Below, in pieces: positions 1-64,000 of a stretch of DNA of 64,000 nucleotides (its first letter is position 1; each line of letters begins with the position of its first letter). The translations under genes and the position numbers were made by a program. Below the pieces are notes generated by a model. That model searched no databases. It was not told the origin of the DNA and was given only the letters and a program-made list of their open reading frames with translations. The DNA lies in contig NZ_CP053085.1 of assembly GCF_013004105.1 (NCBI RefSeq), forward strand, positions 3,410,001-3,474,000, read 5' to 3'. Origin of the DNA: Gemmatimonas groenlandica (lineage in GTDB: Bacteria; Gemmatimonadota; Gemmatimonadetes; Gemmatimonadales; Gemmatimonadaceae).

Positions 1-2
1 CG

Positions 3-1133
3 AGCCACCGCTCGCGTGAAGCGCTGATCAACACCGGTATTGCCCTCGCTGAGGCGATCTCCCTCGATCGCGTCTACGAAGAGGTCGCACACCAGCTCCT
101 TCGCGCCGTCCCCTCCACCGGTTTCGTCATTGCCCTCGCTGACGACGACACCGCCGAATTCCGTATCACCCACCGGCAAGGATACGACGCACACTCCAGC
201 GCGGAGCTCGAAGTCCGGCTGCTCCGCACCTGGCTCGACGCGCTCGCCACCGGCGAGGTGGCCCGACAGTCCACCAACGTGGGTCTCGAGATCACCGCCC
301 CGCTGATCACCGCCGAGGGTGTACTCGGCGCCATCACCCTCTACGCCGAGCCGATCGAGTCCGAGCAGGCGCTCGAAGAGGCCGAACGCGTGCTGGCCGT
401 GATCGCGGCGCAAACAGCCGTCGCCATCGAGCGCGCCTGGCTGGTGCGACGCGTGGAGTCGAAGCGTCGACTTGAAGCAATCGGGGAGGTTGCGGCGGGC
501 GTCGCCCATGAACTCCGCAATCCGCTGTTCGGCATCTCCTCAGCCGCCCAGTTGCTTCAGTTTCGCGCCAAAGAAGACCCCGTCGTCGAGAAGAACGTCG
601 GACGCATTCTGCGCGAGGTCGAACGACTGAACCGGATGGTGACGTCGCTGCTCGAGTTCGGCCGTCCCAACGCGGCGCATCTCGTGCCCGCCGACCCCGA
701 AGCGGTCTGGGACGACATTCTCGACGGTGAACGCGCCCGCCTCGAGGCTCGGCAGCTCTCGATCCGCCGGGTGCGTCCGGAGCACACCGTGCGCAGCCTG
801 ATCGACGTCGAGCAGCTGGGACAGGTCTGCCGCAATATCCTCGTCAACGCCTGTGACGCCGCTCCCGAGGGGTCGGAACTCGCGCTCATCTCGCAAGTAT
901 CGCCGGTCGGTGGATGGCGCTGCCGCCTAGCCAACGGCGGTCCGGCCATCCCACCCGACGTCCTGCCGCATGTGTTCGAGTTTTTCTATTCCACGAAAGC
1001 CGGCGGCACCGGCATCGGACTGGCCCTCTGCCAGCGCATCATGGACGAGCACGGCGGCACGATCAGCATCGATAGCGCCCCCGAAGCCGGTACCACGCTC
1101 ACACTCACGCTTCCCCCCACGGCGGCCACGTGA
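3..1133 (+). CDS. Sensor histidine kinase (GAF-HisKA-HATPase), 5'-truncated
   Basis: The frame is open from the window edge, so the N-terminus is missing; 376 residues are visible. Roughly the first 140 residues look like a GAF sensory domain. The dimerisation helix follows, with the phosphoacceptor in GVAHELRNP (visible residue about 169). The ATPase domain shows an N-box (NILVNACDAA) and a G-box (GGTGIGLALC). No membrane segment is seen, so the visible part is cytoplasmic. The histidine region is of the AtoS/ZraS/NtrB type that partners sigma54 activators. Its stop overlaps the GTG start of the next gene by 4 bp, which makes that regulator the obvious phosphotransfer partner. The signal sensed is unknown. 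Confidence 0.93.
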   Translation, partial: SHRSREALINTGIALAEAISLDRVYEEVAHQLLRAVPSTGFVIALADDDTAEFRITHRQGYDAHSSAELEVRLLRTWLDALATGEVARQSTNVGLEITAPLITAEGVLGAITLYAEPIESEQALEEAERVLAVIAAQTAVAIERAWLVRRVESKRRLEAIGEVAAGVAHELRNPLFGISSAAQLLQFRAKEDPVVEKNVGRILREVERLNRMVTSLLEFGRPNAAHLVPADPEAVWDDILDGERARLEARQLSIRRVRPEHTVRSLIDVEQLGQVCRNILVNACDAAPEGSELALISQVSPVGGWRCRLANGGPAIPPDVLPHVFEFFYSTKAGGTGIGLALCQRIMDEHGGTISIDSAPEAGTTLTLTLPPTAAT

Positions 1134-2446
1134 CGCTGTCGCTGCTCGTCATCGACGACGACGAGACGGTTCGCTCGACGTTGGTCGAGTTCTTCGAGAC
1201 CTTCGGCTTCACCGCGCGTGGAGCCTCTACCGCCACCGAAGGCCGGCAACTGGCCGCCGAGCACGCCCCTGACGTGGTGCTGCTCGACCTGCGCCTCCCC
1301 GACGCCGACGGCGTCCGTGCGTTGGAGGCGCTCAGGGCCGACGATCCCGATCTCGCGGTCATCGTGCTCACCGGGTATGCCGACGTGAGAACCGCCGTCG
1401 CCGCGATGAAGCACGGCGCGGCGGATCTGCTGGAGAAGCCGGTCGATCTCGAACTGCTGGCCTCCGCCGTGACCCGCGCCGCCGAGCGCGGGCGGCTTCG
1501 CCAGGAGGTCGCCGTGCTTCGCGCGCAGGGGCGCTCCAACGCGACCCCGCCGGCTATGGCCCCCACGGTGTCCGATCTCATCGATCTTGCCGCCCGGAAT
1601 CCCGACGCCCCCATTCTCCTGCAAGGCGAAACGGGTACCGGGAAAGGGTACATCGCACGCCAGATTCACGACCGTTCGGTACGAAACCTTTCGCCGTTCG
1701 TCGAAATCAACTGCGCGTCCCTTTCGGCCACGTTTTTCGAAAGTGAATTGTTCGGGCACGAACGGGGAGCCTTTACCGATGCGCGACAGGCCAAGCATGG
1801 CCTACTCGAAGTGGCCGGCGAAGGCACGGTATTTCTTGATGAGATCGCCGAATTGAGCACAGAGGTTCAGCCTCGGCTTCTCAAGGTGCTGGAGGAACGC
1901 ACCTTCCGGCGCCTGGGTGGCACCACGATGCTGCGGTCGTCGTCCAGGGTCGTCGTCGCCACCCATCAGTCGCTGGCCGACGCGGTGGCCGAAAAGCGAT
2001 TTCGGGCCGATTTGTACTACCGGTTGCAGGTGTTGACCATCACCCTGCCGCCGCTGCGCGAACGTCAGGACGAGATCCTGACGATGGCCATGTCGATGTT
2101 GCCGAAGGGCAGTTCGCTAACGAACGAAGCAGAGGACGCGCTGGCTGGCTATCGGTGGCCCGGAAATATCCGCGAGCTCAAGAACACCATCTGGCGCGCC
2201 GCTATTCTGGCCGAAGGACGGCCGATCGAGCCCGCACACCTCGGATTGGCCGTACCCGAAGCGCCTCGAGCCGCGGTGGGCACGACACCGAACGAACCGC
2301 GCACGCTCGAACAAGCCGAACGTGAAGTCATCCGTGAAGCACTCGTGGCGAGTGGCGGCAACCGGACCCATGCCGCTCGCCTGCTGGGCATCGCCCGCTC
2401 CACCCTCCTCGAAAAGCTCAAGCGCTACCCAGCCGACTTCGGTTGA
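1130..2446 (+). CDS. NtrC-family sigma54-dependent response regulator
   Basis: This 438-residue protein has the full NtrC layout. The receiver domain (about 1-120) has an acidic cluster (IDDDE) and phosphoacceptor Asp53 in VVLLDLRLPDADG. The AAA+ domain (about 150-370) has a Walker A (GETGTGKGYI) and the sigma54-contact motif ERGAFTDA. A Fis-type helix-turn-helix ends the protein (GGNRTHAARLLGIARSTL). It should drive open-complex formation by RNA polymerase-sigma54 once phosphorylated by the kinase encoded just upstream. The GTG start overlaps the kinase stop by 4 bp (GTGA), indicating translational coupling. The target genes cannot be read from the sequence. Confidence 0.95.
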   Translation: MTLSLLVIDDDETVRSTLVEFFETFGFTARGASTATEGRQLAAEHAPDVVLLDLRLPDADGVRALEALRADDPDLAVIVLTGYADVRTAVAAMKHGAADLLEKPVDLELLASAVTRAAERGRLRQEVAVLRAQGRSNATPPAMAPTVSDLIDLAARNPDAPILLQGETGTGKGYIARQIHDRSVRNLSPFVEINCASLSATFFESELFGHERGAFTDARQAKHGLLEVAGEGTVFLDEIAELSTEVQPRLLKVLEERTFRRLGGTTMLRSSSRVVVATHQSLADAVAEKRFRADLYYRLQVLTITLPPLRERQDEILTMAMSMLPKGSSLTNEAEDALAGYRWPGNIRELKNTIWRAAILAEGRPIEPAHLGLAVPEAPRAAVGTTPNEPRTLEQAEREVIREALVASGGNRTHAARLLGIARSTLLEKLKRYPADFG

Positions 2447-2472
2447 CCGAACTTCGGTTGCCCGAACTTCGG
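2437..2472 (+). repeat. Short tandem repeat at the 3' end of the response regulator gene
   Basis: Two to three copies of a roughly 15-nt unit containing ACTTCGGTTG and CCGAACTTCGG run across the stop codon of the regulator gene. Each unit is partly self-complementary (CCGAA/TTCGG), so small hairpins are possible. No T-tract follows and no function is evident. The rest of the 2447-2611 gap shows no other gene. Confidence 0.5.
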
Positions 2473-2611
2473 ACGGTACCGTGTGCGGTTCGACCGGATT
2501 TCCGACAGCGCGGCGAGCAGGCTTGTGACCAGTCAGCAGGCTAACAGCCTACTCAGCAATGCCTTGTCATAAATCGTAAAAAGCGGCCCGCTTCTCGCTT
2601 TGAGGGGTGGC

Positions 2612-3025
2612 ATGATCAAGTCGCCAGATGTCAGCAAGACCGTCCTCATCGTTGAAGACGAACAGTCAATCCGCGACGTCCTCGTCGAACTGTTCGAGGT
2701 GGAAGGCAATGCGGTCAGTTCGGCAGAGTTGCTCCCCGAGGCCCTCGAGCGGCTGCGCACGCAGCGCTTCGACCTCGTCGTGACAGACCTGCGGCTCGGC
2801 GGTAAGCGTGACGGCGGACTGCAGGTGATGGCGCTCGCGGGGATGCTCTCGCCCGACGCGATGGTGTTGGTGCTGACGGCATATCCCGACGATTCCAATC
2901 GGCAGGCGTCGTTCCGCCTCGGCGCGCTGCACTTCCTCGAGAAGCCCGTCGACCTCGCCACGATCGCGCAGTACGCCGCGACGGTCGGCGTTCGCTCCGC
3001 GTTCGCGCCAGCGGTCAGCAACTAG
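2612..3025 (+). CDS. Single-domain response regulator (receiver only)
   Basis: This 137-residue CheY-like receiver has no output domain. The acidic pocket is VEDEQ (residues 14-18), the predicted phosphoacceptor is Asp59 in DLVVTDLRLGG, and the conserved Lys lies in FLEKPVD. The ATG at 2612 is preferred over an in-frame TTG at 2600 because GAGGGG sits 4 nt upstream of it. It lies about 165 bp after the sigma54 regulator and probably belongs to the same signalling locus, as a phosphorelay intermediate or phosphate sink. The real partner is not determined by the sequence. Confidence 0.88.
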   Translation: MIKSPDVSKTVLIVEDEQSIRDVLVELFEVEGNAVSSAELLPEALERLRTQRFDLVVTDLRLGGKRDGGLQVMALAGMLSPDAMVLVLTAYPDDSNRQASFRLGALHFLEKPVDLATIAQYAATVGVRSAFAPAVSN

Positions 3026-3049
3026 AGCGTATCGGTAACTCAGGCACGG

Positions 3050-3152
3050 TCACGCGACTGCGCCGACACAATCGTCAGGTCGTCCCGGTGGGTGGTGGGT
3101 GATACTGGGGAGTGTCACACGGGCGGCCTGGCGAGTCGGCGCAGTCGCGTGA
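3050..3152 (+). repeat. Long inverted repeat / structured RNA element with G-rich loop
   Basis: Arms 3050-3067 and 3135-3152 are a perfect 18-bp inverted repeat. After a 4-nt bulge (ACAA), a second helix pairs 3072-3085 with 3121-3134; its only departures from Watson-Crick pairing are three T-G positions, which become U-G in a plus-strand RNA. The 35-nt loop is G-rich (GGTGGGTGGTGGG, then GGGG). The element starts 24 nt after the receiver gene stop. There is no T-tract, so it is not a classical terminator. It belongs to the set of long post-stop hairpins described in the findings. Confidence 0.75.
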
Positions 3153-3230
3153 TCGTTGTCGAAGCACAAATGTCACGCAACACCATTGCGGTCAGCACAC
3201 GGCCACGATCCAGCGTATATTGCCCTCCCC

Positions 3231-3776
3231 ATGGCCGAGTCTCCCGTCCCACTTCTCCGCGCTCACGCGCGAAATGCTCCGTGGAATGCCCGCGGGCTCG
3301 CGGCCCACGCCGCTACGCTGGTGGATTCTGCCGGCATGAAGCCCACGAATGCGTCAGCGCGGGCCATGCCCAGTGCGCGCGCCGTGCGCTTCTATGTCGC
3401 CAACGGGCTGCTCGACCGACCGGAAGGCGCCGGCACTGCCGCGACGTACGGCTATCGGCATTTGCTGCAGCTGCTCGCGATCAAGATCCGCCAGCGTGAA
3501 GGGCAGACGCTCGACGCGATCAAGAAGGAAATGCGGGAAGTCACCGGCGACGCGCTCGAACGGCGCGTCGCGGCTTCGCTTGCGCCTGCGCTGACGCTGC
3601 AAATGGACACCAGTGCGCCCAAGCACAATGGCGTGGCGAGCTGGCGACACGTGCCCATCGCCGACGGCGTTGAGTTACATGTACGGGACGACTCTCCGGC
3701 TGCGCGCGACGACCTGCTGGTGGCGCTGCGCGAAATGCTTCGCAACACGCTTGGCCGGAACGACTTCGGGACCTGA
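3231..3776 (+). CDS. MerR-like HTH transcriptional regulator
   Basis: This is a 181-residue protein. The central segment, with SARAVRFYVANGLLDRPEG and then YGYRHLLQLLAIKIRQ, matches the MerR winged-helix signature: the first helix and wing, then the helix that reads the number of the paired site. The usual C-terminal ligand pocket is short and carries no Cys cluster, so metal sensing is not supported. The ATG at 3231 was chosen because residues upstream are not MerR-like; no clear Shine-Dalgarno is visible, so the start is uncertain. It lies between the signalling genes and serA, with its own long upstream gap, and is probably monocistronic. Confidence 0.7.
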   Translation: MAESPVPLLRAHARNAPWNARGLAAHAATLVDSAGMKPTNASARAMPSARAVRFYVANGLLDRPEGAGTAATYGYRHLLQLLAIKIRQREGQTLDAIKKEMREVTGDALERRVAASLAPALTLQMDTSAPKHNGVASWRHVPIADGVELHVRDDSPAARDDLLVALREMLRNTLGRNDFGT

Positions 3777-3809
3777 GCTGCCGATCGGGCTGTTGATCCC
3801 TCCGATGGA

Positions 3810-3871
3810 TACAATTCCACTGCCTCTTCTCCGCGTCGCGTCATGCCTGATCCGGGCATCGCACGACGCGG
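3810..3871 (+). promoter_or_regulatory. Possible serA promoter -10 and leader hairpin
   Basis: A TACAAT hexamer at 3810-3815 resembles a -10 box, without a convincing -35. An imperfect hairpin follows at 3831-3871 (CCGCGTCG pairing with CGACGCGG plus an inner ATGCC/GGCAT), then a C/T-rich run and the serA ATG at 3893. It could be a leader attenuator for serA or the terminator of the preceding MerR gene. The evidence is weak. Confidence 0.3.
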
Positions 3872-3892
3872 CGTCTCCTTTCGTGTGCACTC

Positions 3893-5500
3893 ATGGCATA
3901 TCGCGTTCTCGTCACTGACGATGTCGATCCGGAAGGACTCGCCCTGCTCGCGGCCGAGACCGAGCTGCTGGTAGATGAAGTCCCCACGCTGCCGAAGGAT
4001 GAACTGCTACGGCGTATTGGCGACTACGACGCGATCGTCGGCCGCAGCGCGACGAAAATCTCGGCTGAGCTGCTGCGCGCCGCGAAGAAGCTGCGGGTCG
4101 TCGGTCGGGCCGGTGTCGGTGTCGACAACATCGCCCTTGATGTCGCCACCGAGCTCGGCGTGGCGATCATCAACGCGCCAGCCGGAAACACGGTCGCCGT
4201 GGCCGAATTGTTCTTTGGTACAGTGATCGGCCTGCTCCGGCAGCTGCCTGCCGCCGCGCTCTCCATGCAGAACGGCGTGTGGGATCGCTCCAAACTCATG
4301 GGCCGCGAGCTCAAGGGAAAGACGCTCGGCATCGTGGGACTGGGCCGCATCGGGAGTGAAGTGGCCATGCGCGCGCACGCCTTCGGCATGACGGTCGTGG
4401 CCTTCGATCCATACATCGCCGATGAACGGTTCACCGCGCTCCGCGTGCGTCGTGCGGCGTCACTCGATGCGCTGATCGCCGAGAGCAACATCCTCACCAT
4501 GCACGTGCCGCTCAACGACGAAACGCGCGGCATGATCGGCAAGCGGGAGCTGGGTCGCCTGCCAGCCCGTTCGATCGTCGTGAACATGGCGCGCGGCGGC
4601 ATCGTCGACGAAGCGGCACTGCTGGCAGCGCTCGAAGCCGATCAGCTACGCGGCGCCGTACTCGACGTGTTCACCGCCGAGCCGCTCGTCGCCGATTCGC
4701 CGCTGCGCACCGCACCGAACCTGCTGCTCACGCCGCACCTCGGCGCCAATACAGTCGAGGCGCAGCGCAACGTCTCGCGCGATGTCTGTCTCGCGGTCCG
4801 CGATGCGCTGCTGCACAACGATCTCTCGAAGTCGATCAACGTGGCCGGCGGGTCGGGTGAGTGGGGAGACCTGCAGCCTGCTATGCTGGTGGCACGTCGC
4901 GCGGCGGCGGTCGCCCGTGCCGTGCTGGCCGATCAGGGCATGCGCGCCGTGCGTCGGCTCGCGCTACGCATCGGCCCCGATCTCGCGCACGGCGCCGGGC
5001 CGCTGCTGGCCGCCGCCGCGGCCGGTGTCCTTGAAGGCGTGATCGAAACCGATCGCCTCAACCTCATCAACGCTCGCAGTCTCGCCGAAGCGCGCGGCCT
5101 CGAACTGTCGGTCGGTGAGTCCAACGAGCTCGGACACCCGCGCGCCATCGAAATCGCGCTGGCCGGCGGCATGCAACAGCTGGCCGTCGCTGGCGTGGCG
5201 CCCGAAGACAGCAAGCCGCGGCTCACGCGCATCGGGCAGTTTCATGTCGATGTGAATCCGCGACAGACGCTGCTTATTCTCACCAATCACGATGTGCCCG
5301 GCGTCATCGGTCGCGTCGGCACGCTCTTGGGTGAACGCAAGGTCAACATCGCCGAGTATCATCAAGCCCGGTTGGCCCAGGGCGGCGACGCACTGGCAGC
5401 GATTTCGGTGGACGGCGCCGTCAGCGAAGAAACCCGCAAGGCGCTACTGGAACTGCCCGACGTGCTCACGGCGAGTGTCGCGCACTTCGGCGCCGAGTAG
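3893..5500 (+). CDS. serA: D-3-phosphoglycerate dehydrogenase
   Basis: This enzyme catalyses the first step of phosphorylated serine synthesis, NAD-dependent oxidation of 3-phosphoglycerate to 3-phosphohydroxypyruvate. The 535-residue length is that of the long (type I) SerA. The Rossmann motif is GIVGLGRIGSEV, the catalytic segments include GRAGVGVDNI and TPHLGANT, an allosteric intervening domain follows, and a C-terminal ACT domain (LLILTNHDVPGVIGRVG) suggests serine feedback. It heads a cluster with an FAD dehydrogenase, a SerB-like phosphatase and a class V aminotransferase, 12 bp ahead of the next gene. The start ATG lacks a strong Shine-Dalgarno. Confidence 0.96.
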   Translation: MAYRVLVTDDVDPEGLALLAAETELLVDEVPTLPKDELLRRIGDYDAIVGRSATKISAELLRAAKKLRVVGRAGVGVDNIALDVATELGVAIINAPAGNTVAVAELFFGTVIGLLRQLPAAALSMQNGVWDRSKLMGRELKGKTLGIVGLGRIGSEVAMRAHAFGMTVVAFDPYIADERFTALRVRRAASLDALIAESNILTMHVPLNDETRGMIGKRELGRLPARSIVVNMARGGIVDEAALLAALEADQLRGAVLDVFTAEPLVADSPLRTAPNLLLTPHLGANTVEAQRNVSRDVCLAVRDALLHNDLSKSINVAGGSGEWGDLQPAMLVARRAAAVARAVLADQGMRAVRRLALRIGPDLAHGAGPLLAAAAAGVLEGVIETDRLNLINARSLAEARGLELSVGESNELGHPRAIEIALAGGMQQLAVAGVAPEDSKPRLTRIGQFHVDVNPRQTLLILTNHDVPGVIGRVGTLLGERKVNIAEYHQARLAQGGDALAAISVDGAVSEETRKALLELPDVLTASVAHFGAE

Positions 5501-5512
5501 GCGGGCGCCCTG

Positions 5513-6904
5513 ATGACTATCAGCAGCGACGTGACGACCGTCGATATCGACATCCGTCGGGCGTTCGCGCGTGATGCGTCCGGCCTCGAGATGACGCCCG
5601 ATGCCGTGGCACGTCCCACGAGCATCGAGGAAGTCGCGGAGCTGCTGCGCGACGCGACCTCGGCACGCACGGCCGTGACGCCGGCGGGATGGCAGTCGAG
5701 TACGACCGGCGCGTCCATCACCGATCACGGGCTCCTGTTGTCGTTGCGCGGGCTGGGTACGATTGGCGAAGTCGACACGGATACGCGCAGCATTCGTGTG
5801 GGGCCCGGCGCGATTGTGGCGGATGTACGCCGGGCCGCGGAAGCGGCCGGCCTGCTGTTCACGCCTGATCCCACCAGCGAAGAAGAGTCCACCATCGGTG
5901 GCGCCATCGCCTGCAACGCGTCGGGCGCCCGCTCGCTTCGCTATGGCGCGACGCGTCCGCACGTGCGGGCGATCACCGTGCTGCTCGCCAGCGGTGAGCG
6001 ACTCGACCTGCGCCGACCGCAGCTCGAGAAGAACACCGTGGGCTATCCGATCGCGCACGATCCCGTCGATTGGTTCGTGGGCAGTGAAGGCACGCTCGGC
6101 GTTGTAGTCGAAGCCGAACTCGCGCTCCATGCGCTGCCTCCGCAGGTGCTCGGCCTGATGGTGCCATTCGAGCGCGAGGATGATGCGCTGGCGTTCGTGG
6201 TGTCGGCGCGGCGTTCCGCCGCGGTGCATCCGCGCTGTCTCGAGTTCTTCGATCAGGGCGCCATGGACATCGCGCGCGCCGCCGAGGGCAGCACGGGATG
6301 GGCCACGAGCGCGACCGCCGTGGTGTATGTCGAGGAAACCGGCGCCGACGAATCGCGCCCCGACGATGACCTGCCACTCGAGGCGTGGCTCGAACTGGCC
6401 GACGCGCACGCCGCGCTCAGCGCCGACATTCGCGTATACGATTCGGTCACCGCGCTGCGCGAGGCGCGACATCTGCGCCACGCCGTCCCGGCCACGATGA
6501 ATGAGCGTGGGGCGGCGCGGAGGCCGTTCGGCGGCCGCAAGGTCAGCACCGACTGGGCCGTGCCGTATCCCCGGCTGGCCGAGGCACTGCACATCGCGCG
6601 GCGCTTCGCCGCCGACGCCGGTGTGACATCAGGCATCGCGTACGGACACGCGGGAAACGGCCATCCGCATCAGAACTTCATCGCGCAGGATGCCGAGGAG
6701 TTGCATCGCATTGAACGCGTGGTCGAGGCTACCTTGCGCGAAGTGATCGCGATGGGCGGTACGGTTGCGGCCGAGCATGGTATCGGCAAACTCAAGCGCC
6801 GGTGGCTGCCGATGCAGGCCAGCCCCGCGCAGCTTCGCGTGATGCACGCGATCAAGCGTGAGTTCGATCCCCTCGGCCTGCTGGCGCAAGGCAACGTACT
6901 GTGA
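5513..6904 (+). CDS. FAD-linked D-2-hydroxyacid dehydrogenase (GlcD / D-2-hydroxyglutarate dehydrogenase type)
   Basis: This is a 463-residue FAD-binding-4 plus FAD-oxidase-C protein. The PP-loop-like FAD motif includes STIGGAIACNASGARSLRYG, and the C-terminal domain has YGHAGNGHPHQNF and EHGIGKLKRRW, typical of GlcD, D-lactate and D-2-hydroxyglutarate dehydrogenases. It lies 12 bp after serA and overlaps serB by 4 bp, so it is made with the serine pathway. SerA is known to reduce 2-oxoglutarate to D-2-hydroxyglutarate, and in Pseudomonas a partner flavoenzyme re-oxidises that product and pulls SerA forward. This gene is a good candidate for that role. Glycolate or D-lactate remain possible substrates. 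Confidence 0.85.
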   Translation: MTISSDVTTVDIDIRRAFARDASGLEMTPDAVARPTSIEEVAELLRDATSARTAVTPAGWQSSTTGASITDHGLLLSLRGLGTIGEVDTDTRSIRVGPGAIVADVRRAAEAAGLLFTPDPTSEEESTIGGAIACNASGARSLRYGATRPHVRAITVLLASGERLDLRRPQLEKNTVGYPIAHDPVDWFVGSEGTLGVVVEAELALHALPPQVLGLMVPFEREDDALAFVVSARRSAAVHPRCLEFFDQGAMDIARAAEGSTGWATSATAVVYVEETGADESRPDDDLPLEAWLELADAHAALSADIRVYDSVTALREARHLRHAVPATMNERGAARRPFGGRKVSTDWAVPYPRLAEALHIARRFAADAGVTSGIAYGHAGNGHPHQNFIAQDAEELHRIERVVEATLREVIAMGGTVAAEHGIGKLKRRWLPMQASPAQLRVMHAIKREFDPLGLLAQGNVL

Positions 6905-7596
6905 ATGCGACGACAACGGCGGCGGTCGACCTTCGACGTCCGCGCTTCAAGACGGTGATCTTCGACGTCGATTCCACGGTGTGTGCAATCGAAGGCATCG
7001 ACTGGCTGGCCGCGCGACGCGACCCGGAGATTGCCCGCGAAAGTGAAACGCTCACGGCGCAGGCCATGGCCGGTGTGATGCCGATTGAAGCGGTGTACAC
7101 GCGACGATTGCAGCGCATCCGTCCCACGGCCGGCGAGTTGATCTCGCTGGCCGAGGCGTATCGCGAGTCGTTGCAGCCCGGCGCGCAGGAGCTCGTCACG
7201 CTGCTACAGCGCGCCGGCACGCAGGTCCACTTGCTGAGCGGCGGACTGCGCATCGCCATCGTGCCTATTGCGTTGCAGTTGGGCGTGCCCACCGACCGCG
7301 TGCACGCGGTCTCGCTCGCGCGCGACACCGACGGCACCATGAGCTTGCTCGATGGTGACCAGCCACTGTCCACACAGCGTGGCAAGCCCCTCATGGTGCA
7401 GCGACTCGCCCTGGCCACGCCGACCGTCATGATCGGCGACGGCTCGACCGATGCCGCCGTACGCGGGGTCGTGACCGAATTCATCGCGTACACCGGCGTC
7501 GCACGCCGCGAGAATGTGGTGGCCGTCGCCGACGCCGAAGCCGACAGCTTCGCTGCCTTGTACCCCTTGCTCTTTCATCCAGTCTCCTCGAGATAA
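6901..7596 (+). CDS. serB: Phosphoserine phosphatase-like HAD hydrolase
   Basis: The protein has 231 residues and all four HAD motifs: DVDSTV (nucleophile and general acid Asp), LLSGGLR (Ser), the Lys of GKPLMVQ, and MIGDGSTDAAV. An inserted helical cap lies between motifs I and II, as in SerB. It removes phosphate from O-phosphoserine to give L-serine. The GTG start overlaps the FAD dehydrogenase stop by 4 bp, and the aminotransferase gene starts 6 bp after it. Substrate assignment rests on both the motifs and the placement in the serine cluster. Confidence 0.9.
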   Translation: MNATTTAAVDLRRPRFKTVIFDVDSTVCAIEGIDWLAARRDPEIARESETLTAQAMAGVMPIEAVYTRRLQRIRPTAGELISLAEAYRESLQPGAQELVTLLQRAGTQVHLLSGGLRIAIVPIALQLGVPTDRVHAVSLARDTDGTMSLLDGDQPLSTQRGKPLMVQRLALATPTVMIGDGSTDAAVRGVVTEFIAYTGVARRENVVAVADAEADSFAALYPLLFHPVSSR

Positions 7597-7602
7597 AGCG
7601 CC

Positions 7603-8703
7603 ATGTCCGACTTCGGTACGTTCTTCCTTCCCGGCCCCACCGAGGTTCGGCGCGACGTGCTCGAGGCGATGCTGGCGCCGATGCTGCCGCATCGTGGCGC
7701 AATATTCGAGGCGCTGTTCGCGCGCATTCAGGATGGGTTGCGTCCGGTTTTCCGAACCACGCGTCCGGTATATGTCTCGAGTTCGTCCGCCACCGGACTG
7801 ATGGAGGCGGCGATTCGCTGCGCCGCACCTGGCCCGATTCTGTGCATGGTGAACGGTGCCTTCAGTGAGCGCTTCGCCAACATCGCGCTCGCCTGCGGCC
7901 GCGAAACGCGTGTGGTCGGCGGCGACTGGCACCAGGCGGTTCCGCTGGATGTCGTCGAAAGCGCGCTCCGCGAGCGTCGCTACGCCGCCATCACCGTGGT
8001 GCACTCGGAAACGAGTACGGGAACGCTCACGTCATTGCCGGAGCTCGCCGCTCTCGCGCACCAGTACGACACGGCGGTGCTCGTCGACTCGGTCACCGGC
8101 GTGGGTGGCGTGCCGGTCGAAACCGACGCCTGGGACCTCGACTTCGTCCTCACCGGCTCGCAGAAAGCACTCGCCTTGCCGCCTGGTCTTGCCTTCGGTG
8201 TCGCGTCGCAGCGTTACATCGATCAAGCCAGTCAGGCTACGGCGCGCGGCCTCTACTTCGACATGGTGGAGTTCGAAGAGTTCGTCCACAAGAACCAGAC
8301 GCCGAGCACTCCGGCTATTTCGCTGCTGTACGCCACTGCGGTGCAAGGTGAGCACATCGCCCGCGAAACCATCGAAGCGCGCTGGGCCCGACACACCACG
8401 ATGGCGGAGATGACACACGCCTGGGTGCGATCGCTGCGCGAAGAGACCGGCGAACCGTTCTGCGTGTACGCGCCTGACCACGCGCGCAGCGGCACCGTTA
8501 CGGCGATCGCGTTGCCCGCGACATTGAAAGGCGATGACATCGTGAAGGGCGTCGCGAGGCGCGGCTTCGTGATCGGCGGCGGCTACGGCAAACTCAAGAG
8601 CAGCACGTTCCGCATCGGCCACATGGGTGACCACACGCCGGATCGCCTCGCGCTCTGCCTCGACGCCACCGCCGATACCATTCGCGAGTTGCTGGCGAAG
8701 TAG
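7603..8703 (+). CDS. Class V aminotransferase (serine-pathway / serine-glyoxylate type)
   Basis: This 366-residue fold-type I PLP enzyme carries the Schiff-base Lys in LTGSQKALALPPGL and the PLP-contact segment VLVDSVTGVGGVPVETD. N-terminal FLPGPTEVRRDVLEAM is typical of the alanine-glyoxylate / serine-pyruvate aminotransferase branch rather than classical SerC. In this cluster it most plausibly transaminates 3-phosphohydroxypyruvate to phosphoserine, as alternative SerC enzymes of this branch do. Serine:glyoxylate or alanine:glyoxylate exchange is the competing reading. It ends the cluster, and a large inverted repeat begins 24 nt after the stop. Confidence 0.85.
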   Translation: MSDFGTFFLPGPTEVRRDVLEAMLAPMLPHRGAIFEALFARIQDGLRPVFRTTRPVYVSSSSATGLMEAAIRCAAPGPILCMVNGAFSERFANIALACGRETRVVGGDWHQAVPLDVVESALRERRYAAITVVHSETSTGTLTSLPELAALAHQYDTAVLVDSVTGVGGVPVETDAWDLDFVLTGSQKALALPPGLAFGVASQRYIDQASQATARGLYFDMVEFEEFVHKNQTPSTPAISLLYATAVQGEHIARETIEARWARHTTMAEMTHAWVRSLREETGEPFCVYAPDHARSGTVTAIALPATLKGDDIVKGVARRGFVIGGGYGKLKSSTFRIGHMGDHTPDRLALCLDATADTIRELLAK

Positions 8704-8726
8704 ATCGCGTCGGTAATTGCAACAGC

Positions 8727-8857
8727 AACTGCAACTGCCGGAACACGGAGATCACGGACTGCACAGACAACAACACCGATAAGATAAAAGGCGCGTCTTG
8801 CTTATCGGTGTTGTTGTCTGTGACGTCAGTGCCATCCGTGTTCCGGCTGTTGCAGTT
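8727..8857 (+). repeat. Long imperfect inverted repeat (57-nt arms)
   Basis: Arms 8727-8783 and 8801-8857 are reverse complements at about 49 of 57 positions. The innermost 22 bp (8762-8783 with 8801-8822) are perfect around a 17-nt loop. It begins 24 nt after the aminotransferase stop and lies before the SDR gene. There is no T-tract, no ORF and no terminal target-site duplication that I can see. The arm sequence differs from the other long hairpins in the window. Confidence 0.85.
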
Positions 8858-8932
8858 TGTTTATTTGCAGTGCGATTTTTGCATTGTGGTTTCTGCCGTT
8901 CCGACGCCCTCCCGCACAACACGAGACGCCCA

Positions 8933-9667
8933 ATGACCGACCCACTTGACTTCAGCGGCAAGCTCATCGTGATCACCGGTGTCGGTCGTGCCGGGCAGGT
9001 GGGCGAAGCCGTCGCGCTCGCCTTTGCGCAGCGCGGCGCGACGTTGGCGTTGCTCGACGTACAACCCGCCGAAGTCGAAGCGCGCGCCGCGTGGCTCATC
9101 GCGCAGGGATTCGCCGCTACGGCGCATGTGGCCAACCTCGCCGATGCCGATGCCGCGAAGGCCGCCGCCGACCAAGTGGTCCAACAAACCCAAGCACAGT
9201 TCGGCGGTCAGGTGCACGCCGTGATCTGTGCGGCGGGCGGGTTTGGCATTACCGGCCCGATCAGTGATGCCGACCCGGCCGCGTGGAGCAAGCAGTTCAT
9301 GATCAATCTCGAAACCGCGTTCGGTGCCACGCGTGCGTTCCTTCCCGCGGTGCGCGCGGCGAAGGGAAGCTTCGTGTACTTCGGCTCGGTCGCCGCGCTT
9401 CCCGGCGGTTCGCCGAAGGGCATGGCCGCCTACGCCGCCGCGAAGAGTGGCGTGCTCACCCTCATGCGGGCCGTGGCCGCCGAGGAGAAGCCGTACGGAG
9501 TGCGGGCGAACGCCGTCGCGCCCACCGCGGTCCGCACCGCCGCGAACCTCGCCGATATGGGCGACAAGACGGAGTATGTCGAGCGCGAGTCAGTCGCCGA
9601 TGTCATCGCCTTTCTGGCCAGTGCGCTGGCACGGAACGTCTCCGGACAGGTCATAACCCTCGCCTAG
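8933..9667 (+). CDS. Short-chain dehydrogenase/reductase
   Basis: This is a 244-residue classical-size SDR. The N-terminal dinucleotide-binding motif is slightly unusual (TGVGRAGQVGEAVA). The catalytic Ser lies in YFGSVAALPGG and the Tyr/Lys pair in YAAAKSG. The C-terminus, ending in SGQVITLA, is typical of FabG-like enzymes. ATG 8933 begins the conserved N-terminus; the frame is open further upstream into the inverted repeat, but those residues are not SDR-like. The substrate is unknown. It is followed 40 bp later by the RepA-like gene with no evident functional link. Confidence 0.88.
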   Translation: MTDPLDFSGKLIVITGVGRAGQVGEAVALAFAQRGATLALLDVQPAEVEARAAWLIAQGFAATAHVANLADADAAKAAADQVVQQTQAQFGGQVHAVICAAGGFGITGPISDADPAAWSKQFMINLETAFGATRAFLPAVRAAKGSFVYFGSVAALPGGSPKGMAAYAAAKSGVLTLMRAVAAEEKPYGVRANAVAPTAVRTAANLADMGDKTEYVERESVADVIAFLASALARNVSGQVITLA

Positions 9668-9707
9668 ACTGGCGCCCGTACCGTCGAGCGGACAGCTTAC
9701 TCCTTCG

Positions 9708-10565
9708 ATGACACTCGCTGCACGCAGGCGCCCGGCCGTGCGCGGGGTGATCCTCGATCGTTCCCTCGAGGAACTCCCGCTCTTTCGCCTGAGCGATTCC
9801 GCCGACGATACACCCGTGTCGTTCTCGACCGAGAACGGTGGGCGGTGGCGTGTCATCCCCGCTCCCGGCGATCGCCTGCCCGGCACGTTCGATCAGGACG
9901 TGTACGTCGAGCTGCTGCACCGCTACAACGAGGCCGGCTCGCCCGCCGACGGAGGCGTCACCTTTACGCTGCACGCGTTTCTGCGCTCGATGGGCCGGCG
10001 CGCCGACGGCCGCACCTACGAGCAGCTGCGCGCCGCGCTGTCGCGCCTCGAACGGACCACCCTCGAATCGGTCGGCGCGTACTGGTCGGCGCAGTCGGGT
10101 CACGAGGACATCAGCTTCACCGTACTGAGCACCGTGTCGGTGCAGCGCCGACGGGTCGCCGATCGCGAGCAGCTGCATCTGTTCGGCAATCTCGCCGCCG
10201 GCGAACCGGGAGATGCCCGCGTCACCCTGTCGGCTACCGTGCGCGCGAATCTGGCGGCCCGCCACACCATCACGCTGTCGGCGGCTCGGTACCACGCCCT
10301 CTCTTCGCCCGTCGCCCGGCGACTGTACCGTATTCTCGAAGTCGCCCGCTCCGACGGTCGCCTCTCTTGGCGCGTGCCTCTGGAACGGCTGGCCGAGCAG
10401 CTCCCGCTCACCCAGCGGTACCCTTCCCACCTCCAGCGCGTCCTACAACCAGCGCATGAAATGCTGTTGAGCGCCGGATTGGTGAGGGATATCGCCGTTC
10501 GGCAGTACGATCGGGTCTGGAGTGTGGACTACGTCCTCGGCTCCCGTCCCCGCGAAGAGGCCTGA
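9708..10565 (+). CDS. Replication initiator protein A (RPA)-like winged-helix protein
   Basis: This 285-residue protein matches the plasmid RepA/RPA family across its length: an N-terminal LPLFRLSDSADD, then PGTFDQDVYVELL, then FTLHAFLRSMGRRADGRTYE with LRAALSRLERTTLES, and late LTLSA-type and SPVARRLYRILEVARS segments. In plasmids such proteins bind origin iterons through paired winged helices. The surroundings here are chromosomal housekeeping genes and I see no iterons or parAB nearby, so it may be a domesticated regulator or a relic of an integrated replicon. Family assignment is by recollected pattern only. Confidence 0.7.
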   Translation: MTLAARRRPAVRGVILDRSLEELPLFRLSDSADDTPVSFSTENGGRWRVIPAPGDRLPGTFDQDVYVELLHRYNEAGSPADGGVTFTLHAFLRSMGRRADGRTYEQLRAALSRLERTTLESVGAYWSAQSGHEDISFTVLSTVSVQRRRVADREQLHLFGNLAAGEPGDARVTLSATVRANLAARHTITLSAARYHALSSPVARRLYRILEVARSDGRLSWRVPLERLAEQLPLTQRYPSHLQRVLQPAHEMLLSAGLVRDIAVRQYDRVWSVDYVLGSRPREEA

Positions 10566-10648
10566 CCGCCGCGTCCCGGAACAGCGGCTGTCGGCAGGCG
10601 TACGTATTCTAGAGAGTTCTTCCCGGTCCCTCCTTTGAGAGCAGCCGC

Positions 10649-12259
10649 ATGACACGCACCCGTAAGGCCGCCCTGGCCAGTCTGATTCTCCTCCCCGTGC
10701 TCGCCGGGGGCTTTGCCCTGCAGGCGCGGTCCACGCGCGGCGGAGCTCAGCTCCTCGACCAGGTGCTGACGTTCGTCGCCCTGCGTTACGTGGACACGCT
10801 CGACGCGCAGCAGCTCTATGAGAAGGCCGCGCGCGGCTTGGTGAAGGAACTCAACGACCCATACACCGAGCTCTTCACGCCCAAACAGCTCGAAGAGTTT
10901 TCGCGGAATACCAATGGTCGCTACGCCGGCATCGGCATGGAGATCTCGAAGGTCGGTGATTACGTGACTGTGAATAAGGTCTTCCCGAACTCTCCCGCCG
11001 AGGGCGGTGGTGTGCAGGAAGGCGACAAGATCATGATCATCGATACGACCAACGCGCGTGGCTTCAATACGCAGCAGGTCCAGAACAAGCTGCTCGGCCC
11101 CATCGGCTCGCCGGTCAACGTGACCTTCGGCCGCATTGGTGTCACGCAGCCCATCAAGATCGGCTTCAAGCGCGCCGAGATTCACGTGCCGGCCGTGCCG
11201 TATGCCATGATGATCGACGATCGCACCGGCTACGTCCCGCTCACGCGCTTCTCCGAGCAGACCACCGAAGACATCGCCAACTCGGTGATGGACCTCAAGA
11301 AGAAGGGCGCCAAGGGCATCGTCATCGACCTGCGCGGCAACCCGGGCGGCATTCTCGACGAGGCCTTCGCCATGTCGAACCTGTTCCTGCCCAAGGGCAA
11401 GGAACTGTTGTCGGTGCGCGGCCGTGGCGATTTCCAGAAGTTCGTCGCCGAGCGTGACCCCCTCGCTCCTGAGGTTCCGCTCGTCGTGCTGGTCGACGGT
11501 GGCTCGGCCTCGGCGTCCGAAATTGTCGCCGGCGCCCTGCAGGACTACGACCGCGCGCTGGTGCTCGGCACCACATCGTTCGGGAAGGGTCTCGTGCAGT
11601 CGGTCTACAATCTCGATGGCGGCTACGCCCTCAAGATCACGACCGGCAAGTGGTATACGCCGTCGGGTCGCTCCATTCAGAAGGAGCGCAAGATGAACGC
11701 GGAAGGTCAGTTCGTCGAAGTGCTCCCCGACTCGATGGAGACCGATTCCGTGCGCAAGGCGCGTCCTATGTACAAGTCGGCCAGCGGCCGCACGCTGTAC
11801 GGCGGCGGTGCCATCACGCCCGACGTGATCGTCGCCCCGGACACGCTGTCCAGCGCCGAGCAGGCGTTCCGTCGCGCGATCGCCCCGAGCTTCCAGAAGT
11901 ACTTCAACCACATCGCGGTCATTGCCGAAGGCCAGAAGGGCAAGGTGAAGCCAGACTTCGCGGTGAACCCGGCGTGGCGCGAGGAGCTGTACCAGAAGCT
12001 CACCGCCGACACCGTCAAGATCGACAAGGCGGTGTGGGATGGCGGCGCGCCGGACATCGACCGCGCCATCGAAGACCGCGTCGCCAAGATCGCCTTCGGC
12101 GACACGCTGGTCCGTCGTCGCAGCCTGAAGGACGACAACCAGCTCCGGGCCGCGATCGACCTACTCAAGAAGGCCGCGGTTCAGAAAGACGTCTTCACGG
12201 CTGCTGGCACGGCGCCGACCGTCACCAAGGCCGGTGTAGCCCGCCGCAGCGGCAACTAA
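10649..12259 (+). CDS. ctpA: S41 carboxy-terminal processing peptidase
   Basis: This is a 536-residue periplasmic protease. An N-terminal hydrophobic stretch (LASLILLPVLAGGFALQ) acts as signal or anchor. A PDZ domain (about 95-175) recognises C-termini of substrates. The S41 catalytic core shows the Ser in GGSASASEIVAGAL and the Lys in SFGKGLVQS. The C-terminal 130 residues extend beyond the minimal Ctp core. Such proteases trim or degrade envelope proteins. Its transcript appears to end at the hairpin at 12321-12357, which overlaps the next gene start. Confidence 0.93.
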   Translation: MTRTRKAALASLILLPVLAGGFALQARSTRGGAQLLDQVLTFVALRYVDTLDAQQLYEKAARGLVKELNDPYTELFTPKQLEEFSRNTNGRYAGIGMEISKVGDYVTVNKVFPNSPAEGGGVQEGDKIMIIDTTNARGFNTQQVQNKLLGPIGSPVNVTFGRIGVTQPIKIGFKRAEIHVPAVPYAMMIDDRTGYVPLTRFSEQTTEDIANSVMDLKKKGAKGIVIDLRGNPGGILDEAFAMSNLFLPKGKELLSVRGRGDFQKFVAERDPLAPEVPLVVLVDGGSASASEIVAGALQDYDRALVLGTTSFGKGLVQSVYNLDGGYALKITTGKWYTPSGRSIQKERKMNAEGQFVEVLPDSMETDSVRKARPMYKSASGRTLYGGGAITPDVIVAPDTLSSAEQAFRRAIAPSFQKYFNHIAVIAEGQKGKVKPDFAVNPAWREELYQKLTADTVKIDKAVWDGGAPDIDRAIEDRVAKIAFGDTLVRRRSLKDDNQLRAAIDLLKKAAVQKDVFTAAGTAPTVTKAGVARRSGN

Positions 12260-12320
12260 TCAGGAACGAACGCCGCTCCTGGCCGGTCCTTCGTAACTGT
12301 ACGTATCTCTACTGAATTGC

Positions 12321-12364
12321 CGCATGGGCTGAACCACTCTACGGTTCAGCCCATGCGTATTTTT
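12321..12364 (+). terminator. Intrinsic-type terminator overlapping the next start codon
   Basis: A perfect 15-bp stem pairs 12321-12335 with 12343-12357 around a 7-nt loop, followed at once by TATTTTT. This is the geometry of a rho-independent terminator for ctpA. The ATG of the downstream lipoprotein gene (12353-12355) lies inside the right arm, so the same hairpin could also hide that start codon. Confidence 0.8.
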
Positions 12365-13432
12365 ACCCCCCTCCCGATCCTCGTTGCGGTCGCCAGCCTT
12401 GCGGCGGCCTGCACCTCGTCGACCCGCTCCAGCGCGACCGCCACCGCAGCGCCGATGGGTGACGTCATCGCCCCCGACAGCGGCGAATCCCACATCTCGA
12501 ACATCCGCCAGCTCACGAACGGCGGCGAGAATGCCGAGGCGTATTTCAGCGCCGACGGCCAGTGGATCACCTTCCAGTCCACGCGCGACGGACGCACCTG
12601 CGATCAGCAGTACGTGATGCGTCGCGACGGCTCCGGACTCACCAAGGTGTCGGTCGGTGGCAAGACCACCTGCGGCTGGTTTCTTCCGGGCAGTCAGCGC
12701 CTATTCTTCGCCTCCACGCATGCCGCCGATAGCACGTGCCCGGTGAAGCCCGATCCGTCGCAGGGCTACGTGTGGGGCATCGATCCGTTCGACATCTACA
12801 CCGTCGGACGCGATGGCAAAGATCTCAAGCGCCTCACCAACTACGGCGTGTATACCGCCGAGGGGGTGCTCTCACCTGACGGGAAGTCCATCGTGTTCAC
12901 GTCGCTCAAGGACGGCGACCTCGACATCTACACGATGAATGTGGACGGCACCAACGTGAAGCGGCTGACCACGACGCCTGGGTATGACGGCGGTCCGTGG
13001 TGGTCGCCCGATGGCAAGAAGATCGTGTACCGCGCCTGGCATTACACCGACGCGGCCGAGCTCAAGGCGTATCAGGATCTGCTCGGCAAGCGCATGATCC
13101 GCCCGAACCGCATGGAACTCTTCGTGATGAACGCCGACGGCTCCGACCAGAAGCAGATCACCAAGCTCGGCGGTGCGAACTTCGGTCCGTCGTGGACGCC
13201 CGACGGCAAGCGCATCATCTTCTCGTCGAATCACCGCAACCCGCGCAGCCGCAACTTCGATCTGTTTCTGGTTAACGTTGATGGTACGGGTCTCGAGCGT
13301 CTCACCACGCACGAAGATTTCGACGGCTTCCCGATGTTCAGCCCCGACGGCAAGTCGCTGATCTGGGCATCGAATCGACACGATGCGAAGCCGGGCGAAA
13401 CGAACCTGTTCCTCGCCGACTGGAAGAATTAA
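12353..13432 (+). CDS. TolB-like WD40/PD40 repeat lipoprotein
   Basis: The 359-residue product has a lipoprotein signal: hydrophobic core ILVAVASLAAAC with Cys at about 20. Several PD40 beta-propeller units follow, for example FSADGQWITFQSTRDG, LSPDGKSIVFTSLKDGD, WSPDGKKIVYRAW and WTPDGKRIIFSSNH. This is the C-terminal part of TolB without its N-terminal domain, so a periplasmic binding or scaffold role is more likely than true TolB function. ATG 12353 gives the best signal peptide but is buried in the preceding terminator hairpin and has no Shine-Dalgarno; an in-frame TTG at 12317 is the only upstream alternative. Confidence 0.88.
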   Translation: MRIFTPLPILVAVASLAAACTSSTRSSATATAAPMGDVIAPDSGESHISNIRQLTNGGENAEAYFSADGQWITFQSTRDGRTCDQQYVMRRDGSGLTKVSVGGKTTCGWFLPGSQRLFFASTHAADSTCPVKPDPSQGYVWGIDPFDIYTVGRDGKDLKRLTNYGVYTAEGVLSPDGKSIVFTSLKDGDLDIYTMNVDGTNVKRLTTTPGYDGGPWWSPDGKKIVYRAWHYTDAAELKAYQDLLGKRMIRPNRMELFVMNADGSDQKQITKLGGANFGPSWTPDGKRIIFSSNHRNPRSRNFDLFLVNVDGTGLERLTTHEDFDGFPMFSPDGKSLIWASNRHDAKPGETNLFLADWKN

Positions 13433-13438
13433 CCGCCC

Positions 13439-14545
13439 ATGGCTCCTGTCCTCATCGTCGTATTCGTTCTGATCGCGACTATCCTGATCGCGTCAGTCAA
13501 GATTATTGGACAGGCAGAAGTGATGGTGGTCGAGCGACTCGGCCGCTTCGATCGCATCGCGCGGTCGGGCCTCAATCTGTTGATCCCGTTCATCGAGCGT
13601 CCGCGCTCGATCGATGTGCGCTTCATCGAGACCGATGTCGGTGGAGTGCGCCGCGTGATCCAGGGTGCGACCACGCGCATCGATTTACGCGAACAGGTAC
13701 TCAACTTCCCGAGTCAGCCGGTGATCACGAAGGACAACGTGACCATCGACATCGACGCCGTGATGTACTATCGCGTAGCCGATCCGCAGAAGGCCACGTA
13801 CTCGATCCAGAATTTACCGTACGCGCTCGAGACGCTCACGCGCACCACATTGCGCAACATCGTCGGTGAGATGGAGCTCGATCAGACGCTCGGCAGCCGT
13901 GACATCATCAACACGCGCATGCGCGAAGTTATCGAAGAGGCGTCGATCGGCTGGGGCGTCGACGTCACGCGTGTCGAACTGCAGAGCATCGAACCGCCGC
14001 GCGACATTCAGCAGAGCATGGAGTTGCAGATGCGCGCCGAGCGTGAGCGTCGGGCGGCCGTCACGAATGCCGAAGCGGGAAAGCGCGCGGCGATTCTCGA
14101 GTCGGAAGGCCAGCGTGAATCGCAGGTACGCAAAGCCGAGGGTGAGCGCGATGCCAGCGTGCTGCGCGCGCAGGGTGTGGCCGAAGCACGCCTCGCCGTC
14201 GCGAACGCCGAGGCGGAGGCAATTGCGCGCATTTCATCGGCGCTACCGGAAGGTCAGGCGGCCATGTACATGCTGGGGCTCAAGTATCTCGAAGCCTTGC
14301 CGCTGCTTACGCAGGGCAAAGGCTCCACGATCTTTCTGCCCGCCGAAGCGAGCGGTGTCATGGGCGCGCTCGGCGGATTGCGTGAACTGCTCAATGCCAC
14401 GACGCGCAACAACGACAGCTCCGGCGACGTCCCGCGCGCGGCGGGCACGCGCAGTGCCGCCTCTACTGGGCTCGGCTTTCCTGACGTGCCGAAGTCGTTG
14501 ACCGACGGCGGCTCGACAGGCGGCACAACGGGCGGCACGACGTGA
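13439..14545 (+). CDS. SPFH-domain membrane protein (stomatin/paraslipin, QmcA-like)
   Basis: The 368-residue protein starts with one membrane helix (VLIVVFVLIATILIASV). An SPFH domain follows (from IIGQAEVMVVERLGRFDR to roughly residue 200), then a long Ala/Glu/Arg-rich coiled coil, and a Gly/Thr-rich tail ending in repeated GGTTGG. Such proteins form large membrane-bound cages or microdomains and often modulate proteases. It begins 6 bp after the TolB-like gene and overlaps the small Cys-pair gene by 4 bp. No NfeD partner is adjacent, which fits the QmcA branch only loosely. Confidence 0.9.
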   Translation: MAPVLIVVFVLIATILIASVKIIGQAEVMVVERLGRFDRIARSGLNLLIPFIERPRSIDVRFIETDVGGVRRVIQGATTRIDLREQVLNFPSQPVITKDNVTIDIDAVMYYRVADPQKATYSIQNLPYALETLTRTTLRNIVGEMELDQTLGSRDIINTRMREVIEEASIGWGVDVTRVELQSIEPPRDIQQSMELQMRAERERRAAVTNAEAGKRAAILESEGQRESQVRKAEGERDASVLRAQGVAEARLAVANAEAEAIARISSALPEGQAAMYMLGLKYLEALPLLTQGKGSTIFLPAEASGVMGALGGLRELLNATTRNNDSSGDVPRAAGTRSAASTGLGFPDVPKSLTDGGSTGGTTGGTT

Positions 14546-14757
14546 TTTCGCAGGAACGCGCGGAACGCATTGCGCGCGCGCACGCGTGTATTGGCTGCAA
14601 GGAGTACACGTACCGCAAGATCACCGTCCGTTCGGCAATGCAGTCGTTACGCGAGGAGTTCGGCGAAGAGTGGCATGCATCGTTGATTTGCGGCGTGTGT
14701 GGAGTGCACCAAGAGCTTGGCATCGACGGCGACGGCGACGTGATCTACGCCGCGTGA
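14542..14757 (+). CDS. Small Cys-pair (zinc-ribbon-like) protein
   Basis: This 71-residue protein starts at a GTG overlapping the SPFH gene stop by 4 bp, which argues for real, coupled translation. Two Cys pairs (CIGC near residue 16 and CGVC near 50) could bind one zinc. The spacing of about 34 residues between pairs is usual for small zinc ribbons. I do not recognise a named family. A second small protein with two CxxC pairs is encoded at 24795-25004, but the two do not look homologous beyond that. Confidence 0.7.
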   Translation: MISQERAERIARAHACIGCKEYTYRKITVRSAMQSLREEFGEEWHASLICGVCGVHQELGIDGDGDVIYAA

Positions 14758-14874
14758 GAGCCGCGATCCTCCACCATTCGTCGAGTACGACCTGATCGCG
14801 TGACGAGACGCTGAGCTGCCCGCGACAATCGCGAGGCTAGGCTTCCCGGCGTTCGCTTCGCACGCGGCTCTGCA

Positions 14875-15432
14875 TCATCGAGCCGCCATCGAAGACCAAA
14901 CCGTTGCTGGCTGTGGCGGAGCGGGCGCGGACTCCGGTAAGTTGCGGTAGGGGTGAGGCTCGCCAGTCTCGCACCCCGTTACCGCGGTCTCAGGGTATCG
15001 CACGAACAGCAGTGTGCGGCTTACAAACAGCACGTGTGCCGTGAAGTGAAGACTATCGCGCGTCACGCGCGCAGTCGCGGATATCGTACGCCCGGCATCC
15101 GGTGGACTGAGCCGTCCCGCCCATCGTTGCTGGCGCGCGTCCCAGACAAAGTTGTGGAACAGGCGGGCACCGCAGCGCGGCGTGGTGCCATCGTGCGGCC
15201 CTCCCTTTGGTATGCCGGCGAGGTACCCGCACCACGGTCCTTGTGCGCCCCCCACGCCGGGAGAGCAGGCGCCGAGGCGTACGACCGCACCCTTCTCTGG
15301 ATCCCACCACAACCCGTCCGGAGCCGGTGGCAAAGCCGCCTGCGCGCCTAGCGTGCCACGCCACGATGTCCCGATGGCCGTAACGACGCACACTCCGGCA
15401 ATGACACGCCATACCTTCGGAAAATTTGGCAT
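14875..15432 (-). CDS. Secreted DUF2147-like protein
   Basis: This 185-residue protein has a signal peptide (VIAGVCVVTAIG, then cleavage near AQA at about 32). The mature part resembles DUF2147: GLWWDPEKGAVVRL, a Cys-bearing WCGYLAGI, LFHNFVWDARQQRWAGRL, and SLHFTAHVLFVSRTLLFVR. Known members are small periplasmic or secreted beta-barrel proteins without a defined activity. Four Cys residues could form disulfides. It is transcribed divergently from the ECF sigma gene; the 15433-15568 gap is their shared upstream region and contains a tight GC-rich hairpin at 15462-15479. Confidence 0.65.
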   Translation of the reverse strand: MPNFPKVWRVIAGVCVVTAIGTSWRGTLGAQAALPPAPDGLWWDPEKGAVVRLGACSPGVGGAQGPWCGYLAGIPKGGPHDGTTPRCGARLFHNFVWDARQQRWAGRLSPPDAGRTISATARVTRDSLHFTAHVLFVSRTLLFVRYPETAVTGCETGEPHPYRNLPESAPAPPQPATVWSSMAAR

Positions 15433-15568
15433 ACAGAAACAGGTGGTAGACTGAAAGGAGAGCGCCGCGAGCGCGGCGCGTTGCGGGGTGTACCGCCGAG
15501 GCCGGCCCGGCGTTAGCGCGACCCCCTAACATTCCTCTACCCTCGGCGGTACATGGTGAGAACGACCC

Positions 15569-16189
15569 ATGTCACCAGCCGACGCCAACGCCCCAGGTTC
15601 CGCCACCCCTGTACCGAGCAGCGGCCCCGCCGATCTCGCGACCCTTGAAGAGCGGGCGTTGTCGGCGCGGGTGGTGCTCGGCGATCGGGACGCGTTTGCC
15701 CTTCTGGTGGGCCCACATCTGGCCCGTGCCCTGTTGCTGGCCCGACGCCTGCTCAAGAATCACAACGATGCCGAAGACCTCGTTCAGGACGCGGCGCTGC
15801 GGGCTCTGGAGCGCTTCGACCAGTTCGACCGGTCCCGGTCGTTCGCTCCCTGGTTCATTCGCCTACTCATGAACCTCGGCTTGCAGCAGCAGGAAAAGAT
15901 CGGCCGCCGATCCCACGAACCATTGGAGCTGCACACGGCCGAAGCAGACACACACCAAGAGCCGGAATCCACCGACTTCTGGCGCGCCTTTCACGAGGCC
16001 GTCGATCAGCTGCCCGCACGCCAGCGCGCCATCATCATGCTGTTCGATGTCGACGGATACTCCGGCGTCGAGATCGCGGACCTGCTCGACATCACACCCG
16101 AAAATGTCCGTTGGCACCTCCACGTAGCACGTCGCACACTCCGGCCTCTATTGCGGGCGTACCACCCCGACCCGAACTTCCACCCGTGA
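15569..16189 (+). CDS. ECF-type RNA polymerase sigma factor
   Basis: The 206-residue protein has sigma region 2 (HLARALLLARRLLKNHNDAEDLVQDAALRALERF) followed, after a linker, by region 4 (LPARQRAIIMLFDVDGYSGVEIADLLDITPENVRWHLHVARRTL). There is no region 3 or region 1.1, as in ECF factors. The first 30 residues are Pro/Ala-rich and disordered. It heads a run of seven same-strand genes that ends in a complete ABC efflux system, so it probably controls that system and itself. No confident autoregulated promoter pair was found. Confidence 0.92.
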   Translation: MSPADANAPGSATPVPSSGPADLATLEERALSARVVLGDRDAFALLVGPHLARALLLARRLLKNHNDAEDLVQDAALRALERFDQFDRSRSFAPWFIRLLMNLGLQQQEKIGRRSHEPLELHTAEADTHQEPESTDFWRAFHEAVDQLPARQRAIIMLFDVDGYSGVEIADLLDITPENVRWHLHVARRTLRPLLRAYHPDPNFHP

Positions 16190-16201
16190 ACGGCTCGCCT
16201 C

Positions 16202-16648
16202 ATGCTCACTGATTCCACGTCGCCTCCGCCGGACGACCCGGTGCGTGAGCCTATCCTTTCTGCGGCGCTCAATGCCGTCGACCGCGAGCACACGGTAAGC
16301 GCCGAGTCGCTGCAGCGCCTCGAACAACGGGTGGCCGCCGTCCTCTCGGTGTCAGCGGCGCGGACGCCTGCCCCAACGCCTGTGCCGCGACCCGATGCGG
16401 AGAACAGCGTAACCAACGGGCTCGTGCTCTGCCTGCAGCGCACGCAGCGCTGGGCTCCCGCGGCCGCTGTCGCGGCAGCGGCGGCGGTGCTGGTCGCGCT
16501 CTCCATGACGCCGCCACGCGCGGCTATGACGTCGGTGTCGCTCGTGGCCTACGCCGGCGGACGGACCGGCGCCGCGCTGCTGGCAGATCAGGCGCTGAGG
16601 CTGAACGTGACCCCCGCGCAAATGCTCGGCAAAGGAGCGGCGCAATGA
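16202..16648 (+). CDS. Single-pass membrane protein, candidate anti-sigma factor
   Basis: The 148-residue protein has an acidic cytoplasmic N-terminal part, a membrane helix at about 80-100 (WAPAAAVAAAAAVLVALSM) and a short periplasmic tail. The position 12 bp after an ECF sigma gene is the reason to call it an anti-sigma factor. It lacks the zinc-binding HxxxCxxC motif of the ZAS class, and I see no strong family signature. Its stop overlaps the next gene start by 4 bp (ATGA). Confidence 0.6.
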   Translation: MLTDSTSPPPDDPVREPILSAALNAVDREHTVSAESLQRLEQRVAAVLSVSAARTPAPTPVPRPDAENSVTNGLVLCLQRTQRWAPAAAVAAAAAVLVALSMTPPRAAMTSVSLVAYAGGRTGAALLADQALRLNVTPAQMLGKGAAQ

Positions 16649-17085
16649 ATACGCCCCCGTCTGCGCGTCCGCCGCGCAGTGCGATGTTGATCTTTGCTGT
16701 GTTACTTGTGTCCGCCGCCGGCGCCGGCGTGGCGCTCGACCGCGTGTATCTCGCGCGCACCGGACAGCTGGGACTCCCCGGAGTGACGGGAGCACCACCG
16801 GTATCTCGTCCTTCAGAGGAACAGCTCACGGAAATCTTCGAGGTGCTGCGCCGTGAGCTTCGTCTCCGTGACGATCAGGTGCCGGCCGTGCGCCGCATTA
16901 TCGATCAGCAGATCGATGATCTCGAGCAACTGCGCCGATCACTACGTCCAGAGCTCGACAGCATATTCGACATCACCCGCGACTCGCTCGACGTGGTGCT
17001 CGATTCTACCCAGCGCGCGCGGCGTGATGCACTGCTCGCCAAAATGGCCCCACTGACCGACTCGGCCGGCCTGCGACGCCGCTGA
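16645..17085 (+). CDS. Membrane-anchored Spy/CpxP-like (heavy-metal sensor type) periplasmic protein
   Basis: The 146-residue protein has one N-terminal helix (MLIFAVLLVSAAGAGVAL) and an otherwise helical, charged periplasmic domain. It includes ELRLRDDQVPAVRRIIDQQ and RPELDSIFDITRDSLDVVL, with the LRxxQxxxxxxI pattern seen in Spy/CpxP/ZraP proteins. Such proteins sense or buffer envelope stress and often sit with ECF sigma factors. It is translationally coupled to the candidate anti-sigma gene. The family call is by helical pattern only. The 132-nt gap after it could hold a second promoter for the exporter genes. Confidence 0.6.
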   Translation: MNTPPSARPPRSAMLIFAVLLVSAAGAGVALDRVYLARTGQLGLPGVTGAPPVSRPSEEQLTEIFEVLRRELRLRDDQVPAVRRIIDQQIDDLEQLRRSLRPELDSIFDITRDSLDVVLDSTQRARRDALLAKMAPLTDSAGLRRR

Positions 17086-17217
17086 CACACGCCACACGCG
17101 CCTAACATCGTCACCCGCCTGCCGGTACAGACTCCTGCGGGGCGGTGTTCCACCGGCCACCTCGTCGCCTTCGCGGAGCCCTGAGCGAGGCGTAACGACC
17201 GGTGGCAGGACGGTCAC

Positions 17218-18342
17218 ATGGGACGTATCGCGATCGCCATGCTCGTACGAGATGGCAGCCGCTACCTCGGCTTGGTAGTGGCACTCGCCTTTACCGCGCT
17301 CGTCATCACCCAGCAGCCAGCCACGCTGCTCGGCGTCATGGCACGCACCACCGCGCTCATTCGCGATACAGGCGGCGCGGATCTCTGGGTCATGGATCCC
17401 AAGGTGCGCTACGTGGACGAGCCCAAGCCCATGGTGGACGGCATGCTCTATCGCGTGCGCGGAGTGCCCGGTGTCGCCATGGCTGCTCCGTTCTACAAAG
17501 GGCAGGCGCGGGTGCGGCTCTCCGATGGTTCGTTTCAGAATTGCGAGATCATTGCCGTCGATCCGGCGTCATTCATTGGAGCCCCATCACGCCTTTCGCC
17601 GAGCAGCCTGACGGCGTTGCGCGAAAGCGACGCGATTCTGGTGGACCGGGCCGGCGCGCGCACGCTGCAGAACACCACGGTGGGCGTCACGGTGGAACTG
17701 AACGACACCCGCGCACGCGTGGTGGGGCTATACGATGCGTCGCCGGGCTTTCAGACACTACCACGTTTGTACACCGCGTGGACACGCATTCGCAACTTCG
17801 TGCCGGCCGAGCGCAGGATGCTGTCGTATGTACTGGTGCAACTCGCCCCGGGCTACGACGCGGAACAGGTGGCGCGAGGCATCGAGCAGCGTACCGGTCT
17901 GCAGGCCATTCCCACGCAGCGCTTTGCCACCATGACGCGCGATTGGTTTCTGAAGAACTCCGGCGTCATGGCCACGTTCTTCGGGTCGAGCCTTATTGCC
18001 ATGCTCATTGGCATCTTCATTGCCGCGCAGACGTTCCGCAATTTCACCATCGATCACATCCGATACTTCGGCGCCATCGCGGCCATGGGGGCATCGTTTG
18101 GACAACTCGTGCGCATGGTGTTGCTGCAAGCGGGCATGGCGGGTGCCGTAGCCACCGGTATCGGTGTGGGCGTGGCGTCGCTGATCTCCTATGGCTCCCG
18201 CTCGTCCGAGGTCACGTCGAACATTGCGCCGTGGCAGCTCGGCCTGTCCGTGGCCGTCATGCTGTGTGTGGGCGGCGCCGTTGCGCTGCTCTCGGTGCGA
18301 AAGCTGCGCGGCCTCGAGCCGGCTGCCGTCTTCCGGGGCTGA
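17218..18342 (+). CDS. ABC exporter permease, DevC/MacB (FtsX-like) type
   Basis: This 374-residue permease has the MacB/DevC topology: one N-terminal membrane helix (about 15-35), a large periplasmic domain (about 45-255) and three C-terminal helices (about 260-285, 300-325 and 340-360). The cytoplasmic end LRGLEPAAVFRG is the usual FtsX-family terminus. With the following ATPase, adaptor and outer-membrane protein it should form a tripartite exporter that drives a substrate from periplasm or inner membrane to the exterior. The substrate is unknown. Confidence 0.9.
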   Translation: MGRIAIAMLVRDGSRYLGLVVALAFTALVITQQPATLLGVMARTTALIRDTGGADLWVMDPKVRYVDEPKPMVDGMLYRVRGVPGVAMAAPFYKGQARVRLSDGSFQNCEIIAVDPASFIGAPSRLSPSSLTALRESDAILVDRAGARTLQNTTVGVTVELNDTRARVVGLYDASPGFQTLPRLYTAWTRIRNFVPAERRMLSYVLVQLAPGYDAEQVARGIEQRTGLQAIPTQRFATMTRDWFLKNSGVMATFFGSSLIAMLIGIFIAAQTFRNFTIDHIRYFGAIAAMGASFGQLVRMVLLQAGMAGAVATGIGVGVASLISYGSRSSEVTSNIAPWQLGLSVAVMLCVGGAVALLSVRKLRGLEPAAVFRG

Positions 18343-18345
18343 CCC

Positions 18346-19143
18346 ATGGCCTCGCTTACACCACGCAACAACACCACGCCATCGCCAACGGCAGCGCCAC
18401 TCGCCGTGGAATGCCGCGGCATTACCCGCGGCTTCGACAGCGCCACTGGACGTGTCCCGGTGCTGCAAGGCGTCGATCTCGCACTCCCCGCCGGCGAGAT
18501 CGCCATGCTGCTGGGTCCATCGGGGTGCGGCAAGACGACGCTCATTCAAATCCTGGCGGCCATGCTCGATGCAGACGCCGGAGACTGCACCGTGTTCGGC
18601 ACCACCATTACCGCCATCAGTGCCGTCGCGCGCACACAATTTCGTCAGCGCATGATCGGGTTCTGCTTTCAGCAGTACCAGCTCATTCCCACACTCACCG
18701 CTGCCGAGAACGCCGCGATTCCGCTGCTCATTGCCGGTGTCGCGATGCCTCGCGCGGTTGAGCGGGCGCGGCACGAACTCGATGTGCTGGGGCTCGGCGA
18801 TCGGACCGCCTCTCGCCCCAATCAGCTCTCCGGCGGACAGCAGCAGCGTGTGGCGATTGCACGCGCCGTGGTCCACGAACCGCGACTGGTTGTGTGCGAC
18901 GAGCCCACCAGCGCGCTCGATCACCGCGCCGGTCAGTCGGTCATGACGCTACTGCGGGAGCGGATTGTTCGCCCGGATCGGTGTGTCATCATCGTCACGC
19001 ACGACAATCGAATTCTCTCCTATGCTGACCGGACCTGCCACATGGAAGACGGTCGTATCACGGCGGTAGAACGCACCGGCGCCCTCATACACTCCACGCG
19101 CTCTTCTGCGGACTCCGCGGCGACGGCGCTGAACGCTCACTGA
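18346..19143 (+). CDS. ABC exporter ATP-binding protein, DevA/LolD/MacB type
   Basis: The 265-residue ATPase shows Walker [12 protein letters not shown]-loop CFQQYQLIP, signature [14 protein letters not shown], Walker [13 protein letters not shown] and the switch His in IIVTHD. The sequence is of the LolD/MacB/DevA branch that pairs with FtsX-like permeases. It starts 3 bp after the permease stop. The C-terminal extension of about 25 residues is not conserved. It energises the exporter by mechanotransmission rather than by forming a substrate channel. Confidence 0.95.
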
Positions 19144-19152
19144 AGACACCCC

Positions 19153-20136
19153 ATGCGTACCAGTATCCTCGCGCGCGCGCGCTCCATAGGCAGTCGTCAC
19201 GTGTTGCATGCACTCGCCATTGGGGGAACGCTCACGGCCCTTCTCGTTTCGTTCTCCTCGTCGCCGGCAGCGCCGTCGGTGGCGGTGCGCTCTTCGCCAC
19301 CACCGGCCATCCCCTTTCGCGACTACGTCTCTGGAGCGGCACTCATTGAGTCCGCCAATCAGGACGTCATGATCGCCGCACCCACGGCCGGGGTGTTGTC
19401 GGCCATGCACGTGCGCGTTGGGGATGCGGTCAAGGCTGGCGATCCGCTCTTCACGCTCGATCAGCGCTCATCACACGCGGAGGTCGCCACCCGTAGCGCG
19501 GCGCTCGCGGTGGCACGTGCCGAGCTGGTCGAGTTGCAGGAGTCGGCAAGCAAGGCGACACTCGACGAGCAACGCGTGAGCACGATCGATGACCCACGCG
19601 CCGTCAGCGACGAAGAGCGCACCAGCCGCCGGAGTGCGCTCCGCATGGCGCAAGCCCAGGTCGCCACCGCGTCCGCCAAGGTGCTCGCGCGTGCGGCCGA
19701 GTTAGAGGCGGCACTGGTTTCTCAAAATGAACGCGTAGTTCGGGCGCCGATGAACGGGACCGTGTTGAACGTCTCGGCACGCCCCGGTGAAGCCGTTGGC
19801 GGAACCGGCAGCAGTGCGCCGGTGCGGCTCGGCCGGGTGGATCGGCTCCACGTGCGGGTGGATATCGATGAGAACGATGCCTGGCGCATTCGTGCCGGAA
19901 CGCGAGCCCGCCTCATCATGCGCGGCAACGACCGCCTGATGGCCGACTTGCAGTACGAGTATACCGAGCGATATGTACGCCCCAAGATGTCACTGACTGG
20001 CGCGTCGACGGAGCGGGTGGACACCCGCGTGCTGCAGTTGGTCTATTCGCTCCCGTCGGACCGTCTCCCGCTGTACGTAGGACAGCAGGTCGATGTGATC
20101 GTGGAGATCGTCAAGCACAACGCGGAGGGCCAATGA
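19153..20136 (+). CDS. Periplasmic adaptor (HlyD/DevB/MacA family)
   Basis: The 327-residue membrane-fusion protein has an N-terminal signal-anchor (HALAIGGTLTALLVSF). A lipoyl half-motif comes first (IAAPTAGVLSAMHVRVGDAVKAGDPLFTL) and a second after an alpha-hairpin of about 100 residues (VRAPMNGTVLNVSARPGEAV), followed by a beta-barrel domain. This is the standard MacA/DevB arrangement linking permease to outer-membrane channel. It overlaps the TolC-like gene by 4 bp. Confidence 0.9.
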   Translation: MRTSILARARSIGSRHVLHALAIGGTLTALLVSFSSSPAAPSVAVRSSPPPAIPFRDYVSGAALIESANQDVMIAAPTAGVLSAMHVRVGDAVKAGDPLFTLDQRSSHAEVATRSAALAVARAELVELQESASKATLDEQRVSTIDDPRAVSDEERTSRRSALRMAQAQVATASAKVLARAAELEAALVSQNERVVRAPMNGTVLNVSARPGEAVGGTGSSAPVRLGRVDRLHVRVDIDENDAWRIRAGTRARLIMRGNDRLMADLQYEYTERYVRPKMSLTGASTERVDTRVLQLVYSLPSDRLPLYVGQQVDVIVEIVKHNAEGQ

Positions 20137-21482
20137 TCGCGCGTCACCACCGCTTTGCCTGGGGTATGTGCGCACTGCTAGTGTGCACCGCGTGTTCCGG
20201 CCGCAGTCGGCCCTCCATGTTGCCCGGCCCGGTCGCAACTGCGCGTGATTCCAGCGCGGCGTGGTGGCGAGGGTTTGGCTTGCCGGCGCTGGATACGCTT
20301 ATCGACGTCGCGTTGCAGAACAGTCCGGATATTCACCTGTCGATCGCGCGACTGGCCGAGGCGCGCGCCACGATGCGCGGTACCAATGCCAATTGGGATC
20401 CGGGCCTGTCCCCAACCGCGTCGTATACCCGATCGGAACAAGTCATCGGCAACTTCGGGGCTATTTCCACCACGGTGGCCAGCGTGTCCACAACGGCCTC
20501 TTGGGAGCTGGATCTGTTCGGTCGTTTGCGACAAGAGCGCGCGGCAGGCGTCGCCGATGGGATCGCAGCCGCGTACGATGCGGTCGACGTCCGTCGCACC
20601 ACCGTCGCGCAGATCGCGCGTGTCTACTTTGATGTCCTTAGCACCTCGCACGAGGCCACGGTGCTGGACGCACAGCGTATGACGCGTCGCACCGCACGTT
20701 CACTTGAGGCCAGCCGCGCGCGCGTGGGATTGAACGCCGGCCGCGATTCCATTCGCGCCGATGGCGACGAACGCGACGTGCTGGTGCAGTTGACCACCGT
20801 ACGAGCCCGTCGCGCCGAGCTGCTCGGCGATCTCGCCGCACTTACGGGCAGCTCGATGGCGTGGGTGGACTCGGTGGTGAGACTGACCGCGCGCATGGAG
20901 GTGCGGGTGCAGGTGCCGGAAGAAGGGATACCCGCCGAGTGGCTGCGCTTGCGGCCAGATGTTCGGGCGGCCGAATCACGAGTGGTCGCGGCCACCGCAC
21001 GCGTCGAGGTGGCCAGCCGGGCCCTGCGCCCCAGTCTCTCGCTCGTCGGCAGCACGGGGCGCAACCGGACGAACGAGAGTAGTTGGGTACCCACTTGGTC
21101 GTTCGGGCCGTCGCTCGCCATCAATCTGCCCACGCGGGCGGGGCGCGCGCAGGTGAGTGTGCGACGATCGCAACTCACTCAGCGCGAGATCGAGTGGCGT
21201 CAGGCCGTGCGCGAGGCGGCGTCCGACGTGGACGTCGCGTTTGCCCGGGTGCGGCAATACCAGGCGCGCGTCGAACGGCAGCGCGAATCCGTCTCGGCGT
21301 ATCGTACGTTGGTTTCGCTGTCACGGTCGCGATTCACCAGCGGACTAGTGGATTACCGAGCCGTCCTCGACGATCAACGCGCCCTGCTTGAGGCAGAGCG
21401 CACCCATGTGGAGTACTGGACCGCGTACGCCAAATCAGTAGTGACGATGTTTCAGGCCACGGGAGCGCCGGCGGCGCGTTGA
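20133..21482 (+). CDS. TolC-like outer-membrane efflux lipoprotein (NodT/OprM type)
   Basis: The 449-residue protein has a lipobox (LLVCTACSG, Cys near 20), indicating an N-terminal lipid anchor as in OprM. Two homologous OEP halves follow with long helices. One has QNSPDIHLSIARLAEARA in the N-terminal half; the other has RLRPDVRAAESRVVAATARVEVA and later VRQYQARVERQRESV. It forms the outer-membrane duct of the exporter encoded upstream. It is the last gene of the operon, and a terminator follows at 21538. Confidence 0.92.
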   Translation: MIARHHRFAWGMCALLVCTACSGRSRPSMLPGPVATARDSSAAWWRGFGLPALDTLIDVALQNSPDIHLSIARLAEARATMRGTNANWDPGLSPTASYTRSEQVIGNFGAISTTVASVSTTASWELDLFGRLRQERAAGVADGIAAAYDAVDVRRTTVAQIARVYFDVLSTSHEATVLDAQRMTRRTARSLEASRARVGLNAGRDSIRADGDERDVLVQLTTVRARRAELLGDLAALTGSSMAWVDSVVRLTARMEVRVQVPEEGIPAEWLRLRPDVRAAESRVVAATARVEVASRALRPSLSLVGSTGRNRTNESSWVPTWSFGPSLAINLPTRAGRAQVSVRRSQLTQREIEWRQAVREAASDVDVAFARVRQYQARVERQRESVSAYRTLVSLSRSRFTSGLVDYRAVLDDQRALLEAERTHVEYWTAYAKSVVTMFQATGAPAAR

Positions 21483-21537
21483 ACGTGCGTGGGCGCACCC
21501 ACGGGAACGCCTTCCCCATCGCGGCGGGCGCGATCAG

Positions 21538-21572
21538 CAACGCGACCGCTGAAAAAGCGCCGCGTTGTTTCT
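21538..21572 (+). terminator. Intrinsic terminator of the exporter operon
   Basis: CAACGCG (21538-21544) pairs with CGCGTTG (21561-21567), with an inner CGCT/AGCG stem and a GAAAA loop, followed by TTTCTTCC. It lies 55 nt after the efflux gene stop. Confidence 0.7.
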
Positions 21573-21635
21573 TCCGTCGCGGTGTAGAGCCCTGCGTCGG
21601 CGACATCGCGGACGGGACGTCGTAACATCGACCGG

Positions 21636-22148
21636 CTATGGTGCGCGCGCATCGCGCCGTGGACAGAGAGTGGCGACGGCACGTCTGAACGTCGGCGGTG
21701 GTGGATTCATGCCGATTGCTTCCATACCGACATACACCTCGACATCGGTACGGCACCCCAGTTCGACCGGAGCGTCCACGACCACCCGTGCATATCCCAG
21801 TCGCGTCACGGTGATGCGATAGATCCCGATCGTCAGTGAGTCGAAGTGGGCGACGCCCAACGAATCCAATCTCGGCGTTGTCGCAATCGTGGAACCGCTC
21901 ACGAGTGAAATCTGCGTCCGAGCCTGTGAAACGGTCTGCAGGGGATGATCCGCTGATCGCACGATGATAGCCAGTCGGCCCTGCTGCCGAGCGGCGAGCG
22001 CGTCATCGACAACGGACCAGCCGCGCCGAATCGTCTGTGCCGACGGGGAATTCAACGGCTCCGGTTCGCGTGCCTGATATGCCGGGGCACATCCCAGCAC
22101 GGCGATGGCGAATAGCGGTACATGTGAGAGCGCCCGGATTATCGGCAT
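21636..22148 (-). CDS. Putative lipoprotein with carboxypeptidase-regulatory-like fold
   Basis: The 170-residue product has a lipoprotein-type signal (LFAIAVLGCAP, Cys near 17). The second half contains LDSLGVAHFDSLTIGIYRITVTRLGYARV, which resembles the CarboxypepD_reg / PEGA-like beta sandwich often fused to surface proteins. It is not fused to a TonB receptor here. Start choice is uncertain between ATG 22148 and GTG 22157; neither has a clear Shine-Dalgarno. It is convergent with the exporter operon. Function is unknown. Confidence 0.55.
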   Translation of the reverse strand: MPIIRALSHVPLFAIAVLGCAPAYQAREPEPLNSPSAQTIRRGWSVVDDALAARQQGRLAIIVRSADHPLQTVSQARTQISLVSGSTIATTPRLDSLGVAHFDSLTIGIYRITVTRLGYARVVVDAPVELGCRTDVEVYVGMEAIGMNPPPPTFRRAVATLCPRRDARAP

Positions 22149-22284
22149 CGTGATCACGGGAGAGCGTTAGCCGTCAAGAGATGAGGGCAAGCTTCGTCAT
22201 TGGTGAAAATCTGAGACTCGACACGTTGCGAAGCCAGACACTACGAACCTGCTCCTCGCCAACTGGAAGAGCCGAACAACCAAC

Positions 22285-22315
22285 CGCTCCGCGGCGAGAC
22301 GCATGCCGCGGAGCG
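22285..22315 (-). terminator. Terminator hairpin downstream of yceI
   Basis: An 11-bp perfect stem (22285-22295 with 22305-22315) and a 9-nt loop lie 10 nt after the yceI stop. Read on the minus strand it is followed by a GT-rich run (GTTGGTTGTT), a weak but acceptable U-tract. Confidence 0.65.
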
Positions 22316-22324
22316 ATTTGTGTT

Positions 22325-22882
22325 TTAGACCGCGGCGACGTCTTCCGCGACACCCGCTGCGACCGCGTCCGGCGCCGCCTGCGCCTGCACGTCGATGTGC
22401 AGCTTCACGTCGTCGCTCACGAGCACACCGCCCGCTTCCAGCGCCACGTTCCACACGAGGCCCCACTCCTTGCGGGAGATCTTGGTCTCGAGCACGGCCG
22501 ACACCTTCTGATTGCCCCACGGATCCTTCGCCGGGCCGCCAATGTCGCCCTTGAGCGTGATCGGCTTGGTGACGCCGCGGATCGTGAGGTTGCCGCTGGA
22601 CACCACATCATCGCCCGAGCGCTCGAACGTCGTGAGCGCGAAGCTCGCCTTGGGGTTGGACTCGACGTCGAAGAAGTCAGCGCTCTTGAGGTGACCGTCG
22701 CGCTGGTCGCTGCCGGTGTTCAGGGAGGCCACGTCGATGTCGACGTTCACCGCCTTCACCACGCCGCCCTCTTCTTCAATCGTGCCGCTGAATTGCTGGA
22801 ACGTGCCGCGTACGGTCGAAATGCCCATATGCTTCACGGAGAACTGGATCTGGCTGTGCGCGGGGTCGAGAATCCACTGCAT
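22325..22882 (-). CDS. YceI-family polyisoprenoid-binding-like protein
   Basis: The 185-residue protein has the YceI pattern: WILDPAHSQIQFSVKHMG at the start, then VDIDVASLNTGSDQRDGHLKS, and FFDVESNPKASF. These build the lipocalin-like barrel that binds isoprenoid or fatty-amide ligands. No signal peptide is present, so unlike E. coli YceI it appears cytoplasmic. An Ala/Val-rich tail ends the protein. It lies downstream of a MarR gene on the same strand but has its own promoter and MarR-like operator in the 107-nt gap. Confidence 0.93.
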   Translation of the reverse strand: MQWILDPAHSQIQFSVKHMGISTVRGTFQQFSGTIEEEGGVVKAVNVDIDVASLNTGSDQRDGHLKSADFFDVESNPKASFALTTFERSGDDVVSSGNLTIRGVTKPITLKGDIGGPAKDPWGNQKVSAVLETKISRKEWGLVWNVALEAGGVLVSDDVKLHIDVQAQAAPDAVAAGVAEDVAAV

Positions 22883-22892
22883 GACTTAGTTC

Positions 22893-22977
22893 CTCAGTAC
22901 TTAGGTGGTAGAGAGCGTATGATACTTACAACAAACTCTCACTACTGAGAAATATATACACGCAGACGCGGCGTCAA
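22893..22977 (-). promoter_or_regulatory. yceI promoter with two near-palindromic operator boxes
   Basis: Read on the minus strand: TTGACG (-35, 22972-22977), a 15-bp spacer and TATATT (-10, 22951-22956). Immediately after it lies the box TCTCAGTAGTGAGA (22937-22950). A second related box, CTAAGTACTGAG, is at 22893-22904, 45 bp away centre to centre. Paired boxes next to a -10 fit repression by the MarR protein encoded upstream; the assignment to that protein is inferred. Confidence 0.6.
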
Positions 22978-22989
22978 CCCCCCTCCCGT

Positions 22990-23523
22990 TCAGCCTGCGT
23001 CGTTGGCCAACTGCGCGCCGCCCGCGGCGAAGAGGCCGAGTGCCCGCATCATGTCGGCCGCCGTCGACTGCTCGTCGACCGTGAGCCCTTCCATCACCTG
23101 CGTCAGGAGCGCGGCATGCTGCGGAAAGATGCGCGCCACGAGCTCGGTGCCGGCGGGCGTGAGCGCGGCATAGCGCGCGCGGCGATCGGCCTCGCAGGTG
23201 CGTCGCTCGACCAAGCCTTTGGCCGTTAGTCGGTCGACGAGGAAGGTGATGCCACCGCTCGACACGAGGATACGGCGCTGCACTTCGCCGAGCAGCATCG
23301 GCCCCCGGTGATATAAGGCTTCGAGGATCCCGAACTCGGCCAGCGTGAGCCCGTGGCGAGCCACGTCGGCCGACGCATGCGCGGCGATCGCGGCGTGAGC
23401 GCGCGACATGACTACCCACAGCCGAAGGGCGGCCGAGGACGCCTCGTCGAGCTGCGGCTCGTGCGCTTCGGGGTTAGGGGGCGTTTCCGACGCCACGGAA
23501 TCAAGACGCATACTGGTTGCCAT
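22990..23523 (-). CDS. MarR-family transcriptional regulator
   Basis: The 177-residue protein has a MarR winged helix: LTLAEFGILEALYHRGPMLLGEVQRRI, recognition helix SSGGITFLVDRLTAKGLVER, and wing CEADRRARYAALTPAGTEL. N- and C-terminal helices for dimerisation flank it. The start at 23523 drops 12 poorly conserved residues of the longer frame. It lies just upstream of yceI on the same strand, and the operator boxes in the gap make YceI its probable target. MarR-YceI pairing is widespread in bacteria. The ligand is unknown. Confidence 0.92.
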   Translation of the reverse strand: MATSMRLDSVASETPPNPEAHEPQLDEASSAALRLWVVMSRAHAAIAAHASADVARHGLTLAEFGILEALYHRGPMLLGEVQRRILVSSGGITFLVDRLTAKGLVERRTCEADRRARYAALTPAGTELVARIFPQHAALLTQVMEGLTVDEQSTAADMMRALGLFAAGGAQLANDAG

Positions 23524-23608
23524 ACCTTCAAGCCTCTCCATCCTGGGCGTGCCGCGCAAGGGTACCTGCTCACCTTCCCTACGTCAGACTGGTCCACGAG
23601 TTTTCGGT

Positions 23609-24607
23609 ATGTCGAGATTTGATCTTCGTACCGCCGCCGTCGGCGACCGGGTACAGCATGAATTCCTCGTGCGCGATCGCGCCGAGAAGATGACCAAGGC
23701 GGGGATGCCGTTTGTAGTGCTCACCCTGGCCAATGGCTCGGGCAGCATCGATACGGCCCCCATCTGGTCGGAGAAGCTGGATTGGTGCCTCGGCGCCGAT
23801 CGCGGCAAGGTCGTGCAGGTGATCGGCGACATCGGCACCTTCGGCGACAAGGGTGCCGGCAAGCGCCAGCTCACGGTCACGGCACCGCTTCGGGTCCTGC
23901 CGTCGGACCAGTTCGACCCCACCGAGTTTCTACCCCGGATCGACGTCGAGACGGAGCGGGTGTGGGACGCCTTCGACGACCTGCGCGCCAAGATCACGTC
24001 GCCAACGGTGAAGGCCGCCGTCGACCTGTTTTTTGCCGACGACGAGTTCCGCGTGCGCTTCGAGCGCACCCCGGGCGCGGTGAACGGCCACCACTCACAG
24101 CTCGGCGGCCTGCTGTTGCACGTGTTCGAGGTGACGAAGATCGCCAAGACGATCGCCACGACCGTGCGGAAGGCCAATGCCGACTTGGCCGTGGCCGGCG
24201 CCATGTTGCATGACATCGGCAAGGTCGAGGCGTACTCCACGTCGCCCGAGGGATTCGCGCATACGCCCACGGGCATGCTGCTGGGGCACGTCACATTGGG
24301 CGCCCTGATGTTCGACCGGAAACTTCGGGACTCGGGCCTGTCGCTGGCGGTCGCCCAGCGCGACGAGCTGCTGCACTTCATCCTCTCGCACCACGGCGCC
24401 CTCGAGTTCGGCAGTCCGGTGCAGCCGATGACGGTGGAAGCCGAGATCGTTCACTGGGCCGACGAGGCGTCGGCGAAGGCCACCGATATGGTGGACGAAC
24501 TGGCCGACCCGGAACTCTTCCCCCCGGGAACGGACGTCGAGGTGTCGGCCAAGCGGTCTTGGCGACTGGGCCGGAAGCTGTGGCGTCGGCCCGCCCCGTG
24601 GGACTAA
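23609..24607 (+). CDS. YhaM-like OB-fold/HD-domain 3'-5' exoribonuclease family protein
   Basis: The 332-residue protein combines an N-terminal OB fold (about 10-100, VGDRVQHEFLVRDRAEKMTK) with a C-terminal HD domain. The HD metal ligands are seen as HVFEVTKIA (first His) and MLHDIGKVE (HD), with a later HHGALEF and a WADEAS Asp. This is the domain order of the Firmicute exoribonuclease YhaM. The start at 23609 excludes 67 upstream residues that overlap the divergent marR gene. Activity on RNA or DNA is inferred from family. Confidence 0.85.
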   Translation: MSRFDLRTAAVGDRVQHEFLVRDRAEKMTKAGMPFVVLTLANGSGSIDTAPIWSEKLDWCLGADRGKVVQVIGDIGTFGDKGAGKRQLTVTAPLRVLPSDQFDPTEFLPRIDVETERVWDAFDDLRAKITSPTVKAAVDLFFADDEFRVRFERTPGAVNGHHSQLGGLLLHVFEVTKIAKTIATTVRKANADLAVAGAMLHDIGKVEAYSTSPEGFAHTPTGMLLGHVTLGALMFDRKLRDSGLSLAVAQRDELLHFILSHHGALEFGSPVQPMTVEAEIVHWADEASAKATDMVDELADPELFPPGTDVEVSAKRSWRLGRKLWRRPAPWD

Positions 24608-24614
24608 CCGCCTT

Positions 24615-24681
24615 CGTCTATCGGATGCGGTCCAACCTACACGTTCCGAATGAAAAACCGTCTTTATTACGATAGACGGTT
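24615..24681. repeat. Alternative hairpins downstream of the YhaM-like gene
   Basis: CGTCTATCG (24615-24623) can pair with CGATAGACG (24670-24678). The same right arm can instead form AACCGTCT/AGACGGTT (24656-24663 with 24674-24681). On the minus strand the second hairpin is followed by TTTTC. The two structures are mutually exclusive. They could be a terminator of the upstream gene or part of the leader of the small gene at 24795. Confidence 0.45.
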
Positions 24682-24747
24682 AATCGCGGAAATGAAGTTT
24701 TGGTGTCGATGGTGCCGGATTCCGCAAGGCTGTTTTACATTTTTCTT

Positions 24748-24773
24748 CGCCGGCCGCTGGAACATGGCCGGCG
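24748..24773 (+). repeat. GC-rich hairpin in the leader of the small CxxC gene
   Basis: CGCCGGCC (24748-24755) pairs perfectly with GGCCGGCG (24766-24773) around a 10-nt loop, ending 10 nt before the Shine-Dalgarno of the next gene. A weaker GCGGAA/TTCCGC pair lies just upstream. The 187-nt region before 24795 therefore holds several hairpins and no gene. Confidence 0.5.
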
Positions 24774-24794
24774 CACTTTGCGCGAGGAGGCGAG

Positions 24795-25004
24795 ATGCGT
24801 AAGCCACGACCGAACACGTACAACCCAGCGCAGGCGCTGCACTTGATTGCGGCCGACCGTACTGGACTTCCTCTCAGCTGTCCGTCTTGCGAGGGTCACA
24901 TCGAGCGTGATCCCGTGTTGCATCCACCGGCCCAGAATTCACATGTCACGTTGACGTGTGCGAGCTGTGGTCGACTTGCCCGCTACATCGCCGGCGTGAA
25001 TTGA
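24795..25004 (+). CDS. Small zinc-ribbon-like protein (two CxxC pairs)
   Basis: The 69-residue protein has CPSC (about 29-32) and CASC (about 55-58), the layout of a one-zinc ribbon. A strong Shine-Dalgarno (GAGGAGGCGAG directly before the ATG) and a good downstream terminator argue that it is expressed. I do not recognise a named family; a nucleic-acid or protein-binding role is plausible for such ribbons. Confidence 0.75.
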   Translation: MRKPRPNTYNPAQALHLIAADRTGLPLSCPSCEGHIERDPVLHPPAQNSHVTLTCASCGRLARYIAGVN

Positions 25005-25025
25005 TCTTCACGCTGTCGCCACGAG

Positions 25026-25067
25026 AACGCCCCGCTCCGGAAGTTTCCGGGCGGGGCGTTTCGTTTT
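25026..25067 (+). terminator. Intrinsic terminator
   Basis: AACGCCCCGC (25026-25035) pairs with GCGGGGCGTT (25051-25060), with an inner CCGGA/TCCGG extension, then TCGTTTTG. It terminates the small CxxC gene and could also serve yggX from the other strand. Confidence 0.85.
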
Positions 25068-25096
25068 GCGTCTCTCGCCGTGCGACGCACGCGACG

Positions 25097-25375
25097 TCAC
25101 CAGTTGATGGTGCCCTGCTTGGTGGTATCGACGTCTTCGGCAGCGCCTTTCTTGAACAGAAAGGCATCCATGTTGCGCGTGAGGAACGTGCGCGCCTGCG
25201 GATCCATCACGTTGAGCCCGTAGTGGTTGATGAGCATGGTCTGCTGCTTCAACCACTGCCCCCAGCAATCCTTGCAGATCTCTCCCAGGATTCTGGCGCC
25301 CACGGCGCCGGGGAACGGCGGTCGTTCGAAGCCCTCGCGGGTCTGACCACATCGCGAGCAGGTTACATCAGCCAT
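25097..25375 (-). CDS. yggX: Fe(2+)-trafficking / oxidative-damage protection protein (YggX family)
   Basis: This 92-residue protein spans the whole YggX family: an N-terminal VTCSRCGQTREGFERPPFPG with the conserved Cys, then GARILGEICKDCWGQWLKQQTMLINHYGLN and a C-terminal FL segment. YggX protects iron-sulfur enzymes and labile iron during oxidative stress. A second CxxC (CKDC) gives a potential four-Cys metal site not found in enteric YggX, where a single N-terminal Cys is kept. The start at 25375 removes 11 residues not present in the family. Confidence 0.92.
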   Translation of the reverse strand: MADVTCSRCGQTREGFERPPFPGAVGARILGEICKDCWGQWLKQQTMLINHYGLNVMDPQARTFLTRNMDAFLFKKGAAEDVDTTKQGTINW

Positions 25376-25484
25376 GCGTTTGACTCCGTCTGTTTTCCAA
25401 TCCGGCACCGCTCCTTAACGAAGCAGGAAAGCTAGCCAGACACACCGACGGCGCCAGCCTGCTTGCATCCTGCGACCGGGGATA

Positions 25485-25673
25485 CAAACGGAAACAGACG
25501 GTTCCTGCCTGACACGGATACGAACTGATACGAACCGATAGCAACAGAAAGGAATCAAAATCTAGGCGTGAGTCCGACGGCGATACCTGTCTGCCACGAG
25601 GAGCGAATCCATCGTGTCCGTTGCTATCAATTCGTATCCGTGTCGGTCAGGAACCGCCTGTTTCCGTCCGTTT
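25485..25673 (+). repeat. Long imperfect inverted repeat, family B copy 1
   Basis: Arms 25485-25548 and 25617-25673 are reverse complements over about 50 positions, except five substitutions and one 10-nt tandem duplication (CGAACTGATA then CGAACCGATA) in the left arm. The gap between yggX and the GxxExxY gene contains nothing else. The arm sequence, with GATACGAACTGATAG and CTGACACGGATACG words, recurs at 42516-42711. It lies just after the stop of the minus-strand GxxExxY gene. Confidence 0.85.
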
Positions 25674-25689
25674 CCATCTGTTTCCGCAA

Positions 25690-26106
25690 CTACGGAGCCT
25701 CGCTGACGAGTCGACTCCCCGTCCATATGACACGTCGCACCCCAGCTTTCGCACCGAAATTCAGCACGAGCCCTACGGTGAGACCAGAGGCCCTGAGATA
25801 GCTCAGTACCTGACTGTCATGCGCCGCGGCCAGTGCCTCGACCGCCTTGAGTTCAACAATGATCTTGCCTTCCACGATATAGTCCGCCCGATAGTCCCCG
25901 ACCACGTGCCCCTTGTAGCGCACGACCAGTGGCTGCTCCCGTAGGAATTCAAGCCCGCGGTCTTTCATCGCGATCGCCATGGCCGCTCCGTAGGTCGCCT
26001 CCGGAAAGCCGTACCCGAGTTCATTGTAGACCTCGTAGAACGCGCCGATGATCTGCCGTGTGACTTCACCATGCGCCAATCGGAGATCGCTCACCGCCAT
26101 TTCCAT
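25690..26106 (-). CDS. GxxExxY family protein
   Basis: The 138-residue protein carries the name-giving motif as GYGFPEATY, and a PD-(D/E)xK-like core with YRADYIVEGKIIVELKA, where Asp and the Glu-x-Lys could be nuclease-type metal ligands. Members are widespread in Bacteroidota, Verrucomicrobiota and allied groups, and their function is not established. It lies alone between yggX and pntB, on the minus strand. Confidence 0.9.
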   Translation of the reverse strand: MEMAVSDLRLAHGEVTRQIIGAFYEVYNELGYGFPEATYGAAMAIAMKDRGLEFLREQPLVVRYKGHVVGDYRADYIVEGKIIVELKAVEALAAAHDSQVLSYLRASGLTVGLVLNFGAKAGVRRVIWTGSRLVSEAP

Positions 26107-26228
26107 GTCGCCCCCTCCGAAATGAGAAACGTACCAAGCGCCACGTGGCGATCGGTCCGTTTCACTCTGCGATGATTCAGCGGATGCGAGGTAACCCGAA
26201 CATCGCTCGCGCCAGTAATCGAACGCCG

Positions 26229-27638
26229 CTACAGCTGCTTCACTTCGCTCACCAGCTTGGACAAGCTCGCCTTGGCGTCGCCGAACAGCATGCTCGTCTT
26301 CTCGTCGAAGAACAGCTCGTTCTCGATACCGGCAAAGCCGGTGTTCATGGAGCGCTTGAGCACGATCACCGACTTCGCGTCACTCACACGAAGAATCGGC
26401 ATCCCATAAATCGGACTGCCGGGATCCGTTTTGGCCGCAGGGTTCACGACGTCGTTGGCGCCGATCACGATTGCCACGTCACATTCGGCGAACTGGTCGT
26501 TGATCTCCTCCATATCGTACATGCGATCGTACGGGACGTTGGCTTCCGCCAGGAGGACGTTCATATGCCCAGGCATGCGTCCCGCCACCGGATGGATCGC
26601 GTACTTCACTTCGCCGCCCTTCTTCTCGATCAGCTCGGCCAACTCTCGCACCTGATGCTGCGCCTGCGCCACCGCCATGCCGTAGCCGGGCACCACGATC
26701 ACCTTGCTCGCATAGCCCAGCAGCACCGCGGCGTCTTCCGCCGAGATGCTCTTCGCGGTCAAGCCTTCCGCGGTCTTTTTGCTGGACACGCCGCCGCCGG
26801 AACCGAAGGCGCCGAAGAGCACGTTGCCGAAGGAGCGGTTCATCGCCTTCGACATGATGATCGACAGAATGAACCCCGACGCGCCGTCGAGCGCACCGGC
26901 GATGATCAGCACATTATTGCCGATCGCGAATCCGGTGGCCGATGCCGCCAGACCAGCGTACGAGTTCAGCAATGACACCACCACCGGCATGTCGGCACCG
27001 CCGATTGGTATCACCAGCATGAATCCGATCGCGAAGGCGATCGCTACCATGCTGTAGAACGCGATCACGTTGCTTGGCTCGTAGATCAGCCAGCCCAGAC
27101 AGCCCACCGCAGACAGAAACAGCAGTCCGTTCAACAGGTTCTGTCCCTTGAACGTGACCGGACGGCCGGTGATGAATTCCTGCAGTTTGCCGAACGCCAT
27201 GAAACTGCCGGACACGGTGAGTGCGCCGAACAGCACTTCGAACCCGATCGCTGCCATCTTGAAGCGCGATTCAGCCGCGCTCGGATTCGTGGGGTGATCA
27301 CCCTGATACATGTGATAGAACTCGCCGATACCGACCAACGTGGCCGCGAGCGCGCCGAACATGTGCGAGAACGCGATGCGCTGCGGCATGGCCGTCATCG
27401 GCACGAACTTGCCAAGCGGATACCCGATCAGCGTGCCGACGATGAGACCCGTCACGATCCACGTGTAGGTGAGGATCTCCTGATGCAGCATCGTGCCGAT
27501 GATCGCGAGCAGCATGCCGAGTGCGGCCAATTGCATGCCGCGGCGCGCTTCGTCGGGCTTGGTGAGACTGCGCAGTCCGAGAATGAAGAGGACCGAGGCC
27601 ACCAGATATGTGAGCTGTGCAATGGTCTCCTGCATCAC
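26229..27638 (-). CDS. pntB: Proton-translocating NAD(P) transhydrogenase subunit beta
   Basis: The 469-residue membrane protein has about nine helices in the first 260 residues (domain II). A C-terminal NADP(H)-binding domain III follows, with VIVPGYGMAVAQAQHQV (the GxGxxxA/V fingerprint) and VAIVIGANDVVNPAA. The enzyme couples proton entry to hydride transfer from NADH to NADP+. Its start overlaps the pntA2 stop by 4 bp. The three-gene split (A1, A2, B) is the form found in Rhodospirillum and many other bacteria. Confidence 0.96.
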   Translation of the reverse strand: MMQETIAQLTYLVASVLFILGLRSLTKPDEARRGMQLAALGMLLAIIGTMLHQEILTYTWIVTGLIVGTLIGYPLGKFVPMTAMPQRIAFSHMFGALAATLVGIGEFYHMYQGDHPTNPSAAESRFKMAAIGFEVLFGALTVSGSFMAFGKLQEFITGRPVTFKGQNLLNGLLFLSAVGCLGWLIYEPSNVIAFYSMVAIAFAIGFMLVIPIGGADMPVVVSLLNSYAGLAASATGFAIGNNVLIIAGALDGASGFILSIIMSKAMNRSFGNVLFGAFGSGGGVSSKKTAEGLTAKSISAEDAAVLLGYASKVIVVPGYGMAVAQAQHQVRELAELIEKKGGEVKYAIHPVAGRMPGHMNVLLAEANVPYDRMYDMEEINDQFAECDVAIVIGANDVVNPAAKTDPGSPIYGMPILRVSDAKSVIVLKRSMNTGFAGIENELFFDEKTSMLFGDAKASLSKLVSEVKQL

Positions 27639-27955
27639 GCCGCCTCGTTCCTCTTCGGCCCAGCATCCTTCTTGTCACCGCGCTTGAACATGTTGAGCAT
27701 GCGGTCGGTGATGATGAACCCGCCCACCACGTTCGTCATCGCGCACGCCACGGCGATCACACCGAGGATGGTGGGCAGCTTGCCGTACTGACCGCCGGCC
27801 AGCACGATCGACCCCACCAGCGAAATACCGGAAATCGCGTTGGTGGCCGCCATCAGTGGTGTGTGCAGCAGCGGCGGCACGCGCGAGATGACGAGAAAGC
27901 CGACGAAGCCGGCCAGAATGAACACGTAGAGTTGGATGAATCCCGTGGCGCTCAT
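27635..27955 (-). CDS. pntA2: NAD(P) transhydrogenase alpha subunit, membrane part
   Basis: The 106-residue protein has three to four membrane helices (FIQLYVFILAGFVGFLVI, then LMAATNAISGISLVGSI and LGVIAVACAMTNVVGGFII). It is the short membrane piece that in E. coli is fused to PntA. It overlaps both neighbours by 4 bp, so the three subunits are translationally coupled. The charged tail (RGDKKDAGPKRNEAA) is cytoplasmic. Confidence 0.94.
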   Translation of the reverse strand: MSATGFIQLYVFILAGFVGFLVISRVPPLLHTPLMAATNAISGISLVGSIVLAGGQYGKLPTILGVIAVACAMTNVVGGFIITDRMLNMFKRGDKKDAGPKRNEAA

Positions 27956-29058
27956 GAGCGCACCTGTCCGTTGTGAGTGAGTGTCATCGCGCCGGTGATC
28001 TCATCGTCCAGATCCACCGCCAGCGCGCCATCTTTCACGAGATGCTGCAACAGCGTGAGCACATTGCGGCTGAACATCTGACTGGCGTGCGTAGGCAGCG
28101 TCGCCGGAAGATTCGCAGCGCCCACCACCATCACGCCGTTCACGTCGATCGTCTCGCCGAGCACCGTCAGCTCGCAGTTCCCGCCGGTCTCGGCGGCAAG
28201 ATCGATGATCACCGACCCAGGGCGCATCGAGCGTACCATGTCTGCCGTGATCAACCGCGGTGCGGCGCGTCCTGGAATGGCCGCCGTGCTGATGACCAGG
28301 TCCTGATCCTTGATGTGTTTCGCGATGGTGGCCAGCGTGCGAGCGGCCTCATCGTCACTCTGCGCCTTGGCATAGCCGCCCGTGCCTTCCGCGGCGGCGC
28401 TGACGACATCTGACTGCACGAACGTGGCGCCCAAGGACTTCACCTGCTCAGCGGCGGCCGCCCGCACATCGAAGCCGCTCGTGACCGCGCCAAGACGTCG
28501 GGCCGTGGCCAGCGCCTGCAGACCGGCCACACCGGCACCGATCACAAAGGCTCGCGCCGGCGTAATCGAACCGGCGGCCGTGGTCAGCATCGGCAGAAAG
28601 CGCGGTATCATCGACGCCGCGATCAGCACCGCCTTATATCCGGCCACCGTGGCCTGCGAGGACAATACATCCATGCTCTGAGCGCGCGTGATACGCGGCA
28701 CAAGCTCGAGGGCCAGCACCGTCGCCTTTCGTGCGGCCAGCGCCGCCACGATCGAGGCCGCCGAGGCGGGCGCCATCATCGCGATGAGCGTGGCGCCTTC
28801 GGGAACCAGCGCCACTTCGGCGTCGGTGGGTCGCTGCACACGGCAGATCACCTGAGCACCGGCATGGGCCGTGCCGGCATCCGGAGCGATCGAAGCGCCC
28901 GCGGCGACATACGCGGCGTCATCGTGATAGGCGGCCGCACCCGCGCCAGCCTGGACGACAACCTCATGACCAGCCTTCACCAATTTCGCGACGCTGTCTG
29001 GAACCAGCGCGACGCGATGTTCACGAGGCGCCGTTTCGGCGACTACGCAGATTCGCAT
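27952..29058 (-). CDS. pntA1: NAD(P) transhydrogenase alpha subunit, NAD-binding part
   Basis: The 368-residue soluble domain I resembles alanine dehydrogenase: N-terminal ETAPREHRVALVPDSVAKL, a Rossmann motif at FVIGAGVAGLQALATARRLGA, and the mobile-loop region with TTAAIPGRAAPRLITADM. It binds NAD(H). ATG 29058 begins the conserved MRICVVAE; 24 upstream in-frame residues are not conserved. The 177-nt region before it (to 29235) should hold the operon promoter, but I see no clear hexamers there. Confidence 0.95.
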   Translation of the reverse strand: MRICVVAETAPREHRVALVPDSVAKLVKAGHEVVVQAGAGAAAYHDDAAYVAAGASIAPDAGTAHAGAQVICRVQRPTDAEVALVPEGATLIAMMAPASAASIVAALAARKATVLALELVPRITRAQSMDVLSSQATVAGYKAVLIAASMIPRFLPMLTTAAGSITPARAFVIGAGVAGLQALATARRLGAVTSGFDVRAAAAEQVKSLGATFVQSDVVSAAAEGTGGYAKAQSDDEAARTLATIAKHIKDQDLVISTAAIPGRAAPRLITADMVRSMRPGSVIIDLAAETGGNCELTVLGETIDVNGVMVVGAANLPATLPTHASQMFSRNVLTLLQHLVKDGALAVDLDDEITGAMTLTHNGQVRS

Positions 29059-29235
29059 GGGGGTCGAGTGTTGAAGGAGATGGAGACTGCGCCACGGTGA
29101 AAACACGACCGCGTCGCTGAAAGTCCCCAACCCGGTAGGAACCAGATTCGCGTCGACTCGGTTCCCGGAACAGGGTGGCAGGCACGAGCGGACCCGCCGT
29201 TTCGACCTCTCACCACGCGGCGGCGCCGCCCGATA

Positions 29236-30093
29236 TCACACCAGTTTTGCGTCGAGCCAATCGGCGGTCAGGGTGGCCACGTCATCCCGGCAATAGTCGG
29301 CGGAGATGATGTGCCCGCATCCCGTGAGCCATTCCAGCCGTTTATCGGCGCTACCGAGCGTGGCGAAGTGGACCTCCGCGTGGTGGGCCGCGATGCGATT
29401 GTCCTCGCGTGATTGCACGTACAGCGTCGGGATCCACACGCGAGACAGGGCGCCCTCGGCGTCTTCGGCCACACGTCGCAGCTCGGTCAGCGTTCGTGCG
29501 GTGACCACGCCGGGACCGAGGCTTTCGGCGCGCGCCACCGGATCGTGAATCGACGTTTCGCCGCCGATGCTGCGCAGATACGGCAGCGCCGCTCGGGCGA
29601 TCCATGCCCCGAGCACCTTCCACTGCAGATTGCGCGGCATACCGACATACGGCGCCAGCAGCACGAGCGCGGGAATATCCGGTCGTTCGGTGGCCAACAA
29701 CAACGCCAGCGCGCCACCCATACTCTGCCCGACAACGGTTACGGCGTCGTATTCGCGGCGAAGCGCGTCGTACTCGGCCAGCACGGCTTCGCGCCAGCGA
29801 GCCGCCCGCGACTCGTTGGCCATTGTGGCGAGATCGCGGCCGTGACCTGGCAGGAGCGGCGCGCGCACCGTCCAGCCGCGCGCCTGCAATTTGGCTCCCA
29901 GGTACGCCATGGATTGCGCGGTGTCGTTGAAGCCGTGCAGCAACAGCACGGCGCGGCGCGGAATACCGTCGCCGGGGGAGGCTGGTAACGTAAAGCCCGC
30001 CGCGCCGTGCACGACGCCCTGCGCATCAACGCGAAAGCGACGCGCGTGCTCAGCCTCGAAGCGCGTGCGCGCGGCGGCGCGCCAGAACGTCAT
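29236..30093 (-). CDS. Alpha/beta hydrolase (monoacylglycerol lipase / carboxylesterase-like)
   Basis: The 285-residue protein has the oxyanion-hole region LLLHGFNDTAQSMAYLG, nucleophile elbow VVGQSMGGALALL (Ser in GQSMG), a late Asp and a His in LTGCGHIISADYCRDDV. The sequence is of the esterase/monoacylglycerol lipase group (COG1647-like). No signal peptide is seen. It ends a minus-strand series with moeB and the peptidase gene, 24 bp from moeB. The substrate is not known. Confidence 0.9.
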   Translation of the reverse strand: MTFWRAAARTRFEAEHARRFRVDAQGVVHGAAGFTLPASPGDGIPRRAVLLLHGFNDTAQSMAYLGAKLQARGWTVRAPLLPGHGRDLATMANESRAARWREAVLAEYDALRREYDAVTVVGQSMGGALALLLATERPDIPALVLLAPYVGMPRNLQWKVLGAWIARAALPYLRSIGGETSIHDPVARAESLGPGVVTARTLTELRRVAEDAEGALSRVWIPTLYVQSREDNRIAAHHAEVHFATLGSADKRLEWLTGCGHIISADYCRDDVATLTADWLDAKLV

Positions 30094-30117
30094 GCGGGTG
30101 TCTGGTGGCGCGACGCG

Positions 30118-31206
30118 TCAGTAGCGCGGCAAGGAGGAATCGACGTCCATGCTCCACGCGTCGATCCCGCCATCGATGTTGATCAGGCGCAAGAACCCGT
30201 GCTGCATCAGCCAGTTCGCCGCCATCTCACTGCGCATCCCGTGGTGACAGAGCAGTGCGTAGGAACGCGACGGGTCCAGATCGTTGGCGCGCGACGCCAG
30301 CGTGCTGAGCGGGATGAGCGTGCTGACGGGCAGATGCACGAGATCGTACTCCCACTGTTCGCGCACATCGATGATCGTGGGCGCGTCGTCGCCAGTGAGC
30401 AGGGCGGCGACATCGGCGGGACTGAGATGCTGAATCGACATGGACGGGGGAGAGGGAAGTCGCGCGTCGCCGCAGGCCGGACAGTCATGACGTCGGGCGA
30501 CGACAATGCGCTGTGAGTCCTGCGCCAACAGGTCCACCAACAACAGCTGACCGACCAGCGGCGTGCCAATGGTCGTCAGCAGCTTGATCGCTTCCGTGGC
30601 CTGATGCAACCCGATGATGCCGGGCACGACGCCGAGCACGCCTTCCTCCGCACAGGTCGGCACGGTGCCCGGGGCAGGCATCACGGGAAAGAGACAGCGA
30701 TAGCACGGGCCACCGGGTGCTGCGAACACGCTCACTTGCCCATCAAATCGCGCCACGCTGCCGTACACGAACGGAATGCCCTGCGCGAGACAGGCGTCGT
30801 TGATCGCGTAGCGCGTGGGGAAGTTGTCGGTCGCGTCGATCACCACATCGTGCCCGGCGATCAGTGTGGCGGCGTTCGCGGCGTTCAGCCGTGTGTCGTG
30901 CGTGTGCACGACCACCTGCGGGTTGATCGCCAGCAGCCGCTCGCGCGCCACATCAACCTTGCGCCGCCCCACATCGGGCGTGGCGTAGAGCAGCTGGCGA
31001 TGCAGGTTGGTCAGATCGACCACATCGGTATCGACCAGCGACATCGTACCGACGCCGGCGGCGGCGAGATAACTGGCCACCGGCGAACCAAGTCCGCCGG
31101 CACCGACGATCAAGACGCGCGCGTTCGCCAGCTTCTCTTGGGCCGCGGGACCGAAGCCCCGCAGCACCAGCTGCCTCGCGTAGCGCGAGTCATTGATATC
31201 GTACAT
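30118..31206 (-). CDS. MoeB/ThiF-type adenylyltransferase fused to a rhodanese domain
   Basis: The 362-residue protein has an E1-like domain (about 1-240): ARQLVLRGFGPAAQEKL, ATP-binding GAGGLGSPVASYLAAAGVG, and Asp in VIDATDNFPTRY. A Zn site uses CYRC and CPAC pairs. A C-terminal rhodanese domain follows (about 265-360) with active-site CHHGMRS. Such MoeZ-like fusions adenylate the C-terminus of a sulfur carrier (MoaD, ThiS, CysO) and then load sulfur from the rhodanese Cys. No carrier gene is adjacent. ATG 31206 begins the conserved region. Confidence 0.93.
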   Translation of the reverse strand: MYDINDSRYARQLVLRGFGPAAQEKLANARVLIVGAGGLGSPVASYLAAAGVGTMSLVDTDVVDLTNLHRQLLYATPDVGRRKVDVARERLLAINPQVVVHTHDTRLNAANAATLIAGHDVVIDATDNFPTRYAINDACLAQGIPFVYGSVARFDGQVSVFAAPGGPCYRCLFPVMPAPGTVPTCAEEGVLGVVPGIIGLHQATEAIKLLTTIGTPLVGQLLLVDLLAQDSQRIVVARRHDCPACGDARLPSPPSMSIQHLSPADVAALLTGDDAPTIIDVREQWEYDLVHLPVSTLIPLSTLASRANDLDPSRSYALLCHHGMRSEMAANWLMQHGFLRLINIDGGIDAWSMDVDSSLPRY

Positions 31207-31216
31207 AGCCGAACGA

Positions 31217-33373
31217 TCAGCGCTTAAAGGGCGTCGCAAGCACCTGGCGGGCCTCGTCGACCGCCGCTGCGGCGGCCCCAAATCGCGCCGCGAGATCGGT
31301 GATCTCGGCCTGCGTCTCAGCCTCGCTACCGTAGCGAATCGATTCGTTCACACCCGGGAACGTCATCGTGGAGTAGCCGTTGTCCACGTCCGACGCGTAG
31401 ATCAGCGAGCGATACCACGGACGGCTCTTGAGCCCCGAGGGGCGCGCAAACGCACGCTCAACCTTCAGCAGCGACTCGTTGGCGAGACCGGCCTGCGCGC
31501 GAACGATGCCGCGCTCGAGCACCGAATCCCGCGTGGCTGCGAACGCCGCCGCGGAACGCTCGAGCGTAGCGATCGACGCCAACAGCGGCGCCGTAGCCGA
31601 CGCCTTCCATTGCTTTTGCGTCAACCCGCGATCGATGGTCGCCACGAACTTCCGCATCGTCTTCGCAAACTCGACGTAGTCGTACGGCAGGATCTCGGCG
31701 TTCGCGATTCGCAGCGCCATCGCCGCCCCGATCCGACCCGACGCCGCGTGATACAGGAATCCGGGGTCGCCGAAGCGCTCCATCCACGCGTGCGTGTCGT
31801 ACTGCGAGTGATACGTACCGGCCGGTCCACCGAAGCCCCACTCGGCGATCGGGATGCCCAGATGGTTATAGAAGCCGGCAAAATCGCTGCCTCCACCCGG
31901 ATCTCCCATCGGCGGTTCAAGGGTGTCGGCGCGCGTGCCTGTCACCGCGCGCCAGGCTTCGTATACCGAGCCCTTCCCCTTGGGCTCGGGCACGCTCTTC
32001 ACCACATCCCGGAGCGTCGCCCGCAGCGACGGCGATCCACCGCCGCCGAACTGCGAGCCCTGCGCCGACACGTCTTGATTGAGATACGCCACCGCGCCCT
32101 TCTTGAGGCGCAGCGAGTCCTCTTCCACATACTCGCTGCTGCCCACCAGTCCCCACTCTTCCGCATCCCACGTGGCGAATACGATCGTGCGCTTCGGACG
32201 CTCGCCGCGCTTCGCCATGTCGGCCAGCGCATTCGCCGCCTCCAGCACCGATACCGTGCCGCTGATGTTGTCGGCCGCGCCCGGGCCCCACGAATCGCGA
32301 TGGGCGCCGATGTAGACATACTGATCGGGGAAGTCGGTGCCGCGCAGATAACCCAGCGTGTTGTGGATCTGCTTGGTGCCCTTGGTGGCCGCGTCGGTGG
32401 TGACCTCCACCTTCACGCGCGTCGGACCGGGGCCCACGTGATACCGCAGCGCCATGCCGCCCTGCCAGTTGCGCGGCACATCGGTGCCCCGCACGCCTTC
32501 GAGCAAGAGCTGGGCGTTGAACGCACTGATCGGCACCACCGGAATCTTCGGCAGTGACGTGTCTTCGGGCTTCAGGCGCGGCGCGCCGGGCTTGCTGGCA
32601 TACCCCGGCGTGAGCGGGTCGCCGGCGCCGTTGAAGACACTGCCGCGCTGCAAGCCCTTGAGCGGACGCATCGGGCCCTCCGGATACACGTCGCCCTGCA
32701 CGAAGCCATCGTCGAGCGGATCGGTATAGATCAGCAGCGCCACGGCACCGCGCTTCTCGGCCTCGCGCGACTTGATGCCACGAAAGCTCCGCCCGTAGCG
32801 AGCCAGCACCACCTTGCCCTTCACCGACACTCCCATTGAATCGAGCGACGCGTAGTCCTCGATCAGGCCGAAGTTCACGAACACCAGTTCGCCTTCGCCG
32901 ACTCCGGCGCCACTTGAGCCGTTCACCGTGAGATACTGCGGCAGCATCGTGGCGGGATCGCTGGCGATGCCCGGTTCCGCGAGTTCCAGCGCGGACGTAT
33001 CACGACCCATCCTCGTGATCTTCACGCTCGTCGCGTGCGGCAACCATACGTCGTAGGTGCGGATTTCCGTCTCGAGACCCATGGCCTTCATCTGCGCGAT
33101 GACGTAGTCACGGGTCCGCTCTTGTGCCGGCGTCCCCGCGACATGCGGCTCCTTCGAGAGCGCGGCCGAGTGCGTCTTGGCACGCGTGGCGAGCGGTCCG
33201 CCGATCGCTTCCTGTTCGAGGCGACGCTGCGTGAGCGCCGTGGCCGGCGAGTAGCCGGTGATCGACGAGGTGCTCGCGCTCTTCGCTTGCGCGTGCACGA
33301 CAGCGGGACTGAACGCCGTGAGGGCCGTCAGGACCGACCGCGAGAACGGCGGCGGAAATCGAAAGTGAGACAC
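31217..33373 (-). CDS. M28 family metallopeptidase with PA domain (glutamate carboxypeptidase II-like)
   Basis: The 718-residue secreted enzyme has a signal peptide (VLTALTAFSPAVVHAQA) and a PA domain (about 140-300). The M28 core has the zinc ligands in YIGAHRDSWGPGAADNISG, WDAEEWGLVGSS and YHSQYDT, and a C-terminal TfR-like dimerisation domain begins around residue 580. The whole architecture equals human PSMA/NAALADase. It should cleave C-terminal residues from small peptides in the periplasm or outside. Another M28 peptidase starts at 63291. Confidence 0.94.
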   Translation of the reverse strand: MSHFRFPPPFSRSVLTALTAFSPAVVHAQAKSASTSSITGYSPATALTQRRLEQEAIGGPLATRAKTHSAALSKEPHVAGTPAQERTRDYVIAQMKAMGLETEIRTYDVWLPHATSVKITRMGRDTSALELAEPGIASDPATMLPQYLTVNGSSGAGVGEGELVFVNFGLIEDYASLDSMGVSVKGKVVLARYGRSFRGIKSREAEKRGAVALLIYTDPLDDGFVQGDVYPEGPMRPLKGLQRGSVFNGAGDPLTPGYASKPGAPRLKPEDTSLPKIPVVPISAFNAQLLLEGVRGTDVPRNWQGGMALRYHVGPGPTRVKVEVTTDAATKGTKQIHNTLGYLRGTDFPDQYVYIGAHRDSWGPGAADNISGTVSVLEAANALADMAKRGERPKRTIVFATWDAEEWGLVGSSEYVEEDSLRLKKGAVAYLNQDVSAQGSQFGGGGSPSLRATLRDVVKSVPEPKGKGSVYEAWRAVTGTRADTLEPPMGDPGGGSDFAGFYNHLGIPIAEWGFGGPAGTYHSQYDTHAWMERFGDPGFLYHAASGRIGAAMALRIANAEILPYDYVEFAKTMRKFVATIDRGLTQKQWKASATAPLLASIATLERSAAAFAATRDSVLERGIVRAQAGLANESLLKVERAFARPSGLKSRPWYRSLIYASDVDNGYSTMTFPGVNESIRYGSEAETQAEITDLAARFGAAAAAVDEARQVLATPFKR

Positions 33374-33398
33374 GACAGGAACTCCGATGGAGTGAGGA

Positions 33399-33986
33399 TT
33401 AGCCCGCTTCGTACTCTTCTGCGGCGCGCAGGAGCGCCTGTTGCAACAGAGCTTCGCGGTCGCCGTCGTCGGGGAGGGCCGCGCTCAATGCCGCGAACTG
33501 CCGCTGCATTTCGTCTTCGAGTTGCAGTGCCGTTGGCGACTGCAAGCCGAGCACGGCCAGCGATATCGCGGACAGGTCGCGCAACTGACGCACCGTTTCC
33601 TCGTCGAGCGCCTGCAACGACGGCGGTACCGGCTTGGCCACCACCCGCTCGCGGCGGCGCTTCGGCGTTTCGAACAGCGCCCGCACCGGTGCAAACACGA
33701 CCACGAACGATCCCGGTGTGTGTTCGGCATACCCCGTGATCACGTTCCGGCGACGCAGCGACGGCAGCAGCTTGACGATCGCCTCGCGCACCGGCGAGTA
33801 GCCGTCCAGACTATTGTTGCCGCGACCCGTGATGACCAGCGCCTCGTCGGCCCCGAGCACCTGCTGCTGCCGGAGCCAGGACTCGGCGAGAGTGGTGGCT
33901 TGCGACGCAGTCGGCTGCATCGCGCGCAGATTCAACGTGCGCGCTGGCCCAAAGCGCAGCTCGTCGAAGGCGCGGTCGATGCTCAT
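33399..33986 (-). CDS. Smr-domain-like protein
   Basis: In the 195-residue protein the first half resembles a small MutS-related domain: TLNLRAMQPTASQATTLAE, then ADEALVITGRGNNSLDG, then YSPVREAIVKLLPSLRR, corresponding to DLHG, the TGKG loop and the terminal helix. The DLHG motif is degenerate (NLRA), so nuclease activity is doubtful. The second half is Arg/Glu-rich and helical. ATG 33986 was chosen as the first Met outside the neighbouring phosphatase gene; the gap is 10 bp. Confidence 0.75.
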   Translation of the reverse strand: MSIDRAFDELRFGPARTLNLRAMQPTASQATTLAESWLRQQQVLGADEALVITGRGNNSLDGYSPVREAIVKLLPSLRRRNVITGYAEHTPGSFVVVFAPVRALFETPKRRRERVVAKPVPPSLQALDEETVRQLRDLSAISLAVLGLQSPTALQLEDEMQRQFAALSAALPDDGDREALLQQALLRAAEEYEAG

Positions 33987-33996
33987 GGCGGTCAAC

Positions 33997-35595
33997 CTAC
34001 GGCCGACGCAGCGCTTCGGTGAGTACGCGGCCGTCCACTTTCTCCGTGGGCGAAATACCCAACATCTCGGCCAGCGTCGGCGCAATGTCGACCGAATACA
34101 CCGGCTTCGTGTATCGGCCCGGCTTGACCATCGGCCCCATGAACAGGATCGGGATGCGCGCATCGAGCTCGTGCGGCGTGCCATGCGTCGCGTAGCGCGT
34201 GGTGTACCAGTAATAGCCCGGCTTGAACGTTACCGTGAGCTCGGCCTGAAAGTCGGTGGGAATCGAGTGGAGCCAACGGCGCGCAATCGCGTCGCCCTTG
34301 GCCGCGGCCACGGCGAGCGTCGACACGCGATCCACCCGCATCATGCCGGGCAACTTGAGCAGCTGGCCGCGCAGTGCTGTGACGACCGAGTCGGCACTCA
34401 CCCCCTTGGCGGATAGGCGGCGTCGATCGAGCGACACGATCCCCGCCTGCAACATCAGCGCGTCGCCCTCCACTCCACGCGCGGCCAAGGCACTGCGGGC
34501 GGCATCGATGAGGGGCTGCGGATTTACTCGGCCGCGGTTGGGATCGGCGCCGGGAAATGCCGTCTCGGGAAACGGCGACACGCCATGATCGGCACCCAGC
34601 GCGAACACGATGCGGGTGGAGTCACGCAGCTTATACAGCGAATCGATGAGGCGGCCGAGCGCACGATCCACGCGCAGCACCTGATCGTGCAGCTCCCGCG
34701 AATCGGGACCGTACCGGTGTCCGACGGCATCGGTGGTGGACAGCGATACCGCGAGCACATCGGTCGTCGGTCCCTTACCGAGGTCGAGCGCGTTCACACC
34801 GGCCAGCGCCATGTCGACCGTCACGTCGTCCATCCACGGGAACTCCGTGAAGTTGGTCCCCGCCGCACGGACCTCGGTGTCGAGCGTATGCGGGAAGACG
34901 AAGTCCTTCCCCTGGTTCTCGATGGAGACGGAGTCCTTCTCGGGATACTGCGACGCGGCGAGCAGCGGGTTCCACTGGGCGCCGAGGTACGGCTTCAGAA
35001 AATTGCGCGCGTTGAACTGCTGCACCCATGCGGGCAGCGTGTCGGCGTAGTAGCGGCTGGTGGTGAAGCGCCCGTCGAGCGAATACCAGTACACCTGCTG
35101 CTTCGCCCGTCCCAGCGGCAGAATGGCGCCGCGGTCCTTGCGTGATACGGAGAGCGCGCGGCTGAACTGGTCGCGCGTGCGCATCCAGTCGAAGAGCGCT
35201 GAACCGCGGAAGCGATACGGCGACGCACCGCCACCGCGCCCGAGCAACAACGGCGACTGCGGGTCGGCCACGCCGATCTCGTTCAGCACCACCCCGGTGT
35301 GCGACGGATACCGTCCCGACCAGAGCGTCGCATGTCCCGGCGCCGTCTCAGTCGTGGCATGATCGTGCATGGCGTTGCTGAAGAACGCGCCCTGCTTCAG
35401 CAGCCGGCCAAGTCCGCCGGTGAACTGCGACGACCACTTGTCGAGATAGTCCGGGCGTAGCTGGTCGACGGTGATCTGCACGACGAGCGTGGGCGGTGCG
35501 GCCTGGGCGGCTAGCGACGACACGGAGAGCGACGTCACGGCAAGCATCGACGCGGCGATCGCGGATGCGCGGAGAATCGGGCTGGAGACGAGCAT
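33997..35595 (-). CDS. PafA-like alkaline phosphatase / phosphodiesterase
   Basis: The 532-residue secreted enzyme has a signal peptide (SIAASMLAVT-type hydrophobic core, cleavage near AAQA). The metal-binding Asp lies in LVVQITVDQLRPDYL. The nucleophile Thr lies in HATTETAPGHATLWSG, the motif of PafA rather than the Ser of PhoA. Two-metal ligands follow in STTDAVGHRYG and GADHGVSPFPE. Such enzymes release phosphate from many esters in the periplasm and are not inhibited by phosphate in known cases. The Smr gene follows closely, but no functional tie is evident. Confidence 0.92.
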   Translation of the reverse strand: MLVSSPILRASAIAASMLAVTSLSVSSLAAQAAPPTLVVQITVDQLRPDYLDKWSSQFTGGLGRLLKQGAFFSNAMHDHATTETAPGHATLWSGRYPSHTGVVLNEIGVADPQSPLLLGRGGGASPYRFRGSALFDWMRTRDQFSRALSVSRKDRGAILPLGRAKQQVYWYSLDGRFTTSRYYADTLPAWVQQFNARNFLKPYLGAQWNPLLAASQYPEKDSVSIENQGKDFVFPHTLDTEVRAAGTNFTEFPWMDDVTVDMALAGVNALDLGKGPTTDVLAVSLSTTDAVGHRYGPDSRELHDQVLRVDRALGRLIDSLYKLRDSTRIVFALGADHGVSPFPETAFPGADPNRGRVNPQPLIDAARSALAARGVEGDALMLQAGIVSLDRRRLSAKGVSADSVVTALRGQLLKLPGMMRVDRVSTLAVAAAKGDAIARRWLHSIPTDFQAELTVTFKPGYYWYTTRYATHGTPHELDARIPILFMGPMVKPGRYTKPVYSVDIAPTLAEMLGISPTEKVDGRVLTEALRRP

Positions 35596-35914
35596 ACCCG
35601 AAGTTACGCAGGGTGCTGGTCACGCGCTGCGGTCACGCGCTGCGGTCACGAGCGGCGGTTAGGCACGGCGTCGGGGAACTCGGCGTGACCGAGTCGCTCC
35701 ACCAGCGGCCCTGTCCGGCCTCGAGCACGTCGCCGGATCGACGCGCCAGGACAGGGGCAACACCGCCGGTGATCGAACCACGCGAGGTCGGTGCGCTTCG
35801 CGGATGACGACACGCGAACGCACCGCGTGAATCTCCCGCACCGTTCACGGAGGCACGTGAAGGCGACGACAATATTGTGCATTCGGCGCGAATGCACTAG
35901 GGCACGCGCAAATA
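35596..35914. other. Gene-free interval with direct repeats and a hairpin
   Basis: I see no credible gene in this 319-bp gap. It starts with a 13-bp direct repeat (GGTCACGCGCTGC) at 35618-35630 and 35631-35643, with a partial third copy. GTGCATTCG/CGAATGCAC (35877-35885 with 35889-35897) forms a 9-bp hairpin that may terminate paiB on the minus strand. AATATT words flank this hairpin. The remainder presumably carries the promoter of the PafA-like gene. Confidence 0.5.
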
Positions 35915-36568
35915 TTATTGCGGCGGCTCAGATCGCGAGCGTTCGCGCATCGCGTCCGCGACGGCGCGATCGTGTGCCGACGCCGACGCATCGAGCCCCG
36001 ATATCACGCCGTGCACGTCCGCGTCGCTGCGGTTCTGACTCAGCTTGAACTTGCCTTCGAGCTGCGTGATCTCGATCTCGACGCCGACGGTGGCTCGGGC
36101 GAGCTGCTCGAGATAGTCGAGCGGCGCGTCGTGCATCGCCCACGGATGCGACTGCGACGCCTCATGCCGGTCGGTGAGCCGGTCGAGATGCGCCATCAGA
36201 AAATCGCGATCGTCGATGAAGCGCAGCACCCCGGTGGCATGCACCGCGATGTAGTTCCAGGTCGGCACGACCTTCCCGTGCTCCTGCTTGGCCGCGTACC
36301 ACGACGGCGTGACGTACGCGTCGGGTCCACTGAAGATCACGAGTGCCGACTCGCCACTCGCGGCCAATGCATGGTGCGGGTTGGCCCGTGCGACATGCCC
36401 CTGCAGCACGCCGATCGCGCCACGCTTCCGGTCGAGCAGCAGGGGGAGATGCGTGGCATAGAAGCCGTGCTCGCTCGACGCCGTGACCAGCGCGCCGAGC
36501 GGATGGCGCTCGATGAACCCGTGAAGTGCGTCGCGATCCGACTCGGCGAATGAACGGGGGATGTACAC
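35915..36568 (-). CDS. PaiB-like FMN-binding negative transcriptional regulator
   Basis: The 217-residue protein matches the PaiB family: MYIPRSFAESDRDALHGFIERHPLGALVT, then THLPLLLD, HVARANPHHA, YVTPSWYAAKQEHGKVVPTWNY and the C-terminal EGKFKLSQNRS. These form a split-barrel flavin fold. In Bacillus PaiB represses sporulation and degradative genes, but most members have no known target. It starts 6 bp after the argD stop region on the same strand and may be cotranscribed behind argD. Confidence 0.93.
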   Translation of the reverse strand: MYIPRSFAESDRDALHGFIERHPLGALVTASSEHGFYATHLPLLLDRKRGAIGVLQGHVARANPHHALAASGESALVIFSGPDAYVTPSWYAAKQEHGKVVPTWNYIAVHATGVLRFIDDRDFLMAHLDRLTDRHEASQSHPWAMHDAPLDYLEQLARATVGVEIEITQLEGKFKLSQNRSDADVHGVISGLDASASAHDRAVADAMRERSRSEPPQ

Positions 36569-36574
36569 GACGAC

Positions 36575-37807
36575 TTACGCCTGGATCGCCGATTCCAGAA
36601 TGGCGAGTCCTTCCGCGAGTTCGGCCTGGGTGATCACCAGCGGCGGCAGGAAGCGCAGCGTGTGTTCGCCGGCACTGACCAACAGCAGTCCCTTCTCGAA
36701 GGCACGACCGATGATCGCCGCCGCCGGCTCATGCACATCCATACCCCACATGAGTCCCTTGCCACGAATCGCGCGGACCTGGCCGGTGCGATCGGCGATG
36801 CCCTGCAGCTGTTCGCCGAACCATGCGCCGGTTTCCCGCACATGCTGCAGCATGGCCGGGTCGGACAAGCGCTGCACCACATGATGCGCCACGTGCGCCA
36901 GCAACGGACCGCCGCCGAACGTGGTGCCATGATCACCCGGCTGCATCACGCGCGCCACTTCGTCGTTCACCAGAATCGCACCGATCGGCAGACCATTGGC
37001 CAGCGGCTTGGCGATGGTCAGCATATCGGGCACGATGCCGATCTGTTCGTGGGCGAAGAATGATCCGGTCCGTCCCAGTCCACACTGAATCTCGTCGAGA
37101 ATGAGCAGGACGTTCCGCTCGCGCGTGAGCTCGCGCAGGCCGCGCAGAAACTCCGGATCGACCACGCGCACGCCGCCTTCGCCCTGAATCGGCTCGACGA
37201 TCACCGCCGCCGCCGTCTCGGGATCGAGCACCGTGCGGAGCTCTTCCAGCTCGCGCTCCACGATCGTCACACCACCCATGAGCGGGCGGAACGGCAGGCG
37301 GTACGCCGGACGATCGGTGGCCGCCAACGTGCCCGGCATGCGACCATGGAAGGAGCCACGCACGGCGATGATTTCGTGTTTCGCCTGGTGCCCGGTGCTC
37401 TTCGCCCACCGACGCGCGAACTTGAATGCACCCTCGTTGGCCTCGGCGCCCGAGTTGGCGAAGAACACGCTGCTGGCGAACGAATGATCCACAAACCACT
37501 TCGCCAGCGCCTCACCCGGCGCCGTGCGATACAGGTTCGACGTGTGGATCAGCCCCGTCGCCAGCGCTTCCTGCATGGCGTTCATCACGCCCGCATCGTT
37601 GTGCCCAAGCGACGTGACGGCGATGCCGGCCACGAGGTCGAGGTACTTCTTGCCGTGCTCATCGAACATGTAGACGCCGTCTCCTCGGACGAAGAGCGGT
37701 GCCTGTCGCTTGTACGTGCCCAGAATGGCGGGCAGGGCCGACGGTTCGGCGGCCGTCTTGGCCGTGAACGCGGTGGTCGGAGCGGATGAGGGCATCGTCG
37801 AAGTCAT
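36575..37807 (-). CDS. argD: Acetylornithine aminotransferase
   Basis: This 410-residue class III PLP aminotransferase converts N-acetylglutamate semialdehyde to N-acetylornithine. It shows SLGHND, the PLP Asp in LLILDEIQCGLGRTG, and the Schiff-base Lys in TIAKPLANGLPIGA. The gene order argC-argB-argD on one strand supports arginine over GABA or succinylornithine substrates. It starts 6 bp after argB. The first 25 residues are Ser/Thr/Ala-rich and not conserved. Confidence 0.94.
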   Translation of the reverse strand: MTSTMPSSAPTTAFTAKTAAEPSALPAILGTYKRQAPLFVRGDGVYMFDEHGKKYLDLVAGIAVTSLGHNDAGVMNAMQEALATGLIHTSNLYRTAPGEALAKWFVDHSFASSVFFANSGAEANEGAFKFARRWAKSTGHQAKHEIIAVRGSFHGRMPGTLAATDRPAYRLPFRPLMGGVTIVERELEELRTVLDPETAAAVIVEPIQGEGGVRVVDPEFLRGLRELTRERNVLLILDEIQCGLGRTGSFFAHEQIGIVPDMLTIAKPLANGLPIGAILVNDEVARVMQPGDHGTTFGGGPLLAHVAHHVVQRLSDPAMLQHVRETGAWFGEQLQGIADRTGQVRAIRGKGLMWGMDVHEPAAAIIGRAFEKGLLLVSAGEHTLRFLPPLVITQAELAEGLAILESAIQA

Positions 37808-37813
37808 GAGCAG

Positions 37814-38596
37814 CTACCTGGAAGAGACGGCATCCGTTGCGTCCACGCGCGCAACGATCGCGGTTCCCGCCTCGGGAACAGTGAGTGCGGCGAGATCGCC
37901 AATCCGCACTCGGTGTACACCACCGGCCAGCGCCTGCGCGCAGGCATCGAGCTTGGCGGCCATGCCGCCTCCTGCCACACCACTGGTCACCAACGCCTGC
38001 GCATCGTCGAGCGTGAGACGCGGCACGAGCGTCTTGTCGCCATCGAGCACGCCGGGCACATCAGCCATCAGAAACAATTCATCGGCGCCGAGCGCGGCCG
38101 CGATCGCTGCGGCCGCGTCATCACCGTTCACGTTGTACGCACCGCCCCCGCTTTCCGCTTCACGTGCTGCCACCGGCGAAATCACCGGCAGAAAGCCCGC
38201 CGCGAGCAGCGCGTGCACAAGCTTCGGGTCCACCGCCGCCGGCGTGCCGGAATGTCCGAACGTGGCCACATCGATCGGCGTGGCCCGCAGCAGCGCCGCG
38301 TCTTCTCCGGAGATCCCCACCGCCGGCGCACCCGCCGCAACCAGCGCCGACACCATCTGTTTGTTGGCCAGCCCCGACAACACCATGCGCACGAGTTCCA
38401 GCGCCGTGTCAGTCGTCACCCGACGGCCACCCACGAACACCGGCTCCTCGCCACGTAAACGCTGCAAGGTGCTGATCTGATCGCCACCGCCATGCACGAC
38501 GACCACGCCACCATTCGTGGCGCGCCACAGCGCCGCCAGCGCCGCCGGCAATGCAGGATCGTTTTGGGTGCGGCCACCGAGTTTGACAATGAACAT
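37814..38596 (-). CDS. argB: Acetylglutamate kinase
   Basis: The 260-residue amino-acid kinase has MFIVKLGGR at the start, substrate/nucleotide loops VVVHGGGDQISTL and VNGDDAAAAIAAALGA, and ADVPGVLDGD. It phosphorylates N-acetylglutamate. The short length and lack of an N-terminal helix resemble the arginine-insensitive or LysZ-like types, so feedback inhibition is uncertain. ATG 38596 is preferred because it opens at the first beta-strand. It lies 137 bp after argC, and that gap is filled by a long hairpin. Confidence 0.93.
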   Translation of the reverse strand: MFIVKLGGRTQNDPALPAALAALWRATNGGVVVVHGGGDQISTLQRLRGEEPVFVGGRRVTTDTALELVRMVLSGLANKQMVSALVAAGAPAVGISGEDAALLRATPIDVATFGHSGTPAAVDPKLVHALLAAGFLPVISPVAAREAESGGGAYNVNGDDAAAAIAAALGADELFLMADVPGVLDGDKTLVPRLTLDDAQALVTSGVAGGGMAAKLDACAQALAGGVHRVRIGDLAALTVPEAGTAIVARVDATDAVSSR

Positions 38597-38601
38597 CAAC
38601 A

Positions 38602-38735
38602 GCGAAGTAAGGGGTAAGAAGTACGGAGTACGGGGAGAACGGCGAAGTACGGAGGACGGGATCTGAGGTGTAGCGCAGTTCACTACCCCATACTCCCTAC
38701 CCCTTACTTCGCCGTTATCGGACTACTTCGCCGTT
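38602..38735 (-). repeat. Long inverted repeat between argC and argB, family C copy 1
   Basis: GCGAAGTAAGGGGTA (38602-38616) is perfectly complementary to 38698-38712. The helix extends 14 more pairs (38617-38630 with 38684-38697) in which the only four non-Watson-Crick positions are A-C or C-A on the plus strand, hence U-G or G-U in the arg transcript. A 16-nt direct repeat (CGATAACGGCGAAGTA on the minus strand) spans the argC stop. The inner edge lies 5 nt from the argB start codon. Confidence 0.8.
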
Positions 38736-39780
38736 ATCGCATGAGCCCCGCGGTTTCGTTCAAGCCCAGCATCAAGTTCGCGTTCTGGATCGCCTGACCG
38801 GCCGCGCCCTTCACCAGGTTGTCGATCGCGCTGAACACCAGCAGCGTCGGCGTGCGCACGCCGGTCGGAATCCGCGCGCCGATGCGCACCACGTTGCGAT
38901 GCTGCACGTCGGACAGTGCGGGGAGATCGTTGGTGAGCTCCACGAACGGCTCGTTGGCGTACATGTCACGGAACGGCGCCAGGGCGTCGTCGATCGGGCG
39001 CGTGAGCGGTACCGTGATCGTGGACAGAATGCCGCGGTCGATGGGGAGCAGGTGCGGCGTGAACAGCAGATCGCAGTCGGCGCCGAGGGCGGCGAGGCTG
39101 GCGCGCATCTCGAACAGATGACGATGCGAATTGCCCACGCCGTAGGCGCGGAAGTTCTCTGTCACTTCGGCGAACAGCAGTTCCAGCTTGGGCGACGCGC
39201 CGGCACCACTCACGCCGCTGGCGGCGGCGATGTTCACCGTCGCGCCCGGCGCGATCAGCCCCGCCTTCGCCAACGGGGCGAGCGCCACCAGAATGCTCGT
39301 GGCGTAGCACCCGGGATTGGCCACGACGCGCGCGCCGTGCAACGGGGCGCGAAAGAGCTCGGGCAATCCGTACGGTGCATCGTGGGGCACTCCGGCCGGC
39401 GCGTGATCGGTCCCACCGTGTCCCGGACGCAGATCGCTCGACAGGTCGACCACGCGGGCACCTGCGGCAATCACCTTCGCTACCCACTCGGCCGACGCGC
39501 CATGCGGCAGGGCCGCGAACACCAGATCGGCGCTCGACAGATCGACCTCATCCGGACCCACCATCGGAATGGCGTGTACCTGACCGCCCGCCTTCACGCG
39601 CAACGTGGTGCCACGCTGCGCATTCGCCGTAGCGAACGCGAGGCTGAGATTGGGATGACCGAGGATGAGAGCGCAGAGCTCACGCCCTGAGTAGCCGCTC
39701 GCGCCGAGCACGCCCACGCGGTACGCGGGTTCGGTAACGGTCGTGATGGGGAGTTGCGGGAAGTCCGGTAGAGTATGCAC
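38734..39780 (-). CDS. argC: N-acetyl-gamma-glutamyl-phosphate reductase
   Basis: The product has about 348 residues. It shows the NADP motif GVLGASGYSGRELCALI, catalytic Cys in VANPGCYATSILVALAPL and His in GNSHRHLFEM. It reduces acetylglutamyl phosphate to the semialdehyde. The start is uncertain: GTG 39780 coincides with the predicted transcription start of the promoter in the ARG-box region and would make the message leaderless, while ATG 39801 lies upstream of that start point. It is transcribed away from argR and heads argCBD. Confidence 0.92.
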   Translation of the reverse strand: MHTLPDFPQLPITTVTEPAYRVGVLGASGYSGRELCALILGHPNLSLAFATANAQRGTTLRVKAGGQVHAIPMVGPDEVDLSSADLVFAALPHGASAEWVAKVIAAGARVVDLSSDLRPGHGGTDHAPAGVPHDAPYGLPELFRAPLHGARVVANPGCYATSILVALAPLAKAGLIAPGATVNIAAASGVSGAGASPKLELLFAEVTENFRAYGVGNSHRHLFEMRASLAALGADCDLLFTPHLLPIDRGILSTITVPLTRPIDDALAPFRDMYANEPFVELTNDLPALSDVQHRNVVRIGARIPTGVRTPTLLVFSAIDNLVKGAAGQAIQNANLMLGLNETAGLMR

Positions 39781-39815
39781 AATTAATGCATAATTTTGCA
39801 TCGCCGTGCTGTCAA
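39774..39815 (-). promoter_or_regulatory. argC promoter overlapped by ARG boxes
   Basis: On the minus strand TTGACA (39810-39815), a 17-bp spacer and TATGCA (39787-39792) form a good sigma70-type promoter. The AT-rich stretch 39774-39801 carries three TGCA half-sites at 39776, 39787 and 39797, spaced 11 and 10 bp, as TATGCA-N7-TGCATA and TGCA-N6-TGCA palindromes. This resembles arginine-repressor boxes, and argR itself is divergently encoded next door. Operator identity is inferred. Confidence 0.7.
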
Positions 39816-39898
39816 TCATGTCCATGTCACAGCGGTGCCCCGTTTCCCCCCCGGTCGCGCATAATTCGGCGCCGAACCGATTTGCAGGAGCCCGCCTC

Positions 39899-40363
39899 TT
39901 GTCCGACAAGAACAAGCGCCACCAAGTCATTCGCGAGATCGTCTCGGCGAAAACCGTGGCCAGCCAGGAAGAGCTGCGACGACAGCTCGCCAAACGCGGC
40001 TGGGACGTGACCCAGTCCACGCTCTCGCGCGATCTGCGCGAACTCCGCCTCGCCCGCATCCCCGACACGCAGGGCCATTCCCGATACGCCTTCTCCGATT
40101 CCACCGGCAACGATGAGGAGCTGGCGCAGCTCGAGCGAATGCTGCCGCAGCTGCTCACGGCGGCGGAAGGCGTGCAGGTCCTCGTGGTGGCCCGCACGAT
40201 AAAGTCGGGAGCACAGCCCGTGGCCGAAGCGCTCGATCAACTGGAGTGGCCCGACGTGGCCGGCACCATCGCCGGTGATGACACGGTACTCATCATCTGT
40301 CGCTCCACCGAGGGGCGCGAGCGCGTACTCAAGAAGCTGCGCGCCTATCTGCGGACCACCTAG
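39899..40363 (+). CDS. argR: Arginine repressor
   Basis: The 154-residue ArgR has an N-terminal winged helix (KRHQVIREIVSAKTVASQEEL, then TQSTLSRDLRELRLARI) and a C-terminal hexamerisation/arginine domain (LLTAAEGVQVLVVARTIKSGA, GTIAGDDTVLIICRS). The Asp pair that contacts arginine is GDD. TTG 39899 is chosen as start because AGGAG lies 8 nt upstream (39886-39890) and it gives the normal family length; an earlier in-frame GTG at 39806 would add 31 unusual residues. It should act on the adjacent ARG boxes. Confidence 0.92.
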   Translation: MSDKNKRHQVIREIVSAKTVASQEELRRQLAKRGWDVTQSTLSRDLRELRLARIPDTQGHSRYAFSDSTGNDEELAQLERMLPQLLTAAEGVQVLVVARTIKSGAQPVAEALDQLEWPDVAGTIAGDDTVLIICRSTEGRERVLKKLRAYLRTT

Positions 40364-40407
40364 ATTTCCCGCGTCGTCATTCCTTCGAACCCTGTCGTGA
40401 GTATGCC

Positions 40408-41835
40408 GTGAGCACTTCCGAAGCCGGAACCCATAAGCTGTGGGGCGGTCGATTCGCCGGCGGCCCGTCGCCGCTCCTCGATGCGATCAATCGCTCCATC
40501 GGCACCGACTTCCGACTGTGGCCGCACGACGTGCGCCTCTCCAAGGCGTGGGCGCTCGCGTTGGGCGAAGCGGGGGTGCTCACGCGCGAAGAGAGCGACG
40601 CGCTGCAGCAGGGGCTCGATCGCGTGGCGCAGCGGATCGCCGACGGCGCACAGCCGGTGGCCACCGACGAAGACATCCACACCATGATCGACCGGCTTCT
40701 TCACGAAGAGGCCGGCACGGTCGCCTCCAAGCTGCACACCGGCCGTTCACGCAACGACCAGGTGGCCACGGCCTCGCGCCTCTGGACGATCGACGCCTGC
40801 CATCGCGTCGATGCCGCGATCGCCGAACTGCAGCAGTCGTTGCTGATGCAGGCCGAGACGCTCACCGACGCCGTGCTGCCGGCCTATACGCACCTGCAGC
40901 GCGCCCAGCCGGTCAGCGGCACGCACTGGCTGCTCGCGCACTTCTGGCCGCTGTCGCGCGATCGTACCCGCTTCGCCAACGCCGAGCGCGGCACGTCGGT
41001 GATGCCGCTCGGTTCGGGCGCGATTGCCGGGTCGGCGTTCCCGGTATCGCGTGTGCTGCTCAAGGAATCGCTCGGCTTCCACGCCATTTCGGCCAACAGC
41101 ATCGACGCCACCGGCGACCGTGACTTCGTGGCCGAAACGCTGTTCGCCTGCGCCATGACCGCGGCCCACTGCTCACGCCTGGCCGAAGACATGATCCTGT
41201 ACGGCACGAGCGAGTTCGGCTTCGTGAAGTTCGGCGACGGCTTCTCGACCGGCAGCAGCATGATGCCGCAGAAGCGGAACCCCGACGTGTTCGAGCTGGC
41301 CCGTGGTTCGGGTGCCCGTGTGCTGGGCGACCTGGTATCGATCCTCGGTACGATCAAGGGACTGCCCAGCGGCTACAGCAAGGACCTGCAGGACGACAAG
41401 CGCGCGTTGTTCAACGCCGTCGACTTGCTGCTGCTCGTGCTGCCGTCGATGGCGGGCGCGATTGCCGAGCTCCGATTCGAGAAGGCGCGCATGCGCGCCG
41501 CCTGCTCGAGTGCGATGATGGCCACCGACCTGGCCGACTATTTGGTGAAGAAGGGCGCCACGTTCCGCGAGGCGCACGGTGCCGTGGGTTCGCTGGTGCG
41601 TCAGGCAGAAGAAAGCGGCATCGAACTCGATAAGCTGCCGGTCGAGGCGTTCACCGCCGCGCACGCGCTGTTCGGCACGGATGCCCGCGAGGCACTTGGC
41701 GTGGACGCATCGCTCGCCGCACGCAACATCGACGGCGGCACGGGCCCCGACGCCGTGCAACGTCAGCTCACACAGGCCCGCGCCAGTCTCGCCCCCGTCG
41801 ACCCGTCGCTCGGCAATGAACTCGCCCTCCGCTGA
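40408..41835 (+). CDS. argH: Argininosuccinate lyase
   Basis: This 475-residue fumarase/aspartase-superfamily enzyme splits argininosuccinate into arginine and fumarate. It shows LWGGRFAGGPSPLLDAIN at the start, HTGRSRNDQVAT, TYLQRAQPVSGTHW-like HLQRAQPVSG, and the superfamily signature GSSMMPQKRNPD with the catalytic Ser loop. It follows argR by 44 bp and starts at GTG. argG and argF are not in the window, so the pathway is split across the genome. Confidence 0.96.
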   Translation: MSTSEAGTHKLWGGRFAGGPSPLLDAINRSIGTDFRLWPHDVRLSKAWALALGEAGVLTREESDALQQGLDRVAQRIADGAQPVATDEDIHTMIDRLLHEEAGTVASKLHTGRSRNDQVATASRLWTIDACHRVDAAIAELQQSLLMQAETLTDAVLPAYTHLQRAQPVSGTHWLLAHFWPLSRDRTRFANAERGTSVMPLGSGAIAGSAFPVSRVLLKESLGFHAISANSIDATGDRDFVAETLFACAMTAAHCSRLAEDMILYGTSEFGFVKFGDGFSTGSSMMPQKRNPDVFELARGSGARVLGDLVSILGTIKGLPSGYSKDLQDDKRALFNAVDLLLLVLPSMAGAIAELRFEKARMRAACSSAMMATDLADYLVKKGATFREAHGAVGSLVRQAEESGIELDKLPVEAFTAAHALFGTDAREALGVDASLAARNIDGGTGPDAVQRQLTQARASLAPVDPSLGNELALR

Positions 41836-42511
41836 GTCGCTCCGCCACGCCGTCGGGGGTGTCATCGACGGCGTGATCTTCGATTGCGACGGCGTGCTGG
41901 TGGACAGCGAACGCATCTCGAACGGCACGTGGGCGCTGTTGCTCACCGAGATCGGTCTGCCCATGACGATGGAGCAGTCGCTCAGCATTTTCATGGGCAA
42001 CTCGATGCCACGCTGCGTGGAGATCGTGACCGAGATGATGGGTCACGCGCCCCCCGATGATCTACTGGCACGCTTCACGGCGAATGTCACCGTGGCCCTG
42101 CAGCGCGACCTCGAACCGGTTGATGGCATCGTCGCGCTGCTCGACACGCTCGATGCCGCGGGTATGCGCTATGGCGTGGCGTCCAACGGTGAGCACGAGA
42201 AGATGCGCACGACGCTTGGTAAAACGGGTCTGCTGTCTCGCTTTGAAGGACGGCGTTTCTCCGCGGTCGATGTGGGCAAGCCCAAGCCTGCACCGGATCT
42301 GTTCCTGCACGCCGCGCGCGGACTCGGCTTCGATCCAGCGCGCACGATCGTGGTGGAAGACAGCCCGCTCGGTGTGCAGGGCGCGACGGCCGCTGGTATG
42401 ACGGTGATCGGTTACGCCGAGATCGTGTCGGCGGAACGGCTGCGGGCCGCGGGTGCGGTAGTCACCGTGGAGCGGCTGGCGGATGTGGCGGGGTTGCTCG
42501 GCTTCGGCTGA
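41816..42511 (+). CDS. HAD-superfamily phosphatase (phosphoglycolate phosphatase / beta-phosphoglucomutase-like)
   Basis: The 231-residue protein has motif I FDCDGVLVDSE, a helical cap, motif II VASNGEHEKMR, the motif III Lys in VGKPKPAPDLF and motif IV VVEDSPLGVQGA. The ATG lies 20 bp inside the end of argH in another frame. The family includes sugar-phosphate phosphatases such as YniC/YfbT and Gph, and the substrate cannot be fixed from sequence. Its stop is 4 nt before a long inverted repeat. Confidence 0.9.
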   Translation: MNSPSAESLRHAVGGVIDGVIFDCDGVLVDSERISNGTWALLLTEIGLPMTMEQSLSIFMGNSMPRCVEIVTEMMGHAPPDDLLARFTANVTVALQRDLEPVDGIVALLDTLDAAGMRYGVASNGEHEKMRTTLGKTGLLSRFEGRRFSAVDVGKPKPAPDLFLHAARGLGFDPARTIVVEDSPLGVQGATAAGMTVIGYAEIVSAERLRAAGAVVTVERLADVAGLLGFG

Positions 42512-42515
42512 CTTG

Positions 42516-42711
42516 GGGATACGAACGGAAACAGCGGTTCGTGCCTGACAGAGATACGAACTGATAGCAACAGACACCATGGATCTGCTCCGCACGTTCG
42601 ACCCGAATCGTCGCGAGCCCCATTTCCCTTTTGGCTGTTGATCTGTTCCTACCAGTTTCTATCGGTTCGTATCCGTGTCAGTCAGGAACGGTTGGTTTCT
42701 GCTGTTATCCC
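42516..42711 (+). repeat. Long imperfect inverted repeat, family B copy 2
   Basis: Arms 42516-42574 and 42642-42711 match imperfectly as reverse complements and share words with the copy at 25485-25673, including GATACGAACTGATAGCAACA and GTTCGTATCCGTGTCAGTCAGG. It fills the gap between the convergent HAD gene (stop 42511) and the outer-membrane gene (stop 42769). There is no ORF and no T-tract. Confidence 0.8.
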
Positions 42712-42768
42712 GAAAGCAGACACGAACGAAATCGCGGCAGAGTGGGCGTTCCGAAGCATGATGCGGCG

Positions 42769-43350
42769 TTAGAACGCATACCCGATCGTGAGGCGCAGCG
42801 TTGGAACCACACGCTCAATGCCCGACGACTTGCTTTCCGAAATGAAGTACCGCTTCGCTCCGCCACCGATGGCGACGGCGGTGGAGCGGCTCGCGCCGAG
42901 GAGCCACTGATACTGGGCTTCCACCGCGAAGGTCGGTGCGGACTCTGATCTCTTACCGTCGTCGGCGCACTGGATGAGCAGCGTCGGATCGCAGTAGACG
43001 GTGTCCTGACGCTTCACGCGACCGTAGCCGAGGCCTGCGGCAATGCCGAGGTTCTCGAGTACGCGCTCTTGCGGATAGAGACGCAGCTTCACGTCGACGC
43101 TGGTGTACAGGTCGTCGAATTTGGTGTGCGACCCCGAGATGCCGACAGACGCGTTCTGCGCCACCCGATGCTCGTACTCGGCCTGGAAGTAGCCGAACAG
43201 CGGGAGGAACGGATTCACCGAGATGACCTGCGTGGGCGTCCTGGTGCTCGGCCCGCGGGTCTGCTCGCGCAGCGTCTGTGCGGAGAGCGTGGTGGCACCG
43301 ACGGCGAAGGCGCCGATCAGCGCAGCGGTACGAACGAGTGTATGGCGCAT
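42769..43350 (-). CDS. Outer-membrane beta-barrel protein
   Basis: The 193-residue protein has a signal peptide (LIGAFAVGATTLSAQ). Alternating polar/hydrophobic strands follow, such as FQAEYEHRVAQNASVGISG, VDVKLRLYPQERV and IAAGLGYGRV, ending in LRLTIGYAF; the C-terminal Phe is the usual BAM signal. Two Cys residues in DPTLLIQC and VYC could form a loop disulfide. It lies 12 bp after the FAD oxidoreductase on the same strand. Function is unknown. Confidence 0.8.
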   Translation of the reverse strand: MRHTLVRTAALIGAFAVGATTLSAQTLREQTRGPSTRTPTQVISVNPFLPLFGYFQAEYEHRVAQNASVGISGSHTKFDDLYTSVDVKLRLYPQERVLENLGIAAGLGYGRVKRQDTVYCDPTLLIQCADDGKRSESAPTFAVEAQYQWLLGASRSTAVAIGGGAKRYFISESKSSGIERVVPTLRLTIGYAF

Positions 43351-43362
43351 AGAAGAAAGAGG

Positions 43363-44670
43363 TCAGTGGGGCTGGAGCACCGCGCGCGCGGCATCCTGGC
43401 CGCCGCGCGCCGCACCTTCGAGGGAGCTGGAGTGCAGCACTTCGCTGGCACGCCACAGCCCAGGTATACCACACGCGATCGTCGGACGGTGTTCCCGCCA
43501 GCCCGGCGGCTGTGCGAACTGGGCGTAGGGCACGCGCCAGACCGCAGCACGCGAAAGCGCCGCGGTTTTCGCCGCGGCCGCAGCATCGCCGGCGGCTTTG
43601 GCCATCGCGGTGAGCTCGCGACGCGCGGCCGTTTCCAGGTCGACATCCGAGCGATCGGCCGCGTCACCCACCGCGCTGGCCGCGATCAGCGACACCCCGC
43701 GCGGCGCGTACTCGGCGGCGACATCAGTGATCGTGACCGCGTGACTGATCACGGCCGACGCGCTGGCGTTGAGCCAGAGCGCGCGACCGGGAATCGGCGA
43801 CGCGCCGCTCGTGGTGAAATACAGCGTGGTGGTACCGCGCGCGCCCGACGGCGTCGCGATCTGCACACCGGCCGTGGCGGCGAGTCGTGCGGCCGCCGGT
43901 GCGTCGGTGGCCATGATGACCTGCGCGGCGGGCAACAGCTCGCCGCTGGCCAGCACCACGCCCGTGACGCGACCGTCACCGACCGTAAGCGATTGCACGC
44001 GAACACCCGTGCGCACCGAGCCCGCCGGCAGCTTCGCGGCCAGCTGCTTCGTGAGCGCACCCATCCCGGCAGCTGGCACCACCGTGTCCCCTTCGGCCAG
44101 CATCTTGAAAGTGAACAACAACACCGACGCGCTGGTGGCCAACGTGCGATCGAGCAGAATCCCGCCGTAGAAGGGCGCGAAGAATCCGTCGATCACCGAC
44201 GCGCTGAATCCGCGCGACGCCAGGAACTCGCGGGTGCTGACGCCGGCGAAGCGCGCCGAGAAGCATTCGTCGATCGAGAGCTGCTGGGCGAAGCGACGAA
44301 GCGCGAGCAGGCGCAGCTTGTCCCCCAGGGGAACGGCTCGCGCCATGACGGTATCGATCAGCAGCGACGGGTCGCTCAGCGCATCACCGATCAGCGAGGC
44401 GCGGCCATCCTGCACGATCCGGGCGGCGGGCAAGAACTTGCGCAGCGCGAGGGCGTCGAGATCGAGGTAGCTGCGCAGCGTGGGATACGCCGTGAACAGC
44501 ACCTGAAAGCCGTGGTCGAAGACGAGGCCGTCGCGGGTCGTACTGCGCACGCGTCCGCCCACCTCCGACTCGGCATCGAGCACCATTACAGGTCGACCGG
44601 CGCGATGGATTTCGATCGCACAGACGAGGCCGGCAACGCCGGCGCCGACGATGATGATGGGAGAACTCAT
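43363..44670 (-). CDS. FAD-dependent amine oxidase / phytoene desaturase-like oxidoreductase
   Basis: The 435-residue flavoprotein has the dinucleotide fold IIVGAGVAGLVCAIEIHRAG, then VLDAESEVGGRVRSTTRDG, and a C-terminal FAD-contact segment ACGIPGLWRASEVLHSSSLEGAARGGQDAA. This is the amino-oxidase family that includes protoporphyrinogen oxidase and carotenoid desaturases. No carotenoid or heme genes are adjacent, so the substrate is open. It is divergent from the porin-family gene at 44776. Confidence 0.88.
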   Translation of the reverse strand: MSSPIIIVGAGVAGLVCAIEIHRAGRPVMVLDAESEVGGRVRSTTRDGLVFDHGFQVLFTAYPTLRSYLDLDALALRKFLPAARIVQDGRASLIGDALSDPSLLIDTVMARAVPLGDKLRLLALRRFAQQLSIDECFSARFAGVSTREFLASRGFSASVIDGFFAPFYGGILLDRTLATSASVLLFTFKMLAEGDTVVPAAGMGALTKQLAAKLPAGSVRTGVRVQSLTVGDGRVTGVVLASGELLPAAQVIMATDAPAAARLAATAGVQIATPSGARGTTTLYFTTSGASPIPGRALWLNASASAVISHAVTITDVAAEYAPRGVSLIAASAVGDAADRSDVDLETAARRELTAMAKAAGDAAAAAKTAALSRAAVWRVPYAQFAQPPGWREHRPTIACGIPGLWRASEVLHSSSLEGAARGGQDAARAVLQPH

Positions 44671-44775
44671 ATCCTCAATGCTAATGACCTACCGAAACGT
44701 CGAGTTTACCGAAGGCGACGTCGGCAGTAATTTCCGCACGCCGCAAATGCGGATTCCCCAATTCAAGGAGTAATC

Positions 44776-45420
44776 ATGTACCGAATTCTCAGCGCCGCCG
44801 TGCTAGCGGCCGGCATCGCGATCCCCGCCTTCGCGAGCGCTCAATCGACTGCCGCCCCGCGCATCGGCGTCATCGGTGGCGTAAACTTGGCGAAGGTCGG
44901 CGGTGATGACGTGGACGAGGCGGGAACACGCACTGGTCTGCTGGCCGGCGTGTCGCTCACGAAACCGCTCAGCGGCGCGTTCTCGCTCGAACTCAACGGA
45001 CTGTTCTCGCAGAAGGGCGCGAAGGATCTGGAAGAGGGCACGAACGCAGCCCTTAAGCTGAACTACCTCGAAGTGCCGATCCTGCTACGGTACGACGTCA
45101 AGACGACTGGCGGCGTGCACCCACACTTCAGCGGCGGCGTGAGCCTTGGCTACCAGACGGGTTGCAAGATTTCCGCGAGCGACGGTGGTGTCAGCGGCGA
45201 AGTGAGCTGCAGCCTCCTCGAGGGCGAGGATGGGACGGACGTCAAGAAGTTCGACGTTGGCCTCGTGGCTGGCGCCGGCCTCAATTTCGCGCTCGCCAAC
45301 AATCGGATGTTCACGGTCGGCGCGCGATACAATTACGGCCTCTCGGATCTGTTCGAAGATGCGTCGGTGCAGAACCGCGCCATTCAGCTGTACGCTGGTT
45401 TCTCCATTCCACTGCGCTGA
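44776..45420 (+). CDS. Porin-family outer-membrane beta-barrel protein
   Basis: The 214-residue protein has a signal peptide (AAVLAAGIAIPAFASAQ). An OMP_b-brl-type barrel follows, with RIGVIGGVNLAKVGGDD, TGLLAGVSLTKPLSGAFSLELN, LKLNYLEVPILLRY and a late FTVGARYNYGLSDLFED. It has a strong Shine-Dalgarno (AAGGAG six nt before the ATG). Members are common in Bacteroidota-like outer membranes and lack known substrates. A perfect palindromic terminator follows. Confidence 0.88.
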   Translation: MYRILSAAVLAAGIAIPAFASAQSTAAPRIGVIGGVNLAKVGGDDVDEAGTRTGLLAGVSLTKPLSGAFSLELNGLFSQKGAKDLEEGTNAALKLNYLEVPILLRYDVKTTGGVHPHFSGGVSLGYQTGCKISASDGGVSGEVSCSLLEGEDGTDVKKFDVGLVAGAGLNFALANNRMFTVGARYNYGLSDLFEDASVQNRAIQLYAGFSIPLR

Positions 45421-45448
45421 TCGCCATTGCGCGACCTTGCGCGAAACA

Positions 45449-45478
45449 ACAAAGGGCTGCCGATCGGCAGCCCTTTGT
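45449..45478. terminator. Bidirectional palindromic terminator
   Basis: A perfect 30-bp palindrome (15-bp arms, centre between 45463 and 45464, core GGGCTGCCGATCGGCAGCCC) lies between two convergent outer-membrane genes and carries AAA/TTT ends on both sides. It should stop transcription in both directions. Confidence 0.85.
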
Positions 45479-45498
45479 GATTCGTGCTCGAATGGCTC

Positions 45499-46044
45499 TT
45501 AGAAGCGGACGCCGAACGTGATTGGGATGTAACCCGCGCTGTTCCCGTCCGTGAACACGTTCACGTACTTCAATTCCAGGAACGTCGAGAAGCCGGAGAG
45601 CTGGAAGTTGAGTCCGCCGCCGACCTGAATGCCGACATCCGTGCTGCTGGTCGACACTACGGCCGCCGAACCGATCTTCGTGGACGCCTTGCCATTGAAC
45701 GCGCCGACGCCGCCAAGCACGTACGGCTTCACGCCACCGCTGGACGACAGATCAAGCAGCGCATTGCCGACAAAGCCCAGGCTGCGGTACGAGGCATCGA
45801 TGTTCTTGTAGTCGAAGCCAGTGTAGCTCACGTCGCCACGGAAGCGGAGGTTCTTCGTGGACGCGGGCTTCAGGAATACGTGGCCGGCGATCGAGTAGCC
45901 GGCGTCGACTGCGTCACCCAGATCTCCGGTCGGAACAGACAGACCACCGCTCACACCGAACCCGACGGCAGACGACTGGGCACTGACCATCGCGGGCGTC
46001 ATCATGAGCGCAGCGACAGTGACAAACTTCGAAAAACGATTCAT
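45499..46044 (-). CDS. Outer-membrane beta-barrel protein (tandem paralogue 1)
   Basis: The 181-residue protein has a signal peptide (FVTVAALMMTPAMVSAQ) followed by a small barrel: GFGVSGGLSVPTGDLGDAVDAG, then AGHVFLKPASTKNLRFRGDV and LELKYVNVFTD, ending ITFGVRF with the C-terminal Phe. ATG 46044 follows GGAGATCAGC. It is clearly homologous to the next upstream gene (46233-46790), sharing the GDLGDA-DAGY and LRFRGDVS segments, so the pair arose by tandem duplication. Function is unknown. Confidence 0.85.
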   Translation of the reverse strand: MNRFSKFVTVAALMMTPAMVSAQSSAVGFGVSGGLSVPTGDLGDAVDAGYSIAGHVFLKPASTKNLRFRGDVSYTGFDYKNIDASYRSLGFVGNALLDLSSSGGVKPYVLGGVGAFNGKASTKIGSAAVVSTSSTDVGIQVGGGLNFQLSGFSTFLELKYVNVFTDGNSAGYIPITFGVRF

Positions 46045-46232
46045 GCTGATCTCCAAATAGCGTGCAGGAATCCGACGACATCGGCGTCGTCGGCGGGGGT
46101 GACCTTCGCGTAACACTCGCGAATACGCAGGTTACGCTCGACGGTTTCACTGCGGAAGTCTCTGTGCAGCGATCGCCGTCGCGCGTGTTACACGCGAGTC
46201 GCTCAATTGTTCAGTTCGGTACCGCGATTTTT

Positions 46233-46790
46233 TTAGAAGCGTACGCCGAACGAGAGCGGAATCCAGCTAACGCCGCTGCCGGAAAAAGTATTTACGTACT
46301 TCGCCTCGACGAACGTGGCGAATCCCGAGAGCTGGTACTCCATACCGCCGCCCACCTGGATTCCGATGTCGGTGGAGCCGCCGCCGTCACTCGAGGCAGC
46401 GGAAGACGTTTTGTTATTGTAGAGGCCGAGTCCGGCGAGCAGGTACGGCTTCACTGGTGAGGTGCCGTTGCCCGCGAAATCATAGAGCGCGTTGGCCACG
46501 ATGCCGACATTGCGCGTGGACGCGTCGGCACCAGCAAGCGTGTTCTTGATCGCCCAGCGATCGAAGCTCACGTCGCCGCGAAAACGCAGCGCCTGAATGG
46601 TGGTCGGCTTGTAGTACACGTGTCCGGCAATGACATACCCAGCGTCGGCTGCATCGCCGAGATCTCCGCTCGGCAGCGACACGCCACCGCTGAGACCAAA
46701 GGAAACGGGACGGGCCGCGGACTGCGCCGAGAGCAGGGCAGGAACGGCAAGACTGAGCGCCACGGTGAACAGACGAAGCGAACGGGGCAT
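46233..46790 (-). CDS. Outer-membrane beta-barrel protein (tandem paralogue 2)
   Basis: The 185-residue protein has a signal peptide (VALSLAVPALLSAQS). Its barrel repeats the pattern of its neighbour: FGLSGGVSLPSGDLGDAADAG, then AGHVYYKPTTIQALRFRGDV, VEAKYVNTFSG and a terminal LSFGVRF. GGAG eight nt before ATG 46790 supports the start. The 188-bp gap to the paralogue holds a small CGCGTGT/ACACGCG hairpin and presumably a promoter. Confidence 0.85.
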   Translation of the reverse strand: MPRSLRLFTVALSLAVPALLSAQSAARPVSFGLSGGVSLPSGDLGDAADAGYVIAGHVYYKPTTIQALRFRGDVSFDRWAIKNTLAGADASTRNVGIVANALYDFAGNGTSPVKPYLLAGLGLYNNKTSSAASSDGGGSTDIGIQVGGGMEYQLSGFATFVEAKYVNTFSGSGVSWIPLSFGVRF

Positions 46791-46843
46791 GCAAACTCCG
46801 GGCTGCGGTGACACGCACGCCTGCGCCGGAGCAGTGCCTCGTA

Positions 46844-47341
46844 TTACTCCGGAATGGCACTCACTCCGGTCACGAAGTACTCCGTATCGCCAAAGCATGA
46901 CGTGGGCACATAGATGTGCTGCTCATAGTTCACTGCAACTCTCTTGCCGCTGAGCGTCTCAATCACGTGCGCCAGCGAATCACCGCGTACCGTGAACGAG
47001 AAACTGTCCGACCGGAAGCCGCGGGCGATGTCGGTATAGAGGGTGCCTTCCCACGTTTTACAGACGAAGCCCTTTCGGGACATTTTCTGGACGTAACCCG
47101 CCCGTTTGCCGCTGGAGTAGCTCCAGCTGAGCGCGATCGTGGCCCAGAGGGCGAGCCCGAGGGCCGGCAGGCCGAACACTCCGAACAAACCCGCCGCCAG
47201 CCAGTGCCGGCGCAGGAAGGACTGGCGGGGCTTGGGCGCGGGGGCTGCTCCCTGGCTGTCGGCGGCTTCGTCGGACGACTCGGACGGCGGAATGGGATCG
47301 GACACGGCGGCGACGGGGTTGTGAGTGTTGCGACGGGCCAA
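46844..47341 (-). CDS. Membrane-anchored conserved protein of unknown function
   Basis: The 165-residue protein has a Pro/Ser-rich cytoplasmic N-terminus, one membrane helix (about 50-70, [23 protein letters not shown]) and a compact periplasmic domain. That domain has [25 protein letters not shown], then [14 protein letters not shown] and [11 protein letters not shown], followed by [15 protein letters not shown]. This domain is conserved in proteobacterial proteins that carry misleading names; I know of no assigned activity. Two Cys residues may be disulfide-linked. It is divergent from ispG. Confidence 0.75.
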
Positions 47342-47425
47342 CCCGACAGACAGATGGCCTGCGGGGAACTTGGGGAGGAGTCCCTGCCCGCGCTACCTTA
47401 CGGCTGCCACTCTCAACCGGGTTCA

Positions 47426-48667
47426 ATGGTGTCTTCCGTTAACGGCTTCAGCGCTCGTCGTCCCACCGTCACCACCAAGGTGCGCGGTGTCTCTGTCGGC
47501 TCCTCGGCACCAATCGTGGTGCAGTCGATGACGAACACCGATACGGCTGACGCCGCCGGCACGGCGGATCAGGTCGCCGCGTTGTTCGAGGCAGGGTCGC
47601 AGAAAGTGCGCATCACCGTCAACAACGACGAGGCTGCACAGGCTGTGCCGGAGATCCGGCAACGCCTCGAAGATCGCGGGCTGGATGTCCCGCTCATCGG
47701 CGACTTCCACTACAACGGCCACCTGCTGCTCACGAAGTACCCGCAGTGCGCCGCCGCGCTCGACAAGTACCGGATCAATCCGGGTAACGTCGGTACAAAG
47801 CACCGCGACACGAACTTCACGACGATCGTGCAGGCGGCGATCGATCACGACAAGCCGGTGCGCATCGGGGTGAACTGGGGATCGCTCGACCAGAACCTGC
47901 TCACCGACATGATGGACGCCAACGCGAAGTCGGCCGAGCCGCGCGACGCGAAGGACGTGTACATGGACGCCATGTTGGAGAGCGCACTGCGCTCCGCCGC
48001 GCTGGCCGAGGAAGTCGGACTCGGTCACGACAAGATCATCGTGAGTGCGAAGATTTCCGTCGTGCCCGATCTCGTGGAGTGCTACCGTCGTCTCGCCAAG
48101 CGCTGCGACTATCCGTTGCACCTCGGGCTCACCGAAGCGGGCATGGGCGCCAAGGGTATTGTGGCGTCCAGTGCCGCGCTAGCCATCCTGCTCAGCGAAG
48201 GCATCGGCGACACGATTCGCGTGTCACTCACGCCGAAGCCGAATGGCGATCGCCGCGAGGAAGTGTTCGTGGCGCAGCAGATCCTGCAGTCACTCGGATT
48301 GCGGTCGTTCGCGCCGCAGGTGACGGCGTGTCCGGGCTGTGGTCGTACCACAAGCACGTTCTTCCAGCACATGGCCGAAGACATTCAGGGCTATCTGCGC
48401 GAGCAGATGCCGGTGTGGCGCGAGTCGCGGCCGGGCGTGGTGGAGATGAAGGTCGCCGTGATGGGCTGCGTAGTGAATGGACCGGGTGAGTCCAAGCACG
48501 CCAACATCGGCATCTCGCTGCCGGGCACGTTCGAAGAACCGAAGGCGCCGGTGTACGTGGACGGCAAGCTGTTCACGACACTCAAGGGCGACAAGATCGT
48601 CGAGGAGTTCCTCGTGATCCTCGAGAACTACGTCGAGACGAGCTACGGCGCGACGGCTGGCGTCTAG
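47426..48667 (+). CDS. ispG: 4-hydroxy-3-methylbut-2-enyl diphosphate synthase (flavodoxin/ferredoxin)
   Basis: The 413-residue IspG (GcpE) carries out the penultimate MEP-pathway step, using a [4Fe-4S] cluster to convert MEcPP to HMBPP. It shows the N-terminal [30 protein letters not shown], and the cluster Cys residues in CPGCGRTTS and [11 protein letters not shown]. The undivided bacterial form is present, without the plant-type insertion. ATG 47426 gives the usual N-terminus; the frame is open far upstream because of the high GC content. It is monocistronic, ending at a long hairpin. Confidence 0.97.
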
Positions 48668-48683
48668 CGTTGGTCCACTAAAA

Positions 48684-48803
48684 AGCGGTTCTCCTTTTCT
48701 CTTTTTCTCCTCGTCTCTGTGTCATCAGTTCAGCGCGCTGTGAGAAACGCCCCTGAACTGATCACACAGAGGAAAAGAGGCAAAGAGAAAAAGAGAAAGC
48801 GCT
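48684..48803. repeat. Long imperfect inverted repeat with purine/pyrimidine-biased arms
   Basis: Arms 48684-48733 (rich in CTTTTCTCTTTTTCTCC) and 48753-48803 (rich in GAGAAAAAGAGAAAG) pair imperfectly over about 50 nt; the inner part near CTGTGT-N-ATCAGTTCAG is nearly perfect. The loop is 19 nt. It begins 16 nt after the ispG stop and overlaps the stop of the convergent HD gene. The strand asymmetry of the arms is unlike the other elements. Confidence 0.85.
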
Positions 48804-49398
48804 AAATCCGGCCCAGCTCCGCCGCGGCGTGCGCCAGTTCGTCGACGATCGGTGCGTTGAAGCCGATTGCGCGCAGCCGTTCGCTCACGCGCGCGTACTG
48901 ACGCACGGTGCCGTCACGACCGACGGCGAATCGTCCCCACACCGTTTCGGGGAAGGACGTGCGGCGCAGATCGGAGAGAATCGAATTGGCGTTGTGCACC
49001 TTGTCGGCGGCGCAGACCCAGAGCGCATCTTCGTTCGCGAGTGAGAGCCGCTCGAGGTAGTCGTCTTTGCGATCGTCCGACGACAGTTCGACGCCGTCGT
49101 CATCGGTGCGACGCTCGGTCACGGACAACAGCATCTCGAGCATGCTGTTGCCGAACTTGGTGCCGATGCGATCGTCGAGCGTTTCGCGTGTCCAACCGTC
49201 GCGCACGCAATCGGCGACGACGTCGTGCAGGATGCCGGCGACCACCGTGTCCTCACCGCACCCGTAGCGGGTGAGGATCACCGCGACATTCGCGGGATGC
49301 GTGAGATACGGAAGCCGCGTTCCTTTGCGCACCTGCTGATCGTGGTGCTTCGCCGCGTAGGCGAAGGCGTGGTTGATCCGATCGGAGTAGCCGGTCAT
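48802..49398 (-). CDS. HD-domain protein, small alarmone hydrolase-like
   Basis: The 198-residue protein resembles the hydrolase half of RelA/SpoT: AFAYAAKHHDQQVRKGTRLPYLTHPANVAVIL, the HD pair in GILHDVVADC, and CAADKVHNANSIL in place of the usual KLADRLHN. The Glu-Asp that normally follows HD is changed to Ala-Asp. It has no synthetase or TGS/ACT domain, so it may hydrolyse (p)ppGpp or another nucleotide. ATG 49398 is chosen to avoid overlap with the upstream gene, 19 bp away. Confidence 0.8.
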   Translation of the reverse strand: MTGYSDRINHAFAYAAKHHDQQVRKGTRLPYLTHPANVAVILTRYGCGEDTVVAGILHDVVADCVRDGWTRETLDDRIGTKFGNSMLEMLLSVTERRTDDDGVELSSDDRKDDYLERLSLANEDALWVCAADKVHNANSILSDLRRTSFPETVWGRFAVGRDGTVRQYARVSERLRAIGFNAPIVDELAHAAAELGRI

Positions 49399-49417
49399 CG
49401 ACGGGTCGACTGAGGAG

Positions 49418-49927
49418 TCAGGCAGGAACGGGAACATACGTCGCGCGGGCAAACCAAGCCACCAGCTTCTCGAGCCCGTCGCGATCGGCATCACCGAAGG
49501 CGGCCGGAACCGACGAGTCGATGTCGAGCACGGCGATCAAGGCTCCCGACGCATCGAACACCGGCACCACGATCTCGCTCTGCGATCGCGGATCGCAGGT
49601 GATGTGTCCCGGGAAATCATGCACGTCGGCCACCAGGACGGTGCGACGCTCGGCCGCTGCCGTCCCGCACACGCCGCGACCGAACGTGATCTCCTGACAG
49701 CCCAGCGACCCTTGATACGGGCCGACGCGCAACAGGCGTCCGGGCTCCACCACACGGTAGAATCCCGTCCACAGATGACCGAACGCGTGGTGCAGCAGCG
49801 CGCTGACAGTCGCCATGCCGGCGATGGCATCATCGCTGCCCTCGAGCAGCAACGACTGCATCTCGAGCAGTTGCGCATACGCGCTCGCACGCGGCTCGGC
49901 GCGCAGATCGGGGATCACGGGTTCCAT
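49418..49927 (-). CDS. Free methionine-R-sulfoxide reductase (GAF-domain fRMsr)
   Basis: The 169-residue GAF protein has the fRMsr signature: FGHLWTGFYRVV, then GPYQGSLGCQEITFGRGVCGTAAAE, followed by VHDFPGHITCDPRSQSEIVVP. The three conserved Cys (in LGCQ, GVCG and ITCD) are the catalytic and resolving residues. It reduces free methionine-R-sulfoxide using thioredoxin. It is immediately upstream of the HD gene on the same strand and likely cotranscribed with it. Confidence 0.94.
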   Translation of the reverse strand: MEPVIPDLRAEPRASAYAQLLEMQSLLLEGSDDAIAGMATVSALLHHAFGHLWTGFYRVVEPGRLLRVGPYQGSLGCQEITFGRGVCGTAAAERRTVLVADVHDFPGHITCDPRSQSEIVVPVFDASGALIAVLDIDSSVPAAFGDADRDGLEKLVAWFARATYVPVPA

Positions 49928-49931
49928 GGGG

Positions 49932-50069
49932 AAGTAAGGAGTACGGAGTAAGGAGTAAGGAGTAAGGAGTACGGAGTAAGGAGTACGGAAGTACGACGTT
50001 CACGAGTCAGGTGTACGGAGTATCGCTAAGGACATCCCCTTCCCTACCCCGTACTCCCTACTCCCTATT
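49932..50069 (-). repeat. Heptamer tandem repeat and inverted repeat, family C copy 2
   Basis: About eight units of AGTAAGG or AGTACGG run from 49932 to 49990. The stretch 50045-50069 is the inverted complement of 49954-49978 at 21 of 25 positions; three of the four differences become U-G in a minus-strand RNA. The right arm overlaps the stop of the gene at 50065-50499. The units resemble the arms of the element between argC and argB. Confidence 0.85.
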
Positions 50070-50499
50070 GCAGCGGCCCGATAGCCGCGATGAGGCGCAG
50101 ATCGAGCAGCGCGAGGGCGATGCCCTGCACGACGACGGCGAGACCGGCCCCGATGCCACCGGGACGCTGTCCCCAGCGCCAGGCGGTCAGGGCCAGGGTA
50201 ACGCCAACGGCGGCATACCCCGCGTCGAGACCGGTGTTCAGCCAAAGCACGTTCAGCAAACGCTGCGTACCGGCGAAGTCGCGAAAGGCCAAATCGCGCC
50301 ACGCCCACGCCGCGATGGCGAGGTTCACGGCTCCCCACGCTGCCGTCTGAATTGCAAAATGCCGCAGCAGCGGCGCGGTCGTGCGGCGCACCATGAACCA
50401 CGCCAGCAGCGACGTCCCGCTCAACGCACACGCGCCGGCCCACAGCGCGAGGCGGATCAGGTGACCACGTTCGAGTGACAACAGCGTATCGGCCCACAT
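50065..50499 (-). CDS. Four-helix membrane protein of unknown function
   Basis: The 144-residue protein has four predicted membrane helices: about 15-37 (LIRLALWAGACALSGTSLLAW), 47-65 (AIQTAAWGAVNLAIAAWAW), 85-110 (NTGLDAGYAAVGVTLALTAW) and 115-137. The conserved-looking FRDFAGTQRLLNVLWLNTGLD loop between helices 2 and 3 suggests a small integral-membrane family, which I do not recognise by name. It lies downstream of the Wzc-like gene on the same strand with a 75-bp gap. Confidence 0.65.
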   Translation of the reverse strand: MWADTLLSLERGHLIRLALWAGACALSGTSLLAWFMVRRTTAPLLRHFAIQTAAWGAVNLAIAAWAWRDLAFRDFAGTQRLLNVLWLNTGLDAGYAAVGVTLALTAWRWGQRPGGIGAGLAVVVQGIALALLDLRLIAAIGPLQ

Positions 50500-50574
50500 G
50501 TGTCGGAGACTAGCCGACGGCGACAGACCGCGCCACGGCGAGCACCCGCGCCACGGTGCCGGCCGCGGTGTTCA

Positions 50575-52488
50575 TCAGGCCAGCGGGAGATCGGCCGACC
50601 ACAGCACCACGGCGCGTACGCGGCGCCCGCGTTCCTCGAGCTGCCGCATGGTACGGGACAACCAGTCCAGTGTGGTGACACCGGGACGCGCGCAGAGCAC
50701 GACGTCGGTATCCGGCGGGAGTTGTTGATCCAGATCGTGGTCGGTCACGAAGACGGCGAGATCATGATGCTTCGCCACGCGTTGCAAGTCGTCGACGATG
50801 GAGGCCGCATCAGGTGGCCCACCGAGATCGCGACCCGTGTGCCGCGAACGCACACGACGCGGCAGCACAATGTCGATGAAGGTGTCGCGACCGATCGCCA
50901 ACGAACGTGGCGCATCCCAGCGGGCGTGCTCTGACGCCTCGGTCGCGCCACTCGCCGCCCGCGTGGGCGAGGTGCCGGTGAGAGCCGACGAGGGCAACAA
51001 GGCGACCAGCGCACCACTGCGCTGCGCAGCGTCCACCAGCACCGTGGCGCGGGATTCATGGGCCGCGACCGCCGACAAGTTGAGTGCCACGGCCCCGGCC
51101 AAGACCGTGTGGTCGGACACCACTTCGACATGGCGCGACACGTCACCGATGCTGCTGAGCGTCAGATGCAACAGCGGCCATGCTTCATCAGTGGGCTGCA
51201 TGATCGGCGGTAACTGCTCATCCGCCCGCCGGCGCGCACGCGTGGCGCGGACCGACGCGGCCACCGCGCGATGGACGATGACGCGGGTGCGCGTGAGCGC
51301 CTCGAGCTCCTGCTCGTCGCCGACCGTCGGACGGCGTAGCTCACGCCACAGCACGAACGCGAAGCCCAGCACCAGACCGAGCACCAGGGACGCCAAGAGC
51401 ATCGCCATCGGAGGAATATCGAGTTGCATGCGCGCGCGCAGCGCATCCCGCTTGGCATGCAGGTTGGCATTGAGTACCTGGGCTTCCCGCAGCGCGCGTT
51501 CGGCGCGAGCCGCACTGTCGGTTGCCGCCGCGCGTGCGCGCTCGAGCGCGCTGTCGGCCATCGGCTGCTGCACGACGAGCAGTGAGGCGGCGCGTCCGCT
51601 ATCGGGTGCCGCACCGACGGGAGCCGCAATGGGAGCACCGGCGGGAGTGCTGACAGGAGCACCGATGGGAGTTCCGATGGGAGTTCCGACGGGAGTTCCA
51701 GCCGAACTTGGCACCGCAGTGGTGGGGCCGGTCACAGCGACGGGCGCGGATGCGGATGCGGATGCGGTCGCAGCGGTGGTCGCCAGCGCGCTGGCGTAGA
51801 TCGATTCCGCGAGTCGGGTGAGACGTTGCCCCAGCTGCGTCAAACGCGCGGTCATCGCCGCATAGCGCGCGTCGGGGCCACTCAACGCGGCGTACGCTTC
51901 GCGTTCGGCGTGCAGCTGTTCGATCGAGTCGAGCATGGCACGTGCGCGCGCGTCATCGCGCAGCAGCCGGGTGTCCGCGAGCGCACGGTAGCTCTCCACC
52001 AGCGGAGCCTGGCGGATACGTACCAGCTGTCGCTGCAAATCGGCGGTCGCGCTGTCACGCACGATCGCGACCGGTGCGACGGTTGCGGTGTCGGGGGACG
52101 CGGCCACGGCACGCGGCACGGTGGCATCCGCGCGTGACGCAATCGCCGCGGCCGCAATCGACGATTCGAGACGTGCCAGTTCACGACGCGCGGCCAGCAA
52201 CTCGACAGAGAGCGGCAGGGTATCGCGCTCCGGCGGCAGCGTCGCAATCTGTGCCGCGAGGGCGCGATCCACCTGACGCGGCAGGAGCACGAACAGCAGC
52301 AGCGCCGCGATCACGACGATCGCGCCAATCGACGCGATCAGCAGGCCATGTCGTGCAGCATTTCGCGTGCGCGCCGCGAGCCAACGCGCGCGCTGACCGG
52401 CGCGCGGCCGTGTGGCGGTGGGCGGCGGTGGCGCGGTCTGTTCGACGGTGGCCGACGGCGGAGGAGGCAGCGTGGGGAGGATGGACAT
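50575..52488 (-). CDS. Wzc/BY-kinase-like polysaccharide co-polymerase with degenerate ATPase domain
   Basis: The 637-residue protein has a Pro-rich cytoplasmic N-terminus and a membrane helix (about 48-70, GLLIASIGAIVVIAALLLFVLL). A periplasmic coiled-coil region (about 75-345) contains a GTPVGTPIGTPIGAPV-type linker, and a second helix follows (about 356-378). The cytoplasmic domain is ParA/BY-kinase-like: VLVDAAQRSGALVALL fits the Walker A' position and LAVFVTDHD fits Walker B. The expected P-loop (GEGKST) is replaced by VVSDHTVLAGAVALNLS, so ATP binding is unlikely. No Tyr-rich tail is present. It probably scaffolds a polysaccharide machinery; no glycosyltransferases are nearby. Confidence 0.65.
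   Translation of the reverse strand: MSILPTLPPPPSATVEQTAPPPPTATRPRAGQRARWLAARTRNAARHGLLIASIGAIVVIAALLLFVLLPRQVDRALAAQIATLPPERDTLPLSVELLAARRELARLESSIAAAAIASRADATVPRAVAASPDTATVAPVAIVRDSATADLQRQLVRIRQAPLVESYRALADTRLLRDDARARAMLDSIEQLHAEREAYAALSGPDARYAAMTARLTQLGQRLTRLAESIYASALATTAATASASASAPVAVTGPTTAVPSSAGTPVGTPIGTPIGAPVSTPAGAPIAAPVGAAPDSGRAASLLVVQQPMADSALERARAAATDSAARAERALREAQVLNANLHAKRDALRARMQLDIPPMAMLLASLVLGLVLGFAFVLWRELRRPTVGDEQELEALTRTRVIVHRAVAASVRATRARRRADEQLPPIMQPTDEAWPLLHLTLSSIGDVSRHVEVVSDHTVLAGAVALNLSAVAAHESRATVLVDAAQRSGALVALLPSSALTGTSPTRAASGATEASEHARWDAPRSLAIGRDTFIDIVLPRRVRSRHTGRDLGGPPDAASIVDDLQRVAKHHDLAVFVTDHDLDQQLPPDTDVVLCARPGVTTLDWLSRTMRQLEERGRRVRAVVLWSADLPLA
51618..51700 (-). repeat. 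12-bp coding tandem repeat in the Wzc-like gene
   Basis: On the plus strand GGGAGTTCCGAT and close variants (GGGAGCACCG, GGGAGTTCCGAC) recur about seven times, encoding the GTPIGTPVGAP linker between coiled coil and second helix. Copy number could vary by slippage without a frameshift because the unit is 12 bp. Confidence 0.8.
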
Positions 52489-52505
52489 GGGACTTTACAA
52501 ACGAA

Positions 52506-52538
52506 CGCGGGGGCTGGCGATGTTCGCCAGCCCCCGCG
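52506..52538 (-). terminator. Intrinsic terminator of the cupredoxin gene
   Basis: A perfect 15-bp GC-rich stem (52506-52520 with 52524-52538) and a 3-nt loop are followed on the minus strand by TTCGTTTG. It lies between the cupredoxin stop (52567) and the Wzc-like start (52488), separating the two transcription units. Confidence 0.88.
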
Positions 52539-52566
52539 GTTTCCTGCAGAACGGAGACCGTTCGAA

Positions 52567-53070
52567 TTACTTGACCGTGATCACGCCCTTCATGTTCATG
52601 GCAAGGTGCGGCGTGCAATGGAACGCGTACTCACCAGCCGCCACGCCACCGAACGAGACCGTGTACGACTCGTCCGCGTTGAGCATCATCTTGCCCGAGA
52701 GCTCACCCGACTGCTCCGGCATGTTGGCCATAAGCTGCGTCTTGCCGGCGGCCGGAACCACGGCCGGATCGAACGCGACGTTGTGCGGGCCGCCGCTGAC
52801 CAGGATGAACTTGACGCCGTCGCCGGCGGCAATCGTGAGGTTGGCCGGCTCAAAACGGTAGCCAGCGCCGTCGCCGATCATCTTCACTTCGTGCGTCGTG
52901 CCCGTGATCGGGGCCATCGCACCCGCCGCAGCCGGAGCCGCCGCCGGGGCCATCGCCGTCGTGTCGGCCGCCGGAGCCATCGCCGAATCGGTCGTGGCCG
53001 CCTTGTCTCCACCGCACGCGCCCAGCATGATCGCTGCGCCCGTCACTACCGCAAAACCGAGAAACCGCAT
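52567..53070 (-). CDS. Lipoprotein cupredoxin (plastocyanin/auracyanin-like)
   Basis: The 167-residue protein has a lipobox (AAIMLGACGG, Cys near 19) and an Ala/Pro/Met-rich linker of about 40 residues. A cupredoxin domain follows with type I copper ligands: His in SGGPHNVAF, then Cys and His in YAFHCTPH and Met in LAMNMKG. It is a membrane-tethered periplasmic electron carrier, similar to auracyanin or plastocyanin. A strong Shine-Dalgarno (AGGAGG) precedes the ATG, and a CRP-type palindrome lies about 90 bp upstream. The redox partner is not encoded nearby. Confidence 0.92.
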   Translation of the reverse strand: MRFLGFAVVTGAAIMLGACGGDKAATTDSAMAPAADTTAMAPAAAPAAAGAMAPITGTTHEVKMIGDGAGYRFEPANLTIAAGDGVKFILVSGGPHNVAFDPAVVPAAGKTQLMANMPEQSGELSGKMMLNADESYTVSFGGVAAGEYAFHCTPHLAMNMKGVITVK

Positions 53071-53114
53071 GTCGAAAGGCCTCCTAGAGCCAGATCGAAA
53101 ATTTTTACCTTTCT

Positions 53115-53169
53115 ACAGGACGAATCCTGTGCGCGTAGGGCCCTACGAGCATTGTGAAGTTATTCACAA
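53115..53169. promoter_or_regulatory. CRP/FNR-family-type palindrome and two further palindromes
   Basis: TGTGA-AGTTAT-TCACA at 53153-53168, inside a perfect 7-bp inverted repeat (53152-53169), equals the CRP half-site consensus with a 6-bp spacer. Two more perfect palindromes lie beside it: CGTAGGGCCCTACG (53134-53147) and ACAGGA-CGAA-TCCTGT (53115-53130). They are upstream of the cupredoxin gene and, facing the other way, of the his leader. Confidence 0.6.
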
Positions 53170-53206
53170 GCCCTCGCCACGCCAAGGGCCGCGAGGCTTT
53201 TCCTCC

Positions 53207-53235
53207 TTGACGAGCGTTCCCGACCCCACTACGCT
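53207..53235 (+). promoter_or_regulatory. Candidate promoter of the histidine operon
   Basis: TTGACG (53207-53212), a 17-bp spacer and TACGCT (53230-53235) fit a sigma70 promoter. The predicted start near 53242 would place the leader-peptide ATG (53246) almost at the 5' end of the RNA. The -10 is weak. Confidence 0.5.
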
Positions 53236-53245
53236 CCTCTGCATC

Positions 53246-53323
53246 ATGCAGAGCCGCCACCACCATCATGCACATCGCAGCCACGGCCACACGGGTCGGG
53301 GCGCTTCGTGCGTGCCACGGTGA
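53246..53323 (+). CDS. hisL: Histidine operon leader peptide
   Basis: The 25-codon ORF reads M-Q-S-R, four His, A-H-R-S-H-G-H, then T-G-R-G-A-S-C-V-P-R and TGA: seven His in eleven codons (positions 5-15). It lies 104 bp before hisG and just ahead of an intrinsic terminator. In enteric bacteria stalling at such His runs, when charged tRNA-His is scarce, lets an antiterminator form. The peptide itself has no expected function. No Shine-Dalgarno is visible, which fits a near-leaderless start. Confidence 0.85.
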   Translation: MQSRHHHHAHRSHGHTGRGASCVPR

Positions 53324-53400
53324 ACAGCACAGCTCGCTGATCCCGCAGCACCCAAGCGATCCTCGGCCCGTCCCTTCCGGACGGGCCGTTTGTTTTTGTC
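53291..53400 (+). promoter_or_regulatory. His-operon transcription attenuator (terminator and alternative antiterminator)
   Basis: Terminator: CGGCCCGTCC (53364-53373) pairs with GGACGGGCCG (53379-53388) around CTTCC, followed by TTTGTTTTTG. Antiterminator: 53291-53301 (starting ACGGGTCGGG, right after the His codons) pairs with 53361-53371 over 11 bp with two G-U pairs, taking most of the terminator 5' arm. The two structures cannot coexist, which is the logic of ribosome-mediated attenuation. Confidence 0.8.
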
Positions 53401-53427
53401 CGTCCCGCTCTCCTTTCCCAGACCGTC

Positions 53428-54306
53428 ATGCTACGAATCGCGCTGCCCAACAAAGGGCGCCTGAGTGAAGACACCCGTGAGCTCTTCAACGACGCCGGCC
53501 TCGAGGTCCGCTCGTCGGGGGAGCGCGCCCTCACCGCCTCCCTGGGGGGAGAGTTCGAAGCCATCTTCGTTCGCGCCCAGGACATTCCTGAGTTCGTGGC
53601 CGACGGCGCCGCCGATGTCGGCGTGACCGGCATGGACCTGGTCAATGAATCGGGACGCGAGCTCCGCTCCCACCTCGACCTCGGCTTCGGCCGCTGCCGC
53701 CTCGTGGTAGCCGCCAAGGACGATTCGGGGATTCGCTCGATCGAGGACATCGGCGCCGACGGCAAGGCCGCCCGCGTCGCCACGGTCTTCCCCCGCATCA
53801 CGCGCACCTTCTTCGAGTCGCGCGGCCGTCCGGTGGAAGTGGTCCCCGTATCCGGGGCCGCCGAGATCGCTCCCCACTTGGGCATTGCCGACATCGTCGT
53901 GGATCTCACGTCGACCGGCTCCACGCTCAAAATGAACGGGCTGCGGGAGATCGAGACGGTCATGAAGTCGAGCGCCCACCTCGTTACCGCCATGAACGGC
54001 CCCCGCAACGGCGATCCGTCCCGTGTGCAGGAGCTGAACGACCTCGTGACCGCGCTCGGTTCGGTGATCCGGGCCCGGGGCCAGCGCTATCTCATGGCCA
54101 ACGTGCCTCGCGCCGCTCTCGATGAGGTGCGGGCCGTGCTGCCCGGTCTCAATGGACCGACGGTCATCGAGATCGCCGACCACGGGAAGTATGTGGCCGT
54201 ACACGCCGTCGTCAGCGCCGACACCATCTACCGCACCATCTCGCAGCTCCGCGCCCTCGGCGGCGAAGGCATTCTGGTGACCCGTATCGAAAGGCTTGTG
54301 CCGTGA
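53428..54306 (+). CDS. hisG: ATP phosphoribosyltransferase (long form)
   Basis: The 292-residue long-form HisG needs no HisZ subunit. It shows IALPNKGRLSEDTRELFNDAG, then DGAADVGVTGMDLV and the PRPP-binding loop region DLTSTGSTLKMNGLREIE. The C-terminal ~75 residues form the regulatory ACT-like domain (MANVPRAALDEVRAVLPGL and later). It joins ATP and PRPP, the committed step of histidine synthesis. It heads the operon and overlaps hisD by 4 bp. Confidence 0.96.
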   Translation: MLRIALPNKGRLSEDTRELFNDAGLEVRSSGERALTASLGGEFEAIFVRAQDIPEFVADGAADVGVTGMDLVNESGRELRSHLDLGFGRCRLVVAAKDDSGIRSIEDIGADGKAARVATVFPRITRTFFESRGRPVEVVPVSGAAEIAPHLGIADIVVDLTSTGSTLKMNGLREIETVMKSSAHLVTAMNGPRNGDPSRVQELNDLVTALGSVIRARGQRYLMANVPRAALDEVRAVLPGLNGPTVIEIADHGKYVAVHAVVSADTIYRTISQLRALGGEGILVTRIERLVP

Positions 54307-55637
54307 CGGCCGCGACTGCGCTTGGGCTGCGCGCTCGCGGCCCGCTCGCGGCGCTCGATGCCACGACGCGTCAGGCGATCGTAGACCGCGCCTCGACGAC
54401 CGACACAACCGTTCGGAGCCGAACAGCCGCGATGATCGCCCGTGTCCGCGAGGAGGGCGATGCCGCTCTGGTCGCCTTCGCGCGGGATTTCGACCGCGTC
54501 GAACTGCCCGCGATCGAGGTGCCACGTGCGGCGTGGGAGGCGGCGCTAGCTTCGCTGGATCCGGAGCTCCGCCGGGTGCTGGAGCGGTCGGCCCGCAACA
54601 TCGCCGCCGTGCACGAGGCCTTCCGCCCGACGGCCACCGAGTGCTCTCCCGAGCCCGGCATTCGAGTGGGTCGGCGTCCCGACCCACTCGGCCGAGTGGG
54701 GATTTATGCGCCCGGAGGACGGGCGGCGTATCCGAGTTCACTGCTGATGGGTGCGATCCCGGCCCGGGTGGCGGGGGTGGGCGACGTGATCGTCTGCTCG
54801 CCGCCCGGCCCCGATGGATTGCCGTCCGCCGTGGTGCTGGCCGCCGCCGCATTGGCCGGAGTGGACCGGGTGTTCGCGCTCGGCGGCGCGGGGGCCATCG
54901 CCGCGATGGCCATCGGCACCGCGACGGTACCGCGCGTGGACCGCATCATGGGACCCGGCAACGCGTTCGTGGCCGAAGCCAAGCTGCAGTTGGTGGCGGA
55001 CGTGGCGATCGACTCGCCGGCCGGACCGAGCGAACTGCTGATCCTGGCAGACCACACCGCTAACCCGGCCGCGCTGGCCCGCGAACTGATGGCGCAGGCC
55101 GAGCACGACCCCGATGCGGCGGTGATTGCCGTGCTGGTCGGTTCGCCTGAGCAGGTATCGGCAATGTCCGACGCGCTGGAAGTCGAAACGCTGGCGCAGA
55201 TCGCGCAGGCCCCGCGGGCGCAGATCGTGCGCGAGTCGCTCGCCGCGCGTGGAGCCATCGTGTCAGTGAGCTCCATCGCCGACGGTGTTGCCTTCGCCAA
55301 TGAGTGGGCGGCGGAACACCTGCTGCTCGTGGTCGATGCCGCCGTGCGCGCGGAGACGCTGGCGGCGCTGCGCAGCGCCGGCACGATCTTCGTAGGTGAA
55401 TCGAGTTCGGTGGCGTTCGGTGATTACATGACCGGCGCCAATCATGTACTGCCGACGGCCGGCGCGGGTCGCAGCTACTCCGGGCTCTCGACGCTCGACT
55501 TCGTGCGGTGGACCACGTGGCAGGAAGTCTCGCCCGCTGCCGCGGCGAGCCTCGCGCACGATGTCGGCGCCTTCGCCGACGCCGAAGGATTGCCGGCGCA
55601 CGCGGCCGCCGCACGCGCATGGAGTGTGAACGCATGA
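54303..55637 (+). CDS. hisD: Histidinol dehydrogenase
   Basis: The 444-residue zinc enzyme oxidises histidinol to histidine in two NAD-dependent steps. It shows VGIYAPGGRAAYPSSLLMGAIPA, then GGAGAIAAMAIGT, the zinc-region GPSELLILADHTANP with AQAEHDPDA, and the C-terminal NHVLPTAGAGRSYSGLS. It starts at GTG, overlapping hisG by 4 bp, and overlaps hisC by 4 bp. The normal family length and all key segments are kept. Confidence 0.96.
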   Translation: MTAATALGLRARGPLAALDATTRQAIVDRASTTDTTVRSRTAAMIARVREEGDAALVAFARDFDRVELPAIEVPRAAWEAALASLDPELRRVLERSARNIAAVHEAFRPTATECSPEPGIRVGRRPDPLGRVGIYAPGGRAAYPSSLLMGAIPARVAGVGDVIVCSPPGPDGLPSAVVLAAAALAGVDRVFALGGAGAIAAMAIGTATVPRVDRIMGPGNAFVAEAKLQLVADVAIDSPAGPSELLILADHTANPAALARELMAQAEHDPDAAVIAVLVGSPEQVSAMSDALEVETLAQIAQAPRAQIVRESLAARGAIVSVSSIADGVAFANEWAAEHLLLVVDAAVRAETLAALRSAGTIFVGESSSVAFGDYMTGANHVLPTAGAGRSYSGLSTLDFVRWTTWQEVSPAAAASLAHDVGAFADAEGLPAHAAAARAWSVNA

Positions 55638-56707
55638 CAGACAATTCTCAGCGTCTTGCCGTAGCGCGCGCGGCGTACGATGCCGTGCCCCTGTACGATC
55701 CGAAGCGCGCACCGGTGGACCTCGACCTCACCGACAACACGAACCTGTGGGGCATACCGCCGGAAGCCGAACGCGCCTGGCGCGAGCTGCCGGTGGCGCG
55801 CATCACGCGCTACCCCACGCTGTACGCGGCAGAGCTCAAGCAGGCGCTCGCTGCCTACGTGGGTGTCACGGCCGACATGATCGTTACCGGCTGCGGCTCC
55901 GATGACATTCTCGACAGCGCCATGCGCGCATTCGGTGAAGCGGACGATCTCGTGGCAGGCCCGGAACCGTCGTTTGCGATGATTCCGATCTTTGCACGCA
56001 TGAACGCGCTGCGGTACACCGGCTGCGTGGAGTTGCCCTCGCATCAGCCCGACATCGAGGCGTTGCTCGCCACGAAGCCGAAGCTGTTGTATCTGTGCTC
56101 GCCCAACAATCCCACCGGCGCACTGGTGGCACGTGACACCATCGAGCGCGTGCTGCGCGAAGCGCCCGGCGTGGTGTTTCTCGATGAAGCCTATGCCGAA
56201 TTCGCCGGCGTGTCGTCGGTCGATCTGGTTCAGCAGTCCGATCGCCTGTTGGTAATCCGCACGATGTCGAAGGCGTTCGGCCTCGCGGGGCTGCGCATCG
56301 GATACGCCATTGGGCAACCGTCGCTGGTCATGGAAGTGGAGAAGTCGCGCGGGCCGTACAAGCTGAACGCCATGGCCGAACAGACCGCACTCGCGGCGTT
56401 GCAGCACGATATGCCGTGGGTAAACGAGCACATTGCGCTGGCGGTCGAGCTGCGTGAGCGACTGGCAGACGCACTCCGCTCACGCGGATTCGCCCCGTTG
56501 GCGTCGCATGCGAACTTCGTGTGCGTGCCGGTGCCGGATTGTGTGAACGTCGGGCTCGCACTGCGGGAACGCGGCGTCGCGGTCCGGCCGTTTCCGGGGC
56601 TGCCGCACATCGGCGACACGTTGCGCATCAGCGTCGGCCCTTGGCCGTTGCTCGAGCGCTTTCTCGCCGCATTTGATGATGTGATGGCTACGGGGAGGTC
56701 CGCATGA
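55634..56707 (+). CDS. hisC: Histidinol-phosphate aminotransferase
   Basis: The 357-residue fold-type I PLP enzyme shows LTDNTNLWGIPPEAERAW (the N-terminal substrate segment), VTGCGSDDILDSAMRAF, CSPNNPTGALV, the PLP Asp in VVFLDEAYAEFAG, and Lys in RTMSKAFGLAGLRIGYA. It transaminates imidazole-acetol phosphate to histidinol phosphate. ATG 55634 overlaps the hisD stop (ATGA); the open frame further upstream is inside hisD. Confidence 0.95.
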   Translation: MTDNSQRLAVARAAYDAVPLYDPKRAPVDLDLTDNTNLWGIPPEAERAWRELPVARITRYPTLYAAELKQALAAYVGVTADMIVTGCGSDDILDSAMRAFGEADDLVAGPEPSFAMIPIFARMNALRYTGCVELPSHQPDIEALLATKPKLLYLCSPNNPTGALVARDTIERVLREAPGVVFLDEAYAEFAGVSSVDLVQQSDRLLVIRTMSKAFGLAGLRIGYAIGQPSLVMEVEKSRGPYKLNAMAEQTALAALQHDMPWVNEHIALAVELRERLADALRSRGFAPLASHANFVCVPVPDCVNVGLALRERGVAVRPFPGLPHIGDTLRISVGPWPLLERFLAAFDDVMATGRSA

Positions 56708-57336
56708 CGAACACCCTCCGGGTGACTGTCTTCGATTACGGCGCCGGCAATCTGCACTCGTTGGTAAAAGCCGTTGAAGCCGGCGGCGCGGTCGTCCACG
56801 TGGAAACCGATCCGGTGCTCGCGGTGCGCGACACCGATGCCCTGATCCTTCCTGGTGTCGGCGCCTTCGCGCCGGCCGCCGAACGACTCGCGCCCGGACG
56901 TGAGGTCATGCGCGACGCGCTGCTGGCCGGACTGCCGACGCTCGGCATCTGCCTGGGCATGCAGCTGCTGTTCGACGGCAGCGACGAGGGGCCCGGCCGA
57001 GGTCTGGGTGTCGTGGAGGGACAGGTCACGAAGCTGGTGGCCACACAGGTTCCCCAGATCGGCTGGAACCGCCTCGAGGACATCACCGACCCGCTGCTCG
57101 TAGCGTCGGGGCTCGACGTCGCGTACTACGCCAACAGCTTCGTTTGTCGTCCCACCGCCGAGCATGCGCCGTTGGTGAGCGCGTGGAGCGAACATGACGG
57201 CGACCGCTTCCCCGCGTCGGTTCGACGCGGCAACATCATCGGCACGCAGTTCCATCCGGAAAAGTCGAGTGCCCCCGGCGTGGCCTTCGTGCGTGAGTTT
57301 CTGCAGTTCGCCGCTTCCCTCAGGAGTGCGTCATGA
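56704..57336 (+). CDS. hisH: Imidazole glycerol phosphate synthase, glutaminase subunit
   Basis: This 210-residue class I glutamine amidotransferase has the nucleophile Cys in LGICLGMQLLFDGS and the His-Glu pair in GTQFHPEKSS. The N-terminal VFDYGAGNLHSLVKAVEAGG is typical of HisH. It feeds ammonia to HisF, which is encoded three genes later. Both ends overlap neighbouring genes by 4 bp. Confidence 0.96.
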   Translation: MTNTLRVTVFDYGAGNLHSLVKAVEAGGAVVHVETDPVLAVRDTDALILPGVGAFAPAAERLAPGREVMRDALLAGLPTLGICLGMQLLFDGSDEGPGRGLGVVEGQVTKLVATQVPQIGWNRLEDITDPLLVASGLDVAYYANSFVCRPTAEHAPLVSAWSEHDGDRFPASVRRGNIIGTQFHPEKSSAPGVAFVREFLQFAASLRSAS

Positions 57337-58046
57337 TCGCTGTACCCGCGGTGGATCTGCGTGGTGGCAAATGCGTGCAGCTCGTCGGTGGAGACTACGA
57401 CGACGAGCGGGTGCGTCTCGATGATCCCGGAGCGGTGGCGGCCGAGTGGGTGCGCATCGGCTTCACGCGCTTGCATATCGTCGATCTCGATGCGGCCACC
57501 GGCCGTGGTCAGAATCACGACGTCATTCGTGAGATCCTGCGTGATGCCACCGTGCCCGTGCAGGTCGGTGGTGGCGTACGCGACGAAGCGCGGATCGAGC
57601 GGTTGCTCGAGGAAGGCGCCTCGTGGGTGGTGGTGGGCACGCGTGCCATTGAAGACGAAGACTGGCGCCGCGAGATGGCTGACAAATTTCCCGGCCGCCT
57701 GATCATCGCGGCCGATGTGCGCGAGCGGAAAGTGGTCACGCGCGGCTGGGCGGAGACTTCACAGATCGACGTGATCGATTTCGTGTCCGAGCTTTCTCAG
57801 CTTCCGCTGGCAGGCGTGCTGGTCACCGCCGTGCATCTCGAGGGCAAGATGTCTGGTACCGATCTTCCGCTCATGGAAGATGTCGCCGAGGCGAGCCAGT
57901 GGCCGGTATTCGCGTCGGGTGGTGTGACGTCGTTGGATGATATGCGTGCGCTCGAACACCGCGGCCTGTCCGGCGCCGTGCTCGGCATGGCGCTTTACAC
58001 GGGCGCGCTCGATGCGCGCCGTCTCGCAGAGGAGTTCGGCGCATGA
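57333..58046 (+). CDS. hisA: ProFAR isomerase (phosphoribosylformimino-AICAR-phosphate isomerase)
   Basis: The 237-residue TIM barrel shows the general base Asp in PAVDLRGGKCVQLVGGDY, phosphate-binding Gly motifs VQVGGGVRDEARIERLL and FASGGVTSLDDM, and the second catalytic Asp in IIAADVRERKVVTRGWAE. It opens the ribose ring of ProFAR by Amadori rearrangement. The lack of TrpF-like changes argues for a plain HisA. Confidence 0.96.
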   Translation: MIAVPAVDLRGGKCVQLVGGDYDDERVRLDDPGAVAAEWVRIGFTRLHIVDLDAATGRGQNHDVIREILRDATVPVQVGGGVRDEARIERLLEEGASWVVVGTRAIEDEDWRREMADKFPGRLIIAADVRERKVVTRGWAETSQIDVIDFVSELSQLPLAGVLVTAVHLEGKMSGTDLPLMEDVAEASQWPVFASGGVTSLDDMRALEHRGLSGAVLGMALYTGALDARRLAEEFGA

Positions 58047-58585
58047 CCGTCGTGATTCGCGAATCGAAGGAAACCCAGATCCGCTTGGCGATCACTGCCG
58101 GCACGGGCGTCGCCACGGTGTCCACCGGCGATGTCTTTCTCGATCACATGCTGGTGGCGTTCGCGCGCTACGCGGGCGTGGATCTCGATGTACAGGCCAC
58201 CGGCGACATGCGCCATCATCTCATCGAAGATGTGGCCATTACCCTCGGCCAGGCGGTCGCGGCGTTCGCGCCGGCTGGCTGCGCGCGTTACGGCGAGCGG
58301 ACCGTGCCGATGGACGACGCCCTCGTGCAGGTGGTGCTCGATATCGGCGGACGTCCGTATTACGAGGGCAAGCTGCCGTCGAATTTGTACGAGCACTTCC
58401 TGCGCTCGTTCGCCGACAATGCCAAGGCGACCCTGCACGTGCGCGTGATCCGCGGCTTCGACAAGCATCACATCATCGAAGCGGCCATCAAGGGGCTCGG
58501 CTTTGCGCTGCGCGAGGCGCTGGTGGAAACCGGTGCCGTGTTCAGCACGAAGGGCAGCGTGCGTCTCGAGATCAGGGACTCGTAA
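58043..58585 (+). CDS. hisB: Imidazoleglycerol-phosphate dehydratase (divergent)
   Basis: The 180-residue protein keeps the IGPD fold: VFLDHMLVAFARYAG, then GDMRHHLIEDVAITLGQA and a second copy DKHHIIEAAIKGLGFALREAL. It is shorter than the usual ~195. The normal DDHHTxED metal motif is RHHLIED here, about three residues shorter and lacking the Asp, and the usual RHGG is RYAG. It lies in the right place of a complete his operon, so it very probably dehydrates IGP, with an altered manganese site. It has no phosphatase fusion; HisN supplies that step. Confidence 0.9.
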   Translation: MTVVIRESKETQIRLAITAGTGVATVSTGDVFLDHMLVAFARYAGVDLDVQATGDMRHHLIEDVAITLGQAVAAFAPAGCARYGERTVPMDDALVQVVLDIGGRPYYEGKLPSNLYEHFLRSFADNAKATLHVRVIRGFDKHHIIEAAIKGLGFALREALVETGAVFSTKGSVRLEIRDS

Positions 58586-58589
58586 TCGC

Positions 58590-59369
58590 ATGCTGACGCG
58601 ACGGGTGATCGTGTGCCTCGATGTGAAGGGCGCGCGCGTAGTGAAAGGCGTACAGTTCGAAGGACTGCGCGATGTGGGCGATCCGGTCGCCCTGTCGGAG
58701 CGTTACGAACGCGAAGGCGCCGACGAGATCACGTTCCTCGATATCTCGGCCAGCGCCGAAGAGCGCGCCACGTTGCTCGATGTGGCGCGTCGTACCGCCG
58801 AACGGCTATTCATTCCGCTCACCATCGGCGGCGGCGTACGCACGTCGGACGACGTGGCGCGGGCGTTGCGAGCCGGCGCCGACAAGGTGTCGGTGAACTC
58901 GGCCATCGTGACGCGGCCGGAGCTGCTCACCGAGGCCGCCGATCGGTTCGGCGCGCAGTGCGTGGTGGCCAGCATCGACGCCAAGCGCGATGCCAACGGG
59001 GTGTATAAGGTGTGGGTGAAGGGCGGCCGTGAAGAGACGCCGCTCGAGGCGGTAGCGTGGGCGCAGGAGTGCGTGGCGCGCGGGGCCGGTGAGATCCTGC
59101 TGACCTCGATCGACCGCGACGGTGCACGGACGGGCTACGACTTGACCATCACGCGCGCCGTAGCCGACGCCGTGCACGTGCCGGTGATCGCTTCGGGCGG
59201 CGCCGGAGTTGCGCAGCATCTGGTGGATGGGATCGTGCAGGGCGGTGCCGATGCCGTGCTGGTGGCGGGCATCCTGCACGACGGCGTGACCACCGTACAG
59301 GCCCTCAAGCAGGTGATGCGCGAGGCGGGGCTGCCCGTGCGCGTGACCAGCAGCGGCGTGGCCGCATGA
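58590..59369 (+). CDS. hisF: Imidazole glycerol phosphate synthase, cyclase subunit
   Basis: The 259-residue TIM barrel shows VIVCLDVKGARVVKGVQFEGLRDVGDP, then ADEITFLDISAS, IPLTIGGGVRTSDDV, and the catalytic second Asp in LLTSIDRDGARTGYDL. It cyclises PRFAR with ammonia from HisH. It follows hisB by 4 bp, the only junction in the operon without overlap, and overlaps hisN by 4 bp. Confidence 0.97.
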   Translation: MLTRRVIVCLDVKGARVVKGVQFEGLRDVGDPVALSERYEREGADEITFLDISASAEERATLLDVARRTAERLFIPLTIGGGVRTSDDVARALRAGADKVSVNSAIVTRPELLTEAADRFGAQCVVASIDAKRDANGVYKVWVKGGREETPLEAVAWAQECVARGAGEILLTSIDRDGARTGYDLTITRAVADAVHVPVIASGGAGVAQHLVDGIVQGGADAVLVAGILHDGVTTVQALKQVMREAGLPVRVTSSGVAA

Positions 59370-60184
59370 CGCGCATCACGACGCATGCCGAAAGTCCTGC
59401 GGTGTTGCTGCAGGCGGCGGCCGAAGTGGCCGAGTACGCCGCCGCGATCGCGATGCAATGGTATCGCACCGACGTGAACGTCGAGATCAAAGGTGATGGA
59501 TCGCCGGTGACCATCGCCGATCGCGAAGCGGAACGCGCGGCGCGGGCGTGGCTGGCCCAGCGCTTTCCGCATGACGGCGTCTTCGGCGAGGAGCTCGACG
59601 ACGAGCGCGGCGATGCACCACGGCGCTGGATTCTCGATCCCATTGATGGGACGAAGGCCTTCGTGCGTGGCGTACCGCTGTGGGGCACGCTCGTGGCCTG
59701 CTGCGAGGGCGACACCGTGATCGCCGGCGCGGCCTGTTATCCCGCGGTGCAGGAAACAGTGGCGGCGGCGCTCGGCGAAGGCTGCTGGTGGAACGGAACG
59801 CGCGCCTCGGTTTCGCGCGTGGAGAGTCTGCACCGCGCGACCACACTGATCACGGATGATCGCTTTCTCGAGCGCCCACACCGACGCGCGAAATGGCACG
59901 CGCTATCGTCGGAGGCGGCCGTCGCGCGTACCTGGGGCGACTGCTACGGATATCTGCTCGTCGCCACGGGCCGCGCCGAAGCCATGATCGACGACATCGT
60001 CAATCCGTGGGACGCTGCCGCCATGTACCCGCTGATTACGGAAGCGGGCGGCCGCTTCACCGATTGGCGTGGTCGTGATACCGCGTTCGGTGGCGACGTG
60101 ATCGCCACGAACGCCGCGCTTGGCGACACTATCCGACCGTTTCTGGTCGAGCCTCTTGATCCCGCTGCTGGAGCATCCGTATGA
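59366..60184 (+). CDS. hisN: Histidinol-phosphatase, inositol-monophosphatase type
   Basis: The 272-residue Mg-dependent phosphatase shows GDGSPVTIADREAERAAR, EELDDERG (metal Glu), ILDPIDGTKAFVRGVPLWGTLVA (DPIDGT signature) and the C-terminal VNPWDAAAMYPLITEAGG. The family covers inositol phosphatases, CysQ and HisN; the operon position and the absence of a HisB phosphatase domain identify it as HisN, as in Corynebacterium and Actinobacteria. Both ends overlap neighbours by 4 bp. Confidence 0.92.
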   Translation: MTRITTHAESPAVLLQAAAEVAEYAAAIAMQWYRTDVNVEIKGDGSPVTIADREAERAARAWLAQRFPHDGVFGEELDDERGDAPRRWILDPIDGTKAFVRGVPLWGTLVACCEGDTVIAGAACYPAVQETVAAALGEGCWWNGTRASVSRVESLHRATTLITDDRFLERPHRRAKWHALSSEAAVARTWGDCYGYLLVATGRAEAMIDDIVNPWDAAAMYPLITEAGGRFTDWRGRDTAFGGDVIATNAALGDTIRPFLVEPLDPAAGASV

Positions 60185-60807
60185 GTGAACCCGTGCGCGC
60201 TGTCGCCTTCGATCTCGACCAGCTCGACTTCACGAAGAGCGGCGGTCTCGTGACCGTGGTCACGCAGGATGCGTCAACCGGTGCCGTGCTGATGGTGGCG
60301 CATGCGGATCGCGAGGCACTCGAGTACTCGCTGCGCACGGGTGAGATGCACTACCGTTCGCGCTCGCGTGGCTTGTGGCACAAGGGCGGCACGAGCGGCA
60401 ACGTGCAGCGCGTGGTATCACTCACCGCCGACTGCGACGCCGACGCCGTGCTGGCTCGTGTCGCTCCGGCCGGTCCGGCTTGCCACAACGGAACGACCTC
60501 GTGCTTTCGCGAAGAGGCGCTGCAGGCCGACGTGTTCGCGACGCTCGACGCCACCATCACGACGCGCATGCAGACGACGGACGGCACGTCCACAAGCTAC
60601 ACGCAGCGACTGCTCGGGGATCGCAACCTTCGCTTGAAGAAACTCGGCGAAGAAGCGGTCGAGTTGGCGACGGCCTGCGTCGACGGCGACATCGAGCGAG
60701 CCACGGAAGAAACGGCGGACCTGCTGTATCACGCCCTCGTGGCGCTGCGAGCCGTGGGTGGTTCGCTCGACGGTGTGCGCGCCGTCCTCTCATCCCGGGC
60801 AAAGTAG
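60181..60807 (+). CDS. hisIE: Bifunctional phosphoribosyl-AMP cyclohydrolase / phosphoribosyl-ATP pyrophosphatase
   Basis: The 208-residue fusion has an N-terminal HisI domain (about 10-115) with VLMVAHADREALEYSLRTGEMHY, LWHKGGTSGN, DCDADAV and a Cys in ACHNG. A C-terminal HisE domain (about 120-208) shows SYTQRLLGDRNLRLKKLGEEAVELATAC and ETADLLYHALVALRA, whose acidic residues bind magnesium. It catalyses steps two and three of the pathway. As the last gene of the operon it overlaps hisN by 4 bp. Confidence 0.96.
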   Translation: MSEPVRAVAFDLDQLDFTKSGGLVTVVTQDASTGAVLMVAHADREALEYSLRTGEMHYRSRSRGLWHKGGTSGNVQRVVSLTADCDADAVLARVAPAGPACHNGTTSCFREEALQADVFATLDATITTRMQTTDGTSTSYTQRLLGDRNLRLKKLGEEAVELATACVDGDIERATEETADLLYHALVALRAVGGSLDGVRAVLSSRAK

Positions 60808-60891
60808 ACGGCACGGCGCATGCAATAGAGGCGGGTGCGGCGGCGGCGACCCACTCGGGGTGGCGCCGACCGCGTCCGTCTGGGAGATGCC

Positions 60892-61068
60892 GTGTTACGT
60901 TGGGCATTCGGGTTCCTGATCGCTGCTTTGATCGCCGCTGCATTTGGATTCAGCGGTATCGCCACGGCAACGTTCACCATTGCGAAGATCCTGGCTGTGG
61001 TCTTCACCGTGCTGTTCGTTATCACCCTGGTGATGGAATTGATCTCCGGACGGCGGTCCGCGCGCTGA
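60892..61068 (+). CDS. DUF1328-like small membrane protein
   Basis: The 58-residue protein has two membrane helices: RWAFGFLIAALIAAAFGFSG, then ATFTIAKILAVVFTVLFVIT. The Gly-Phe-Gly turn and AKIL segment match DUF1328/YtjA, whose members are 50-60 residues long. GTG 60892 is chosen as start because GGGAGA lies a few nt upstream and the longer frame adds a charged stretch absent from the family. Function is unknown. Confidence 0.8.
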   Translation: MLRWAFGFLIAALIAAAFGFSGIATATFTIAKILAVVFTVLFVITLVMELISGRRSAR

Positions 61069-61134
61069 CACCTTCGCGCCGGATTGTGTCGCAGGGCACG
61101 CTTGCCTGCGATTACCAGAATCTCGGAGCCATCA

Positions 61135-61914
61135 ATGCGCATCTCTACGAAGACGCTTCTGCTCCTGTCGCTCGCGACAGGGCTCACCGCCTGCAAAGGC
61201 GAGAATAACGCCGACAAGCAGGCGGTAGAAACGACCACAGCCGAGGGGAGTCTAGCCTCGGCGTCCGCCGATGCCGCCGAGAATCGCGGCGTGTCGATGG
61301 TCCGCATGATCAACGCACTGCCGAGCGCCAAGGATGCGTCGGTGAGCGCAGATGATCGCGCCATGTTCAGCGGCATCGGCTTCAAGACCGTGACGCCGTA
61401 TTCCGAGCTCAAGGACAACATCGCGAAGTTCCGTCTGCAGGCCGGCGACCGCGATACCACGATCGCGTCGAACAACGAGATCATGATGGACGGCTCGCGC
61501 TATTCGCTGGTGGCCCTGCCGGAAGGTAATGGCAGTGTGCGCCTGCGCGTGCTGAAGGATGAACTCGCCACCGATAGCACCAAGGCACGCCTGCGCGTGA
61601 TCCATGGCGTGAATGGCGTCGGCGAGATCGACGTGGTGATGGCCGGCATGACGGAGCCGTTCTTCGACAACGTGAATCTCACGTCGGAAGCGGGCTACAA
61701 GAACATCGATCCCGTGAAGACCACGGTGACGGTGAACGTCAACGGTAACGGCAAGCAGCTCCTGAAGCGTGAAATGGACTTCAAGGCTGGACATTCGTAT
61801 AGCGTCGTGCTCACGGGCACGACCGGGCAGCGCGTCGAAGCGATCGTGATCGATGATCAGGCGATCAGCAACGCCAAGATGATGATGCTGGATTCGCTCA
61901 AGAAGGCTCCTTGA
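61135..61914 (+). CDS. DUF4397-domain lipoprotein
   Basis: The 259-residue product has a lipoprotein signal (LLLLSLATGLTAC, Cys near 20). After a short linker it has a DUF4397-type immunoglobulin-like domain: VSMVRMINALPSAKDASVS, then RLQAGDRDTTI, RYSLVALPEGNGSVRLRVLKD and a repeated half starting LRVIHGVNGVGEIDVVMAG. Members are cell-surface proteins without a defined activity. It follows the DUF1328 gene by 66 bp. Confidence 0.85.
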   Translation: MRISTKTLLLLSLATGLTACKGENNADKQAVETTTAEGSLASASADAAENRGVSMVRMINALPSAKDASVSADDRAMFSGIGFKTVTPYSELKDNIAKFRLQAGDRDTTIASNNEIMMDGSRYSLVALPEGNGSVRLRVLKDELATDSTKARLRVIHGVNGVGEIDVVMAGMTEPFFDNVNLTSEAGYKNIDPVKTTVTVNVNGNGKQLLKREMDFKAGHSYSVVLTGTTGQRVEAIVIDDQAISNAKMMMLDSLKKAP

Positions 61915-61918
61915 TCTG

Positions 61919-62770
61919 ATGAGAACCGAACCGGACGACGGAGGGGTGCGCACCATGGCACGTGGAATGCTGGATTCGATGGAACGCAACGGATCGGATG
62001 ATCGCCGCCTGGGCCACGAGATTACTCGGCAGGGCAAGACCGATTACGTGAACGTCGGTGCCACGGAGCGCATCGCCTCCGCAGTCGCGGGTGGGTTTCT
62101 CACCATGTTCGGCTTACGCCGACGTGGCTCCGTGGGATACGGCATGGCGCTGTTGGGCGCCGAGATGCTGTACCGCGGGGCGTCAGGGCACTGCAAGACG
62201 TATTCGATGCTCGGAGTGAGTACGAAGGAACACGTCGAACCGGGTGTACCGGCCGATGTCGACCATGAGCGTTCGATCAGCGTACGTCAGAGCGTGTACG
62301 TGGAACGGCCGCGTGAGGAGTTGTTTGCCATGTGGCGCGACTTCTCCCGGCTGCCGACGTTCATGGATCATCTCGAGCGCGTCGATGTGCTCTCACCCAC
62401 GCATTCGCATTGGGTGGTGGCGGGACCGGCGGGCTCGAAGGTCGAGTGGGATGCCGAGATCGTCGACGAGCGCGAGAATGAGTGGATCGCGTGGCGCACG
62501 GTGGAGCCGGCGCAGGTGCCGAACAACGGCACGGTGATGTTCTGTGAGATGTCGGACGGCGGCACGGATGTCTTCGTGACACTCGAGGCGCAACCGCCTG
62601 CCGGACGCTTCGGCGATCTCGTGGCGCGGATGTTCGGTCGCGCACCCAATCGACAGGTTCGTCAGGCGCTCGAACGCTTCAAAGAAATGGCCGAAGGTCG
62701 GCTGACGCCCCAGCGCATGATGACGGACGCGACCATCCCGATACCGATGACGCCAGAGCAGACGCTATGA
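61919..62770 (+). CDS. SRPBCC (cyclase/dehydrase-like) protein with N-terminal DUF2892-like region
   Basis: The 283-residue protein has a Gly-rich N-terminal region (about 45-95) with NVGATERIASAVAGGFLTMFGLRRRG, then LLGAEMLYRGASGHC, as in DUF2892 membrane-associated segments. A Bet-v-1/START-type domain follows (about 120-265) with RQSVYVERPREELFAMWRDFSRLPTFMDHLERV and WIAWRTVEP. This fusion is common in bacterial genomes and may bind lipids or polyketides. It starts 4 bp after the lipoprotein gene and overlaps the next gene by 4 bp. Confidence 0.88.
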   Translation: MRTEPDDGGVRTMARGMLDSMERNGSDDRRLGHEITRQGKTDYVNVGATERIASAVAGGFLTMFGLRRRGSVGYGMALLGAEMLYRGASGHCKTYSMLGVSTKEHVEPGVPADVDHERSISVRQSVYVERPREELFAMWRDFSRLPTFMDHLERVDVLSPTHSHWVVAGPAGSKVEWDAEIVDERENEWIAWRTVEPAQVPNNGTVMFCEMSDGGTDVFVTLEAQPPAGRFGDLVARMFGRAPNRQVRQALERFKEMAEGRLTPQRMMTDATIPIPMTPEQTL

Positions 62771-63207
62771 CGTCGTCACCTCACGAGGAGCCCGAGCAGA
62801 AGACTCGGCCTTCGACGCCGCCGGCACAAGACGCCGACGTGATACGTGATGCCGACGGCTTGGTGGTCGACGAGTACTCCGACGACGATTTCGAGGACGG
62901 CGAGCACATGGATGCGCTGGACCAGGAGCGCGCACTACAGGGAACGAATGCGCTCGAAGACGTCGCAGACGACGGCGACGGAATCGACGAGATCAATCTC
63001 GCCGACGCCGTGAGGCAGGATGGCGCGGACGCTGAGATGCGCGTTGGTGCCGAATCACTATCGGCGGACGAACTCGAGGACGCGGCAATCGGCCACGAAC
63101 TCAGGGGAGCGGCCGGCGTGACCCGCGACGATGAAGTGCATGGCGAACGGATGTTCGACTCGCCCGACGGCAAGGGGCGCCAGACGCCGGAAGGCGAGCA
63201 GGACTGA
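62767..63207 (+). CDS. Acidic, probably disordered small protein
   Basis: The 146-residue protein is highly rich in Asp and Glu (YSDDDFEDGEHMDALDQE), with no membrane segment, no Cys and no recognisable domain. Its 4-bp overlap with the SRPBCC gene (ATGA) argues that it is genuinely translated. It could chaperone, bind metals or respond to stress, but the sequence offers no specific clue. A weak hairpin (CGCCCGT/ACGGGCG, 63233-63261) follows. Confidence 0.6.
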   Translation: MTSSPHEEPEQKTRPSTPPAQDADVIRDADGLVVDEYSDDDFEDGEHMDALDQERALQGTNALEDVADDGDGIDEINLADAVRQDGADAEMRVGAESLSADELEDAAIGHELRGAAGVTRDDEVHGERMFDSPDGKGRQTPEGEQD

Positions 63208-63290
63208 GGGCTGGACAGCAGATTGGTCGGGTCGCCCGTTGAAGCAGTGATACGACGGGCGTCCCCTGCCACCTTCTGCTGAGTGTTCCG

Positions 63291-64000
63291 ATGCGTCCTC
63301 ATCTCTCCGCGGCAGCACGACGCCGCGCGGCGTTGCTTCCCGTGTTGCCTCTGCTTCTTGCTGGTCGCCTCGCCTTTGCGCAGGGTGCGGAGCCGGTGGA
63401 CATGACCGCGATCTCCAAGATCCGCGCCGAAGCCTTTGAGCACTCGCAAGTCATGACCATGATGTCGTGGCTCACCGATGTGCATGGCCCCCGCCTTACG
63501 GGCTCGCCGATCACACGGCGCGCCGCCGACTACACCGTACAGCAGATGCAGTCGTGGGGCCTGAGTAACCCGCGTATTGAGCCGTGGGGCACCTTTGGCC
63601 GTGGCTGGGTGAACGAGAAGTTCTACGCCCAAGTCACGTCGCCCGTACCGTTTGCGGTGATCGGCTATCCGCAGGCCTGGACGCCGGGTACCAACGGTCT
63701 CGTGAAGAGTGCGATCGTGTACGTGCGCATCGATAGCGATGCCGATTTCGAGAAGTACCGCGGCAAGCTGGCCGGCAAGGTCGTGATGCTGGCTCCGATG
63801 CGCGAGGTGGCTCCCCGCTTCGAACCGTTGGCCGCGCGTCGCTCCGAGGCCGACCTCGCCAAGCTCGAAGCCGCACCCCTGCCGGCACCGGCCGCGATGG
63901 GTCCTCGCGCGTCCGCCCCGCGCACCGCCGCCGACAGCGCCGCGATGCGGCAACAGGAGGCGATGCGCGCCACGCAGGCCACGGCGGTGCGGCGCATGGC
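63291..64000 (+). CDS. M28 family peptidase with PA domain, 3'-truncated
   Basis: The open frame from ATG 63291 runs through the window edge; 236 residues are visible. A signal peptide (LLPVLPLLLAGRLAFAQ) is followed by FEHSQVMTMMSWLTDVHGPRLTGSPITRRAADYTVQQM, the usual start of secreted M28 aminopeptidases. A PA-domain segment then appears (VIGYPQAWTPGTNG, KYRGKLAGKVVMLAP). An Ala/Arg/Gln-rich insertion of about 40 residues begins near residue 185. The zinc-binding core lies beyond the window. It is a different subfamily from the 718-residue enzyme at 31217. Confidence 0.85.
   Translation, partial: MRPHLSAAARRRAALLPVLPLLLAGRLAFAQGAEPVDMTAISKIRAEAFEHSQVMTMMSWLTDVHGPRLTGSPITRRAADYTVQQMQSWGLSNPRIEPWGTFGRGWVNEKFYAQVTSPVPFAVIGYPQAWTPGTNGLVKSAIVYVRIDSDADFEKYRGKLAGKVVMLAPMREVAPRFEPLAARRSEADLAKLEAAPLPAPAAMGPRASAPRTAADSAAMRQQEAMRATQATAVRRM

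Follow-up and report, generated by a model that had tools for sequence, protein, structure and literature searches.

A putative near-leaderless histidine attenuator upstream of hisG in Gemmatimonadota and its siblings with other codon runs

How is histidine synthesis controlled in Gemmatimonadota, a phylum with little-known gene regulation? The his operon of the soil/water bacterium Gemmatimonas groenlandica, which lies in the window analyzed here (a 64,000-nucleotide stretch of its genome), raises this question. The first gene of the operon, hisG (53428-54306, + strand), encodes ATP phosphoribosyltransferase of the long form, which scores above the cut-offs of both TIGR00070 (3e-64) and TIGR03455; named relatives (Gemmatimonas/Gemmatimonadetes MAGs), with 96-97% HisG identity, support the placement in Gemmatimonadota. 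A closely spaced series of reading frames follows on the same strand (54303-58585), and their translations read as hisD, hisC, hisH, hisA, and hisB. Judged from its sequence, the region ahead of hisG very probably acts as a ribosome-mediated transcription attenuator, with charged tRNA-His as the signal and hisG together with the his operon as the target. Leader-peptide attenuation, mainly known from Proteobacteria, Actinobacteria, and Firmicutes, would thereby extend to Gemmatimonadota. Upstream of the leader, a divergent gene on the - strand (52567-53070) encodes a putative small secreted cupredoxin-like protein (AGDGVKFILVSGGPHNVAFDP...).

The sensor of this candidate attenuator is a 25-codon reading frame (53246-53323, + strand) that translates as MQSRHHHHAHRSHGHTGRGASCVPR, ends with a stop codon at 53321-53323, and is kept in relatives. 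Histidine occupies residues 5-8, 10, 13, and 15, so that seven His codons fall within eleven positions (53258-53290), and the locus thus has the short frame that characterizes leader-peptide attenuators, in which codons for the amino acid made by the operon are clustered. Among 127 hisG-upstream regions of relatives, an ATG-initiated frame with at least five His in 12 codons occurs in 108, and in none of 635 dinucleotide shuffles of the same regions. Only His is enriched among the six residues tested there, with no notable enrichment of Thr, Phe, Tyr, Trp, or Leu. CAC and CAT alternate in the relatives' leaders (425 and 327, respectively), which shows that the residue is conserved and not the bases. 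Beyond the His run, the segment (G)PTGRG is conserved, its TGRG codons being exactly the antiterminator arm described below, and the other leader residues vary widely among relatives.

An intrinsic terminator with a U-rich tail (53364-53397, + strand) separates the leader frame from the first structural gene, as is usual in attenuators. Its stem-loop (53364-53388), recovered by a terminator scan, has 10 pairs (9 of them G-C) and a loop of 5, and folds alone with -22.1 kcal/mol (z -5.6); the region 53225-53400 as a whole is also more stably folded than its shuffles (z -3.7). Immediately past the regulatory codons, the antiterminator 5' arm ACGGGUCGGGG (53291-53301, with a counterpart in relatives) can pair without interruption over 11 bp (9 Watson-Crick, 2 G-U) with the 3' arm CCUCGGCCCGU (53361-53371), which overlaps the terminator 5' arm at 53364-53371, so that at the level of sequence and comparison the two structures are mutually exclusive. 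In the minimum free energy fold, a protector (anti-antiterminator) hairpin (53267-53314) is made of an outer stem (53267-53273/53308-53314) and an inner hairpin (53277-53304) that contains the antiterminator arm, and a stalled ribosome could open it. An earlier note on this DNA had described the leader with its seven His codons in eleven positions, which agrees base for base with the sequence, as well as the terminator with its T-run and the 11-bp pairing consuming the terminator 5' arm, both of which are recovered here. The note had also argued that an arm directly downstream of the His run suits a stalling logic, and this holds when the protector hairpin is taken into account. The protector itself was absent from that note, as were the conservation throughout the class, the siblings with Thr, Phe, or Tyr runs, and the presence in myxobacteria, all described below.

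From these elements and their conservation, we infer the start site, translation, ribosome stalling, and read-through as follows. The transcript would begin only a few nucleotides upstream of the leader's AUG, making the leader mRNA near-leaderless. When histidine is plentiful, the ribosome would pass the His codons and reach the stop codon (53321), where its footprint would begin near 53306 and spare the inner protector. The inner protector would form behind the ribosome and hold the antiterminator arm, the terminator would form, and transcription would end before hisG. A shortage of charged tRNA-His would instead hold the ribosome on the early His codons (A site at about 53258-53275), where it would cover the RNA roughly up to 53272-53290. 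The 5' side of the protector would then be blocked and the arm free to pair with 53361-53371, taking the 5' strand of the terminator, and polymerase would read into hisG. The last two His codons lie so near the arm that a ribosome stalled on them would cover it, and therefore the early His codons should be the sensors.

The near-leaderless design follows from promoter spacing. A putative promoter (53207-53235, + strand) consists of a -35 hexamer TTGACG (53207-53212), a 17-nt spacer, and a -10 hexamer TACGCT (53230-53235), with the leader ATG 10 nt past the latter. With only 8 of 12 positions agreeing with the consensus, it is not listed by a generic promoter scan. Among the 117 relatives with an ATG leader, 91 carry TTGAC-N16-18-TANNNT ahead of this ATG, and 85 of these 91 have 5-10 nt between the -10 hexamer and the ATG; Shine-Dalgarno-like motifs are rare (10/117). 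This layout implies that in most relatives the transcript starts at the AUG or only a few nucleotides away from it, and it agrees with the 'almost leaderless' leader of the earlier note. Such a design is unusual but has precedents: leaderless leader peptides are documented for trpL of Sinorhizobium meliloti (PMC7298713) and for leuL, trpL, and ilvL of Streptomyces lividans (PMC8079986), whose leader frames also lie at or near the transcript 5' end. These differ in their Trp or branched-chain specificities and in that their start sites were measured, whereas that of the hisG leader is deduced from sequence.

Is the arrangement peculiar to G. groenlandica? HisG was searched in 395 Gemmatimonadota genomes and 130 upstream regions were taken, of which 127 were distinct and long enough; a leader was called automatically when at least 4 His fell within 12 codons. 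Leader and terminator precede the long-form hisG in that order in 120 of the 127 regions, contrary to the outcome set beforehand as a refutation, namely that relatives lack the His frame or the terminator. Position, frame, ATG, arm, and terminator are kept in over 90% of relatives. Individual departures include an atypical U-tract with both elements present (L096), a weaker leader (MLAARTHHHRPRPTGPRGPHVRR, L029), a leader with two His only (L121), and an upstream region broken by Ns (L032); neither leader nor terminator is seen in three of the regions (L057, L130, and L131). The His attenuator is kept throughout the class, and among Gemmatimonadota with long-form hisG it is either an ancestral feature or a very common one. 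In families f2, f6, f7, f11, and part of f5, many genomes carry a hisG that is far more divergent (E about 1e-30) and probably of the short HisG form needing HisZ. In addition, four MAGs labelled Gammaproteobacteria or BD2-11 (L304, L306, L307, and L308) carry a Gemmatimonadota-type hisG directly after another reading frame and have no attenuator at this gene; the Gammaproteobacteria labels look wrong.

Compensatory changes among relatives, which the earlier note had proposed as a check, support three helices in an alignment of 48 sequences (A1). For protector and terminator together, 79% of cells are paired, compared with 33-47% when the strands are slid by 1-3 positions, 16 of 24 pairs have changed on both sides (9.9 +/- 1.7 in shuffles), and covariation is 0.190 versus 0.129. 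The outer stem of the protector is the most variable helix (60% paired) but the richest in compensatory changes. For the antiterminator, 85% of cells are paired (35-51% when slid) and five pairs show double changes, a modest signal because the core (CGGG/CCCG) hardly varies among relatives: its CCCG is shared with the terminator and has to match either arm. Matched changes in arm and terminator are found in L035 and L108 (A-U to G-C) and in L098 (G-C to A-U). Furthermore, the arm counterparts of relatives pair with the terminator 5' arm at a median of -18.7 kcal/mol, versus a mean of -7.5 for the spacer, and arms overall match their own terminators better than those of other species, only 22 of 2000 permutations being as good.

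Does the same switch serve other amino acids? A covariance model built from His sequences only (R1) matches in 183 of the 395 genomes at E <= 0.001, and its strong matches are nearly all at hisG. Many weak matches near the threshold are likely due to chance. Some secondary matches are attenuators with other codon runs, and in these Gemmatimonadota siblings the run agrees with the downstream pathway. For example, the Thr leader MTNAAIRTTGTTTTTTTRLTGRGRECLRR precedes an aspartokinase-homoserine dehydrogenase gene (L165) and the Phe leader MPLRSSHFCFIFFFATHSTGRDWRHARD a prephenate dehydratase gene (L177); Tyr/Phe runs precede DAHP synthase (L168, L171, L172, and L173), Tyr runs a phenylalanine-hydroxylase-like gene (L167, L170, and L175), and further His runs hisC (L162) and hisN (L163). 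A generic model built from siblings (R2) yielded several dozen additional ones in the family, the great majority being Tyr(/Phe) leaders upstream of genes reading as DAHP synthase or phenylalanine 4-monooxygenase, and one match lies ahead of chorismate mutase and prephenate dehydrogenase (L225). Another 65 genomes, chosen mainly for divergent-form hisG, contributed Phe and Tyr/Phe leaders and one more Thr case (L325). The downstream genes of representative siblings were confirmed by Pfam, most by NCBIfam too. Low-scoring R1 or R2 matches such as L169, L229, L233, L234, L236, L237, L331-L336, and L347 were rejected as having no convincing leader or being coding-like.

Two groups of siblings deserve separate description. 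Tyr-rich leaders precede a putative phenylalanine 4-monooxygenase gene in L198, L200, L201, L203, L210, L211, L213-L215, L221, L226, L227, and L175, and in L198, L200, and L221 the gene product is an aromatic amino acid hydroxylase by profile. To our knowledge, attenuation of phenylalanine 4-monooxygenase has not been reported before. Thr-rich leaders precede aspartokinase(-homoserine dehydrogenase) genes in L164, L165, and L325, and in the first two the neighbouring reading frame is His-rich, reading HLHHLHDHYHHD in L164; hypothetically, a one-base frameshift (CAC CAC to ACC ACC) may have turned a His sensor into a Thr sensor. In the genome of G. groenlandica itself, an exact-pattern search returned the his site and no sibling. 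The covariance models found one outside the window (L183, 3811301-3811433), whose leader MTRHRSARYWYYTPTRMGPGVFGVCD stands before DAHP synthase; a prephenate dehydratase gene is found nearby on the opposite strand (3810701-3811237). No Trp leader was seen upstream of trpE in this genome.

Could the leader RNA be switched in another way, by a ligand, a T-box, or an RNA-binding protein, with the reading frame as a passenger? Riboswitches and T-boxes also use a terminator/antiterminator logic. We regard this explanation as very unlikely, since no Rfam riboswitch or T-box matches (the T-box model at neither the gathering threshold nor E up to 10) and the run of regulatory codons is the most consistent feature of the family and tracks the pathway. 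It is just as improbable that the frame encodes a small protein with a function of its own, such as metal binding by a His-rich peptide, beside an incidental terminator. The peptide is indeed His-rich with a conserved (G)PTGRG segment, but the TGRG codons coincide with the antiterminator arm, residues elsewhere beyond the His run drift, and siblings swap His for Tyr, Phe, or Thr to match the next gene. A chance meeting of a low-complexity CAC/CAT-rich stretch with an ordinary terminator has a negligible probability: CAY-rich stretches are many in the genome (90 pattern matches, which made the whole-genome pattern uninformative as a chance control, so that upstream shuffles were used instead), but the conservation among relatives, the empty shuffles, and the compensatory changes refute it.

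How does the attenuator sensing charged tRNA-His relate to known systems? It shares with hisL of E. coli and Salmonella (RF00514) the His-codon leader, the protector/antiterminator/terminator set, and the position of hisG as first gene of the operon. Unlike the enteric system, its His codons are interrupted by other residues, the TGRG-encoded arm lies inside the leader frame, there is almost no 5' untranslated region, and the Rfam model RF00514 finds no match at the gathering threshold or at E up to 10. The earlier note had left a choice between independent evolution and a wider spread than usually recognized. The missing RF00514 match and the membership in a Gemmatimonadota-centred set of attenuators favour, without proving, an origin apart from the enteric one. 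Candidates have reportedly been described in Bacteroidetes/Chlorobi as well (Vitreschak et al., 2004). A 2010 survey cited leader-peptide systems from Proteobacteria and Actinobacteria only and added Firmicutes, including His leader-peptide attenuators of hisZ/hisS* in bacilli, with no mention of Gemmatimonadota (PMC2965389). A 2022 study described His attenuators of the Bacillus cereus group, Peptostreptococcaceae, and Erysipelotrichales (PMC9413887). These non-proteobacterial systems also have a His leader, a terminator, and an antiterminator before his genes; they belong to other phyla. A 2021 transcriptome of Flavobacterium reported leader-peptide candidates before amino-acid operons and a structured 5' element of hisG (PMC9723704). 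In a literature search covering papers available without subscription, no paper joined Gemmatimonadetes with leader-peptide attenuation. Provisionally, the lineage, the modular family, and the leaderless design appear new and the mechanism is of a known kind. Attenuation is apparently the standard control of histidine and aromatic synthesis in Gemmatimonadota.

The siblings likely form a modular attenuator family. Those for Thr, Phe, and Tyr resemble the hisG attenuator in their leader of about 24-30 codons, an ACGGG-type arm after the codon run, and a GGCCCGT/ACGGGCC-type terminator, and differ from it in the codon run and the regulated gene. Did they arise from one ancestor? In favour, the His-only model R1 scores a Thr leader with 59 bits (G379), and the siblings are alike in the length of the leader, the place of the arm, and the spacing of the promoter. 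In addition, hairpins of GGCCCGT/ACGGGCC followed by TTT occur only twice in the whole genome of G. groenlandica (one 5.18 Mb contig), which excludes that this is simply its usual terminator. Against a common origin, the arm must by logic copy the 3' arm of the terminator, so the similarity among siblings is inflated; R2 was made from siblings; and as DNA, runs of CAC (His) look much like runs of ACC (Thr). Under a common origin, one ancestral leaderless scaffold would have been reused, with codon-run swaps retuning it among His, Thr, Phe, and Tyr sensing and among pathways, including the Tyr switch on phenylalanine hydroxylase, and the His module would have travelled between phyla along with hisG, into or out of myxobacteria; we see this scenario as evenly poised between true and false. 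The sibling set is also a natural series in which the sensor codons have changed and the RNA switch has stayed constant, so the origin and retuning of attenuators can be studied directly.

The same attenuator stands before nine hisG loci in Corallococcus, Pyxidicoccus, Myxococcus, Archangium, and a Myxococcaceae MAG (L248-L251, L258, L261, L263, L265, and L282, of Myxococcaceae/Archangiaceae). In a HisG tree whose root and many deep forks are unsettled, the myxobacterial sequences join L031 and L034 of Gemmatimonadaceae (95/85 support) inside the Gemmatimonadota sample. This grouping suggests that hisG and its attenuator were likely transferred jointly between Gemmatimonadota and myxobacteria, in either direction, and hence that a gene and its attenuator may cross phyla together. 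The myxobacterial leaders start mostly with GTG, as in VHHHHAHHRPAHDGTVRRAHAWVTH.
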